Virus record (IMG/VR): IMGVR_UViG_3300028104_000058
Span: 1-31,951 of that record
DNA from: a virus
DNA: 31,951 nucleotides
Reading direction: 5' to 3' (one strand)
In this document: in pieces, positions 1 to 31,951 of the stretch
How positions within the stretch are numbered: the first letter of the stretch is position 1
How the letters are laid out: each line of letters opens with the position of its first letter
The notes under the pieces: model-generated
Told to the model about the DNA's origin: nothing
Databases searched by the model: none
Seen by the model: the letters and a program-made list of their open reading frames with translations, nothing else
Translations under genes and position numbers: made by a program

Positions 1-153
1 GCCAAGGCGGTGGCCGAGGCATTGACCAAGGCCCAGGGCGAGCGTGACGCCGCCGTTGGCCTTGGCCAGCTCGGCCTCCAGCTCGGCGGCCTTGGCCACG
101 GCGGCGTCACGCTCGCCCTGGGCCTTGGTCAATGCCTCGGCCACCGCCTTGGC
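1..153. repeat. Perfect 56-bp terminal inverted repeat (foldback)
   Basis: Bases 1-56 are the exact reverse complement of 98-153, separated by a 41-base spacer (57-97). The right arm reads sensibly in the leftward gene as an Ala/Lys/Glu-rich coiled coil; the left arm is the same DNA read backwards and gives an implausible Gly/Leu continuation. The spacer holds the direct repeat GGCCTTGGCC at 58-67 and 88-97, whose GGCC ends are self-complementary. I infer a foldback made during amplification or assembly at a contig end rather than a biological element. Confidence 0.85.
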
Positions 154-471
154 CACCGGGTCGTCGCCAGCGCCGGCGTTGCCGCCGAGGGTGGCGATCA
201 GGGCGTCGACCTGGGACTTGGCGGCGTCGGGCATGGTGTCCCGCGCCTTGGTCAGGGACTCGATCAGTTCCTTGGACACGGGCTGCTCCTCTTCCTCCGC
301 CTCGGCGGCTTTGATCAACTGCTCGATCTGCTCGTCGCTCAGGTCGTCGAGCGGGTCGGCTCCGGCGGCGGACTTGAGGACCATCCACCCCTGCGCCAGA
401 TGGGCGGGGGCGTCGACGCCGGACACCTCGTCGACCCTGAGGCCCTTCATCCGTCTCGCTCGTAGTCCCAC
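1..471 (-). CDS. Head/scaffold-like protein, partial (3' end lost)
   Basis: Leftward gene running off the left edge. The N-terminus has the pattern VDEVSGVDAPAHLAQGWMVL, resembling the opening of phage prohead-protease and scaffold proteins (a 'VD-V--VD-PA' motif followed by a hydrophobic 'lvlKsA' strand). An acidic stretch and a long Ala/Lys/Glu coiled coil follow, which fits a scaffolding protein. The GTG at 471 is preferred because CTCCT (AGGAG on the coding strand, 477-481) sits 5 nt upstream; an ATG at 450 is the alternative. The reliable sequence ends near base 97, because the last part lies in the terminal foldback. A position after portal, MuF and protease fits a structural role. Function is inferred. 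Confidence 0.6.
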   Translation of the reverse strand, partial: MGLRARRMKGLRVDEVSGVDAPAHLAQGWMVLKSAAGADPLDDLSDEQIEQLIKAAEAEEEEQPVSKELIESLTKARDTMPDAAKSQVDALIATLGGNAGAGDDPVAKAVAEALTKAQGERDAAVAKAAELEAELAKANGGVTLALGLGQCLGHRLG

Positions 472-607
472 TCGGTCTCCTGAAACGACAGAAGGCCGCT
501 CGCTCCCCTCGGTGAAGAAGGGTGCGAGCGGCCTTGCGGTCTCGACTGACCGGAGACGGTACAGCGGGTGGTGCTAGGTCAGGTGGAACCTTGGAGCGAC
601 GCGCCGG
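472..607. other. Intergenic gap of about 136 bp
   Basis: The only sizeable non-coding stretch in the leftward array. It holds the 492-535 stem-loop and a weaker inverted pair, CTGACCGG (546-553) with CCGGTCAG (604-611). I see no convincing promoter on the leftward strand and no tRNA. Confidence 0.6.
492..535 (-). terminator. Stem-loop upstream of the left-edge gene
   Basis: A perfect 12-bp stem, AAGGCCGCTCGC (492-503) with GCGAGCGGCCTT (524-535), around a 20-base loop in which CCC and GGG can pair further. Read leftward, the stem ends in CTT and is followed by a moderately T-rich CTGTCGTTTC. It lies in the largest intergenic gap of the leftward array (472-607), just before the head/scaffold-like gene. 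It could be a terminator, an attenuator or an RNA-stability element. Confidence 0.5.
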
Positions 608-781
608 TCAGCAGTGAATGACGGTCCGCTCGAAGGTCAGTGCCAGTTCCTCCCTGCCGTGCAAGTCACGAACATGCCGGGCGATCTCAGCGCCTACCTT
701 GCCGACCTCGTCGCGGATGGCTGGCGTCTCCCACGCCACCGGGCAATAGGGGCACTGCAGGAATGAGGGTTCGAGAGTCAC
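608..781 (-). CDS. Small C2H2-like zinc-finger protein, 57 aa
   Basis: A CPYC knuckle (Cys10, Cys13) is followed about 24 residues later by a His-x5-His pair (HVRDLH, His36 and His41), giving a Cys2His2-type metal site on a compact protein. The GTG start overlaps the previous stop as GTGA. The ligand layout resembles a second small protein at 22480-22659, which also starts from CPYC. DNA binding or protein scaffolding is possible, but no family is recognised. Confidence 0.7.
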   Translation of the reverse strand: MTLEPSFLQCPYCPVAWETPAIRDEVGKVGAEIARHVRDLHGREELALTFERTVIHC

Positions 782-1005
782 GCCGAGACCATCGCCGCGA
801 CGTGCTCGGCGAAGTGCGCTTCGAGCACTCGCTCGACGGCGGCCCAGTACTTGCGATGCGCCGCTGCGGCGGCCTGAAACACGACGTCGGCGAACTCGCC
901 GATGGACGCTGCGCCGTGCGCCATTTCGACCTTCGGCCCCTCGTCATCGAAGTACCAGTCGCAGGACGGCACGAAGCAGAATCGGCGAACGGTCAGGGCG
1001 AACAT
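778..1005 (-). CDS. Hypothetical protein, 75 aa
   Basis: A mixed N-terminal strand region (FALTVRRFCFVPSCDWYF) and a C-terminal helical segment rich in Ala, Glu and His. The ATG lies in a TGATG overlap with the preceding gene, which rules out the longer upstream extension. Two cysteines in the N-terminal third (C10, C15) could be structural. No family recognised. Confidence 0.65.
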   Translation of the reverse strand: MFALTVRRFCFVPSCDWYFDDEGPKVEMAHGAASIGEFADVVFQAAAAAHRKYWAAVERVLEAHFAEHVAAMVSA

Positions 1006-1214
1006 CAGTCCCAGTCGCCGGGGTCGCTCGGCCACTGGTCGCCGGCGATGCGTCGGGCGAGGAGCCAGCGGGCATGACGGACTCGGCGCTTCACCGTGGC
1101 GAGCCAAGACGCGCGGTACGGCTCACCCCAGTTGCCTCGGGGGTACTCGATGGGCTGCCGGCTGATCGACACGGCCGGGAACACCTCGTCGGCCACGAAT
1201 CGGTCGCCGTCCAC
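1005..1214 (-). CDS. Hypothetical basic protein, 69 aa
   Basis: Arg- and Trp-rich C-terminal half (VKRRVRHARWLLARR) that could bind nucleic acid. It starts with GTG 15 nt after the upstream stop, and AGGA about 8 nt before the GTG acts as ribosome binding site. This is one of the few non-overlapping junctions. No family recognised. Confidence 0.6.
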   Translation of the reverse strand: MDGDRFVADEVFPAVSISRQPIEYPRGNWGEPYRASWLATVKRRVRHARWLLARRIAGDQWPSDPGDWD

Positions 1215-1229
1215 GCCCGAATCCTACCG

Positions 1230-1457
1230 CTACCCGACGTCTCCCGGCTCGACCATATCGAGGTTGCGGCCGGAGTCGAACAGCACCTCGGGGCGGCGCC
1301 GCACCTTGCCCGTGGGCGAGGCCAGCAGGCGCACCTCGACCTGGCGGCCGTCGGCGGCCCGCAGCATCTCGGCCAGCTCGGGATCGAGCAGCTGTCGCAC
1401 CCACGCCTGAACGAAGTACGGCACCTCGTCGTGGGCGGTGGGGTGGGGGCAGGCCAT
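1230..1457 (-). CDS. Hypothetical protein, 75 aa
   Basis: An N-terminal CPHP-x-AH segment precedes an amphipathic helix (VQAWVRQLLDPELAEML) and a basic beta-like region. The ATG at 1457 makes a TGATG overlap with the upstream stop; an in-frame ATG at 1475 would add six residues. It sits among small genes behind the capsid protease and could be a minor head or connector component, but nothing in the sequence shows that. Confidence 0.6.
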   Translation of the reverse strand: MACPHPTAHDEVPYFVQAWVRQLLDPELAEMLRAADGRQVEVRLLASPTGKVRRRPEVLFDSGRNLDMVEPGDVG

Positions 1458-1648
1458 CAGGACCGGCACGTCCATGAGCGAGCGGGGCGGTCGAGAGTAG
1501 CGAGCAGGTCCATGCCCTCTGCGTGCGACTGGTCGTCGCAGTTGGGCCAGCGGTCGAGGTGGAGCTCGCCGCAGATGGCCGCTTCCATGCCGTTGATGTA
1601 AGCCGCCACTCGGTCGGCGTAGTGGCGGCGTTCGGTCGCTTCGTCCAT
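1457..1648 (-). CDS. Hypothetical protein, 63 aa
   Basis: Contains a helical N-terminus (ERRHYADRVAAYINGMEAAI) and a Cys/His-containing middle (CGELHLDRWPNC). Start and stop both lie in TGATG overlaps with neighbours. No known family; Cys26, His30 and Cys37 could bind a metal, which is speculative. Confidence 0.6.
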   Translation of the reverse strand: MDEATERRHYADRVAAYINGMEAAICGELHLDRWPNCDDQSHAEGMDLLATLDRPARSWTCRS

Positions 1649-1851
1649 CAGTCCTCGGGACCTTCGGGCACCGGCAACAGCCACGGCGCCAGGCGCAAGG
1701 TGAGTGCTTCGGCAATCGTCGGCGATAGACCAGCGTCGAGAGCCGCCTGCTGGTAGGTGGCCATGCTCCGCATCACCGGTTTGACGGTGGCGACGTACTG
1801 ATCGAAGGCGGCATTGGCGGCGGTCATCATGTCGTGGACGTTCTCGGCCAT
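1648..1851 (-). CDS. Hypothetical helical protein, 67 aa
   Basis: Mostly alpha-helical, Ala- and Met-rich (MMTAANAAFDQYVATVKPVM), with an amphipathic middle and a Pro-rich acidic tail. Start ATG at 1851 is in a TGATG overlap and has GGAAGGG just upstream; a GTG at 1863 is less likely. No family recognised. Confidence 0.65.
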   Translation of the reverse strand: MAENVHDMMTAANAAFDQYVATVKPVMRSMATYQQAALDAGLSPTIAEALTLRLAPWLLPVPEGPED

Positions 1852-2192
1852 CAGCCCTTCCACCAGCTGGACCGCTTCGGCTTGCTGTAGACGACGCCGA
1901 ACACGCCGGGTTCACCTCTCGGGATCAGGTGGCCCGGCGGCCGAACAGGCACAGGGAACCCGTTCGCGACCTTCGCTCGTTGCTCGTCGATGAACACGGG
2001 CGGGGCCTGGCCGCCCCCAGCAAGTGGCTCATCGAAGGGGAGGCCGTGCGGGCACGACACGTTGCCGGCGATGTACCGGTCATGCATCTCACCGGCGAAG
2101 TTGATCGCCACGGCCTCGGGGCGGTGCTCACCGCCGCAGGTCGGACAGTCCACCTTCGGGATATCGCTGGCGCGCTCGTAGAACTTGCTCAC
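1851..2192 (-). CDS. Hypothetical zinc-ribbon-like protein, 113 aa
   Basis: Cys-containing N-terminal half with CPTCGGEH (Cys16, Cys19) and a second knuckle CPHG about 30 residues later, consistent with a treble-clef or zinc-ribbon fold. The C-terminal half is Pro-rich with VRPPGHLIPRGEPGVFG. Start is the GTG of a GTGA overlap, not the longer form beginning at 2231. Function unknown. Confidence 0.65.
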   Translation of the reverse strand: MSKFYERASDIPKVDCPTCGGEHRPEAVAINFAGEMHDRYIAGNVSCPHGLPFDEPLAGGGQAPPVFIDEQRAKVANGFPVPVRPPGHLIPRGEPGVFGVVYSKPKRSSWWKG

Positions 2193-2461
2193 GAGGGTAG
2201 GCCCAGGACGACGCCGTGCTCGGTCAGCCATGCACCAACGGCTTCGGCGTCATCGGCGTGGAACACCGCCGTGTAGGCACCGCCGCCGCTGCTGATCCCC
2301 TGAATGGGGAAGGTCCCGGTCTCCATCTGCCATGCGAGGAAGTCGCCCACCTCTCCGTTGTCCCGCGTCCTCCGCATCGACCGGCGCTCGGCTTCCGTGC
2401 GCTCGGCCTCGAAGTGGACCAGCACGCCCGACGTCACATGCCCGATGATCCGTGCTCTCAC
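2189..2461 (-). CDS. Hypothetical protein, 90 aa
   Basis: Starts with GTG overlapping the stop of the capsid-protease gene (GTGA). It has an N-terminal strand with HVTSGVLVHFEA, a basic helix, a Gly/Ser turn (ISSGGGAY) and a C-terminal acidic helix. The spacing suggests a small alpha/beta fold. Tight coupling to the protease gene suggests a head-assembly role, but this is context only. Confidence 0.65.
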   Translation of the reverse strand: MRARIIGHVTSGVLVHFEAERTEAERRSMRRTRDNGEVGDFLAWQMETGTFPIQGISSGGGAYTAVFHADDAEAVGAWLTEHGVVLGLPS

Positions 2462-4353
2462 GCCATCTCCACGGCCACGCGGGTGGCGACGCCGCCCAAG
2501 GAATACCCATTGCGAGCGCCACTGAGGATCGACGGCCAAGCGTCCTCGTTCCACACGACGCCGAGGAACACCGTCCCGGGGGCGAACGCCTTCTGCACGG
2601 TGGTGCCGTCGGCCTTGGTCATGGGCACGGTGACCTCGTACGGCCACGACACGATCTCCACCCACTCGCCGATGGCGGTCCCGTCACGGTGCTGGTCCCG
2701 GATGGTGCGGTCCCCCTTGCGGACGTGGTCCCACACCGCCTGCTGCAGATCCTCGGCGGTGGCGAAGTCGCCGTGTGCGTCGAGGTGGGCGGCGGAGGGT
2801 GACTCGGGCGAGGCCGGGTACAGCGGCGCCATCGTGTAGCGCTTGGCATCGAGGGACTTGATGGCCGGGCCGGCGACAGCCTTCATGACGGGAGGCGGTG
2901 CCTGCGGCAGACCGTCGAGGGTGTACACCGTGCGGTCGTCGCCCCACGCCAACACGATCGAGCCGAAGTGCAGCGGCGTCGGCTCGATGCCCTCGGCCAG
3001 GATGGCGGCGGCGGCCTCCTCGTCCTCGGGCTTCACGTAGGCCAGCGTGGCGTGTGCGGTGAAGATGTGGTTGGACGCCACCTCGACGCCGGCGGCCGCC
3101 AGCGTGGCGACCAGGCGCTGGCGGAACTCGGTCAGCATCGGTGCGTCGATGAGGGCGACCAACGGCCACCCGTCGTCGTCGGTGCCATGGAACCGGGCCA
3201 GGCCGCCCACCGTGCCGTTCACGGGGCCGTTGGCGGCGGCAAACGCGACCAGCGCCGCCTCGATCTTGTCCCGGTCCAGGCGCACCACGGCATCCGATCC
3301 GAGGAACCCGAGCGTGACGTGCAGGTCCTCGGGCAGTTCGCCCCCGTCGAGGGCCATGGCCCGGGCGGCGTCGGGCGGCGGGTACAGCGCCACCATGGCG
3401 GAGGTCTTCATGCCAAGCGCCTTGGACGCCAACGCCACCTCGGCGCCGGTCACATCGCCCACCGTGATCGTCGGCGTGAAGCTCGTCGCACCGGCCGGCG
3501 GTGTGATGTCCACGCTGACGTGCTTCCACTCATCGGGGCCAGCCTCGAATTCGATGTTCGGGAAGATCTGCGGCGAGACCTTCCGCCCCTTCAGCACCTC
3601 GACCAGGCGGCGCAGCAGCGCCTTGCGGGCGGGCGAGCGGGCCAGGCCGGCGGAGCGCAACAGGTAGCTGGTGCCCACGTCGTCAGCGGGGCGGATGCGG
3701 CGGGCGGGGAAGCCGGGCGGAGTCTCCACGCCGCCGGTCACGAACACCAGGTCGGCGCCCTTGGCCCACTCGGGGATGGCCTTGGCCGCCGGCATCCACA
3801 GCACCCGCCGGCCCTCGACCTTGACTTCGTAGCCCCAGGCCCCGCTGATCATGCGGGGGTCGATAGACAGGCCGCCCTCGTCGTAGTGGCCGCCGTCGGT
3901 GCCGGCCGCAGCCGTGGTCAGGTGGGTGGCGCCGTCGGGTACGTCGGTGCCGTCGAGGGCGACCACCTTGTCACCGTAGGTGATGAGCAGGCCGGGCCCG
4001 TCGACGACGTCGAGGCGCAGGCCGGCGAGCTTGACCACCACCTGGTTGCCCTCGTCGTCGGTGGTGACGATGGCGGCGGGCACCTCGTCGTAGGACTTGC
4101 GAGCCTTGCCACCGTGGGCGTTGGGCCCGGCGTACTCGCCGGTGGCGTCCTTGTGGCGAAGCTGGCAGAACCCTTTCGCCTGGTCGGGGCGCATGTGCTT
4201 CGCCGCCACCTTCACGCACTGATCGAAGTCGCCCGGCTTGCCCCACTGGATGCGGCCGCCGGCGCCACGGTTGTACCAGCGGATCAGGTGACGGGCACGG
4301 ACTTCGCCGGTGGGGTTGGCCTTGTCGGATGCGGACTTGTCGACGGCGGTCAT
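2458..4353 (-). CDS. XkdF-like prohead protease fused to a 2H phosphoesterase domain
   Basis: A 631-residue multidomain head protein. Residues about 20-85 hold a module common at the N-terminus of phage head proteins (WGKPGDFDQCV, then GFCQLRHKDATG). Residues about 315-480 look like a 2H phosphoesterase (LigT/2'-5' RNA ligase superfamily): the paired motifs are HVT at 345-347 (LHVTLGFLG) and HAT at 434-436 (FTAHATLAYV), 89 residues apart as expected. Residues about 500-631 match the XkdF-type phage serine protease: AHLDAHGDFATAEDLQ, WVEIVSWPYEV, then the late NGYSLGG with a candidate nucleophile Ser618. XkdF-like enzymes process capsid and scaffold precursors. The gene sits between MuF and the scaffold-like gene, as expected for a head protease. 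GGAGGA precedes the ATG by about 12 nt, within a TGATG overlap. Residues 90-310 are unassigned. The fusion is unusual and the phosphoesterase substrate is unknown. Confidence 0.75.
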   Translation of the reverse strand: MTAVDKSASDKANPTGEVRARHLIRWYNRGAGGRIQWGKPGDFDQCVKVAAKHMRPDQAKGFCQLRHKDATGEYAGPNAHGGKARKSYDEVPAAIVTTDDEGNQVVVKLAGLRLDVVDGPGLLITYGDKVVALDGTDVPDGATHLTTAAAGTDGGHYDEGGLSIDPRMISGAWGYEVKVEGRRVLWMPAAKAIPEWAKGADLVFVTGGVETPPGFPARRIRPADDVGTSYLLRSAGLARSPARKALLRRLVEVLKGRKVSPQIFPNIEFEAGPDEWKHVSVDITPPAGATSFTPTITVGDVTGAEVALASKALGMKTSAMVALYPPPDAARAMALDGGELPEDLHVTLGFLGSDAVVRLDRDKIEAALVAFAAANGPVNGTVGGLARFHGTDDDGWPLVALIDAPMLTEFRQRLVATLAAAGVEVASNHIFTAHATLAYVKPEDEEAAAAILAEGIEPTPLHFGSIVLAWGDDRTVYTLDGLPQAPPPVMKAVAGPAIKSLDAKRYTMAPLYPASPESPSAAHLDAHGDFATAEDLQQAVWDHVRKGDRTIRDQHRDGTAIGEWVEIVSWPYEVTVPMTKADGTTVQKAFAPGTVFLGVVWNEDAWPSILSGARNGYSLGGVATRVAVEMA

Positions 4354-4481
4354 CAGAACCGTGGTCCTCCGTTGTAGATCCGCTCTCGCATCTCACGATT
4401 GGAGCGCCGGATTACCGAGATCGTCCACGCCGAGACGGCAAGGGATGCCAGCGAGATCACGATGGTGAGCACCTCGATCAT
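4353..4481 (-). CDS. Small single-pass membrane protein, 42 aa
   Basis: Begins MIEVLTIVISLASLAVSAW, a hydrophobic transmembrane helix of about 20 residues, followed by a strongly basic tail (RRSNREMRERIYNGGPRF). This predicts N-out/C-in insertion with a cytoplasmic basic end. The start overlaps the previous stop as ATGA and the stop forms TGATG with the protease gene. It could be a holin-like or membrane-regulatory peptide; size and topology alone do not decide. Confidence 0.7.
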   Translation of the reverse strand: MIEVLTIVISLASLAVSAWTISVIRRSNREMRERIYNGGPRF

Positions 4482-4672
4482 GGCGCAGCCGCTCCTTCGG
4501 ACAAGCCGGCGGCGTGGCGGGCGAACTCGAACTCGACCAGCTCCTGCGCCTCGCCGTCGTCGTTACGGCGCTGGTAGCTCCACCGTCCGCACAAGCAGTC
4601 GCCGAACACCGCCACCGGCTCGACGCTCTCCAGTGTGGCGAGGTCGTGCGTGGTCAGCTCGTGGTCGGTCAC
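4478..4672 (-). CDS. Hypothetical protein, 64 aa
   Basis: Acidic protein with a central CLCGRWSYQRR segment (Cys-x-Cys) and the helix AQELVEFEFARHAAG. It begins at the GTG of a GTGA overlap; a GTG at 4690 would add six residues with no benefit. No family recognised. Confidence 0.65.
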   Translation of the reverse strand: MTDHELTTHDLATLESVEPVAVFGDCLCGRWSYQRRNDDGEAQELVEFEFARHAAGLSEGAAAP

Positions 4673-4761
4673 CGGCCCATCCTGTTCCACGCATGTTCGA
4701 GCAGGGCGACAAAGCCGACGACGAACAGGGCGATGCCGATGACGATGGCGAGGGCGGTCAT
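4669..4761 (-). CDS. Very small membrane peptide, 30 aa
   Basis: Sequence opens MTALAIVIGIALFVVGFVAL, a single hydrophobic helix, and ends in a short charged tail (EHAWNRMGR). It overlaps neighbours on both sides (ATGA in, GTGA out), which supports translation despite its size. It opens with the same Met-Thr-Ala residues as the membrane protein at 5143-5343. Role unknown. Confidence 0.6.
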   Translation of the reverse strand: MTALAIVIGIALFVVGFVALLEHAWNRMGR

Positions 4762-4955
4762 GCTGACTGACGGTCGCAGGACGGGCACTCGTAGGTCGAT
4801 GGACCTCGGCGAGGGAACAGCAGGAGCACCCAGCGTGACGGCCACAACCGCAGGCAGACGCCGGTCACCCGTCTCGGGCCGTCCCCCCACCATGCTGTTT
4901 GAACGACCCGTGTGACAACGGCCGAGCGGAACAGCTGCACCCGTCCGTTCCCCAC
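4758..4955 (-). CDS. Hypothetical basic protein with C-terminal CPSC knuckle, 65 aa
   Basis: Arg/Trp-rich protein (WWGDGPRRVTG, LWPSRWVLLLFPRR) ending in TYECPSCDRQ. The GTG at 4955 is chosen because GGAGG lies 8 nt upstream and the upstream TAG overlaps it as TAGTG; a GTG at 4973 is the other option. The single Cys pair could close a metal site by dimerisation. No family recognised. Confidence 0.6.
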   Translation of the reverse strand: MGNGRVQLFRSAVVTRVVQTAWWGDGPRRVTGVCLRLWPSRWVLLLFPRRGPSTYECPSCDRQSA

Positions 4956-5146
4956 TACCCGATCCTCCGACACTCACTGGCGGGGTACGGCGCCGACCCG
5001 CCGTCGTCGAAGTTGATCCGCAGCATGCCGTCGTCCCAAGCCTCCTCGACGGTGCCCTGGTTGTTGGGTTTCGGCCGATCATCGACGGCCACCCGGTCGC
5101 CGGGGCGCAACTGGCCTCGGGGGAAGGGAATCGGTGCGTCGCTCAT
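4955..5146 (-). CDS. Hypothetical small beta protein, 63 aa
   Basis: Contains RPGDRVAVDDRPKPNNQGTV, then DDGMLRINFDDGG, a pattern of short beta strands with a Gly-Asp turn typical of small SH3-like or KOW-like barrels. Start ATG overlaps the previous stop as ATGA. The fold suggestion is from pattern only. Confidence 0.65.
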   Translation of the reverse strand: MSDAPIPFPRGQLRPGDRVAVDDRPKPNNQGTVEEAWDDGMLRINFDDGGSAPYPASECRRIG

Positions 5147-5343
5147 GCCGGCGGAGCCTCCTCGGCGCGGCAGTGCTGCCACGTTCGGTAGACGATGACC
5201 GGCCACAGGGTGACGGAGGGCACCAGCAGGATCGGGCCGGTGCTGTCCTCCCTCGGCCACTTGCGGTCAGACCAGCGAGCCACGGCCCAGAGGGCGACGC
5301 CGATCAGGTAGTAGGCGAGGGCGATGAGGGCGAAGGCAGTCAT
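5143..5343 (-). CDS. Two-segment membrane protein, 66 aa
   Basis: Starts MTAFALIALAYYLIGVALW (transmembrane), then a charged turn (RWSDRKWPREDSTG), a second moderately hydrophobic segment (PILLVPSVTLWPVIVY) and a charged tail. AAGGAG sits 6 nt before the ATG, and the start overlaps the MuF stop as ATGA. A hairpin membrane protein of this size next to head genes could be a holin; this is not proven. Confidence 0.65.
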   Translation of the reverse strand: MTAFALIALAYYLIGVALWAVARWSDRKWPREDSTGPILLVPSVTLWPVIVYRTWQHCRAEEAPPA

Positions 5344-6251
5344 GCGGCGCTCCTTCTCGGGGTGGCGGATTTCACGATGAGTCGGCACCGGCAGTTCGGA
5401 TGCGCCGGCGGGTGCAGCACCGGGCCGGCGAGCGTCTGGAACGGCTCGGTCAGGCCCTCGACTTCGACACCGGACATGGGCCGGCAGATGAGGCAGATGC
5501 GGCCATCCTCGGCGCTGCTGCGCTTGAACTCGGGCGCTGTGACCCACACTCGCACGACGCCGTCGGGGTACACACCGGCGGCTACAGCCGCCCGGTAGCC
5601 CTCCATCGCCCCCATGTTGGACGCACGCAGCAGTTCCGTGCGGGCGATGGTGCGGGCCTGGTGGGTGAGCAGCCTTGATCGGTACTGCCCCACCAGCCGG
5701 TCGATGCGGGCCGCCGACATCGGCGTCTTCGCCGACTCCAGCGCCCGCCGGCGGTTGGCCACGGCGTTGGCCCAGCGGGGATGCAGGCCGATCACGTCTC
5801 GCACATCGGCGGTGACCTGGTCGACGCTGCGGCCCTCACGCAGCCCACGGACGATGATCGCCCGCACGGCGTCTCGGGCGGTGGCGGTGATGCCGTCCAC
5901 CAGTTCGCTGGCGTGGGCCTCGGCAACGGCCAGGGCCCGGGCGGGCACCAGGTCGAAGGAGACGCCGATGTCGGCTCTGGCCCGGTCCATGCCCCGCAAC
6001 GCCACGTCGGCCAGCGCCGGGCGCACGACACGGAGCAGCCGCCGGCGGATGCCGGACCAGTCGATGCCGGAGGACGGGTCGTCGTCTCCCCGGCTCAACA
6101 GCTCGGCCAGCGTGGAGCCCAGCAGCAGGAACGGAGCGGCCAGGGCGGCGGCCAGCGAGCGGGCCAGGGACTCGTCGCCGGCCGCCTTGGCGATGGCGTC
6201 GGGTGTGGGCTTCGGGGCGGGACGGTAGGCGCGGGTGGCGACGATGGTCAT
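5340..6251 (-). CDS. MuF-like phage head morphogenesis protein, 303 aa
   Basis: The C-terminal third carries the MuF (Mu F / SPP1 gp7) signature: ARTELLRASNMG, then the Cys pair ICLICRPMSG and the closing HPPAHPNCRCRL. In this family the Cys/His cluster is the conserved core. MuF proteins associate with the portal and enter the capsid, aiding assembly or early ejection. The N-terminal two thirds is Ala/Arg-rich and helical. ATG at 6251 makes an ATGA overlap with the upstream gene, so a longer reading to 6641 is rejected. Its place after the portal gene fits the classic portal-MuF order, here with two small genes inserted between. No toxin domain is seen at either end. Confidence 0.85.
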   Translation of the reverse strand: MTIVATRAYRPAPKPTPDAIAKAAGDESLARSLAAALAAPFLLLGSTLAELLSRGDDDPSSGIDWSGIRRRLLRVVRPALADVALRGMDRARADIGVSFDLVPARALAVAEAHASELVDGITATARDAVRAIIVRGLREGRSVDQVTADVRDVIGLHPRWANAVANRRRALESAKTPMSAARIDRLVGQYRSRLLTHQARTIARTELLRASNMGAMEGYRAAVAAGVYPDGVVRVWVTAPEFKRSSAEDGRICLICRPMSGVEVEGLTEPFQTLAGPVLHPPAHPNCRCRLIVKSATPRRSAA

Positions 6252-6451
6252 CGGCTGTCCCGTCGTGACCGCCTCCACCATGGCAACTCCAACCGGCGAA
6301 CTCGCTCGGCCAGCCGCGAAATCTCCCTGGCGTCGACAACGCTCCGACGATGCAGCACGCCGATCCAGAATGCGGCCTGCTCCAGCGTCTCGATCTCGAC
6401 CCGAGGACCGGACTCCGGCGGACCGTCGTTGCGGCTTGACACGACGCTCAT
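6248..6451 (-). CDS. Hypothetical protein, 67 aa
   Basis: Central helix ETLEQAAFWIGVLHRRSVVD and a basic tail (RLELPWWRRSRRDSR) suggest a nucleic-acid or membrane-surface interaction. ATGA overlaps on both sides. It lies between a Cys-rich small protein and MuF, inside the portal-MuF interval. No family recognised. Confidence 0.6.
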   Translation of the reverse strand: MSVVSSRNDGPPESGPRVEIETLEQAAFWIGVLHRRSVVDAREISRLAERVRRLELPWWRRSRRDSR

Positions 6452-6723
6452 GCCGCCACCGTCGCCCTACACGACGACTTGCCGCAGCTACCGGTGCGAC
6501 CGGCTCGCACGTCGGCCGCACGCACGAATACCATGCCGTCCTCGCACCAGCAGGTGACGAGCAGCCGGTCGCCTTCGTGATGGCCCTCCGCTCCCCGCTG
6601 GCGTTCGTAGGCCATCTTCGCCGCCGTGCAATCTGGTCCACGGCAGCCGAGATTCTGGTACCCGTTGTGTGTCCCGTGCCGAGGATCGCCGTCGCCGGGC
6701 GAGATGCGCTTCGCCTTCGTCAC
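6448..6723 (-). CDS. Small Cys-rich protein with GT-x-NGY-x-GCRG motif, 91 aa
   Basis: Contains HGTHNGYQNLGCRGPDCTAA, a motif recurring in actinophage proteins as 'GT-NGY-N-GCRC-DC', with Cys and His placed for metal binding; a second cluster is VTCWCEDG. A related arrangement is seen in some HNH-like or zinc-binding phage proteins, but no His-Asn-His core is visible. Start is the GTG of a GTGA overlap with the portal stop. Role unknown. Confidence 0.65.
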   Translation of the reverse strand: MTKAKRISPGDGDPRHGTHNGYQNLGCRGPDCTAAKMAYERQRGAEGHHEGDRLLVTCWCEDGMVFVRAADVRAGRTGSCGKSSCRATVAA

Positions 6724-8114
6724 GCCGCCATCTCCTTCGGCACCACCAAGCCGCTCTGCGCTTGGGTCCACTCGTCCTCGTCGATCGGGGGCGCCCCGAC
6801 CTGGTCCCGGGCCCAGTTCTCCGTCTCGGCGTTGTTGGTGATGGCACCCGTGGACACCATCTGGGACCAGGCGGCGGCGAAGCGCTCGACGTCGACCTGC
6901 TTCACCTTGCCGGGCCGCAGCCTCGGGGTGAGCTTGGCCGACACCCCGTTGGCCCGCATGAGGCGCGGCGTCAGGTGGGCGTCGAAGATGTTGGCGACGC
7001 CGTCGGTCCAGGTGGCGAGGGCCTTCTGGAACAGCTCCATCTTGGGCTCGGCCACGGCCCGGGAGCCGTTGGGCTCATGTCCCAGGAACAGCCAGTCGGC
7101 GAGCATGCACGAGGCCATCTCGACCCGCTTGCGCATGATCACGGCGTCGATGTCGAACTGGCGCCGGCCGCCGGAGGTCATCAGCTTGAGCGGGAACTTC
7201 TCGGCCTTGGACTCCTCGTACAGGTCGGAGGGCCACAGCACCGATGCGCTCTGGTTCTGGCGAATGTTGGACAGGATGCGGCGCATGACGGCCACGGTCT
7301 GCTTCTCCGCCGGCGAGGCGCCCTCTGCCAGGTACGACGAGGGTGCGCCGCCCACGGGCAGGCCGGCCAGGTCCCGCTCGATGCCGATGCCCTCGAACAC
7401 CTCGATCTGGCGCAGGAAGTGCCACGGTCGCCACGCCGACCGGAGCACCGACGTGCCCTCGGGCGAGTTCTTCTTGGTCGACGTGCGGAACAGCGCCGAG
7501 TGCTCGATGGGCACCATGACCGCCGGGCCGCCCAGGATCTGCTGCCACATGCCCCGCACGTTGCCCCGGCTGTCGAGCTCCCATCGCAGCTTCGAGTCCT
7601 GGGAGCGGGGCGACATCACCCGCCAGCCGATCAGGCCGTCGTCGTAGTCGCTCGACGCCGGGGCGTCAGGCTTGTCGGGACGGTAGGGCTGCTCGCCGTC
7701 GCGGCGCTTGAGGACCACGTTGGAATACGACCAGCCGAAGGGCACCATCGTGAAGAACGTGCTCACCGTGTCGGGCCAGCTCATCGACATGTCGTGGATG
7801 GCCGTGTTGCACAGCTCGGCCCAGCGCTCGCCCTCCTTGCCGCTGTCGGGCGGCGGCTCGAAGTCCCACGGCACCGCTCGCACCATGAGGTCGATGGCCA
7901 GCAGGCCGGCGCCGATGGTTGGATCCTCCTCAGACATTTCCTTGAACACGGCTGTGCCCCGGTCGCCGGCGAGGGCCTGGCGCTGCTCCTCGTACAGCTG
8001 GCCGCCCTGGTGCTGGAGGCCCGTCGTCCCGATCTCGGTGAACGCCAGGCCGCCGGCGGAGCGCGCCTTCTCGATCGTCTCCTCGCCGAGGTCGGCGTAC
8101 CCGTTGGCGCTCAC
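6720..8114 (-). CDS. Phage portal protein (Mu gp29/DUF935-like), 464 aa
   Basis: Size and content fit a portal: an N-terminal helical part with FKEMSEEDPTIGAGLLAI, a wing region with TFFTMVPFGWSYSNVV, then the conserved segment SPEGTSVLRSAWRPWHFLRQ and GIGIERDLAGLPVG. In Mu gp29-like portals the 'P-G-S-LR-AW' and 'E-Gip' elements are the recognisable core. Portals form the dodecameric ring at the capsid vertex through which DNA is packaged and ejected. It follows the terminase large subunit after one small gene and is followed by MuF, the standard order. Start is the GTG of a GTGA overlap. Confidence 0.8.
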   Translation of the reverse strand: MSANGYADLGEETIEKARSAGGLAFTEIGTTGLQHQGGQLYEEQRQALAGDRGTAVFKEMSEEDPTIGAGLLAIDLMVRAVPWDFEPPPDSGKEGERWAELCNTAIHDMSMSWPDTVSTFFTMVPFGWSYSNVVLKRRDGEQPYRPDKPDAPASSDYDDGLIGWRVMSPRSQDSKLRWELDSRGNVRGMWQQILGGPAVMVPIEHSALFRTSTKKNSPEGTSVLRSAWRPWHFLRQIEVFEGIGIERDLAGLPVGGAPSSYLAEGASPAEKQTVAVMRRILSNIRQNQSASVLWPSDLYEESKAEKFPLKLMTSGGRRQFDIDAVIMRKRVEMASCMLADWLFLGHEPNGSRAVAEPKMELFQKALATWTDGVANIFDAHLTPRLMRANGVSAKLTPRLRPGKVKQVDVERFAAAWSQMVSTGAITNNAETENWARDQVGAPPIDEDEWTQAQSGLVVPKEMAA

Positions 8115-8422
8115 GGCTGCGATGGTACGGCGGGATGCACCCGATCAGGCGGTACCTCGGGGTTCTCACGGTGGCATGCGTGGCAGTAGCCGGGATGCGG
8201 CTCGCTGTGGTTGAGCACGGACTGGATCAGCCGGAACACGTTGAGCGACCGTCGATGCGCCACGTCGTCGCCGGTGACAGTCTCGCCGTTGCTGTTGTAC
8301 CGGAAGCCGTACCGACTGGCAGCGGGCAGCGTCGCTGCCTGGTTCCAAATCTTCATCTCGCCAATCTTCTGCGGCCGGCGCTCATCGCCTCCGGGCAACA
8401 GTTCGACGGTGACCCGGATCAC
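8111..8422 (-). CDS. Conserved phage protein downstream of terminase, 103 aa
   Basis: Opens VIRVTVELLPGGDERRPQKI and continues with GEMKIWNQAATLP, a beta-rich pattern I recognise from small proteins encoded between terminase and portal in many actinophages. The C-terminal part has a helix and a CHACH motif (YCHACHRENPE). The GTG start overlaps the terminase stop as GTGA. Function is not known; location suggests a packaging or head-completion accessory. Confidence 0.65.
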   Translation of the reverse strand: MIRVTVELLPGGDERRPQKIGEMKIWNQAATLPAASRYGFRYNSNGETVTGDDVAHRRSLNVFRLIQSVLNHSEPHPGYCHACHRENPEVPPDRVHPAVPSQP

Positions 8423-10017
8423 CGCCCCCACCCGCTGTCGTAGCCGTAGCCGCCGTCGTCCCAGCCGTCGACGTCGGCCAGGCCGGCTCCGGCCGCCCAT
8501 GCGTTCTCCTGGGTGTCTTCCATCGGCGGCGCCGGAACGAAGGGCACACCCCGGCCCATCAGCAGGTAGCGCAGGGCGTCCAGGGCGTGGTCATCGCAGG
8601 TGGTGTCGATGTCCTCGGGCTTGTTCTTGTCCCGGGGAGCGTTGGGCAGCGTGCGGATCAGGTTGGCGCAGGAGGAGAACACGTGCAGGCGGGGGCACAT
8701 CTCCCAGCCCTTGGCCCGGTGGAAGTCGCACGCCGGTAGGTCGGTGAGGTACTCCAGCACCCGTGACCAGCCGTTCACCCGGTCGTTGACCGCCTTGCGC
8801 AAGACACAGCCCTCATCGGCGTAGATGGCGGCGTTGGAGTTGGCCTCGCCCGTCTTGGCCCACATCGACGGGTCGGCGTGGCGTGCGGCGGGAGTGATCC
8901 CGGCGCCCGCCTCGGTGGCCAGGATGCGCCGGGCCTGGTCGGTCTGGCCCACGCCGGTGTCGTAGAGCTCGTGGGTGATCCAGCACCGGCCGTCGTTGTC
9001 GAAGGCGCCGACCAGCACGGCCCACGGTGCGGCGTAGCCGTAGTCGATGCCCTCCTCCCGGTCCCACTCGTCCGGCAGCGGCATCGGCTCAACGACGTGG
9101 CGCTCACGGGACCAGGCGGCGAAGAACTGGCCGGCGAAAACGGACCAGTCGCCCTCCTTCATGGCCTTGCGCCGGGCGGGGTCGGGGATGGCGTCGAGGG
9201 TGCGGTGGTAGGTCTGGTCCCGGTCCAGGTAGGGGTTGTCCGACAGCCTCGAGCGGATGAACCGGCGGGTGCGGTCGTGCTCATCGGTGACGACCTTGGC
9301 CCCATCGTCGGTGGCGTCGATGTAGGCCGCCTTCGTCTCGCCGTGGCCGGGCCCGCCCGGGTTGGCCGTGCAGCGGGTGCCCAGCACGGGGATGTCGGGG
9401 TCGCTGGAACGCAGCCGTTCCTGGAGCACGGGCACCACTCCCGGCGGCATCAGCGTGCGCTCGTCGACGAGCAGGAGCTGGTAGTCGCCGCCCTGGCGGC
9501 GCACGGCGTCGTCGATCGACTCGGCGTAGCGGAAGCGGAACTTGGAGACCTTGCCCGCCCGCATCGGGAATGTGAGCTCCTTCTCGGTCTTGTTCCAGCT
9601 GGCGCCCAGCGCCATGGCGTAGGCCAGCTTCTGCAGCTCCTTGAGCAGCGACTCGGCCAGCTCGTCATAGGTCCGGCGGTAGGCGCCCACCCAGATGCCC
9701 GGGTAGCGCACGCAGGCCCGGATGCCCTCCATGAGAAGCGATTTCGTCTTCCCGCCGCCGGCCTGGCCGCCGAACAGCACGTCGTCCTCGGTGGCGGCGT
9801 GGAACTGCTCCTGGGGGCAGCGACCGCACGGCTCGGGCAGGTCGACGCCCGACCTCTTGGCATCCACCGGCGTCTCGAACCCAGCCTCCTTGGCGGCAGC
9901 GATCCGGGGCAGGCAGTTCGGCTCGTAGCCCAACACCTCGAAGGCGTCGACCGCCGAGTCGGCGGGGTCGGCCCACGCATCGGCCACCCACTGCCACGGG
10001 TTGGCGGCGAGGGTCAC
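8419..10017 (-). CDS. terL: Terminase large subunit (packaging ATPase-nuclease), 532 aa
   Basis: Two-domain DNA-packaging motor. ATPase: a PCGRCPQEQF segment before Walker A (GGQAGGGKT, 83-91), Walker B LLLVDE (181-186) with catalytic Glu186, and a coupling-motif region TRCTANPGGPGHG (214-226). RNase H-like nuclease: GIDYG (Asp325), HADPSMW (Asp382) and CDDHALDALRY (Asp475/476 and Asp480) supply acidic metal ligands. The length of about 530 aa is normal. It hydrolyses ATP at the portal vertex to pump DNA and cuts concatemers. Start is a GTG overlapping the previous stop as GTGA. Two small genes and the PP-loop ATPase separate it from the terminase-small-like gene. Confidence 0.93.
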   Translation of the reverse strand: MTLAANPWQWVADAWADPADSAVDAFEVLGYEPNCLPRIAAAKEAGFETPVDAKRSGVDLPEPCGRCPQEQFHAATEDDVLFGGQAGGGKTKSLLMEGIRACVRYPGIWVGAYRRTYDELAESLLKELQKLAYAMALGASWNKTEKELTFPMRAGKVSKFRFRYAESIDDAVRRQGGDYQLLLVDERTLMPPGVVPVLQERLRSSDPDIPVLGTRCTANPGGPGHGETKAAYIDATDDGAKVVTDEHDRTRRFIRSRLSDNPYLDRDQTYHRTLDAIPDPARRKAMKEGDWSVFAGQFFAAWSRERHVVEPMPLPDEWDREEGIDYGYAAPWAVLVGAFDNDGRCWITHELYDTGVGQTDQARRILATEAGAGITPAARHADPSMWAKTGEANSNAAIYADEGCVLRKAVNDRVNGWSRVLEYLTDLPACDFHRAKGWEMCPRLHVFSSCANLIRTLPNAPRDKNKPEDIDTTCDDHALDALRYLLMGRGVPFVPAPPMEDTQENAWAAGAGLADVDGWDDGGYGYDSGWGR

Positions 10018-10169
10018 GGCCAGATGCCCCAGCGGTCGAGCCAGTCGTCATCGGCCGGCGTCCACTCCCGCCCCCGCTGTTGACGGCGCTGGCGCGCCAG
10101 GTCGTTCGTCGCCCAGCCGATCACGGCGCCGGCAAGGGCGGCAGCGAGGATGAGGGCGACGAGGGTCAT
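10014..10169 (-). CDS. Small membrane-anchored protein, 51 aa
   Basis: N-terminal hydrophobic helix (MTLVALILAAALAGAVIGW) then a basic linker (LARQRRQQRGRE) and an acidic/Trp tail (DDDWLDRWGIWP). Start overlaps as ATGA and stop overlaps the terminase GTG as GTGA. The topology predicts a cytoplasmic tail. No family recognised. Confidence 0.7.
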   Translation of the reverse strand: MTLVALILAAALAGAVIGWATNDLARQRRQQRGREWTPADDDWLDRWGIWP

Positions 10170-10516
10170 GACCCGCTGACGATTGGCGTTGCGGTAGCCG
10201 GATCAACCCAGCGCAGCGGTCCGTACCGTTGGAACGCCGGCAGTGCCCGCTCGACCACGACGTTGCCCTCGGTGCGCAGGACCAGCCCGTGCTCGGCGTC
10301 GTAGCAGCCGGGGTGCCAAACCTTGCCCCGGTTCTGTCCTCCACCGATGACCCGATGGCCCTTGGGCAGGATGACGCCACCAGCCTGGCAGCGGTCGAAG
10401 GCGCAGCGTGGCTCGTCAGTCGGCCGGCGGGCCTCGTCGATGGCATCTCGGACGGACCATGCACCGGCGATTCCGTGCTCACCGATCGGCGCCGGGGGAT
10501 GGTCGATGAACCTCAT
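10166..10516 (-). CDS. Cys/His-rich protein, LIM- or PARP-finger-like, 116 aa
   Basis: The middle carries RCAFDRCQAGGVILPKGHRV and, about 15 residues later, WHPGCYDAEHG, giving a Cys-x4-Cys ... His-x2-Cys spacing like small zinc fingers of the LIM/PARP kind. It starts with ATG in an ATGA overlap. The remainder is Pro-rich and beta-like. No catalytic motif is seen. Confidence 0.65.
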   Translation of the reverse strand: MRFIDHPPAPIGEHGIAGAWSVRDAIDEARRPTDEPRCAFDRCQAGGVILPKGHRVIGGGQNRGKVWHPGCYDAEHGLVLRTEGNVVVERALPAFQRYGPLRWVDPATATPIVSGS

Positions 10517-10779
10517 CGTCCCGGCACGATCAGAAGTCCGGGCGGCGGCAGGGACAGCGCCGGCTCCTTGCGCACACCGGCCTTGCCCTCGGCCCGCAGG
10601 GCGTTGCCGACCTGCACCGCCATCGCAGCATCGAGGAAGTAGAAGCTGGTGCCCGTCGGCGTCTGGGCCTGGAGCAGCACCATCGACTCGCCAGCCCCGT
10701 TGGTCACGGTGGCGACCCTGAAGCCGGTGGCGACGGGCGCCGGGGTGATGTCGGTGGGCGGTTGGGACTGGTCGGTCAT
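10513..10779 (-). CDS. Hypothetical protein, 88 aa
   Basis: A Pro/Thr-rich N-terminus leads to beta strands (FRVATVTNGAG, MVLLQAQTPTGTSFYFLD) and a helix with AMAVQVGNALRAEG. It has its own ribosome binding site, AAGGAG 5 nt before the ATG, after a 17-nt gap; this may be an independent translation entry point. No family recognised. Confidence 0.7.
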   Translation of the reverse strand: MTDQSQPPTDITPAPVATGFRVATVTNGAGESMVLLQAQTPTGTSFYFLDAAMAVQVGNALRAEGKAGVRKEPALSLPPPGLLIVPGR

Positions 10780-10796
10780 GAGCGCTCCTTCGGTGG

Positions 10797-10997
10797 TCAA
10801 CGGCGGGCCTCGGGCGAGGCGGGAACGGCGGCGATGGTGCCGCCGCAGGACAGGCACGGCACCCGATTGAGGCCGAGGCGGGCCAGCAGGCAGGCGGCGT
10901 GGTCGGTGACGGGGCGAGGGCCGTGCACAGACGCCCACAGCAACCCGCACGGGCAGTACAGGGCACGACCGCCCGGCGGCGGGTCGAAGAGGGTCAT
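10797..10997 (-). CDS. Small four-cysteine zinc-binding protein, 66 aa
   Basis: A CPCG knuckle (Cys15, Cys17) and CLSCGG (Cys50, Cys53) bracket a helix with HAACLLARLGL, consistent with a zinc ribbon or treble clef. ATG at 10997 makes an ATGA overlap with the PP-loop ATPase gene. No family assigned. Confidence 0.65.
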   Translation of the reverse strand: MTLFDPPPGGRALYCPCGLLWASVHGPRPVTDHAACLLARLGLNRVPCLSCGGTIAAVPASPEARR

Positions 10998-11785
10998 GTG
11001 AAGCACGACCCGACATCGCAGGTCGTCTCGGCCTCATCGAACAGGCCGGGCCAGTCGGGGAGTTCGTCGAGCGGCGCCAGGAGCGACGAGAGCCACGCCT
11101 TGTCGAGTCCCAGCGCCTCCCGGTGGGCGTTGACGGTGCGCTCGACCTCGACCGCCTGGGCGAAGAGCGCCGGACTCTCTCGCCGTTGCCGGCGCCGGTC
11201 CTCAAGCGTCTGGAACGGGCAGAAGTAGCACGACGACTTCGGCGGCTGCGGCAAGCCGGCGTCAGCGATGATGCGGCGGCAGTCGGAGCGGGTCAGGCGC
11301 AGGTCGAGCAGCGGGTACTCGGTGCGTTGGTGCTTGACCCGCTCCAGCGTCGTGGCTCGCTCAACCTCGTCCAGCGAGAACCCGATTCCGCATGTGGCCG
11401 GGTTCTCCGGTGTGGCCCCGTGCTGGCGAGTCCAGCGGGCCACGACCTCGATCTTGAACCGCTTCGTGCAGGAACGGTAACCGAAGCCGCCACCAACCAA
11501 CCGCACCGGGATGGGGATGCTCCGTGGGAACTGGTCGATCTCTTCCAACAGGGTGCGTGTGTCGCCGGTCCGAAGGACTCGGCGCAGCTCCACAAGGCGG
11601 ATGCCGTGGCGCTCAGCGAACGGCACGGCGACCTCGTGGTGGTACTCGATCGTGAGCGGATTCTCGCTGTCGTCGCCGACGTTGCAGAACAGGAACACGT
11701 CGTAGGCAAGCCGACCTTGAGCCGCCAGAACCAGCACGGCGATCGACTGAGCACCGCCGCCGTGAGAGAACACGCGAAGCGTCAC
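10994..11785 (-). CDS. PP-loop ATPase, PAPS-reductase-like, 263 aa
   Basis: An N-type ATP pyrophosphatase. The PP-loop is near the start as SHGGGAQS (residues 7-14), a variant of SGGKDS, followed by the strand VFLFCNVGDDSENP. Further on are YRSCTKRFKIE and, near residue 193, SSCYFCPFQ, Cys motifs typical of the PAPS reductase/DndC side of the superfamily. Such enzymes adenylate or sulfurate substrates; phage copies are often annotated PAPS reductase, but sulfur assimilation is unlikely here. Options include DNA or RNA thiolation and modification of another nucleotide substrate. It sits between the terminase-small-like and terminase large genes, an odd place for metabolism. Start GTG is in a GTGA overlap. 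Confidence 0.8.
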   Translation of the reverse strand: MTLRVFSHGGGAQSIAVLVLAAQGRLAYDVFLFCNVGDDSENPLTIEYHHEVAVPFAERHGIRLVELRRVLRTGDTRTLLEEIDQFPRSIPIPVRLVGGGFGYRSCTKRFKIEVVARWTRQHGATPENPATCGIGFSLDEVERATTLERVKHQRTEYPLLDLRLTRSDCRRIIADAGLPQPPKSSCYFCPFQTLEDRRRQRRESPALFAQAVEVERTVNAHREALGLDKAWLSSLLAPLDELPDWPGLFDEAETTCDVGSCFT

Positions 11786-12468
11786 GCCACCTCCTCAGCC
11801 GGGCCCAGCGCAGCCGGCGGCGCCAGTAGGCCCACCAGGGCGCCACGGACGATGCCGGGCACCTCGGCGCGCCAGAACTCGGCCAGCTCGTCAGCGGGCA
11901 TGCCCCGGGCGGTGAGGCCCCGCATCATGGCGTCGAGCACCTTGCGCAGCACGCCGTCCAGCTCCTTGCCGTGGCGCTCGATGACCCGGGTGCGGCGCTC
12001 GTCGATGCCGGCGTCCACGCACGCCTTGGCCACCCGGGCCTGTTCCTTGAGGGCGGTGTCGTACATCTCGACCCACACCGCCGGCCGTTCGAATCGCTCC
12101 GATCCCATCGAAAGCTGCTTGAGGTCTTCGTAGGACTCCATCTCGGCGATCACGCCGGCCAGGTAGGCGGTCATTCCCGCACGCCGGTACAGGGCGTCGA
12201 GCAGAGCCTCGTGCGGGTCCATCTCGACGGGCAGGGCGAACTCGGCGGCGGCGCGGCGAGCCTTCTCGACATTGGCGGATGCCCGATGGTTCTTCGTGTT
12301 GCCGCCGTGCAGCGAGCACCTGCCGATGCCCGGATGGTCGGTCGCCTGGCCGGCGGCGAGCTGGCACAGACCGCCCTCGGGTCCACGCTTTTTGCCGCCG
12401 CAGTGACGACCACAGGCCTTCTCCGGCGTGCAGTCGGGGCAGGGCGTCTTCGCCGGTTGGCCAGGCAT
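11782..12468 (-). CDS. Terminase small subunit-like protein, 228 aa
   Basis: The N-terminal Cys/His-rich part has CPDCTPEKACGRHCGG and then CQLAAGQATDHPGIGRCSLH with HGG-x-T-x-NH, an element I associate with small terminase-like proteins of actinophages ('AG-GTDHPG-GRC-LHGG'). The rest is helical, with LPVEMDPHEALLDALYRRAG and coiled-coil-like segments. Small terminases bind pac/cos DNA and recruit the large subunit; three small or accessory genes separate the two here. ATG at 12468 lies 2 nt after the upstream stop. The assignment rests on the motif and position; a DNA-binding accessory role is the alternative. Confidence 0.6.
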   Translation of the reverse strand: MPGQPAKTPCPDCTPEKACGRHCGGKKRGPEGGLCQLAAGQATDHPGIGRCSLHGGNTKNHRASANVEKARRAAAEFALPVEMDPHEALLDALYRRAGMTAYLAGVIAEMESYEDLKQLSMGSERFERPAVWVEMYDTALKEQARVAKACVDAGIDERRTRVIERHGKELDGVLRKVLDAMMRGLTARGMPADELAEFWRAEVPGIVRGALVGLLAPPAALGPAEEVA

Positions 12469-12470
12469 CG

Positions 12471-12641
12471 TCAGCGGGCCTCGATGTCCTCGCAGGCCAA
12501 GACGCAGGCCGCACCGTGGGCGTGGTGGTGAAGTCGCTGGATGCCGGCGATCCGGGACCGACGGATGCCCGCTCGCATCTCGGCCACCGCCGGGGCGCCC
12601 ACGGCAAACCACTCCGACACGATCTCGCAGACCCGTTCCAT
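12471..12641 (-). CDS. Hypothetical protein, 56 aa
   Basis: Contains the helix VCEIVSEWFAVGAPAVAEMR and a His-rich turn (RLHHHAHGAAC). The ATG at 12641 is chosen for GAGGAGG 5 nt upstream; a GTG at 12683 in a GTGA overlap would give 70 aa. No family recognised. Confidence 0.55.
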   Translation of the reverse strand: MERVCEIVSEWFAVGAPAVAEMRAGIRRSRIAGIQRLHHHAHGAACVLACEDIEAR

Positions 12642-12679
12642 GTGGCCCTCCTCACGACCTGCACCTTGGTTGAGGTCGC

Positions 12680-13561
12680 TCACGACCTGCCCCCCAACGA
12701 CGCCAGAGCCTCGTCACCGGCTGGATAGGCCCCGATGCTGACCAGCCGGTTGCGCACCGCCGCCAGCAGGTACTTCGGGCTGTGGGGCTTGTCGTCCACG
12801 GCCAGCATGGCCCCGATGCACTCATCCACGACCGACCGGTCGGCCACGGCCAGGCATCGGCCCACCACGAGCCGGCACTCGGCCGCCATGCGCTCCCGTC
12901 CCGGCCACAGCTCGGCCAGTCGCTCGGCCAGCGATTCGGGTTCATCCGATGGCGGTGGCGGTTCGGGGTTGTCTTTCTCGGTCTCGGGGTTGCCGATCGG
13001 TTCCGAGCCTCCCTGGTGCGACAAGGGGGATAGAGGGGGATCTACTCTCCTCTCCTCTACTCTGCTTTGCGACTCCGCAATGCGATCCGATTCGGATGCG
13101 GTTGGGATTGCTGGTGCGACTCCGTTCGATGTCGGCGGCGGATCGGAACGGGAGTCGCAGAACGGACACTGCGGGTCGACCTTGGTCTTGTGCCAGCGGT
13201 CGTGGTTGCCCTTGAGGCCGGCGGTGGTCCTCCTCTCTCGGTGTTCCTTGACCTCGGCCTGGGTGGGGTTGTGATCGTGGTAGCCGACGATCACGTAGGC
13301 GTCTGCCTCCTCGGCCCACACGCCCCGCTTGAGGACGACGGGCAGGGCCTTGCGGACGTCCTTCTCCCGCACGCCGAGGGCGATGGCCAGATCGTCCTTC
13401 GGCAGCCGGCCGTCGGTGCCGTGCTCGTAGCTGTAGCTGATCCCGCACACCTGCAGGCCGATGGCGGCCAAGTCGGCGCCGACCCACTTCCTCGACCGCC
13501 AGAATCCGCAGTCCATCATGAACCGCTGCAGCCCCTCAGCCTTCTTCACCAGTCCAGCCAT
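12680..13561 (-). CDS. Replisome organizer / helicase-loader-like protein, 293 aa
   Basis: The N-terminal domain (about 1-110) looks like a winged-helix replication-initiator fold: FMMDCGFWRSRKW, the helix LPKDDLAIALGVREKDV, and YVIVGYHDHNPTQAEV. It is followed by TAGLKGNHDRWHK, a segment common in actinophage replication proteins encoded just before DnaB or beside it. A low-complexity charged linker (about 140-200) leads to a C-terminal helical domain (about 205-290), the usual place for contacting the helicase. It directly follows dnaB with a TGATG overlap. In lambda the equivalent gene (O) contains the origin; iteron-like 9-mers lie in this linker (13068-13159). Function inferred from layout and context. 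Confidence 0.65.
   Translation of the reverse strand: MAGLVKKAEGLQRFMMDCGFWRSRKWVGADLAAIGLQVCGISYSYEHGTDGRLPKDDLAIALGVREKDVRKALPVVLKRGVWAEEADAYVIVGYHDHNPTQAEVKEHRERRTTAGLKGNHDRWHKTKVDPQCPFCDSRSDPPPTSNGVAPAIPTASESDRIAESQSRVEERRVDPPLSPLSHQGGSEPIGNPETEKDNPEPPPPSDEPESLAERLAELWPGRERMAAECRLVVGRCLAVADRSVVDECIGAMLAVDDKPHSPKYLLAAVRNRLVSIGAYPAGDEALASLGGRS
13040..13159. repeat. Candidate replication-origin repeats within the replisome gene
   Basis: Three identical 9-mers TGCGACTCC: direct at 13068-13076 and 13115-13123, inverted at 13151-13159. Between the first two lies a 13-base palindrome, ATCCGATTCGGAT (13085-13097). Just to the left is a pyrimidine tract of about 28 bases (13041-13068). The 9-mers fall in three different codon phases of the overlapping gene, so they do not come from a protein repeat. 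This resembles phage origins embedded in an initiator gene; origin function is inferred. Confidence 0.4.
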
Positions 13562-14940
13562 CAGGAACCCACCCTCGCCAGGTTGAGCCAGCGGCCGGAG
13601 GCCAAGTCGGCGGCAACCTTGACCGTCCCCATGGCGCCGTGTCGGTTCTTGGCCACGATGAGCTCTGCGATGCCTCTGTCCTCCGTCTTGGGGTTGTACA
13701 TCTCGTCGCGATAGATGAAGACGACCTGGTCGGCGCTGTTCTCCAGCTCGCCCGACTCACGCAGGTCGGCCAGCATCGGCCGCTTGTCCATGCGGGCCTC
13801 CAGGTTCCGGCTCAGCTGGGCCAGGGCCACGATGGGCACAGCCATTTCCTTCGACATGAGCTTGAGGCCCCGGACGATTTCCGCAACCTCTACCTGACGG
13901 TTCTCCGCCCGGGACCGGCCGGTCATGAGCTGTACGTAGTCGACGACCACCAGGCCCAGCCGGCCGTAGCGGGCCACCGACCGGCGGATGGCGGTGCGCA
14001 CCGACAGCAGCGTCGCCGGTGTCGTATCGACGATGTCGATGGACAGCTCTGACAAGGCGGTCAGAGCGCCGGAGATGCGGTCCCAGTCCTTGGCCACCAC
14101 GTCGCCCTGGCTCAGCTTGGAGCCGACCAGTCCGGCAGAGGATGCCACCATGCGCCCGGCCAGCTCCTCCCGACTCATCTCCACCGACACGAACAGCACC
14201 GGCTCGCCCCTGCGGGCCACGTTCAAGGTGAGGGCCCCCGCCCACGACGTCTTGCCCATGCCCGGCCTGGCGGCCACGATCACGAGCCGGGCCGGGTGCA
14301 GTCCTCCGACCATATGATCGAGGTCGGTCCAGCCCGTGGGATGGATGATCTGGCCGCCGGCGTCGACCAGGGCCTCCATCTGGTCCAGCCACTCGCCCAG
14401 CACATCCCGAAGCTGGTGGGCGGTGGGCACGTCGGCTCGAGGGCGCAGGTCGAACACCATCTGCTCGGCGGCGTCGATGGCGCCGGCCACGTCCTCGGGC
14501 AGCTCGTAGCCCATCTCGGCGATATCGCCGGCCGCCCGGATCAGCTCCCGCAGCTGAGCGTGGTCCTTCACGATGCGGGCGTAACGGCCGGCGTTGCCCG
14601 TCGACGGCGTACCCGCCATCAGCGTGGTGAGGGTGGCCGGCCCACCGATGGCCTCCAGCTGGCCATCCCGGCGCAGTGCTTCGGCCACCGTCACCGGGTC
14701 AGACGGCTCGCCCTGGGCATACAGAGCCATGACGGCGGCGAAGACGTGGCCGTGCGCCGGCTTGTAGAAGTCGGCGGCGTCGATGCCGGCCTCGGCCCCG
14801 GCGTCGATGGCGGAGCGGCTCAACAGCATGGCCCCCAGCAGACTCTCCTCGGCCTGGACGTTGTTGGGCGGCACCCGGCCTGCGCTCTGTCCCTGCCGCC
14901 TCTGGCGGGCGTCGTCGATGCTCACGGGTTCGGCGGTCAT
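13561..14940 (-). CDS. dnaB: Replicative DNA helicase, DnaB family, 459 aa
   Basis: Full-length RecA-fold hexameric helicase. The N-terminal DnaB domain (about 22-125) includes PPNNVQAEESLLGAMLLS and GHVFAAVMALYAQG. The motor domain has Walker A ARPGMGKT (224-231), SVEMS with Glu254, Walker B VVVDYVQLM (330-338, Asp334), and downstream ALAQLSRNLEAR and DLRESGELENSADQV, the DnaB4 and arginine-finger regions. It unwinds the phage replication fork with ATP. ATG at 14940 has GAGGAGG 5 nt upstream and an ATGA overlap with the whiB-like gene, so a longer reading to 15048 is rejected. The next gene is the putative loader, a typical pairing. Confidence 0.93.
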   Translation of the reverse strand: MTAEPVSIDDARQRRQGQSAGRVPPNNVQAEESLLGAMLLSRSAIDAGAEAGIDAADFYKPAHGHVFAAVMALYAQGEPSDPVTVAEALRRDGQLEAIGGPATLTTLMAGTPSTGNAGRYARIVKDHAQLRELIRAAGDIAEMGYELPEDVAGAIDAAEQMVFDLRPRADVPTAHQLRDVLGEWLDQMEALVDAGGQIIHPTGWTDLDHMVGGLHPARLVIVAARPGMGKTSWAGALTLNVARRGEPVLFVSVEMSREELAGRMVASSAGLVGSKLSQGDVVAKDWDRISGALTALSELSIDIVDTTPATLLSVRTAIRRSVARYGRLGLVVVDYVQLMTGRSRAENRQVEVAEIVRGLKLMSKEMAVPIVALAQLSRNLEARMDKRPMLADLRESGELENSADQVVFIYRDEMYNPKTEDRGIAELIVAKNRHGAMGTVKVAADLASGRWLNLARVGS

Positions 14941-15305
14941 CCCGCCCTCCTCGCCTTGGCCACCTTGCGGGCGCCGGCGTCGGCCAGGCGGCACGCCGCG
15001 TTGCAGAAGAGCTGGTTCGGCGCCGCCGGGACGAACTGCCGCCGGCACTCATGGCGCTGGCACGTCCTCGGCGGCAGCCGGCGCGCTCGGCGCATCCGGC
15101 GCCGTTCCCGCTCGCTCCTGCCGCCCCAAACCCCGAACTTCTCCCGGTTGACCAGGGCGTACTCCAGGCACTCCTCCCGCACCACACAGGTCCGGCACAC
15201 GGCCTTGGCGGCATAGGTCGAGTCGTGGAAGAAGATCTCGGTGTCCACGCCGAGACAGGCGGCCCGGGCCCGCCACTCCTGTCGTTGGAGGCTTGTGTCG
15301 CTCAC
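14937..15305 (-). CDS. WhiB-family regulator with C-terminal zinc-ribbon extension, 122 aa
   Basis: WhiB hallmark: four cysteines at 17, 37, 40 and 46 (AACLG, CRTCVVREEC) ligating a [4Fe-4S] cluster, then GVWGG (58-62) and a basic helix (RSERERRRMRRARR). These are actinobacterial and actinophage transcription factors acting with the primary sigma factor. Unusually, about 40 more residues follow with a second Cys set (C82, C87, C101, C105: TCQRHEC ... LFCNAAC), a likely zinc ribbon. Phage WhiB proteins such as TM4 WhiBTM4 dominantly repress host WhiB2. Start GTG at 15305 is a GTGA overlap; the longer frame to 15497 is out-of-gene sequence. Confidence 0.88.
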   Translation of the reverse strand: MSDTSLQRQEWRARAACLGVDTEIFFHDSTYAAKAVCRTCVVREECLEYALVNREKFGVWGGRSERERRRMRRARRLPPRTCQRHECRRQFVPAAPNQLFCNAACRLADAGARKVAKARRAG

Positions 15306-15772
15306 GACCGAGGCCTCGGCAGCAGGGCAGGCATCTCCGCCGACTCGTAAGCCCGGGCCAACTGCGGCGCCACCCACTCCGACAACGTGCGCCCGTCCGG
15401 CAGGACGATGTCGGCCATGAACTCCCGCTCCAGCGTGGAGATACCGTCCTGAACCGCGGTCAGCTTGGCCTTGATGACCAGCAGCAGCGCCCGCCAACGG
15501 CGCCGGGTCTCCTTCGCCAGCTCGTCACGCCGCTGCACCTCCGTGCGGGCCCGGCCGCTCGGGGTGAGAGCGACCATCGGGTCGTCGGCCGACGGCAGCG
15601 GCAGGGTGAGGCGGACCATCCGCCCGCTCAGGCGGAAGCTGACCACAGCAATACGCCGATCGGCGTCCCACCCGCTCATGAACTGGTCGGCACCGAAGCG
15701 CTCCAGTGTGCGCTCGATCTCGGCCTTCGACCGCTCGGCGGTCACCTCGGTTCCGCTGGCGTAGGCGCTCAC
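15302..15772 (-). CDS. Conserved phage protein of unknown function, 156 aa
   Basis: I recognise this widespread phage family by its N-terminal block (VTAERSKAEIERTLERFGA followed by DQFMSGWD), the hydrophobic VVSFRLSGRMVRLTLPLP, a central basic helix around RRWRALLLVIKAKLTAV, and the closing FMADIVLPDGRTLSEWV. Members are encoded in replication regions of phages of actinobacteria and proteobacteria and have no established role. Start GTG at 15772 is in a GTGA overlap. Nearby whiB and dnaB genes suggest a DNA-metabolism setting. Confidence 0.8.
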   Translation of the reverse strand: MSAYASGTEVTAERSKAEIERTLERFGADQFMSGWDADRRIAVVSFRLSGRMVRLTLPLPSADDPMVALTPSGRARTEVQRRDELAKETRRRWRALLLVIKAKLTAVQDGISTLEREFMADIVLPDGRTLSEWVAPQLARAYESAEMPALLPRPRS

Positions 15773-16188
15773 GCCACCGCCTCCCTCGCTGCGCCGGCCA
15801 GCGCCACCAGGTCGAGCACCCAACAGCCCGGCCCGTTCGTCCGGCACGCCTCGGCCAGTTCCGTCCCACCGGCCGCCCACGTCACCGCACCGTCGGCGTC
15901 GACGACCACGAACCCGTCAGCGGCCATGGCGTCGACCTCCTCCAGCACCCGCCGGGCCATGCGGCTCAGGCTGCCGGTCGAGTCCTTGCCCTTGGCCGAC
16001 ATGATGGCGGCGACGACCCGCACCTTGGCCACGTCGGCCTCGCTCCACCGCCGGGGGTCGCCCGACCCGCCGTAGCCGGCACGCAATGACGGGCTCAACA
16101 GCCCGATGCGCACCCAATAGTCGAGCTGGCGAACGGTCACGCCCGTGAGGCGGCAGACCTCCGACGAACTGAGGGGGGGGGTCACCAT
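15769..16188 (-). CDS. MerR-like helix-turn-helix protein, 139 aa
   Basis: The N-terminus has a MerR/excisionase-type winged HTH: LSSSEVCRLTGVTVRQLDYW, then VRIGLLSPSL and DPRRWSEADVAKVRVVAAI. The C-terminal half is Ala-rich, without an obvious ligand-binding motif. It could regulate the phage or act as an excisionase-like DNA-bending factor. ATG at 16188 abuts the upstream TAG with no gap. Nine consecutive C residues on the coding strand (16173-16181) lie at codons 3-6; a slip there would destroy the HTH. Confidence 0.75.
   Translation of the reverse strand: MVTPPLSSSEVCRLTGVTVRQLDYWVRIGLLSPSLRAGYGGSGDPRRWSEADVAKVRVVAAIMSAKGKDSTGSLSRMARRVLEEVDAMAADGFVVVDADGAVTWAAGGTELAEACRTNGPGCWVLDLVALAGAAREAVA
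16173..16181. repeat. Homopolymer G9 (C9 on coding strand) in the HTH start region
   Basis: Nine consecutive G bases on the plus strand at the first codons of the MerR-like gene (Met-Val-Thr-Pro-Pro-Leu). Tracts of this length are prone to slippage, so this could be a switching site or a sequencing-error spot. The frame as given is open. Confidence 0.8.
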
Positions 16189-17139
16189 CTAGGCGGTGGC
16201 CTCCGCCGGCTCATCGAACAGCGTCGGCAGGGCAGCTTCGTAGGCGGCCCGACGCAGGTTGTCGCACGCCGTGGCGAAATACGACCCCTTGAGCTCAACC
16301 CCGACGAAGCGCCGGCCTCGCAGCACCGACTGGTAGCCCTCGGAGCCGATCCCGGCGCACGGAGACAGCACAGTTTCGCCCGGGTTCGTCCAAAGCTTGA
16401 TGCACCGGTCGATCAGCCCCAATTGCAAGGGTGCGATGTGGCGCTCATCGTCGTCGTCCCGGCCGGCGGCGGCGTTGAGGGTGTCGCTCTCCCGGATGCC
16501 GAACCACGCAGGCTGCGCCCAGTCGATCCAGTCCTCTCGGGTGATCTCGCCGTTGACGACCGGCGTGACCGGCACGGCGTTGTCGCCGGGCTTGCGGAAC
16601 AGGAGCACGTAGTCGGCCAGCGCCGGCCGGGACCACGTCGAGTCCTTCTCCATCTGCACGAACAGCAGCGCCTTGGCCTTGGTGCGGATGGCTTGGGCCT
16701 GGGGGTTCTTCTGCACGGTGATCTCACCGTGGAAGATCCACCCGGCGTCGATGTAGGCGGCGATGACGGCGCCCCGGAAGTCGACCAGGCCGATGTAGCC
16801 GTCCCGGGCCTTCTGCGTCGGCACCTGGGCCACATGGACGGCGGCCAGGCGGCCCGGCTTGGTCAGCCGGAGTAGCTGGTCGATGACGAACCGGTAGTGC
16901 GCCACGAACTCGGCCAGGGTGGCGCAGTTGCCGATGTCCCGGGCGCTCGGGCTGTATGTGTAGAGGCTGGCGAAGGGCGGCGAGTGCACGGAGAAGTCCA
17001 CCGACGCCGGCTCGAACCGGGGCAGCCACTCACACGAGTCGCCCAGGTGTAGGCGCCACCCGTCGCCCTCGACTGTCTCCTCAAGGTAAGCCTCCTCAAG
17101 GTCCCGCACTTCTCGGTCCCGTTCGCTGAGGGGAATCAT
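16189..17139 (-). CDS. N4/N6 DNA methyltransferase (beta class), 316 aa
   Basis: Catalytic motif IV SPPF (53-56) precedes the AdoMet-binding motif I (SPCAGIGSEGYQ, 259-270) and VELKGSYF (281-288), the order of beta-class amino-methyltransferases. LYTYSPSARDIGNC after motif IV is shared by many phage-encoded members. The variable middle (about 140-250) would hold target recognition. It methylates adenine N6 or cytosine N4 in duplex DNA, probably to protect phage DNA from host restriction. It is coupled by ATGA to the helicase gene. No restriction nuclease is adjacent. Base specificity cannot be read from the motif. Confidence 0.87.
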   Translation of the reverse strand: MIPLSERDREVRDLEEAYLEETVEGDGWRLHLGDSCEWLPRFEPASVDFSVHSPPFASLYTYSPSARDIGNCATLAEFVAHYRFVIDQLLRLTKPGRLAAVHVAQVPTQKARDGYIGLVDFRGAVIAAYIDAGWIFHGEITVQKNPQAQAIRTKAKALLFVQMEKDSTWSRPALADYVLLFRKPGDNAVPVTPVVNGEITREDWIDWAQPAWFGIRESDTLNAAAGRDDDDERHIAPLQLGLIDRCIKLWTNPGETVLSPCAGIGSEGYQSVLRGRRFVGVELKGSYFATACDNLRRAAYEAALPTLFDEPAEATA

Positions 17140-18422
17140 GCCGCCACCCGCTGCACCGTGACGTGACGAACCAGGGCCTCGGTCATCCGGGCGGCCTCCT
17201 CTTCCTTGCGACGGACGTTGTCCACGATCTGCTGCTCGAGGGCGCTGACGACGATGTGCGCTCGCACCGGCTCGGTCTGGCCGAACCGGTAGCAGCGCCG
17301 GATGGCCTGGTAGTAGCTCTCCCACGAGTCGGACAGCCCGACGAAGGCCATGCGAGAGCAGTTCTGGAAGTTCATGCCATGGCCGGCGATGCTGGGTTTC
17401 GTCACCAGCACCCGCACGTCGCCGTCCTGGAAGGCCTCCAGCGCCGTGGCTTTGGCGTCAGCCGACCATGAACCCTCGACGTTGACCGCACCTTTCACCT
17501 TGTCGGCCACGGCGTCGGCCTCCGAGTTCAGCCCGCACCACACGATCCACTGGTTGTCGTCGCTGGCCAACTCCACAGCCCGCTCCACCCGTGCGGCCAG
17601 CGTCGATCGGCGCACGGCAGCGCGGCCGCCCACGCCGCCCAGGTCGGTGGCGAACAGTTGCTCGCCGGCGTCGACCTCGGCGTGCACGACCTCGGGGACG
17701 ATGAACAGCGGCGGCAGGTCGTAGCCCTCGTCGGAGTATCCGATGTCGGACGGCCGGCGCATGGCCGTGGCCCACGTCGCCATCCATGCGTACATCGGCT
17801 CGGCGCCGTGGCCCTTCAGCCGCCACCCGTCGTCGTCGTGGACGAAGTAGGCGGCCAGCATCTCGGCCCGGCTCATGATGCCCAGGAACTCGGCGTGGGT
17901 GGTCAGCTCGGCGACATCGTTCGGCGCCGGCGTGGCGGTGCAGGCCAGGCGGTAGGGAACGGAGGCGAACCGCTTGGTGAGCATCTGACGGGTCTTGCCG
18001 TCCACGTTCTTGAGCAGTGACGACTCGTCGGCCACCAGCGCTCCGAAGGTGGCCGGGTCGAAACGGTCGGCCATCTCGTAGTTCGTGATCCACACGCCCG
18101 GCCCGGTGACCTGGTCGCCGTGGCGCACGTAGCGGACCTCAAGGTCGATCTTCTCGGCCTCCCGCACGGTCTGGCGGGCCACCGACAGCGGGGCCAGGAT
18201 AAGGCTCGTGTCGGCCGACAGGCGGGCCCATTCGAGCTGCTGCCTTGTCTTGCCGAGCCCGCAATCCTCGAACAGCGCCGCCCGACCCTTGCGCACGGCC
18301 CACGCCGTGACCTCGGCCTGCCAGTCGTGGAGCTTGGGATGCACCTGGCCCGGCTCGACCGCTCGCCCGGCGTCGTGGACGATCCTGCGCTTGCTGGCGA
18401 GGAACTCGGCGTACGCCGTCAC
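17136..18422 (-). CDS. SF2 (SNF2-like) DNA helicase/translocase, 428 aa
   Basis: Superfamily 2 motor: motif I DCGLGKT (53-59), Ia LILAPLSVARQ, motif II ADESS (131-135) in place of DEAD/DEAH, motif III TATPAPND (162-169), and in the second RecA lobe ITKPSIAGHGMNFQ-like and AIRRCYRFGQTEPVR (motif VI with SNF2-type RxGQ). The compact single chain lacks accessory domains. It sits between the C5- and N4/N6-methyltransferase genes with GTGA and ATGA overlaps, an arrangement recurring in actinophages, so a link to DNA modification or to clearing proteins from DNA is likely. A role in replication or recombination is the alternative. The long upstream extension to 18968 is antisense-like and rejected. 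Confidence 0.87.
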   Translation of the reverse strand: MTAYAEFLASKRRIVHDAGRAVEPGQVHPKLHDWQAEVTAWAVRKGRAALFEDCGLGKTRQQLEWARLSADTSLILAPLSVARQTVREAEKIDLEVRYVRHGDQVTGPGVWITNYEMADRFDPATFGALVADESSLLKNVDGKTRQMLTKRFASVPYRLACTATPAPNDVAELTTHAEFLGIMSRAEMLAAYFVHDDDGWRLKGHGAEPMYAWMATWATAMRRPSDIGYSDEGYDLPPLFIVPEVVHAEVDAGEQLFATDLGGVGGRAAVRRSTLAARVERAVELASDDNQWIVWCGLNSEADAVADKVKGAVNVEGSWSADAKATALEAFQDGDVRVLVTKPSIAGHGMNFQNCSRMAFVGLSDSWESYYQAIRRCYRFGQTEPVRAHIVVSALEQQIVDNVRRKEEEAARMTEALVRHVTVQRVAA

Positions 18423-20080
18423 CGCTGGTCCCCGCTCAGGCTGGCAATGCAGCGCTCCAGGATCATCGACATCACCGGTGGCGTCACCGCGTTGCCGTAC
18501 TGCCTGACCCGCTGGCGCTTGTTCCCGAGCACCTCGTAGGTCGACGGGAACGCCATCGCCTTGCCGATCTCGTGCGGCTCCAGCATGCGGAACCCGCAGT
18601 CCTCGACGGCCACGCCGGGGTCGACGAGGGCGTGGCGATCCCGGGTGTCCTGGGTGGGCAGCGGCTGGTCTACCGGCTGTGCCCGTCCATTGCCGTGGTA
18701 GTCGACGGTGAAGGGGAGGCGCACGAGGCTGTGGTGATCGGTCCCGGTGACCGTGCCCAGCGGGTCGGTGACCTTGTGCATCATCGACGGGTCGGAGCCG
18801 TCGCCGTAGTTCTTCAGGTAGAACGCCGGCGGCGTGACGAGGCCGTGGTGATTGCCCGAGGCACACACGGTGGCCAGCGGCTCGGAGACGCCGCTGGCGT
18901 CGGAGTGCCCGCCCCGCAACTCGGCGATGAACGGCAGGGTGGCAAGCGCCTGTTGTCCGCCCGTGCACATCGTGGGCAGCGGCTCGTCCGTCGACCTCGG
19001 GCTATTCCCGTTGCGCAAGGGCACGACGAGGGCGTCGTGGTTCCCGTTGGCCACGACCGTCGGCAACGGCTGGTCGACGGAGCGCACCCGGCGGCCGTCG
19101 CCCCCGCTGTAGTCGTACTGCGACAGCATGAACGGCGGGCAGGCGAGGGCGTGGTGGACCTCGGTGGTCTGCGTGGGCATGGGCCCGTCGACGGGCCAGG
19201 CGCGGGCGTAGCCGCTCCCGGGCTTCTCATACGTGTGGCCCGACTTCTGCACCATGGCCACGCCGAAGCGGTCGAGTCCGATGGCGATGCGGCGCAGGGT
19301 GGCCGGCGCCAGCGGGCGGGCCCGGTCCCCGATGCGGGGAGTCGGCAGGCTCCAGTCGATGGCCGACGCCGCCGGCCATGCATAGGGCCAGGCCGGCGTT
19401 GAGCAGCGAGGACAGCGGTAAAGGTATTGGGTGCGGTACTTGCCGGCGGTGCGGCCCGGCACCTTCCACGACTGCACGGCGGCGACCGGCTCCGCACACG
19501 TCGGGCACCAGGCGGCCGGTGTGAATCGCAGGTCGGGGGCGGTGTTGCCGGCGCGCCAGAACACGACGTAGATGCGGTCGCGGCTCTGCGGCGTCGGCGG
19601 CGCCACCATCGAGTTCAGGCACACGATCTCGTGGCGGTAGCCGAGGGCGTGCATGGCCGACAGCCAGGCGTCGAACGGTGGCCAGCGGACGATCTCGACC
19701 ACGTTCTCGACGACCACCAGCTGGTAGCCGTGGCGTTCGGTGAAGCGGATGACGTCCCACATGGTCGCTCGGGACCGATCGGCCGCCGGGTCCCCGGTCG
19801 GGTCGAAGAGGTTGGCGACATGGCGCTTCGTCCGGGCCTGGCTGTGGTGGGTGCACTCGGGGGAGGCGATGAGGATGTCGGTCGAGGGGTAGCGCTTCGG
19901 ATCGACCTGGGAGACGTCGGCGCAGTCATGGTCGGCGTCGGGGAAGTTGGCGTTGTGCGTTTCGACGGCGAGCGCCCAGTGGTTGGCGGCCATCTTCAGT
20001 GTGGCGCCGGCAGCCACGGCGCCGATCGAGCTCCCGCCGGCACCACAGAATAAATCTGTGACTGTGAGGTCGAGGCTCAT
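18419..20080 (-). CDS. DNA C5-cytosine methyltransferase with repeat-type recognition region, 553 aa
   Basis: C5-MTase motifs in canonical order: I DLFCGAGGSS (9-18), IV SPECTHHS with nucleophile Cys76 (Glu in place of the usual Pro/Ser before Cys), VI VVVENV (122-127), VIII QSRDRIYVV (165-173), and X GNAVTPPV (529-536). A zinc ribbon (CPTC 192-195, CPRC 223-226) follows motif VIII. Residues about 297-490 hold six imperfect units centred on 'V-D-x-P-L-P-T ... H-x-A-L-V', spaced 24 to 39 residues apart, in the region expected for target recognition. It transfers methyl from AdoMet to cytosine C5. ATG at 20080 has an ATGA overlap; the longer frame to 20416 is rejected. Confidence 0.9.
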   Translation of the reverse strand: MSLDLTVTDLFCGAGGSSIGAVAAGATLKMAANHWALAVETHNANFPDADHDCADVSQVDPKRYPSTDILIASPECTHHSQARTKRHVANLFDPTGDPAADRSRATMWDVIRFTERHGYQLVVVENVVEIVRWPPFDAWLSAMHALGYRHEIVCLNSMVAPPTPQSRDRIYVVFWRAGNTAPDLRFTPAAWCPTCAEPVAAVQSWKVPGRTAGKYRTQYLYRCPRCSTPAWPYAWPAASAIDWSLPTPRIGDRARPLAPATLRRIAIGLDRFGVAMVQKSGHTYEKPGSGYARAWPVDGPMPTQTTEVHHALACPPFMLSQYDYSGGDGRRVRSVDQPLPTVVANGNHDALVVPLRNGNSPRSTDEPLPTMCTGGQQALATLPFIAELRGGHSDASGVSEPLATVCASGNHHGLVTPPAFYLKNYGDGSDPSMMHKVTDPLGTVTGTDHHSLVRLPFTVDYHGNGRAQPVDQPLPTQDTRDRHALVDPGVAVEDCGFRMLEPHEIGKAMAFPSTYEVLGNKRQRVRQYGNAVTPPVMSMILERCIASLSGDQR

Positions 20081-20349
20081 CCCTCGATCTCGCTGTCCCG
20101 CAGGAACGCCCGGTCGGCCTCGCTGAAGCCGGTCAGCGGAGCGGTCGTGACCGCCGGGGCGCCCGACAGTTCCTTGATGACCCGGTCCTGCGCCGCTACC
20201 TCGGCCGCCAGCCGCCGGCGCTCGTCGTCGCTGGCGGCCAGGTCCTTGCGCGCCATGGAGAGTTGCGCACGGGTGACCCGGTGTTCTGCGACCTCGCCCC
20301 GGTACAGGCGCCACAGCGGGCCACGACGGGGCGGCTTGCGGGGGGTCAC
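20077..20349 (-). CDS. Coiled-coil protein, 90 aa
   Basis: A basic N-terminus (PRKPPRRGPLWRLYRGE) followed by a heptad-like helix (SMARKDLAASDDERRRLAAE, AAQDRVIKEL) predicted to form a coiled coil, and an acidic C-terminus (FSEADRAFLRDSEIEG). GTG start in a GTGA overlap. Possibly a DNA-associated dimer; no family recognised. Confidence 0.65.
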   Translation of the reverse strand: MTPRKPPRRGPLWRLYRGEVAEHRVTRAQLSMARKDLAASDDERRRLAAEVAAQDRVIKELSGAPAVTTAPLTGFSEADRAFLRDSEIEG

Positions 20350-20606
20350 AGCGCCAGCACCCCCCGCCGAGCGGCCTCGCGTTCGTACGCCTCGCCGTCA
20401 GCGACGAGTTGGGCAACCTCGGCGGCCAACAGCAGGCAGGCGTCCGAGTCGATCAGGTTCAGGCCGCCCGCCCGGACTTGGGCCAGGGCGTCGTCGACCA
20501 CCGGCCGTAGCTGCTCGGCCAGCGCCGGCGGCACGTCGGTATCGAAGTAGGCGACCAGCGTGCGGCGGGGATTCAGCGTGTCGACCTCGATGCGGCAGGT
20601 GGTCAC
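20346..20606 (-). CDS. Hypothetical protein, 86 aa
   Basis: Beta strands at the start (CRIEVDTLNPRRTLVAYFDT) and two helices (ALAEQLRPVVDDALAQV, LLLAAEVAQLVADGEAYERE). The start is the GTG of a GTGA overlap rather than the upstream ATG at 20642. No family recognised. Confidence 0.65.
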   Translation of the reverse strand: MTTCRIEVDTLNPRRTLVAYFDTDVPPALAEQLRPVVDDALAQVRAGGLNLIDSDACLLLAAEVAQLVADGEAYEREAARRGVLAL

Positions 20607-20848
20607 AGCCCCGCCGCGATGTAGGCGCCGCACGTCTGGCACGGCTCGGGAAGAAGGTGGGCGGGGCAGCGCGGGGTGTAGCTGGGCGTGGCCGGATACT
20701 CACCCAGCAGCCATGCCCCGGCCGCCGGCTCGTCGTCGGCCGTCTCCGCCAGCAGGTCGGCCTCGATGCGGTCGACGTCGCTACCGGGCCAGGAGTAGCC
20801 CCGGCGCTCGGCCTCGTCACGGGCGGATGCCTCGGCGGGGTTGGTCAT
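20603..20848 (-). CDS. Small zinc-binding-like protein, 81 aa
   Basis: Acidic helical N-terminus (ARDEAERRGYSWPGSDVDRI) and a C-terminal Cys/His cluster RCPAHLLPEPCQTCGAY resembling a zinc knuckle. ATG at 20848 overlaps as ATGA. Function unknown. Confidence 0.65.
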   Translation of the reverse strand: MTNPAEASARDEAERRGYSWPGSDVDRIEADLLAETADDEPAAGAWLLGEYPATPSYTPRCPAHLLPEPCQTCGAYIAAGL

Positions 20849-21150
20849 GGGCAGACGACCTCTCCGCTCGGAACACCGGCGACCGGCATCGGCCCAAAAA
20901 CGTCGACGGCCGTCTCCAGCACGTGCATGCACGAGACGATCAGCTTGCCCATCGCCTGGCGCCCGGCCATCGAGTCGAGGCCGAGCAGTTGGGCGCGGCG
21001 CAGGTAGTTCGTGACCAGTACCGACCACTGCCCGTCGAAGTGGGGATCCAGTCGAAGCTCGTCGATCAGCGCCTGGCGGTGGTCAGTCGAGTCGGCGTAC
21101 TCCGCCCGCTCCTTCTCGATCCACATCAACAGTTCCTCGGCCGCCGTCAT
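20845..21150 (-). CDS. Hypothetical helical protein, 101 aa
   Basis: Mostly helical: EELLMWIEKERAEYADSTDH, RLDPHFDGQWSVLVTNYLRR, SMAGRQAMGKLIVSCMHVLE. Start ATG is in an ATGA overlap with thyX. The position suggests co-expression with thymidylate synthesis, but no nucleotide-binding motif is seen. Confidence 0.7.
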   Translation of the reverse strand: MTAAEELLMWIEKERAEYADSTDHRQALIDELRLDPHFDGQWSVLVTNYLRRAQLLGLDSMAGRQAMGKLIVSCMHVLETAVDVFGPMPVAGVPSGEVVCP

Positions 21151-21860
21151 GGCGACACCCGCCCGTGCTTGCAGAACGCCTCGTGCGTCAGCGGAAACAG
21201 CCCAGCGAACAGTGACTCCATCTTCTCGGCCACCATCTCGATCTCGCGCTGGGGGAACGACGGGAACGTGCTCTCGGGGTGCTTCGTGCGCAGGCTCAGG
21301 AAGGCCATGAGCGAACGGGCGTTGCAGGTGGCGTACATCGAGGAGTAGATCGCGACTGGCAGCGTGGCCCGAGCGACTTCGCGGGCGATGCCCGCCTCTA
21401 GCGCCGCCTCGTAAGCGTCATAGGCGGCGTGGTAGGCGGCAGCCATCCTCTGCGCCTGGTCGAGCGACTGAGCGGCAGTGCCGGGCACGTACTCGTAGTG
21501 GCCGGGCTTGCCCACCTGCACCAGGTTGCGGTCGCTCCCAGGCACGTAGAACACCGGGTCGAGCTGCTTGTAGCGGCCGCTCTCCTCGTTATAGCTCCAG
21601 CCGATGCGGTGCCGGTGAAACTCCCGGAACACGAAGATTGGCGCCGAGATGAAGAACGTCATGGCGTTGTGCTCAAAAGGTGTGCCATGGCGGTTCTTCA
21701 TCAGGAAGTTGATGAGGCCGGCGCCGGCCTCGGAGTCGAACTCCTCAACGCTGGCGGCGCCCTTCGTTGATACCTTGGCAGCGGCCACGATGGCGCTGTC
21801 GCTGCCCATGTGCTGCATGAGGTCGACGTCAACGTCACAGCGGATGGTGCGGTCGGCCAT
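21147..21860 (-). CDS. thyX: Flavin-dependent thymidylate synthase ThyX, 237 aa
   Basis: The ThyX signature RHR-x7-S is present at about 83-97 (EFHRHRIGWSYNEESGRY), with the catalytic Ser and the closing Arg-Tyr. Supporting elements are HGTPFEHNAMTFFI (58-71) and SLRTKHPESTFPSFPQREI near the C-terminus. The enzyme makes dTMP from dUMP with methylenetetrahydrofolate and NADPH through FAD, as a tetramer. Length is normal. Phages carry it to raise dTMP supply. ATG at 21860 lies in a TGATG overlap with the Rpf-like gene; a longer form to 21902 is unlikely. A MazG-like gene lies about 3 kb upstream. Confidence 0.95.
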   Translation of the reverse strand: MADRTIRCDVDVDLMQHMGSDSAIVAAAKVSTKGAASVEEFDSEAGAGLINFLMKNRHGTPFEHNAMTFFISAPIFVFREFHRHRIGWSYNEESGRYKQLDPVFYVPGSDRNLVQVGKPGHYEYVPGTAAQSLDQAQRMAAAYHAAYDAYEAALEAGIAREVARATLPVAIYSSMYATCNARSLMAFLSLRTKHPESTFPSFPQREIEMVAEKMESLFAGLFPLTHEAFCKHGRVSP

Positions 21861-22483
21861 CAGCACGCCGCCCAATGAGCGCAGCCCTGACCGCCAGCCC
21901 AAGTTGCACGGGCCTTCTCGTCCTGCACGCCCTCCGGGGCATCAGCGGCGTCCCGGTACCCGCCGTAGCCGTTCCAGGTCGAGCGGATGAACTGCCATTT
22001 TCCCGACGCCGTTGAGCCGCCCCGACAGGGTCCGTCGTAGCAGCCGCCGTTCCAGATGCGAGGGTCGCCGCCGGACTCCCGCCGCATGACCGCGCAAGGC
22101 GGCAGGGAGCCGCCACAGGCGCCGGGCACGAACCCGGGCTGCGCGGCCCACCACTCCTCATCCGTCTCTTCCGTCGCCGTCTCCGGCAGCACGAACGGCG
22201 CCACGGTGACCGTGGTCGTCGGGCGCCTCGTGGTCGACGTGGACGCCGGCGGCGCCAGAATCGTCACCGTGGTCGGCGGTGCGGCGGTCGAGGTGGGCGC
22301 CGGCCCGGTCGACGACGGCACGGGAACGTCATCGGTACCGGGCCGGCTGTCCGGCGCCTCCTGCTGGGGGGTGGAGACGGCGGCCTTGTTGGCGTGGCCC
22401 TTGTGCGCACTGCCCGGTGCGCCGCAGGCGGCGGTGGGCACGACGCCTAGGGCGGCGAAGAGGGCCTGCAGGGGTCGGTTCAC
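21860..22483 (-). CDS. Secreted Rpf/transglycosylase-like cell-wall enzyme, 207 aa
   Basis: An N-terminal hydrophobic leader (LQALFAALGVVPTAAC) ends in a Cys at residue 20 that could be a weak lipobox. A Pro/Thr/Ser-rich linker (about 35-100) follows. The C-terminal domain (about 118-207) resembles transglycosylase-like/Rpf folds: CAVMRRESGGDPRIWNGGCY with candidate catalytic Glu136, SGKWQFIRSTWNGYGGY, and WAGGQGCAHW. Such domains cleave peptidoglycan; Rpf proteins resuscitate dormant actinobacteria. It lies in the early/replication region rather than with lysis or tail genes. Options include a late lysin, a secreted factor acting on neighbouring cells, or an infection-modifying enzyme. The start is a GTG in a GTGA overlap. 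Confidence 0.75.
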   Translation of the reverse strand: MNRPLQALFAALGVVPTAACGAPGSAHKGHANKAAVSTPQQEAPDSRPGTDDVPVPSSTGPAPTSTAAPPTTVTILAPPASTSTTRRPTTTVTVAPFVLPETATEETDEEWWAAQPGFVPGACGGSLPPCAVMRRESGGDPRIWNGGCYDGPCRGGSTASGKWQFIRSTWNGYGGYRDAADAPEGVQDEKARATWAGGQGCAHWAAC

Positions 22484-22659
22484 GGCGCGGCCTCGGCCAG
22501 TCGCTCACATCGACCGACGTGCTTCGGCGCATCCGCCGGCTCGACCATCCCCATGCAGTAGGGGCAGAACAGCAGCGACGCCTTCCACGCCTGTAGCCGC
22601 TCGTTCTCCAGCCGCAGGTCGTGGACCTCACCGATCAGCGTGGCGGTGGTGTCGGTCAT
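22480..22659 (-). CDS. Small CCHC-type zinc-finger protein with coiled coil, 59 aa
   Basis: A short coiled-coil-like helix (LIGEVHDLRLENERLQAWK) precedes a finger with CPYC (Cys32, Cys35), then His47 and Cys51 (KHVGRC). The layout recalls small phage zinc fingers that dimerise through the helix. Start ATG in an ATGA overlap, stop overlaps the Rpf-like GTG. A DNA-binding or anti-host role is possible but unproven. Confidence 0.7.
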   Translation of the reverse strand: MTDTTATLIGEVHDLRLENERLQAWKASLLFCPYCMGMVEPADAPKHVGRCERLAEAAP

Positions 22660-23030
22660 GCGGCACCTTCCGTCTCGCTGCGATCAACAGGTGCCCAGTC
22701 AGCCGCGTACCGCATGAACTCCGCCAGCAGGTCGAGCGAGATGACGGCGTACGCCTTGGCCGTGGTATGCGACCGGCGGGGGAACACGACGGCCCAGCGC
22801 CCGTCCATGCCCGCAGTGCGGGCTTCCTTGGCCGCCTCGTCGCACCAGCCCGACAGGTCGATGGTCCGGCAGTTCTTGGCCTCGATGACCAGCGGCACGC
22901 CGCTCACGTCGCCCCGGTCGTTCTTGCCCTCGGTCACCCGCCGCTCGGCGTTGGGGAAGCCGTGGGCGACAAGCCAGTCGACCAGCCGACGCTCCCAGGC
23001 TGTGCCCTTGGCCTTGGCCTTGTTGGTCAT
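22656..23030 (-). CDS. PD-(D/E)XK nuclease / Holliday-junction-resolvase-like, 124 aa
   Basis: Motifs of the restriction-endonuclease-like fold: Glu13 (AWERRLVDWLVAHGF), Asp41 in DRGDVSGV and Glu50-Ala-Lys52 (VIEAKNC). The fold size (about 120 aa) matches phage resolvases and recombination endonucleases, often annotated 'HJ resolvase'. It would cleave branched DNA produced during replication or packaging. ATG at 23030 is in an ATGA overlap; a longer frame is rejected. The sliding-clamp gene lies just upstream. Substrate not provable by sequence. Confidence 0.75.
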   Translation of the reverse strand: MTNKAKAKGTAWERRLVDWLVAHGFPNAERRVTEGKNDRGDVSGVPLVIEAKNCRTIDLSGWCDEAAKEARTAGMDGRWAVVFPRRSHTTAKAYAVISLDLLAEFMRYAADWAPVDRSETEGAA

Positions 23031-23461
23031 GACGGCTGCCCACCCTTGGCCGCTGCAAGGCTGGCCTCCAGCGCCGCCATGAGATCGGCGACCTTCGGCG
23101 TCGGCTCGTCCACGGGCGCGGGTTCGGTCATCACCGGCTCCAGCGAGACGAGCCAGTTCGCTACGTCGGCGGGCGAGCCGAGACGCTGGACGATCTCGTG
23201 CGTCGTCGGTGCCGGGTAGGTGTCGGCGCTCTGGTCGTCGCTCAGTTCGTGCGACAGCAGTAGGACGTGGCCCTGGTGGCACTCCACCTTCCACCAAGCG
23301 GAGTTGGCGTCCTTCGCCTCAATGGTCTCGTCGGTGTCGTACAGCGAGCAGGCGGCGTGCCATATGACCGACACCTCGGCGCCGCATCGGCACACCCATT
23401 CCATGCGGGTGCGGCCGGGCCAGTCCTCGACCTCGGCCCAGTGCAGCAGGTACTCGCTCAC
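23027..23461 (-). CDS. Hypothetical Cys/His-containing protein, 144 aa
   Basis: N-terminal Cys cluster (CRCGAEVSVIWHAAC), a strand/turn region with KVECHQGHVLLLSHE, and a C-terminal helical stretch (PKVADLMAALEASLAA). Cys23, Cys25, His35 and Cys38 could form a metal site. The start is a GTG in a GTGA overlap with the clamp gene. No family recognised. Confidence 0.65.
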   Translation of the reverse strand: MSEYLLHWAEVEDWPGRTRMEWVCRCGAEVSVIWHAACSLYDTDETIEAKDANSAWWKVECHQGHVLLLSHELSDDQSADTYPAPTTHEIVQRLGSPADVANWLVSLEPVMTEPAPVDEPTPKVADLMAALEASLAAAKGGQPS

Positions 23462-24330
23462 GCCATCGCTCCCGCCACTGCCTTGGCCAGCACCTCGTTG
23501 GCCTCGCCCCGTCGCATGCCGCTGGTGGTGGTGTCCACCGTGGCCGTCTCGCCGTTGGCACCGACGTGGGTGATCGTGACGGCCAGGTCGGCCTCGTCCT
23601 CGTCGCCCTCAGGCTCGGGGTTGACGCCGACCTCGGCCGTCCCATGCCAACGCGTCGGCATCGCCAGGCCCACGATCCACGGGTCGCCCTCGACCTCGAC
23701 CTTCGCAGGACCGATCGACCCGCCGAACGACCAGCGCACGCTGGTGGCGCCGCTGACCTTGGCCATCTTCACGACCCGGCCCAGGATGTCGGGGTTCAGC
23801 GCCAGCACGGGCGTCATGGCGGCGTGGAACTTGCCCACCAGCGGGCGCCAGCGGGGGAACTCGCCCTCGTAGACGGCCAGCAGCAGCGCCTCCCGGTCCT
23901 CGGCCGCGATGGTGAGCACGTCGCCGGCCAGGCCGTCGAACATGCCCAGGCTCGTCTCCGGCGAGGCGCCCACGGCCAGCTTGACCAGGACCTCCGGCTT
24001 GTCCTTCCCGTTGGCCAGCGCCAGCAGGTAGGTGAACAGGCCCTTGGCCCGCCCGTCCTCGTCGATGGCCACCACGACCTCGCCGGGGAGCTCGTCGTCG
24101 TCGGGCTCAGATGGCGGAACCTCGGTGGTCGACGTGTGCTCGAACGTCGGCACCCAGGCGGTGAGCAGCATGTAGCTGTCGGTGGCCACCAGGCGCACGC
24201 CGTCGTCGTAGAACTCGACGCAGACCGTGCGGTTCAGCGCCGGGCGGGCGGTGTCCTTGCTCGACGCCTCGGCCACGCTCAGCCACGCCCGGGCCAGCCA
24301 GGCGGCGTCGAAGGTAAGGGATGTGGTCAT
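23458..24330 (-). CDS. DnaN-like sliding clamp (DNA polymerase III beta family), 290 aa
   Basis: Clamp-like signatures: ALNRTVCVEFYDDGVRLVA with TDSYMLLTAWV (about 30-59, compare 'F-GLRLVATDGHRLA'), and YEGEFPRWRPLVGKF in the middle (compare 'EG-FPDY-RLI'). It is shorter than bacterial DnaN (about 370 aa), as phage clamps often are, and the late part is acidic and divergent. It would encircle DNA and tether a polymerase. No DNA polymerase is in the window, so it presumably serves a host or outside enzyme. ATG has AAGGAG 4 nt upstream. Overlaps by ATGA. Confidence 0.78.
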   Translation of the reverse strand: MTTSLTFDAAWLARAWLSVAEASSKDTARPALNRTVCVEFYDDGVRLVATDSYMLLTAWVPTFEHTSTTEVPPSEPDDDELPGEVVVAIDEDGRAKGLFTYLLALANGKDKPEVLVKLAVGASPETSLGMFDGLAGDVLTIAAEDREALLLAVYEGEFPRWRPLVGKFHAAMTPVLALNPDILGRVVKMAKVSGATSVRWSFGGSIGPAKVEVEGDPWIVGLAMPTRWHGTAEVGVNPEPEGDEDEADLAVTITHVGANGETATVDTTTSGMRRGEANEVLAKAVAGAMA

Positions 24331-24917
24331 GCGGCTCCTTCGGGGATCACGACGTTGAGCGCGTCGAGCATCGCCATCCAGCGCTCATCGGGGTCAAGCG
24401 GCTCGTTCAGGGCCATGGCCGTCAGGCCGGCGGCGTACTCATCCGGAAGTCGGAAGTAGACCGTGGCGTAGGTGCAGTCGAACTCGTCGTCCTGGTCCGA
24501 CAGGTAGAGCGGGTGCTTGGGCAGCCGGTACTGGATCAGGCACCCGACACAGCCGCAGGCTTCACTGCCCGGCGTCTCACAGATGGCCGTCTCGACCTGG
24601 GCGACGACCCAATCGCCATTCTGGTTCGTGTGCGAGTCACGGACGATCGGATACCCGTTGTCCTCGGCCCACTTCTTGGACACGGTACGTTCGACGATGG
24701 CCTTGCGATCTGAGTCGTGGTTGGCGCCATACGTGGCATCGCACCAACACTCCCGGTTGCCGCCGCCATTGCGGGTGTAGACGGCGATCCGAACCGTCCC
24801 GTCCTCCGCCTTCTCGACCCAGGCGTCTCGGAAACGGCCAACTTCAGGGTTTCCGAGCGTGGCGAGAATCACGGTCGACGCAGGGTTCTGCCCGAACAGC
24901 ATCCCGTAGAGGCTCAC
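24327..24917 (-). CDS. Conserved hypothetical protein, 196 aa
   Basis: A recognised but uncharacterised phage family: MLFGQNPASTVILATLGNP near the N-terminus, then VGRFRDAWVEKAEDGTVRI, YTRNGGGNRECW, and near the end YLSDQDDEFDCTYATVYF. The conserved Gly/Asn and Asp clusters could be catalytic or metal-binding. The start is the GTG of a GTGA overlap; an ATG five codons later is possible. It directly precedes the clamp gene. Confidence 0.75.
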   Translation of the reverse strand: MSLYGMLFGQNPASTVILATLGNPEVGRFRDAWVEKAEDGTVRIAVYTRNGGGNRECWCDATYGANHDSDRKAIVERTVSKKWAEDNGYPIVRDSHTNQNGDWVVAQVETAICETPGSEACGCVGCLIQYRLPKHPLYLSDQDDEFDCTYATVYFRLPDEYAAGLTAMALNEPLDPDERWMAMLDALNVVIPEGAA

Positions 24918-25075
24918 CGCCTCGCCCCGATCAGTGCCACGGCCACCATGACGGCGGTCCACACCAGGGCGAAGCGCACGAACGTCCAGTCGATGCCGTG
25001 GCGAGGCGCCGTGCGCAGGTGGCCTCTCTCCCGGCTTTCCCGACGGGAGCCGCCCGGCTCGATCTTGTGGGTCAT
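24914..25075 (-). CDS. Small single-pass membrane protein, 53 aa
   Basis: Basic N-terminus (GGSRRESRERGHLRTAPRHG) then one transmembrane segment (WTFVRFALVWTAVMVAVALI) and a short GARR end. ATGA overlap at its start. Topology predicts a cytoplasmic basic head. No family recognised. Confidence 0.7.
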   Translation of the reverse strand: MTHKIEPGGSRRESRERGHLRTAPRHGIDWTFVRFALVWTAVMVAVALIGARR

Positions 25076-25542
25076 GGCAGCCGCTCGGGGAAGCCTTGGC
25101 GGACCGACACCGCGTTGAACTTCGTGGCGACGGCGGCGGCCAAGTCGATGCCGTAGTACGTGGCGAGCAGGTCGGCGTAGGTGATGACGTCGGCCAGCTC
25201 CTCAGCGAGCATGGCCCGCAGAGTCGTCTCCGGGGCGTCAAGCTTGCCAACGAGGCCGCATTCCACTCGGCGGAGCTTCTTTACGACGTTGGCAGCCTCT
25301 CCAGCCTCACCGCACATGGCGTTCGACCAGTCGGCGCCGGTCCACGATGCGCCACCGAGCACATTGGCGTCAGCGTGCGGATAGCCGGGGTGCCACCGGG
25401 CAGCGCGCTGGCGGTTGACCTCGGCCAGGCGGCCGAACGTGAGCGCCGCGGGTCCGTCCAGTCGCTCTCTGCTTGGGCCGAGGTCATCGGACCCGCCCTG
25501 AAACGGAGTGCTGCCCGCTGTTACCTGCGACTCGACGCTCAC
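25072..25542 (-). CDS. MazG-like nucleotide pyrophosphohydrolase, 156 aa
   Basis: The core MazG/NTP-PPase motif is present: MCGEAGEAANVVKKL (Glu79, Glu82) followed by LAEELADVITYADLLA (Glu114, Glu115, Asp118), giving the four acidic metal ligands. The C-terminal GIDLAAAVATKFNAVS is typical of the all-alpha fold. It hydrolyses nucleoside triphosphates or ppGpp-like alarmones; phage MazG enzymes are thought to shape nucleotide pools. The N-terminal 40 residues are variable. GTG start in a GTGA overlap. Confidence 0.85.
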   Translation of the reverse strand: MSVESQVTAGSTPFQGGSDDLGPSRERLDGPAALTFGRLAEVNRQRAARWHPGYPHADANVLGGASWTGADWSNAMCGEAGEAANVVKKLRRVECGLVGKLDAPETTLRAMLAEELADVITYADLLATYYGIDLAAAVATKFNAVSVRQGFPERLP

Positions 25543-25721
25543 GCCCTAGCCCCCTTCCGTGCCGCCGACGTCGCCTTGGCCATGGCCTTGGGGTCGGGCG
25601 TGTGGACCTCGAAGCAGAGCCGGACCTTGTCGGTCGACTTCACGCTGGCGTCGAAGCGGATCGGGTCGCCGTTCCAGTCGAAAAGCTCGTCGCCCGCATC
25701 GTTGAGCAGGATCAGCTTCAC
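25539..25721 (-). CDS. Hypothetical small protein, 60 aa
   Basis: Beta-like start (VKLILLNDAGDELFDWNGD) and LCFEVHTPDPKAM, with a basic C-terminal helix (MAKATSAARKGARA). The GTG start overlaps the RDF-like gene stop as GTGA; long upstream frames are rejected. No family recognised, and likely an accessory to the preceding gene. Confidence 0.65.
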   Translation of the reverse strand: MKLILLNDAGDELFDWNGDPIRFDASVKSTDKVRLCFEVHTPDPKAMAKATSAARKGARA

Positions 25722-27253
25722 GACGCCGCCGCTTCCGCTGCTTCCTCGTCGGCGAGGTTCTGGCAGTAGGCGTCGATGGCGTTCACGTCGGCGTTGCTCA
25801 GGCGCTTGATGTCGCCCTTGCCGTCGGTGGCGCCCTCGACCACCAGCCTGCGGGCGGCGTCGGTCGACACTCCGACCTCGGCCATGCGGCTCCGGGCCAT
25901 GCGCAGCCGGTTCTTGTACGCCTCGTCGGCTTGCGTCTCGACGGCCAGCAGCAGGGACTGGGCCCGCTCGACGTCGGCCTTGGTCAGCCGGTCGGAGTTG
26001 GGCGGGGCGATGCCCTGCTCCACCCAGCGCAGCCCGGCGATCTCCTTGTGCTCGTCGTCGAGCTTGTCCATCCGGGCCATGAGCGCCTCCCGATCCCAGT
26101 CGTCGGCCGGGTCCTCGATGGGCGCAGCACTGGCCTCCCTGGACTGGACGGGAATGGGGCCGGAGGGGGCCCGTAACTGAGGATCGGCAGGAGTCGCCCC
26201 CTGCTGGCCCGCCCCCTCCGACGTCTGTGCTCCGCCCGGCTTCACCAGCACGGTGGCGTCGCCGGTGCCGGACAGCACCAGCTTGCCCTCGCTGAACCAG
26301 CGGGCCACGGAGTCGATCACGGGCCACTCGTCCACGGCGACCTCACGGCTCGAGCGCGTCCGGCCCTTGGTGGCGTAGCCGACGATGGCGTGGCGGATGT
26401 CGTCGTCCCAACCGGCGTCGGAGCACGAGATCACGAACGACCGCACCCGCTCGGCGTCGGTGATGACACCCGTGGCCTTGCCCGTACCGATGGCCTGGAC
26501 AGGCGCAGCCGCCAGCAGCTCGCCGGCGACGGCCTGGGGCAGCTCGATCACAGGCACGGCGAAGTTGCGGGTCTGGCCCTTGCGCTTCACCGTGCGGGCC
26601 TCCAGTCGGAGGCGGGCGTTGACGAACTGGCCGGGGGCACGGCGGGCGAGGAAGTCCATGAAGCCGCCCAGTTCGACAGCGGCGTAGAAGCCGTGGCTCT
26701 CCAGCATCCACACGCCCAGGTCGGGCACCTGGGGGAGGATCACCAGCAGCCGGGTCGTCATCTTGCACGCCCGGCCGTAGGCAGCCTCGGCCGACCGGGC
26801 CTCGGGATCGGTCGGGCAGACCGGGTTCATGGCCGAGCACGGCTGCCCGCTGATCGTCTCCCGCTCGCCGTCACAGCGCCGAGTGCATCCGCCCTTTGAC
26901 CAGCTTTCGAACCACTGGCTGAACGAGGCGCTTTCCACGTCGCCCTCCTCGTCGATGCTGACCGGCGGCAGAACGATGTCGAGCACCTTGGCCGACGTGT
27001 AGAGCTGCCACTCGTCCTCTTCGCCGGGGGCGCCGTCCCACTCGGTCACGTCGCCGCCGTAGACCTTGGCCGCTGCGTCGAGCAGTTCCCGATTGGGCGA
27101 CGTGAGCCGGAAGACCTCGATCTTGGCCGGACGGAACTTGAGCGTCCCGTCGTTGTTGCGGAGCTGCTTGCCGTCCTTCATGACGGGCTGCTGGTCGCCG
27201 ATGCGGATCTTGCCGAGCCGGCGGAAGGATCGCTGGAGGTTCTTGATGGGCAT
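25718..27253 (-). CDS. Recombination-directionality-factor family protein (phiC31 gp3-like), 511 aa
   Basis: Starts MPIKNLQRSFRRLGKIRIGD, the hallmark opening of the phiC31 gp3-like family, then LTSPNRELLDAAAKVYGGDV, a Cys-rich centre (GGCTRRCDGE, QPCSAMNPVCP), and LPQVPDLGVWMLESHGFYAA. PhiC31/phiBT1 gp3 binds the serine integrase to drive excision. The C-terminal 150 residues (from about 355) are low-complexity and helical and extend well past gp3 (about 244 aa). No integrase is in the window, and many members occur in phages without a known partner, so a general DNA-binding role is possible. GAGAGGA precedes the ATG by about 9 nt, after a 19-nt gap. Confidence 0.72.
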   Translation of the reverse strand: MPIKNLQRSFRRLGKIRIGDQQPVMKDGKQLRNNDGTLKFRPAKIEVFRLTSPNRELLDAAAKVYGGDVTEWDGAPGEEDEWQLYTSAKVLDIVLPPVSIDEEGDVESASFSQWFESWSKGGCTRRCDGERETISGQPCSAMNPVCPTDPEARSAEAAYGRACKMTTRLLVILPQVPDLGVWMLESHGFYAAVELGGFMDFLARRAPGQFVNARLRLEARTVKRKGQTRNFAVPVIELPQAVAGELLAAAPVQAIGTGKATGVITDAERVRSFVISCSDAGWDDDIRHAIVGYATKGRTRSSREVAVDEWPVIDSVARWFSEGKLVLSGTGDATVLVKPGGAQTSEGAGQQGATPADPQLRAPSGPIPVQSREASAAPIEDPADDWDREALMARMDKLDDEHKEIAGLRWVEQGIAPPNSDRLTKADVERAQSLLLAVETQADEAYKNRLRMARSRMAEVGVSTDAARRLVVEGATDGKGDIKRLSNADVNAIDAYCQNLADEEAAEAAAS

Positions 27254-27272
27254 GTGTCTGTTCCTCTCGGGA

Positions 27273-27563
27273 TCAGTCGCAGAACGCCGAGGCGTCGACC
27301 ACGGCACGGGGGCGGGAAGATGTCTGCTCGGCGGATCGGTGCTCGATCACGGCTCGGCGGTGCGAGCACTCCGGTTCGGTGTCCGGGTGCTCGGCGTGGG
27401 CCTGTCCATCGGGGCACCAGCACGTCAGGCGGCCCGGCTTGCCGGCGTACTCCACGAGATGCCACCAGCCGTACTCGTCGTCACGCACGAACCAGCGTCG
27501 ACCGTCGACCTTGTGGAAGGCGTCGATTACCTCGCGAGGCTGGTATGGCGTCAGGGCGGTCAT
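27273..27563 (-). CDS. Small SWIM-like zinc-finger protein, 96 aa
   Basis: Two Cys-x-Cys/His elements spaced as a SWIM finger (CxC...CxH): CWC at 48-50 and CSH at 66-68, with a His/Pro-rich loop between. The N-terminus has a beta pattern with RRWFVRDDEYGWWHLVEY. SWIM domains bind DNA or proteins in recombination complexes. ATG in an ATGA overlap. It lies between an unknown protein and the RDF-like gene. Confidence 0.68.
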   Translation of the reverse strand: MTALTPYQPREVIDAFHKVDGRRWFVRDDEYGWWHLVEYAGKPGRLTCWCPDGQAHAEHPDTEPECSHRRAVIEHRSAEQTSSRPRAVVDASAFCD

Positions 27564-28099
27564 GCGTCCTCACGGGCGGCCGCCGATCCGGGGACGGCGC
27601 CGTACTCACGCTCGATCTCCCGAGCGTGGCTCTCGCAGCACACAGGGCGACCCTCGTAGCAAGCGTCGCCACAGACCATGCAGATCCCGGTGGGGATTTC
27701 CGACTCGTCGGTGATCTCCCGGTAGGCCTCGGCGTACTTCGGGCCGGGGAACTGCGACACCGTGGGGTCGATGACCCTGCCGTCAGGAGCGACGCACCAC
27801 CAGTGCTGGCGGGCACCCCAGAGCAGGTCGTCGTACCAGCCTCGGGCCAAGCGAAGCTCGGGGAACGCAGCCACCATCGCCTCGGCGTACTTCTGGCACT
27901 GGCCGTAGGCGGTGACGACGTTGGCGGTGATCCACTCGGCGTAGACCTGCGCCTTGGCCGGCGGCGGCACCGACTCACCGATGGGGCAGAGGGCAAAGTG
28001 GCCCAGCGCCTCGATCCGCCCGCACTCGGTGCAGACCTTGGCCCGGGCCACGGAGTTGTCGACCGCTCGGGCGGCGGCGTCACGCCAGTCGGGGGTCAT
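27560..28099 (-). CDS. Conserved phage protein with two zinc-like clusters, 179 aa
   Basis: N-terminal Cys cluster (VCTECGRIEALGHFALC), a central region with KYAEAMVAAFPELRLARGWY, then WWCVAPDGRVIDPTVSQFPG, a segment conserved in phage proteins of unknown role. The C-terminus has CMVCGDACYEGRPVCCESH, a second zinc-binding-like set. The central His/Trp/Asp pattern faintly resembles transglutaminase-like folds, but catalytic residues are not clear. ATGA overlap at start. Confidence 0.68.
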   Translation of the reverse strand: MTPDWRDAAARAVDNSVARAKVCTECGRIEALGHFALCPIGESVPPPAKAQVYAEWITANVVTAYGQCQKYAEAMVAAFPELRLARGWYDDLLWGARQHWWCVAPDGRVIDPTVSQFPGPKYAEAYREITDESEIPTGICMVCGDACYEGRPVCCESHAREIEREYGAVPGSAAAREDA

Positions 28100-28416
28100 G
28101 ACCGCACCGCCCCTCGCCCCGGCACCCGGTGCGCACGTACGTAAATGGCGTGGGTTGAGCAGGCGTAGCTGGCGCCCTTGTCACCGGCGAGATTGGCGGT
28201 ATCGAAGCATTCGGCAGACGTCCCGCCGCAGGGACCGGCGGCGTCCATCGCGGCCTCGGCCTCCTGCTCCTCCCGCTCGTTCGCCTCGTCGGCGCAGCGG
28301 CAGTCGCCGGCACGCTGGGGATCGGAGTGGTTGTTGTTGCAGCCGGGCAGGCGCATGCGCCGCGACGGCGTGGGCGGCTGGCCGACGCCGTCGGTGGGGG
28401 TGGCGACCGGGTACAT
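28096..28416 (-). CDS. Hypothetical Cys-containing acidic protein, 106 aa
   Basis: Pro/Thr-rich N-terminus, GCNNNHSDPQRAGDCRCAD, an acidic coiled stretch (EANEREEQEAEAAMDAAG), and CGGTSAECFDTANLAGDKG with a basic tail. Overlaps the repeat-protein stop as GTGATG; ATG at 28416 is taken, GTG at 28419 is possible. No family recognised. Confidence 0.6.
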   Translation of the reverse strand: MYPVATPTDGVGQPPTPSRRMRLPGCNNNHSDPQRAGDCRCADEANEREEQEAEAAMDAAGPCGGTSAECFDTANLAGDKGASYACSTHAIYVRAHRVPGRGAVRS

Positions 28417-29336
28417 CACGCCGCCTCTTCCTTCGCCGGGACCCGCTCGCCGTCGATGTCGCACTCCCACACCGGGCCGGCGCAGCCGGGGGATTTGATC
28501 TTGTCGGGGTACATGGCATCCCGGTGGACGACGATGTCGGACAGGCGCACGGGGCAGGCGATGAACTTCGTCTTGAAGCCGTCGTCGAAGAACCGCAGAG
28601 CTGCGGCGGGGCGGGGCGAGAAGTGCAGACCGCCACCGCACTCGTTCCGGCCACCGTCCCAATCAGGAGCGATGGGCGTCGTGCCGGGCGTGTAGTCGAA
28701 GCCGTGCGGACTGCGGAAGTTGGCGTCGACCGCCTTGTACAGCGTGGCGATCCCGTCGGTGACCTCGACGCCGTAGAAGTCGCACCACTCCGCTGCCGTG
28801 GTGATCGTGGGCAGGGTGATGACCACACCGCCGGTGACCTTGGTGCGGACACCATGGACGGTGACGGCCACGAAGTGGCCGGCCGTGACCTGCGCCGAGC
28901 CGGAGGCCCTGACCTGCGCCGAGTCGGAGGCCGTGACCTGCGCCGAGTCGTAGGCCGTGACCTGCGCCGAGCCGGAGGCCCTGACCTGCGCCGAGTCGGA
29001 GGCCGTGACCTGCGCCGAGCCGTAGGCCCTGACCTGCGCCGAGTCGGAGGCCGTGACCTGCGCCGAGTCGTAGGCCGTGACCTGCGCCGAGCCGGAGGCC
29101 CTGACCTGCGCCGAGTCGGAGGCCGTGACCTGCGCCGAGTCGTAGGCCGTGACCTGCGCCGAGCCGTAGGCCGTGACCTGCGCCGAGTCGGAGGCCCTGA
29201 CCTGCGCCGAGCCGTAGGCCGTGACCTGCGCCGAGCCGGAGGCCGTGAAGTAGCCATCGCCTCGGAGGTGGGCGCAGTCGCCCTTCTTGGTGGCCGCTTC
29301 GAGCTCGGCCTGGGTGCGAACGTCGACGCAATTCAT
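28416..29336 (-). CDS. Repeat protein with beta-helix-like octapeptides and conserved C-terminal domain, 306 aa
   Basis: After a short N-terminal part (MNCVDVRTQAELEAATKKGD), 15 octapeptides of the form A-[S/Y]-[G/D]-S-A-Q-V-[T/R] run without interruption (about residues 31-150), a spacing and pattern suited to a right-handed beta-helix. A domain of about 155 residues follows, with GVVITLPTITTAAEW, DWDGGRNECGGGLHFSPRP, FFDDGFKTKFIACPVRLSD and PDKIKSPGC, recurring in actinophage proteins of unknown function. The repeats could present a surface or bind a ligand. ATG at 29336 is an ATGA overlap. A frame reaching 29600 is a spurious extension. Comparable phage proteins differ in repeat number. 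Confidence 0.8.
   Translation of the reverse strand: MNCVDVRTQAELEAATKKGDCAHLRGDGYFTASGSAQVTAYGSAQVRASDSAQVTAYGSAQVTAYDSAQVTASDSAQVRASGSAQVTAYDSAQVTASDSAQVRAYGSAQVTASDSAQVRASGSAQVTAYDSAQVTASDSAQVRASGSAQVTAGHFVAVTVHGVRTKVTGGVVITLPTITTAAEWCDFYGVEVTDGIATLYKAVDANFRSPHGFDYTPGTTPIAPDWDGGRNECGGGLHFSPRPAAALRFFDDGFKTKFIACPVRLSDIVVHRDAMYPDKIKSPGCAGPVWECDIDGERVPAKEEAA
28885..29244 (-). repeat. Tandem array of 15 x 24-bp repeats
   Basis: Fifteen contiguous 24-bp units (plus strand form [G/C]TGACCTGCGCCGAG then [C/T]CG[G/T]AGGCC). Twenty-one positions are invariant in all units. Three positions vary, each with two states, and each change alters one residue: Thr/Arg, Gly/Asp, Ser/Tyr. No synonymous difference is seen. 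Confidence 0.95.
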
Positions 29337-29518
29337 GCCGCCGTCGCCTCTTCCATCTCGGTCCAGCGGGCCTTGTCGGCCTCGGCGTCGGCCAGGTCGG
29401 CGAAGTGACCGACCACGGTGATCGGGCCGTCGTAGCCGATGTGCTGGATGACCAGGTATTCGTCGCGCATCGAGTCGTGGGCGACGACGTACATGACATA
29501 GGCGTCGTTGCGGTTCAT
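29333..29518 (-). CDS. Hypothetical small protein, 61 aa
   Basis: Beta-rich start (AYVMYVVAHDSMRDEYLVIQ), GYDGPITVVGHFADLADAEA, and a basic/acidic C-terminus. The pattern resembles a small beta-alpha sandwich. ATG in an ATGA overlap. No family recognised. Confidence 0.65.
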   Translation of the reverse strand: MNRNDAYVMYVVAHDSMRDEYLVIQHIGYDGPITVVGHFADLADAEADKARWTEMEEATAA

Positions 29519-29751
29519 GCCGACACCGGCTCCGGGTTGACCTGGGCCTCGGCAGCGGTGACCAGGGAGCGCAGGAAGGCGAGTAGCTGGTCCGGCTCAC
29601 CGACGAGGCTGAACCGGTGCGTCCAGTGACCCAGCTCGATGTCGATGCCCAGCAACCCTCCGGGGGTCATCGAGGTCACAACTGCGGGCGGCTCTCCGTC
29701 GTGGATGAGCTGCACAGTCGTCTGGTGGATGTGTGTCACCGTGGTTTCCAT
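29515..29751 (-). CDS. Hypothetical protein, 78 aa
   Basis: N-terminal strand with HIHQTTVQLIHDGEPPAV, GGLLGIDIELGHWTHRF, and a helix (DQLLAFLRSLVTAAEA). It starts 3 nt after the upstream stop; the upstream GGACGG is only a weak ribosome binding site. No family recognised. Confidence 0.65.
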   Translation of the reverse strand: METTVTHIHQTTVQLIHDGEPPAVVTSMTPGGLLGIDIELGHWTHRFSLVGEPDQLLAFLRSLVTAAEAQVNPEPVSA

Positions 29752-29754
29752 GGA

Positions 29755-30006
29755 CTACCGTCCGTTCTGCGGCAGTAACGTGCCGCCTTCGGCCCGGTCG
29801 GAATTGCCCTCCGACCGGGTTGTCTTTTGGGTGGAACCGCCGGACGCAGCCACGGCGGACGACTGGCCGGCGGTTCCGTCGACCCCGTCAGCAGGCTCGG
29901 GCGCCCTGCTGAACGGAGTCGGCGCAGCGGCCAACCGGAACACGCCCCCGGCGAAGAGGGACACGGGCACAGACACGAGGCACCAGGCGATGAGCACCCG
30001 GATCAC
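29755..30006 (-). CDS. Membrane-anchored low-complexity protein, 83 aa
   Basis: One N-terminal hydrophobic segment (VLIAWCLVSVPVSLFAGGVF) followed by a Pro/Ser/Gly-rich extracytoplasmic tail (SRAPEPADGVDGTAGQSSAV). A type of small surface or membrane protein often found in actinophage early regions. The start is a GTG in a GTGA overlap. A rightward terminator-like hairpin (29793-29828) lies inside its 3' half, so its mRNA also folds strongly. Confidence 0.6.
   Translation of the reverse strand: MIRVLIAWCLVSVPVSLFAGGVFRLAAAPTPFSRAPEPADGVDGTAGQSSAVAASGGSTQKTTRSEGNSDRAEGGTLLPQNGR
29793..29828 (+). terminator. Rightward-oriented intrinsic terminator inside the leftward operon
   Basis: A perfect 10-bp GC-rich stem, CCCGGTCGGA (29793-29802) with TCCGACCGGG (29810-29819), a 7-base loop, then TTGTCTTTT (29820-29828) on the plus strand. 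The leftward strand shows no U-tract after the stem, so this should stop rightward rather than leftward transcripts. It lies within the coding sequence of the small membrane protein. Antisense transcription from the right is the likely target. Confidence 0.55.
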
Positions 30007-30161
30007 GACCGGGCCTCGTCGTCATCGGTGCCGAAGTCGCCCAGCTCGGCGAGCGTGGCGTGGGTGCGAGCGCAACGGTCGTCGGCGCACTCGGTGATGT
30101 AGGGCGGGCCCGGGTGGTAGCGGTAGACCCTGCCGTCGGCGGCGGTCGTGCGGGCGGTCAC
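30003..30161 (-). CDS. Hypothetical small protein with CADDRC pair, 52 aa
   Basis: Beta-like DGRVYRYHPGPPYITE, then CADDRCARTH and an acidic tail. GTG start in a GTGA overlap. One Cys pair only; no family recognised. Confidence 0.6.
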   Translation of the reverse strand: MTARTTAADGRVYRYHPGPPYITECADDRCARTHATLAELGDFGTDDDEARS

Positions 30162-30334
30162 GTCAACCACCAGGCGAAGATGAAGACGGCGACGGCCTGG
30201 AAGTACGACCGCTCAAGCGCCTTGCCCCACTCCTGGCCGAACAGGGCCTGGTAGAGGAGGTTCGAGCACGTCAGGACGATGACGAGCAACAGGGCCAGCA
30301 GCCAGACGTTGCCCAGGTCTTTCACGACCTTCAC
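30158..30334 (-). CDS. Two-helix membrane protein, 58 aa
   Basis: Two hydrophobic segments (VWLLALLLVIVLTCSNLLY and FQAVAVFIFAWWL) separated by a charged loop (GQEWGKALERS), a hairpin topology suited to a holin or membrane-pore regulator. GTG start in a GTGA overlap. Assignment by topology only. Confidence 0.68.
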   Translation of the reverse strand: MKVVKDLGNVWLLALLLVIVLTCSNLLYQALFGQEWGKALERSYFQAVAVFIFAWWLT

Positions 30335-30585
30335 GACGCCACCTGCCCGGTGCGCCGCTCATGGCGACGCAGCTCCTCAACGACAAGCGCCCAGGTCTCC
30401 TCCGACGCCGGCTTGACCCGGGCCAGGTAGGAGGCGGCACGACGGCCGGCGTTGTCAAGCTGGGCGGCCTGCTCGGCGGTGATAGCCGGCATCACCCGTA
30501 GGAGCGTGTCCACGATCTGCTCGGCCTTGTGCTTCCGTGCCAACCGCTCATGTGGGTTGTCGGCGGCCATCTGGTCGGCGGCCAT
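30331..30585 (-). CDS. Hypothetical helical protein, 84 aa
   Basis: Charged N-terminus (NPHERLARKHKAEQIVDTLL), RVMPAITAEQAAQLDNAGRR, and C-terminal RRHERRTGQ. ATG in a TGATG overlap at 30585. No family recognised. Confidence 0.65.
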   Translation of the reverse strand: MAADQMAADNPHERLARKHKAEQIVDTLLRVMPAITAEQAAQLDNAGRRAASYLARVKPASEETWALVVEELRRHERRTGQVAS

Positions 30586-30824
30586 CACCGCAGCCCCTCG
30601 GGCAGCAGGTGGACAGGCGTGGGCTTGCGGGGGACGATGAGCGTGCCCCGCCGGATGGCCCGGGCGGTGGCCTGGATGCCGGCGACGTGCTGGCGGTGCT
30701 GCTTGACGGCATCGCACTTGCGCCGGCGGAACACCCCGGCCCACCGGCCGCACGAGCACGACGGCGCCCAGCGGTGGATGTGCTCGGCGCCACGGTCGGT
30801 CAGGACGAGGGCGTGGGTGGCCAT
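30585..30824 (-). CDS. Hypothetical Cys-containing protein, 79 aa
   Basis: A Cys-x-Cys cluster (APSCSCGRW) is followed by RRRKCDAVKQHRQHV, which could complete a metal site. ATG at 30824 is in a TGATG overlap. No family recognised. Confidence 0.62.
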   Translation of the reverse strand: MATHALVLTDRGAEHIHRWAPSCSCGRWAGVFRRRKCDAVKQHRQHVAGIQATARAIRRGTLIVPRKPTPVHLLPEGLR

Positions 30825-31015
30825 CACGACCGCCCCCGGTCAGCCCGTCGCTTGGCGATGCGGGCACACGCACGGGTGCGGCGGTAGAAGTCCTTGTCGA
30901 CCAGTCCGACCGGCTCGGCCAGGGCGCAGACCCGGCCGTCCTTCGAGAGCTGGCCGTAGCGGCCACATGACCGGCAGACGCCGATGTGGAAGTCCTGGGC
31001 GGTGAGGGCGGTCAT
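30824..31015 (-). CDS. Small zinc-ribbon-like protein, 63 aa
   Basis: CRSCG (Cys15, Cys18) and a later Cys (VCALAEP), then a basic helix (DFYRRTRACARIAKRRADR). A single metal site plus a basic tail suggests nucleic-acid binding. ATG in an ATGA overlap. Confidence 0.65.
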   Translation of the reverse strand: MTALTAQDFHIGVCRSCGRYGQLSKDGRVCALAEPVGLVDKDFYRRTRACARIAKRRADRGRS

Positions 31016-31188
31016 GACGCGCTCTGCCAGAGGTAGACGACGCCCCACACGACGAGGGCGTTCAGGATCACCGTGCCGACAGCCGTTGCTCCGTCAATCG
31101 GCTTGCGGGGCTTACCGACGAGTGCGACCGTGCACAGCGTCCCCACGACCATCAAGCCGACGATCAGCCCTACAACGAGACCTCTCAT
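31012..31188 (-). CDS. Two-helix membrane protein, 58 aa
   Basis: Two transmembrane segments, LVVGLIVGLMVVGTLCTVAL and AVGTVILNALVVWGVVYL, with a basic turn (GKPRKP) between them. AAGGAG lies about 8 nt before the ATG, and the start overlaps as ATGA. Holin-like by topology, but an early-gene location argues for another role. Confidence 0.72.
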   Translation of the reverse strand: MRGLVVGLIVGLMVVGTLCTVALVGKPRKPIDGATAVGTVILNALVVWGVVYLWQSAS

Positions 31189-31412
31189 GAAGCGCGCTCC
31201 TTCCGGGAGCCGGCGACGACGATGGCGCCGGCGAGCATCTGGTAGACAGCGGCGTCGGCGACGTCGGCCACGCCGGCGGCGACGTTCTGCTCGCGGAGCT
31301 GGCTGGCGGCCTCGTAGAAGCAGACGCCGTGCGCCCGCACGGGCGAGCCGTCGTTGCGCACGCAGACGTGGGCGGCGTCGGCCAGGGCGTAGCGGCAGGG
31401 CTCGGCGGCCAT
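31185..31412 (-). CDS. Hypothetical Cys-containing protein, 75 aa
   Basis: Cys-rich N-terminus (EPCRYALADAAHVCVRNDG), HGVCFYEAASQLREQN, and a helical C-terminus (VADAAVYQMLAGAIVVAGS). Three cysteines and two histidines could bind a metal. ATG in a TGATG overlap. No family recognised. Confidence 0.65.
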   Translation of the reverse strand: MAAEPCRYALADAAHVCVRNDGSPVRAHGVCFYEAASQLREQNVAAGVADVADAAVYQMLAGAIVVAGSRKERAS

Positions 31413-31612
31413 CACGCCGCCGCCTCGATCCCAAGCTGATCCGCCCAGCGCCGAAGTGTCTGGCCCGAGAGGGTGATCCCATGGGCGGCGTACAGACGAC
31501 GTGAAACCTCTTCCCACGAACCGGTCTCGCCGTAGAGGGTGGTCATCATCTCGACCAGGCGCCCATCGGCTAGCTTGTCCGCCATCCGGAACTGAGCGGT
31601 TCGTGGAGCCAT
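31412..31612 (-). CDS. Small helix-turn-helix protein (first gene of leftward operon), 66 aa
   Basis: An HTH pattern is visible: VEMMTTLYGETGSWEEVSRR, then LYAAHGITLSGQTLRRWADQ. As the first leftward gene, divergent from an Xre-type repressor, it is placed like a Cro or excisionase-type regulator. Its ATG lies 6 nt after a -10-like TAAAGT, predicting a leaderless transcript with no ribosome binding site, and none is evident. Confidence 0.75.
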   Translation of the reverse strand: MAPRTAQFRMADKLADGRLVEMMTTLYGETGSWEEVSRRLYAAHGITLSGQTLRRWADQLGIEAAA

Positions 31613-31618
31613 GCGGAA

Positions 31619-31647
31619 ACTTTATCCGCTCACCGGGTAATAATCAA
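31619..31647 (-). promoter_or_regulatory. Leftward promoter (leaderless type)
   Basis: On the minus strand, -35 TTGATT (31642-31647), a 17-bp spacer, -10 TAAAGT (31619-31624), then 6 nt to the ATG at 31612. The spacing would start the RNA at or beside the start codon. The -35 overlaps the CAACA half of a palindrome. Confidence 0.6.
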
Positions 31648-31670
31648 CACCTTGTTGCCATTTGTTGTCC
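31645..31670. promoter_or_regulatory. Candidate operator between divergent promoters
   Basis: The palindrome CAACA-CCT-TGTTG (31645-31657) overlaps both -35 elements. A second TGTTG at 31663-31667 repeats the right half-site 10 bp away, one helical turn. An Xre-family repressor bound here could block either promoter. Confidence 0.5.
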
Positions 31671-31683
31671 ACATGGGCAGAAT
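31655..31683 (+). promoter_or_regulatory. Rightward promoter (leaderless type)
   Basis: On the plus strand, -35 TTGCCA (31655-31660), a 17-bp spacer, -10 CAGAAT (31678-31683), then 7 nt to GTG at 31691, the likely start of the repressor. Also leaderless. The -35 overlaps the TGTTG half of the palindrome. Confidence 0.55.
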
Positions 31684-31690
31684 GGCCCTT

Positions 31691-31951
31691 GTGAACGGAA
31701 CACCTACCCCCGAACGTGAACAGGTTGCCGCAGAAGTGCGTGCCCTGATGGGAAGAGGGAGAGGGCACCGAAGGGTGTCGCAGGCGAAGCTCGCGGCCGA
31801 CCTCAAGATGGCGCAGGCGTCACTGTCCCGCCGGCTTACTGGCGAGGTGCCCTTCGACATCGACGAGCTGGCGGCGATTGCCCGCTACTTCGGCGTGCCC
31901 CTTCAGAGCCTCCTGGGAAACGGCACTACGATGGGAGCAGAGGGCCGTTAG
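31691..31951 (+). CDS. Xre-family HTH repressor, 86 aa
   Basis: The only rightward gene. The HTH core reads VSQAKLAADLKMAQASLSRR followed by LTGEVPFDIDELAAIARYFG, matching lambda-repressor-like (HTH_3) DNA-binding proteins. It is small, lacks a dimerisation/cleavage domain and ends exactly at the window edge with TAG. GTG at 31691 is preferred because it sits 7 nt after a -10-like sequence; ATG at 31682 or 31673 would fall in that promoter. Position opposite the leftward operon suggests an immunity repressor controlling both promoters. Confidence 0.8.
   Translation: MNGTPTPEREQVAAEVRALMGRGRGHRRVSQAKLAADLKMAQASLSRRLTGEVPFDIDELAAIARYFGVPLQSLLGNGTTMGAEGR

Follow-up and report, generated by a model that had tools for sequence, protein, structure and literature searches.

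Genomic context

The window is the whole stretch of DNA that was analysed, 31,951 nucleotides of an environmental-sample phage (IMG/VR record IMGVR_UViG_3300028104_000058, positions 1 to 31,951). Its head operon runs in the order terminase, portal, MuF, fusion gene and scaffold-like ORF:

8419..10017, minus strand, terminase large subunit (profile match)
6720..8114, minus strand, Mu-type portal protein (profile matches)
5340..6641, minus strand, MuF-like head morphogenesis protein (profile matches; homologous part, residues about 218-428)
2458..4353, minus strand, fusion gene of 631 amino acids without an internal stop (N-terminal module, middle module, 2H phosphoesterase and XkdF-type head protease)
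57..450, minus strand, N-terminal part of a scaffold-like protein, clipped by the contig end, with seven [VILFM]xK[AS] sites

The fusion gene thus lies between MuF and scaffold, the genomic place of the XkdF family, and the synteny of the related contig L021, in which phrog_13547 and the major head protein come after the fusion gene, agrees with this. As a multidomain chain with disparate enzymes among head genes, the product has the make-up of a polyvalent protein; more complex relatives were found in L021, L122 and L156. At the contig end, inside the scaffold ORF, positions 1-56 and 98-153 are perfect inverted copies of each other, 56 bases long and separated by a 41-base loop, which is probably an assembly artefact truncating the scaffold gene.

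Domain organization

The following domains and motifs were delimited within the fusion gene (all on the minus strand):

4117..4335, N-terminal module, residues 7-79 (phrog_6439, E 9e-13)
3679..4026, variable middle module, residues about 110-225 (weakly similar to a PqqB-like metallo-beta-lactamase fold)
2896..3420, 2H phosphoesterase domain, residues 312-486 (Pfam, alignments, AlphaFold, Foldseek)
3313..3321, first catalytic motif, H345-V-T347 (invariant in alignments A3, A6 and A7)
3046..3054, second catalytic motif, H434-A-T436 (His invariant, Thr over 90%)
2461..2847, XkdF-type serine head protease, residues 503-631 (PF14550, invariant residues)

An earlier note on this DNA had placed a 2H domain, recognized by HVT and HAT motifs 89 residues apart, upstream of an XkdF-like serine protease with a late GYSLGG motif. 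Both observations were borne out: H345 and H434 are separated by 89 residues, the Pfam matches place the 2H domain first and the protease at the C-terminus, and GYSLGG occupies residues 616-621, the gene being read from the minus strand. Residues 1-310, which the note had left undiscussed, hold two further modules.

2H phosphoesterase domain

The window protein matched the Pfam family 2_5_RNA_ligase2 over residues 342-473 (E 2.1e-7, exceeding the family cut-off) and also LigT_PEase (E 3.1e-5, likewise exceeding the cut-off). The checks that had been proposed for the fold and for conservation of the motif histidines were carried out, and both came out in favour of a 2H enzyme. Two alignments, one of 65 and the other of 62 viral 2H proteins, had invariant columns at the positions matching H345, T347, L348 and H434, and the position of T436 was more than 90% conserved; the start Met was an extra invariant column in one of the two. 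An AlphaFold model of residues 310-631, calculated from an 80-row alignment, had pLDDT values of about 93-98 in the 2H part and showed the bilobal 2H fold, and its best matches in the PDB by Foldseek were 2H enzymes. A chance occurrence of HxT motifs was ruled out by the profile, the model and the conservation. As judged from these residues and those of the protease, both enzymes of the window protein look active.

The closest fold was that of the Deinococcus CPDase (E 4.6e-8); Thermus and E. coli LigT, Usb1 and viral 2'-5' phosphodiesterases were also matched, and Acb1 ranked about 33rd (E 2.2e-4, TM about 0.6 by target). A sequence-profile search with the clade returned LigT-type (archaeal) proteins first and also CPDase, and Acb1 was not among the matches. 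The best relatives by both fold and profile are thus the LigT/ThpR RNA 2',3'-cyclic phosphodiesterases (5h7e, 1iuh, 5ldm), which, unlike the window fusion, are cellular, stand-alone enzymes. Acb1 (T4, FBB1; PMC9117128) has the same 2H fold with an HxT/HxT active site, but it stands alone and is the more distant fold match. Direct membership of the Acb1 family was rejected, as the Acb1 profile (PF23474) did not match the window protein at E values up to 1; weak Pfam Acb1 matches were obtained for a few members of the 2H clade. The fold check proposed in the earlier note thus came out in favour of a 2H enzyme, but with RNA cyclic phosphodiesterases, not Acb1, as the nearest relatives. Since the model is nearer to LigT/CPDase than to Acb1 and the Pfam Acb1 profile gave no match, an anti-CBASS activity is one of several possibilities and is not favoured.

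XkdF-type protease domain

Residues 524-626 matched Peptidase_S78_2/XkdF (PF14550) with an E value of 6.5e-7, exceeding the family cut-off, and the protease part of the AlphaFold model had pLDDT values of about 75-90. H555, E566 and S618 were invariant in 36 protease relatives; H555 and S618, the latter within GYSLGG, are likely to be the catalytic residues, and E566 is conserved with them. HK97 gp4 and other S78-type prohead proteases are likewise serine head proteases with a GxSxG-type motif, but the HK97 protease carries no enzyme cargo, unlike the window fusion.

N-terminal and middle modules

The N-terminal module is conserved in the relatives L019, L020 and L100, and its conserved residues C46, H53, C63 and H67 could bind metal. 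This phrog_6439 Cys/His module recurs in head-region proteins; in L003 (6001-6189) it appears by eye to lie next to a Nudix-like region.

The model of the middle module was poor (mean pLDDT 53), and Foldseek matches to this low-confidence model were mostly metallo-beta-lactamase folds, the best being PqqB (E 1.3e-3). The metal-binding HxHxDH motif is absent, so the module would be a degenerate metallo-beta-lactamase; given this and the weak resemblance, an Apyc1-like role is not claimed. Residues 85-310 gave no phage match by tblastn and no Pfam match. In L019, the 2H domain of which is 81% identical, a zinc-ribbon-like stretch replaces the middle module, and the region is therefore regarded as exchangeable.

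Candidate cleavage motif

A motif of the form hydrophobic-x-K-[A/S], written [VILFM]xK[AS], was first spotted by eye at the domain junctions and was afterwards tested in scaffolds, so that the scaffold result is the more independent of the two. In 45 of 55 non-redundant proteins it lay no more than about 20 residues ahead of the protease, against 5.7 ± 2.3 in shuffles, and in 15 of 70 proteins ahead of the 2H domain, against 2.6 ± 1.6; related sequences share motifs by descent, so these shuffle values are not independent trials. The reversed motif was far weaker.

At 40 protease loci comprising 537 ORFs, the ORF most enriched in the motif was mostly a scaffold-like one of about 260 amino acids located downstream of the gene for the protease, which often came second itself; 37 ORFs exceeded z = 5 for the motif and none did so for its reverse. 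For the scaffold fragment in the window about 0.5 sites were expected, as against the seven present, and the window MuF protein and fusion protein contained three (p 0.005) and four (p 0.03), respectively. Control scaffolds from T7, P22 and one Gordonia phage were not significantly enriched in the motif; to our knowledge, the T7 and P22 scaffolds are not proteolysed. Applied to T4 gp22, which gp21 degrades, the same enrichment method recovered the LxE motif. The candidate motif resembles the site at which HK97 is cut, after Lys and before Ser at K103/S104 (PMC10275583).

Three sites are predicted at the domain boundaries of the window protein (all on the minus strand), a strict motif being present at only one of these junctions:

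3418..3423, predicted cleavage site ASK311|A312, directly before the 2H domain (relaxed motif)
2878..2889, predicted cleavage site VMK491|A492, between the 2H domain and the protease (strict motif)
2854..2865, predicted cleavage site AIK499|S500, at the start of the protease (relaxed motif)

Further copies of the motif lie within the protease itself (578-581 and 586-589). Its statistics are taken as support for, not proof of, cleavage. They predict self-cleavage that would free the 2H enzyme inside the head; together, the junction sites and the scaffold enrichment make likely the release by proteolysis that the earlier note had envisaged.

Related proteins in cultured phages and in the literature

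The earlier note knew of no described fusion of this kind, but the fusion is already present in sequence collections. PHROG 14859 is a 2H-XkdF fusion to which residues 316-630 align over profile positions 56-366 of 373 (E 8.5e-49), and tblastn located the fusion, at 30-34% identity, in Ottawa, Kharcho, Kovu, ValentiniPuff and the Laroyevirus phages. Laroyevirus gp18 (Arthrobacter phages Laroye, Salgado, Shrooms and Edmundo), Ottawa gp87, Kovu gp20 and Microbacterium phage ValentiniPuff gp7 share the 2H-then-XkdF arrangement and the genomic place of the window protein, with about 30-35% identity over residues 316-630; in the Laroyevirus type an LTKA-type motif lies between the two domains. The PHROG 14859 proteins of cultured phages comprise about 370-390 amino acids and, unlike the window protein, have neither the N-terminal nor the middle module. 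Gordonia and Mycobacterium phages have stand-alone 2H genes close to portal genes.

Public labels for the cultured-phage fusions vary between aldolase class I, RNA ligase and capsid maturation protease. In the Laroye genome paper gp18 was called an aldolase and gp17 was named as the protease (PMC5513430); by its PHROG matches, gp17 is a MuF-type protein. Identity as an RNA ligase or aldolase was rejected, as neither a ligase-catalytic nor an aldolase profile was found; the `RNA ligase' label goes back to the naming of the 2H family after 2'-5' RNA ligase. Laroyevirus gp18 (MF140427 / KU160654) is accordingly assigned as a head protease with a 2H domain, and its public annotations look wrong.

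The idea of a head-delivered anti-signal enzyme, put forward in the earlier note, is also in print for 2H domains joined to MuF or portal proteins. Iyer et al. (2017) describe such fusions, suggest that they act as RNases or break down immune nucleotides, and locate assemblin-like peptidases C-terminally in polyvalent proteins (PMC5512222); Iyer et al. (2022) again have such 2H domains packaged and then injected as a counter to nucleotide signalling, and describe Nudix domains fused to head serine peptidases (PMC9503650). As in the window, the 2H domain of these polyvalent proteins lies within a head protein. The available text of the two papers names MuF and portal as partners and does not name 2H-XkdF, which may appear in the figures.

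Survey of viral contigs

A scan with the two-domain alignment identified relatives in 463 viral contigs, in most cases through the protease part, and a scan with the 2H alignment yielded 170. By local searches, 50 of 76 2H proteins had a head protein in the same chain: 20 an XkdF protease, 21 a portal (ten with MuF too), one MuF alone, five an S78 protease (one with a capsid as well), two a Mu-type protease and one a further capsid. Pfam added L119 (XkdF) and L144 and L166 (portal), which raises the count of head-protein fusions to at least 53 of 76; this fraction is indicative, since a few of the proteins are near-duplicates and some were found through the protease. The catalytic residues are kept across this 2H clade. 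Portal, 2H and MuF form a single chain in L101 and L134. In L103 two separate, adjacent genes, situated between those for MuF and capsid, encode the 2H protein and a 137-amino-acid XkdF protease, so the two need not be fused. On a tree of the 2H domains the XkdF label needs seven changes, of which strongly supported branches force only one. A genome scan for prophage relatives gave one contig only, with the protease alone.

Many XkdF relatives have long variable regions, and a variety of other domains was seen in XkdF or 2H chains. Zeta-toxin kinase domains occur in L021 (6498-8957, together with 2H), L072 (6969-9233, at the C-terminus) and L136 (1587-6263). RelA/SpoT-like regions were matched weakly by Pfam in XkdF proteins of L037 (5818-7389) and L081 (5460-8378; E 0.01-0.03), and also in those of L035 and L080, in which ParB-like regions (DGHHRWAA) were seen by eye. 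Two very long proteins combine a histidine phosphatase, 2H and an XkdF protease (L122, 3355-6936), the second with an ADP-ribosyltransferase in addition (L156, 3760-7704). In L141 (5887-7389) a 2H domain of the same clade is joined to the Thoeris inhibitor Tad3 (strong match, E 2e-31); a search of the accessible literature did not find a paper linking Tad3 with Thoeris. The 2H domain lies at the N-terminus of the major capsid ORF in L160 (5842-8577) and L165 (5830-8625), with a protease-like region between the two in L160. A module ending in PSPGRVAWDAWGGDAGxxW, for which Pfam has no name, precedes XkdF in L051, L056, L058, L059, L069, L072, L076, L080 and L081.

Discussion

The window fusion is real and well formed and is mostly an instance of a published idea. 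Already known are the 2H-XkdF fusion, in sequence collections, and the head-delivered 2H domain, in print; new are XkdF as a platform, the inferred cleavage motif, the four-module form and the survey with its head-protein fusions.

On balance, and with considerable reserve, we favour a head-maturation polyprotein from which a 2H enzyme is freed in the head and delivered to the host. The C-terminal XkdF domain, encoded between MuF and scaffold, would be the prohead protease of the phage; packed in the prohead, it would cut the scaffold and itself after lysine at hydrophobic-x-K|[A/S], as the motif enrichment suggests. Self-cutting would release the 2H domain (about 312-491), with its catalytic residues intact, into the head interior, and by analogy with known ejected head proteins this may stay with the DNA and enter the next host cell, where it would cleave a 2'-5', 2',3'-cyclic or cyclic-oligonucleotide phosphate bond in immune nucleotides or RNA. 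In Salmonella phage SPN3US many head proteins are packaged and ejected and the prohead protease cuts several of them (PMC10052503); T4 Alt, an ejected head protein, is cited as a precedent in PMC5512222. The fusion of the same protease to other effector-like domains (zeta toxin, weakly matched RelA/SpoT-like regions, ADP-ribosyltransferase plus histidine phosphatase) counts for the proposal, and it counts against it that release inside the head does not prove ejection.

The substrate could be RNA rather than an immune signal: it is quite conceivable, at somewhat less than an even chance, that the packaged enzyme is a Usb1-like RNase or serves to trim or heal ends bearing a 2',3'-cyclic phosphate. 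The fold ranking, led by CPDase and LigT and followed by Usb1 well before Acb1, and the profile matches to LigT-type proteins and CPDase instead of Acb1 point this way, and RNase activity is one option favoured by Iyer et al. (2017) (PMC5512222). The clade, however, has no RNA-repair partner (RNA ligase or kinase) among its fused domains, and the physiological substrate of LigT itself is uncertain, so that proximity of fold does not fix that of the 2H domain. Degradation of immune nucleotides by a delivered enzyme with an Acb1-like function, as the earlier note had read the gene, is possible but rather unlikely; the Acb1 fold is shared, a few clade members match its profile weakly and one (L141) is fused to Tad3, while the window protein lacks that match and LigT-like folds are nearer.

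It is quite unlikely that the 2H domain is not delivered at all and either works in the producing cell late in infection or is a hitch-hiker of gene fusion. The separate neighbouring genes of L103 and the stand-alone 2H genes close to portal genes of Gordonia and Mycobacterium phages would suit such an account, as adjacency may simply lead to fusion, but the many head-protein partners, such as portal and MuF in L101 or the capsid in L160 and L165, are difficult to account for if the domain has no connection with the particle. That the domain is a degenerate remnant whose sole role in the protease is structural or scaffold-like is very improbable even with a probably degenerate middle module in the same protein, the catalytic His and Thr being among the very few invariant or near-invariant positions in more than 60 diverse proteins.

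Beyond the favoured delivery of the freed 2H enzyme, a broader and doubtful extension is that XkdF proteases form a general platform excising exchangeable effectors (2H, zeta kinase, RelA/SpoT-like, ADP-ribosyltransferase) at hydrophobic-x-K|[A/S] in the prohead, so that the particle would deliver ready-made enzymes erasing nucleotide immune signals at once on infection.

For the cultured Laroyevirus phages, the annotation of gp18 is corrected from `aldolase' or `RNA ligase' to a head protease with a 2H domain. With the inferred cleavage motif, and with relatives in culture (Laroyevirus, ValentiniPuff), the published proposal that 2H enzymes are delivered from the head becomes open to direct test. 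If the proposal is true, head maturation would be linked directly to early counter-defence, since the protease that the phage needs would also arm the particle.

Follow-up and report, generated by a model that had tools for sequence, protein, structure and literature searches.

A 31,951-nucleotide stretch of viral DNA (IMG/VR record IMGVR_UViG_3300028104_000058, positions 1 to 31,951; hereafter the window) contains a gene in which a 24-bp unit is repeated fifteen times with variation at only three positions. The question raised by this locus is whether such a pattern reflects selection and, if so, on what kind of protein. The array occupies positions 28881-29248 (period 24, 15.3 copies, no indels, by Tandem Repeats Finder) within an ORF on the minus strand, 28416-29336, with its ATG at 29336 and a predicted product of 306 aa (P0001). 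The original prediction had set the unit boundaries at 28885-29244, which is out of codon register for this gene. In register the unit, also read on the minus strand, is A-[SY]-[GD]-S-A-Q-V-[TR]; the three variable columns are C/A (9:6), A/G (8:7) and C/G (10:5), corresponding to Ser/Tyr, Asp/Gly and Thr/Arg, and the remaining 21 of 24 columns are invariant across the 15 units. The repeat finder and the codon table thus bear out the initial description of fifteen units varying at three positions, all of them amino-acid changing. Some doubt attaches to the number of units, 15, since the array exceeds the length of a short read and comes from an IMG/VR-type virus record; comparable arrays in isolate phages have 20 (Squirty), 13 (Frankie) and 9 (Che8) core units.

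The units of the window array spell six words at the variable codons (SGT, YGR, SDT, YGT, YDT and SDR). Units 6-9 form a four-unit block that recurs as units 11-14, and a repeated block of at least four units was found in 117 of 5000 shuffled orders (~2%). The doubled block is as expected from unequal exchange, and the word set partly reflects this duplication. Between 29 and 32% of the possible changes in the window unit are silent, and three variable sites would all be nonsynonymous with a probability of 0.32-0.36. At P of about 0.34 the window array alone is no proof of selection. This one array cannot carry the original argument that silent changes ought to remain after drift, and the lack of silent changes was accordingly dropped as significant in its own right.

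The gene product consists of an N-terminal part, the octapeptide solenoid and a C-terminal DUF7666-like domain, in that order. Its AlphaFold model (42 sequences, mean pLDDT 85) agrees with the beta-helix first predicted: a beta-solenoid in which each octapeptide contributes one four-residue strand, roughly positions 6-7-8-1. In this model V7 and A1 would face inwards and positions 6 and 8 outwards, with 2-3 at the turn; the surface placement originally ascribed to the variable residues is kept here as an expectation from strand alternation. Residues about 1-30 (..VRTQAELEAATKKGDCAHLRGDGYF; 29247-29336, minus strand) are modelled as strand 3-6, helix 9-17 and strand 21-24, a motif that recurs in relatives and is a possible cap for the solenoid. 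The protein matches phrog_15773 over most of its length (E 3.5e-72, residues 49-273, PHROG profile), a membership that by itself explains nothing of function. Homologues were found by tblastn in 32 phage records, mainly mycobacteriophages, where they include full-length ones. A small ORF without a Pfam match (29333-29518, minus strand) overlaps the start codon of the array gene by four bases and is possibly its operon partner.

Since a single array is uninformative by itself, the balance of silent and amino-acid change has to be read from the family. Viral contigs were searched with a degenerate three-unit pattern, giving 108 stretches that were extended by amino-acid criteria; distinct codon states at each unit position were then counted by means of a minimum spanning tree. 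The test set comprised 58 viral arrays with 811 units, made non-redundant at the level of the consensus and having an internal identity above 0.86. Codons 2 and 8 were unrestricted in the search, whereas the pattern held codon 3 to GRY; pattern and filter together also constrained codons 1, 4, 5 and 7 in part, and the omega of 0.26 at these four is not independent evidence. Over codons 2, 3 and 8 of the 58 arrays, 16 silent changes stand against 244 nonsynonymous ones (S 16.2, N 243.8), where 61-73 silent changes were expected under transition weights of 1-4. The resulting omega, which refers to distinct codon states per array and not to a tree-based codon model, is 4.6-5.9 (P at most 3e-13), with values of about 6.6, 3.6 and 6.1 for codons 2, 3 and 8 respectively. 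The silent share falls below expectation in 55 of 58 arrays (sign test 2e-13), and 43 of 58 have no silent change at all at these codons. A stricter set of 21 arrays whose consensus units are at most 18/24 identical yields an omega of 5.2 (P 5e-7). Eleven arrays from bacterial genome contigs, some of which are unrelated alanine-rich repeats, show the same direction more weakly (omega 2.7, P 0.036). Other coding-length repeats in bacterial contigs, a hand-cleaned list with frames assigned by longest ORF, have a silent share of 0.44 vs 0.06 in the octapeptide arrays. An excess of amino-acid change at the variable codons is thus well supported by these counts.

The manner in which the variants occur adds to this picture. 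Within the 58 arrays nonsynonymous variants have a higher median frequency than silent ones (0.30 vs 0.14, P 0.0025). Most of the arrays have two states per codon, and codon 3 uses the alphabet {D,G} in 49 of 58. The Ala1 codon differs freely between arrays (GCC 26, GCG 19, GCT 10, GCA 3), and this freedom suggests that silent variants are removed by homogenisation within each array and not by codon constraint. An overlapping reading frame constraining the silent sites was also considered, and was dropped because most relatives checked have stops in the alternative frames.

Repeat number and unit order both change among related phages while the flanks stay identical or nearly so. Frankie and SkinnyPete are assigned to different genera and have zero base differences in the N-terminal 35 codons and the C-terminal domain, yet their arrays have 14 and 12 units in differing order. 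Identical flanks with differing units are also found in Redi, Raymond7, BabeRuth and Rebel. Two prophage contigs from a single isolate record have arrays that differ by exactly one 24-bp unit, with C-terminal domains several substitutions apart. Among arrays with at least 8 units, codon linkage is strongest between codons 2 and 3 (z 17.9), followed by the previous codon 8 with codon 2 (7.1) and codon 3 (6.1), codons 3 and 8 (5.3), and codons 2 and 8 (1.2). Linkage between variable codons that drops with distance, together with unit states that are almost unordered along the array, points to recombination or slippage shuffling the units, although the linkage of codons 2-3 could alternatively be structural. 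The likening of units to 3-bit words is fair in spirit and loose in detail: most arrays use 4-8 words, codons 2-3 are strongly linked and the order is near random. Rapid shuffling of units is well supported by these comparisons. They show that gain, loss and reordering of units outpace the evolution of the remaining gene, and that the non-variable part of the unit is kept homogeneous within each array. Variation in repeat number and order between close relatives, the hallmark of a hypervariable tandem-repeat protein, was tested on relatives and seen there. On the contig IMGVR_UViG_3300031111_000008 two array genes (L068 and L070) have their first four units in common and then diverge, as if they were paralogues separated through array shuffling.

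What the variable solenoid is attached to bears on its possible role. The C-terminal region (28419-28874, minus strand) scores 26.4 bits (E 9.8e-6) against Pfam DUF7666 (PF24703), whose cut-off is 27 bits; relatives score above it (46.1 bits for L086, 49.1 for Che8), and K, Y, C and G-L-H are invariant in an alignment of 44 relatives. Modelled alone, the region reaches a pLDDT of 91, and 26 fold matches in BFVD have E < 0.001 (best down to 4e-6), many of them named RIIB. In hhalign the DUF7666 profile matches T4 RIIB with E 2.3e-7 and the RIIB of Caulobacter phage Seuss with E 4.3e-9, compared with 0.36-0.74 for three unrelated controls, all of these E-values being those of single comparisons. 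These matches make the DUF7666-like region a distant homologue of the C-terminal domain of RIIB. The homology is limited to the non-repeat domain. No octapeptide array is present in the RIIB of T4 or of Seuss. T4 RIIB, a counter-defence protein directed against RexAB, has an N-terminal part of helix-turn-helix-like type, and in the window protein the array takes the N-terminal half. The window gene therefore has neither the N-terminal part of RIIB nor a neighbouring rIIA gene, as no rIIA-length ORF adjoins it in the window, and for these reasons we do not file its product as RIIB.

Foldseek searches of the PDB with the whole model and with the DUF7666 domain gave no significant match, and a PDB sequence search, PADLOC and NCBIfam returned nothing, or low-complexity matches only. 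Among the top weak PDB fold matches of the DUF7666 model (28419-28874) are CNFy domains, TreX, DarT1 and PARP16, which we take to be of the ADP-ribosyltransferase-like class; these matches could be a clue to how the C-terminal domain of RIIB is folded. Array and DUF7666 are separable. A census of array ORFs, based on motifs and not on a profile search, placed a DUF7666-like motif after the array in 55 and before it in 7; a further 15 complete ORFs had it in neither place, and 30 ORFs were truncated. The 15 complete ORFs without a recognisable DUF7666 indicate that the array is not bound to this domain. Six arrays (L059, L068, L070, L095, L117 and L126) are joined to another N-terminal domain (MC..S..L..DRVFW..SHE..), and in arrays of the Bacteroidetes type the N-terminal part is small and of a further kind. 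In Pseudomonas phage PspYZU05 a DUF7666 protein of 536 aa (L188:445-2055) lacks the octapeptide array, and the RIIB of this phage is also among the BFVD matches of the C-terminal region.

Among the closest known counterparts is VR2 of bbp36 in Bordetella phage BPP-1, which like the window gene has 24-bp octapeptide units and in which DUF7666 (E 1.7e-10 for bbp36) takes the place of the DUF7666-like domain in the same protein. VR2 is also alike in that its two unit types are set apart by amino-acid changes only; it differs in that DUF7666 precedes the array, the unit is GTATAG[YR or ES] and the array is nearly of one unit type. VR2 is reported to have 9-20 copies depending on the isolate, and bbp36 to be non-essential (PMC2884959). 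A tetrapeptide repeat in Tweety gp54 and Che8 gp57 has invariant third codon positions and variable first and second positions, a pattern that its authors considered compatible with selection for variation (PMC2884959). It differs from the window array in its 12-bp unit (A-A-x-[S/Y] in Tweety), its motif and its lack of a Pfam match. In Che8 the octapeptide homologue, gp59, is encoded two genes downstream of the gp57 repeat, and 12-bp AAxS-like repeats at L009:1683-2546 (Che8 gp57), L007:6116-6206 and L035:6526-6680 each have S 0 and N 3.

The other genes recognised in the window encode a terminase, a DnaB-like helicase, a further helicase and methyltransferases. The mycobacteriophage homologues sit in early-gene regions, and in several genomes the homologue follows repressor/cro-type genes and precedes WhiB and RecE/RecT genes. 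Divergent RIIA/RIIB suppress RexAB and are dispensable where RexAB is absent, and how specific RIIB is to RexAB and other systems is said to be still unclear (PMC11879866). That the array protein may act in counter-defence or exclusion is suggested by its domain homology and its gene position, together with the non-essential status reported for bbp36. The reading that we regard as best, and on balance probable, is that of an early, dispensable protein of the counter-defence type whose beta-solenoid carries a variable surface shuffled by recombination. Recombination or replication slippage between the 24-bp units would constantly homogenise the array and thereby purge neutral, silent variants, while selection would preserve two alternatives at the turn codon 3 and likewise at codons 2 and 8, which strand alternation places on the outside. 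Each phage lineage would then present its own combination of residues. Less certainly, the DUF7666 domain and the early-gene position would point to a dispensable early protein that deals with factors of the host or of prophages, and the solenoid might bind or evade a variable partner. Expansion or gene conversion combined with selection on beta-helix residues, as originally proposed, is thus supported by the family data and could not have been demonstrated from the window alone.

Among other explanations, the one that survives best, although we consider it unlikely, is that selection is structural only: mixed states would avoid aggregation or electrostatic strain in a stacked beta-solenoid, serving folding and not the binding of a partner. 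The similar binary alphabets of unrelated phages, above all the {D,G} of codon 3, fit this explanation, as does the linkage of neighbouring codons 2-3. It predicts unlike neighbours, however, and at codons 2, 3 and 8 same-state neighbours at lag 1 are as frequent as in shuffled arrays or slightly more so; the differing mixes of phages with identical flanks are also left unexplained. A place in the virion, as a receptor-binding protein or otherwise, with a solenoid that changes host range through its variation, is distinctly improbable. Beta-helices are common in tail proteins and there are weak matches to Gp5_trimer_C and baseplate families, but these matches are confined to the repeats, and the homologues belong to early regions, where repressor, WhiB and RecE/RecT genes are close by. 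Neutral repeat dynamics, that is, a recent unselected expansion from a few founder units with silent changes missing by chance, would account for duplicated blocks and for a pattern that the window alone would give one time in three; the family-wide omega of 4.6-5.9 (5.2 in the stricter set) and the silent share of 0.44 in other repeats make this very improbable. Targeted hypermutation of fixed bases in each unit, of the diversity-generating retroelement type, would restrict variation to fixed codons as seen, but is scarcely credible for a window with no match to a reverse transcriptase (RVT_1), changes (C/A, A/G and C/G) that are not adenine-specific, and a family in which most arrays have two states per codon.

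Returning to the shuffled beta-solenoid of a counter-defence-type protein, a wider and tentative extension is that many kinds of phages might share a retroelement-free diversifier, in which a shuffled octapeptide solenoid with about two states at three codons, together with an RIIB-related domain, diversifies counter-defence proteins; we hold this possible rather than probable. Hypervariable phage repeats had been recognised earlier in two cases (PMC2884959). Our literature search, outside which most subscription papers lay, found no papers naming DUF7666 or combining terms for the family-wide pattern, and within that scope neither the family-wide test nor the link to RIIB was found in earlier work. 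Codon-level selection can rarely be seen within one sequence; each of these arrays supplies a set of variants by itself, and any phage genome with such an array allows the test to be run again. The link proposed here would connect the RIIB family with an early phage protein that is hypervariable, and it offers a testable proposal for many unnamed phage genes.

Follow-up and report, generated by a model that had tools for sequence, protein, structure and literature searches.

A divergent promoter region in an uncultured virus record as a candidate phage immunity switch, with a repressor stop codon that a host tRNA gene may supply

The divergent promoter region at positions 31610 to 31693 of IMG/VR record IMGVR_UViG_3300028104_000058 is, in our judgment, likely to be the immunity switch of a temperate, uncultured, and probably actinobacterial phage, one in which leaderless promoters and a 15-mer operator would serve a repressor whose activity is coupled to integration. 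This reading draws on comparison of the window (the whole stretch of DNA analyzed, 31,951 nucleotides) with related sequences, and the same comparison suggests that a host tRNA may supply the stop codon of the repressor upon integration. The closest relative of the window is the viral contig IMGVR_UViG_3300005445_000005 (handled both as L002 and as L008), which carries both divergent genes, with the repressor 84% identical and the 66-amino-acid (66-aa) protein about 76 to 77% identical. The features of the region, in window coordinates, are the following.

31412..31612, minus strand: open reading frame (ORF) of the 66-aa protein, in Cro position, taken as the first leftward (early lytic) gene; ends -AAA; homologue in L008
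31619..31624 (read 31624-31619), minus strand: -10 box of the lytic promoter, TAAAGT; TAGTCT at the equivalent position in L002
31624..31638: candidate repressor operator ATCCGCTCACCGGGT in the lytic promoter spacer; 5 of 7 arm pairs, 7 of 7 in L002
31642..31647 (read 31647-31642), minus strand: -35 box of the lytic promoter, TTGATT; TTGCGA in L002
31645..31657: CAACA-N3-TGTTG palindrome CAACACCTTGTTG; imperfect in L002
31655..31660, plus strand: -35 box of the repressor promoter, TTGCCA; identical in L002
31663..31667, plus strand: third TGTTG, 10 bp past the second; in a 19-nt block identical in L002
31665..31673, plus strand: DnaA-box-like TTGTCCACA in the repressor promoter spacer; identical in L002
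31678..31683, plus strand: -10 box of the repressor promoter, CAGAAT; CATGAT in L002
31691..31951, plus strand: Xre/CI-type repressor, 86 aa, GTG start; Pfam, PHROG, and fold matches
31942..31951, plus strand: GGGCCGTTAG, equal to nucleotides 1-10 of a tRNA-Lys or tRNA-Val gene, from tRNA matches in genomes

An initial annotation of this region placed an Xre repressor on one side of the promoters and a small helix-turn-helix (HTH) gene on the other. The repressor is borne out by matches to BetR (2.7e-9) and HTH_3 (2e-7) in Pfam and to phrog_4583, a transcriptional repressor (4.9e-16), and by a lambda-CI-type fold with 13 PDB fold matches at E <= 0.001. Its relatives in phage records number 55, all below 60% identity (27 from Gordonia, 18 from Mycobacterium, 7 from Arthrobacter, and 3 others), and their annotations include repressor, cro, excise, and HTH protein. 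The 66-aa gene is present as well, but its assignment to the HTH class is weak. The protein is modeled with four helices at a mean pLDDT of 78, and a Foldseek search returned 27 rows, the best at E 1.3 and none below E 1. No Xre/HTH or other family scored above its curated cut-off (the best, DUF2239, at E 0.0016, lay under it), no PHROG matched below E 0.4, and tblastn found no homologue in 50,697 phage records at E 0.01. Among nine viral-contig loci that matched the protein, L008 is the L002 contig, and L009, L010, L011, and L016 were discarded as homologues; on reading, they resemble DNA polymerase genes in which a short stretch is similar by chance. Most divergent partners in the relatives look by eye like Xre paralogues, and the 66-aa partner is an orphan.

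Past the 66-aa gene, the leftward series encodes a Gp3-like factor, a DnaB helicase, and an SNF2-type helicase, and for this reason we assign the early lytic role to the leftward promoter. Gp3-like directionality factors first became known from serine integrase systems. The window encodes such a recombination directionality factor at 25721-27307 (PF18897, E 3.1e-37), so the integrase type of its phage is uncertain; the integrase of L002 is of the tyrosine type. Many cro-side proteins of the family (L004, L037, L051, L053, L071, L085, L094, and others) end in -AA, -AAS, or -ASA, which could mark them for degradation or could arise where the gene overlaps the start codon that follows. Elsewhere in the window, a perfect 56-nt inverted repeat at the record start (arms 1-56 and 98-153, with 41 nt between) probably arose as a fold-back in assembly or amplification within a gene of the virion side, and a 24-bp tandem repeat at 28881-29248 (15.3 copies, 91% matches) lies in a 394-aa minus-strand ORF with Ser-Ala-Gln-Val repeats.

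The letters at 31610-31693 show the back-to-back -35/-10 pairs just as they had been described, both with 17-bp spacers, and the -10 boxes end 6 nt (minus strand, ATG) and 7 nt (plus strand, GTG) before the start codons. The minus-strand promoter is TTGATT-17 bp-TAAAGT-6 nt-ATG (31612-31610), and the plus-strand promoter is TTGCCA-17 bp-CAGAAT-7 nt-GTG (31691-31693). Across both strands of the window, the rule TTGnnn-17-nAnnnT-6/7-[AG]TG picks out 2 of 2,018 ATG/GTG codons, those at 31691 on the plus strand and 31612 on the minus strand, in a test that is partly post hoc because the values 17 and 6-7 were taken from the initial annotation; independent support weighs more for that reason. A looser rule (spacer of 16-19, 5-9 nt before the start) picks out 5 of the 2,018. 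A promoter scan of 30000-31951 listed the plus-strand promoter alone (1 found, 0.1 expected), the minus-strand promoter scoring 8 of 12 with a cut-off of 9. Inspection by eye of the 20 bases that precede each start showed no Shine-Dalgarno-like run. For both messages, transcription probably starts on the first base of the start codon or beside it.

The same layout is kept in L002, even though both starts have shifted by one base: its lytic promoter reads TTGCGA-17-TAGTCT-7-GTG and its repressor promoter TTGCCA-17-CATGAT-6-GTG. For the wider family, the best 80 of 103 loci were combined with seven of eight phage regions (L019 was left out as apparently the same genome as L027) and with the window, giving 88 sequences, 80 of them non-identical, in 74 clusters. 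Upstream DNA was long enough in 72 clusters, and in 50 of these TTGnnn-16..19-nAnnnT ends 5-9 nt ahead of a start, versus a mean of 2.3 and a maximum of 6 in dinucleotide shuffles. For the divergent partners (72 loci, 2 without an ORF), 45 of 70 fit the rule versus a mean of 3.8 and a maximum of 10 in shuffles, a count that scores the window and L002 as failures through choice of the wrong minus-strand ORF; the right ORFs fit. The genes matched come from both the repressor side and the cro side, and loci that are related do not count as independent draws. In this repressor family, back-to-back leaderless promoters seem to be the norm. Our literature search, which covered its sources in part, returned no account of leaderless promoters as a trait of the family; the word "leaderless" is absent from the main text of PMC4557955, PMC8092301, and PMC9934374 and occurs once in PMC11373665 (Adephagia). 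As a family rule, the design would allow start sites and operators to be predicted in many phages that have yet to be studied.

Relatives also share a recurring palindrome centered on CGCTNAGCG. A scan for this motif, which was chosen after reading the loci, tolerated one core mismatch and required 6 or more of the 7 arm pairs; it found 32 sites in 19,514 upstream bases versus 9 in 402,107 other bases (about 70-fold denser), with sites in 20 of 74 loci. In L002, a perfect copy, ATCCGCTCAGCGGAT, sits inside the lytic promoter spacer. The copy in the window, ATCCGCTCACCGGGT, is degenerate and below the scan cut-off, and the window counts among the 54 loci without a site. Judging from these comparisons, the repressor probably binds the predicted 15-mer at 31624-31638 and would thereby block the lytic promoter. 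In L038, L050, and L007, three CCCGCTNAGCGGG-type palindromes with a spacing of about 60-63 bp lie upstream of the repressor-family gene, an arrangement reminiscent of a tripartite operator.

The record ends with the repressor stop codon, TAG (31949-31951), which forms nucleotides 8-10 of the tRNA-like GGGCCGTTAG. In four other family records (L003, L030, L046, and L070), the final base likewise belongs to the matched gene's stop codon, as we infer would be expected for provirus records trimmed at gene ends. In genomes, the pattern GGGCCGTTAGCTCAGTTNGGTAGAGC occurred in 72 stretches, in which ARAGORN called 67 tRNA-Lys, 2 tRNA-Ala, and 3 nothing. The 17-mer GGGCCGTTAGCTCAGTT was found in 61 of 396 genomes from the phylum of an Actinomycetota MAG, with no match to the pattern read backwards, and 12 loci sampled comprised nine tRNA-Lys(TTT) and three tRNA-Val(GAC). 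The tRNA sets used below for the 18-base comparisons, the 14-mer search, and the count of TAG at positions 8-10 were gathered from loci fetched with tRNA patterns and are biased.

L002 has GGGCCGTTTGCTCAGTT, with one mismatch in the 17-mer, at tRNA position 9, and a match at 17 of 18 bases when extended. Apart from L008, the same contig, no other site in 1.08 million positions comes within one mismatch of the 17-mer. At the equivalent place L002 reads GGGCCGTTTG, with TTG where the window repressor has its stop TAG, so that its repressor reads on, TGR-LLSSRAA-stop. The protein ends -SSRAA, and the ORF of the adjoining tyrosine integrase starts 28 nt later; the window record ends at the repressor. 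Judged by sequence, L002 has a putative attP in the repressor frame; of this region the window holds only the record's last ten bases, GGGCCGTTAG.

A blind 14-mer search of the 650 bases after the core of each matched gene, made with 118 tRNAs in a set biased to Lys (68) and Glu (31), gave matches in four loci (L003, L005, L047, and L070), all antisense; a control of the same type matched in 8 of 349 regions. The excess is only modest because many matched genes are cro-side; the antisense layout is the more usual one. The tRNA of L003 is also an Rfam match. In the isolate phage Rahul, the repressor ends -HAA over an antisense tRNA (read by eye), which is the more usual layout, and no tRNA-like attP was noticed in the isolate phage Schnabeltier.

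The L002 integrase has five relatives in viral contigs (L172, L173, L195, L196, and L197; 31-46% identity over the best segment), and in each of these loci an HTH-like ORF, as read, ends just before the integrase. The repressor 3' end of L172 holds GGGCGTTTGGCTCAGTT, and GGGCGTTTAGCTCAGTT is a tRNA-Val(TAC) in 8 of 8 loci sampled (22 of 396 genomes). L173, L196, and L197 hold TCCGGGGT followed by ATCTCA, ATATCA, or TGCTCA, cores found by reading rather than by blind search, and TCCGGGGTAGCTCA is a tRNA-Asn(GTT) in 12 of 12 loci sampled (33 of 149 genomes; the pattern read backwards matched in 3). In the repressor frame, the triplet at tRNA positions 8-10 is TTG in L002 and L197, TGG in L172, and TAT in L173 and L196; in the host tRNAs that best match these five, it is TAG. 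Thus, of the six viral loci that carry this integrase type, five have a repressor whose 3' end is an in-frame copy of a tRNA 5' end, with a sense codon in place of TAG; four of the loci are linked to L002 by integrases alone, not by repressors. When 18 bases are compared with 171 tRNAs, the closest tRNA has a difference at position 9 or 10 and at most one more elsewhere. The chance of five in-frame placements is (1/3)^5 if the five are independent. The proteins end RAA (L002), SAA (L172), VAA (L173), QAA (L196), and VYA (L197); that of L195 ends LAA, with no in-frame tRNA triplet readable there, and lies outside the tRNA pattern. TAG occupies positions 8-10 in 116 of 171 tRNAs overall and in 43 of 94 non-Lys tRNAs (a biased set), so only some tRNAs lend themselves to the stop-codon design. 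Searches for lysogens turned up none with the predicted junction. Of 196 stretches in genome contigs that matched a pattern for prophages with this repressor, none was confirmed. Integrases of the L002 type matched in 1 of 396 genomes (E <= 1e-30) and 2 of 66 (E <= 1e-50). L198, L199, L216, and L217 were rejected as lysogens; they appear to be elements of other kinds, and no repressor was seen next to their integrases.

We propose that the leftward promoter would drive the early lytic genes, the 66-aa Cro-position protein first, and the rightward promoter the repressor. In the free phage, the repressor frame would cross attP and close with a degradation tail ending in alanine, and the integrase gene would follow. 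When the phage integrates into the 5' end of a tRNA gene, the repressor would be joined to the host copy, whose TAG at nucleotides 8-10 would become an in-frame stop. The integrated form would therefore encode a shorter, untagged repressor, and the window is read as this form. The crossover position, the proteolysis, and the equation of the record end with a prophage junction are presumptive; since the window flank and the integrase lie outside the record, the prophage reading rests on relatives.

A broader version of this model is possible, though we hold it with less assurance. Phages might recurrently use U8-A9-G10 of a tRNA as the repressor stop and carry an attP copy altered to TTG, TGG, or TAT; integration would restore UAG and a stable repressor, and the repressor transcript would double as a tRNA precursor from which RNase P removes the stop codon. 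In such a lysogen, the tRNA would be cut off from its own promoter, and its precursor would be the leaderless message of the repressor, which would begin about 250 nt upstream. Since the tRNA would lose its upstream promoter and no other sigma-70-like site was found on the plus strand of 30000-31951 at the promoter scan threshold, the repressor promoter would have to make the tRNA too. RNase P, cutting at the first base of the tRNA, would take the stop codon off the repressor message, and a single promoter would then link immunity with tRNA supply and message decay. If this is true, the host genome punctuates the phage repressor, and a tRNA gene, which must stay intact, doubles as a stabilizing stop codon. 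The phage would "know" of its integration through the tRNA stop, and a shared repressor-tRNA transcript is predicted. Within the portions of the literature that our search reached, including PMC8092301, PMC9934374, PMC10865867, PMC5559632, and PMC6109161 and with many subscription papers outside its scope, no account of tRNA-supplied stop codons came up.

Might the region instead be an ordinary lambda-like switch, uncoupled from integration, with the record end an accident of trimming or assembly and the tRNA likeness due to chance? Within the window the tRNA match extends over no more than ten bases, the window flank is missing, and the record holds no integrase, all of which suit such a view. 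We nevertheless think it unlikely, given that L002 extends the match to 17 of 18 bases at a unique place and has an -RAA tail and an integrase, and that four other phages show the same in-frame design. A separate question is where the repressor binds. The initial annotation had it bind CAACA-N3-TGTTG and a third TGTTG, touching both -35 boxes, as one operator for both promoters. The palindrome is well placed and is the window's only perfect copy (with up to two mismatches, 11 matches versus 5.2 expected), the third half-site does lie one turn away, exactly 10 bp on at 31663-31667, and the block holding it is identical over 19 nt in L002. The palindrome was said to cover both -35 boxes; it is there, but it overlaps three of six bases of each and not the whole boxes. 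Furthermore, it reads CAACAACTTATTG in L002, despite the 84% identity of the two repressors, and a different 15-mer palindrome, perfect in L002, recurs in relatives. On these grounds we rejected CAACA-N3-TGTTG as the family operator, and we think it improbable that it serves the repressor here; the operator was probably misplaced in that annotation. Of the compact switch it described, the divergent layout, the leaderless promoters, and the Xre side stand, the shared operator does not, and the HTH identity of the 66-aa gene is doubtful. At a guess, the CAACA/TGTTG sites over the repressor promoter could be sites for the 66-aa Cro-position protein.

The identity of the block TTGCCATTTGTTGTCCACA over 19 nt in the window and L002 exceeds the need of a promoter spacer, which may mean that a second protein acts at this block; our guesses would be the 66-aa protein and host DnaA. 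TTGTCCACA, which we take to match the actinobacterial DnaA box, is the only TTRTCCACA in the window, and L004 has TTATCCACA. Host DnaA acting on the switch through 31665-31673 would tie repressor synthesis to the replication state. TTRTCCACA has three matches in 74 upstream regions (window, L002, and L004) versus 0.175 in shuffles, with 0 of 200 shuffles reaching three, and is absent from 448,608 other bases of the loci. However, the window and L002 are homologous, which leaves two independent cases, and the wider consensus YYVTCCACA gives a weaker excess (4 versus 1.06, reached by 3 of 200 shuffles). The literature search, within the source portions it covered, found nothing on DnaA in such a switch. 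We regard a role for DnaA as very unlikely, and we prefer a repressor that would act at the 15-mer in the lytic promoter spacer, with its activity coupled to integration.

In the lambda CI/Cro switch, promoters are divergent, the cI message from PRM is leaderless, and immunity is uncoupled from integration. The window resembles lambda in its divergent promoters, CI-type repressor fold, and apparently leaderless repressor message, and it differs in that both messages appear leaderless and in the proposed coupling of immunity to integration. The relatives point to a kind of system already known, integration-dependent immunity, in which the tagged viral repressor of mycobacteriophages and Gordonia phages is proteolysed and integration removes the tag (PMC4557955, PMC4929511, and PMC8092301); a stop made of the tRNA's own nucleotides would be a variant that we have not found described, including in PMC4929511 and the parts of PMC8092301 available. 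Like mycobacteriophage BPs, as far as the accessible text of PMC4557955 goes, the window has divergent repressor and cro-like genes with two promoters between them, and its candidate operator lies between the -10 and -35 boxes of the lytic promoter, where the BPs operator also lies. L002 further resembles BPs in having an integrase beside the repressor, a putative attP in the repressor 3' end, and, on the viral form, what would be a degradation tail. Unlike in BPs (same portion of PMC4557955), the repressor and operator sequences are other ones, the 66-aa partner is an orphan, and the overlap is with the 5' end of the tRNA, in sense orientation, where the tRNA's own nucleotides 8-10 would be the stop codon. 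The Gordonia phages Obliviate, Guacamole, and UmaThurman (PMC4929511) have repressors of the same family (Guacamole gene 41 matches), with attP in the repressor and -AA tails. Prophages of M. abscessus are alike in both of the latter respects, according to the parts of PMC8092301 available, in which a stop codon is created at attL in MabC, MabK, MabN, and MabO, and integration at a tRNA 5' end, with the tRNA losing its upstream promoter, is described for MabA1, which is outside the clusters listed as integration dependent. The attL stop codon and the tRNA 5'-end integration, found there in different phages, would be combined in the switch proposed here.
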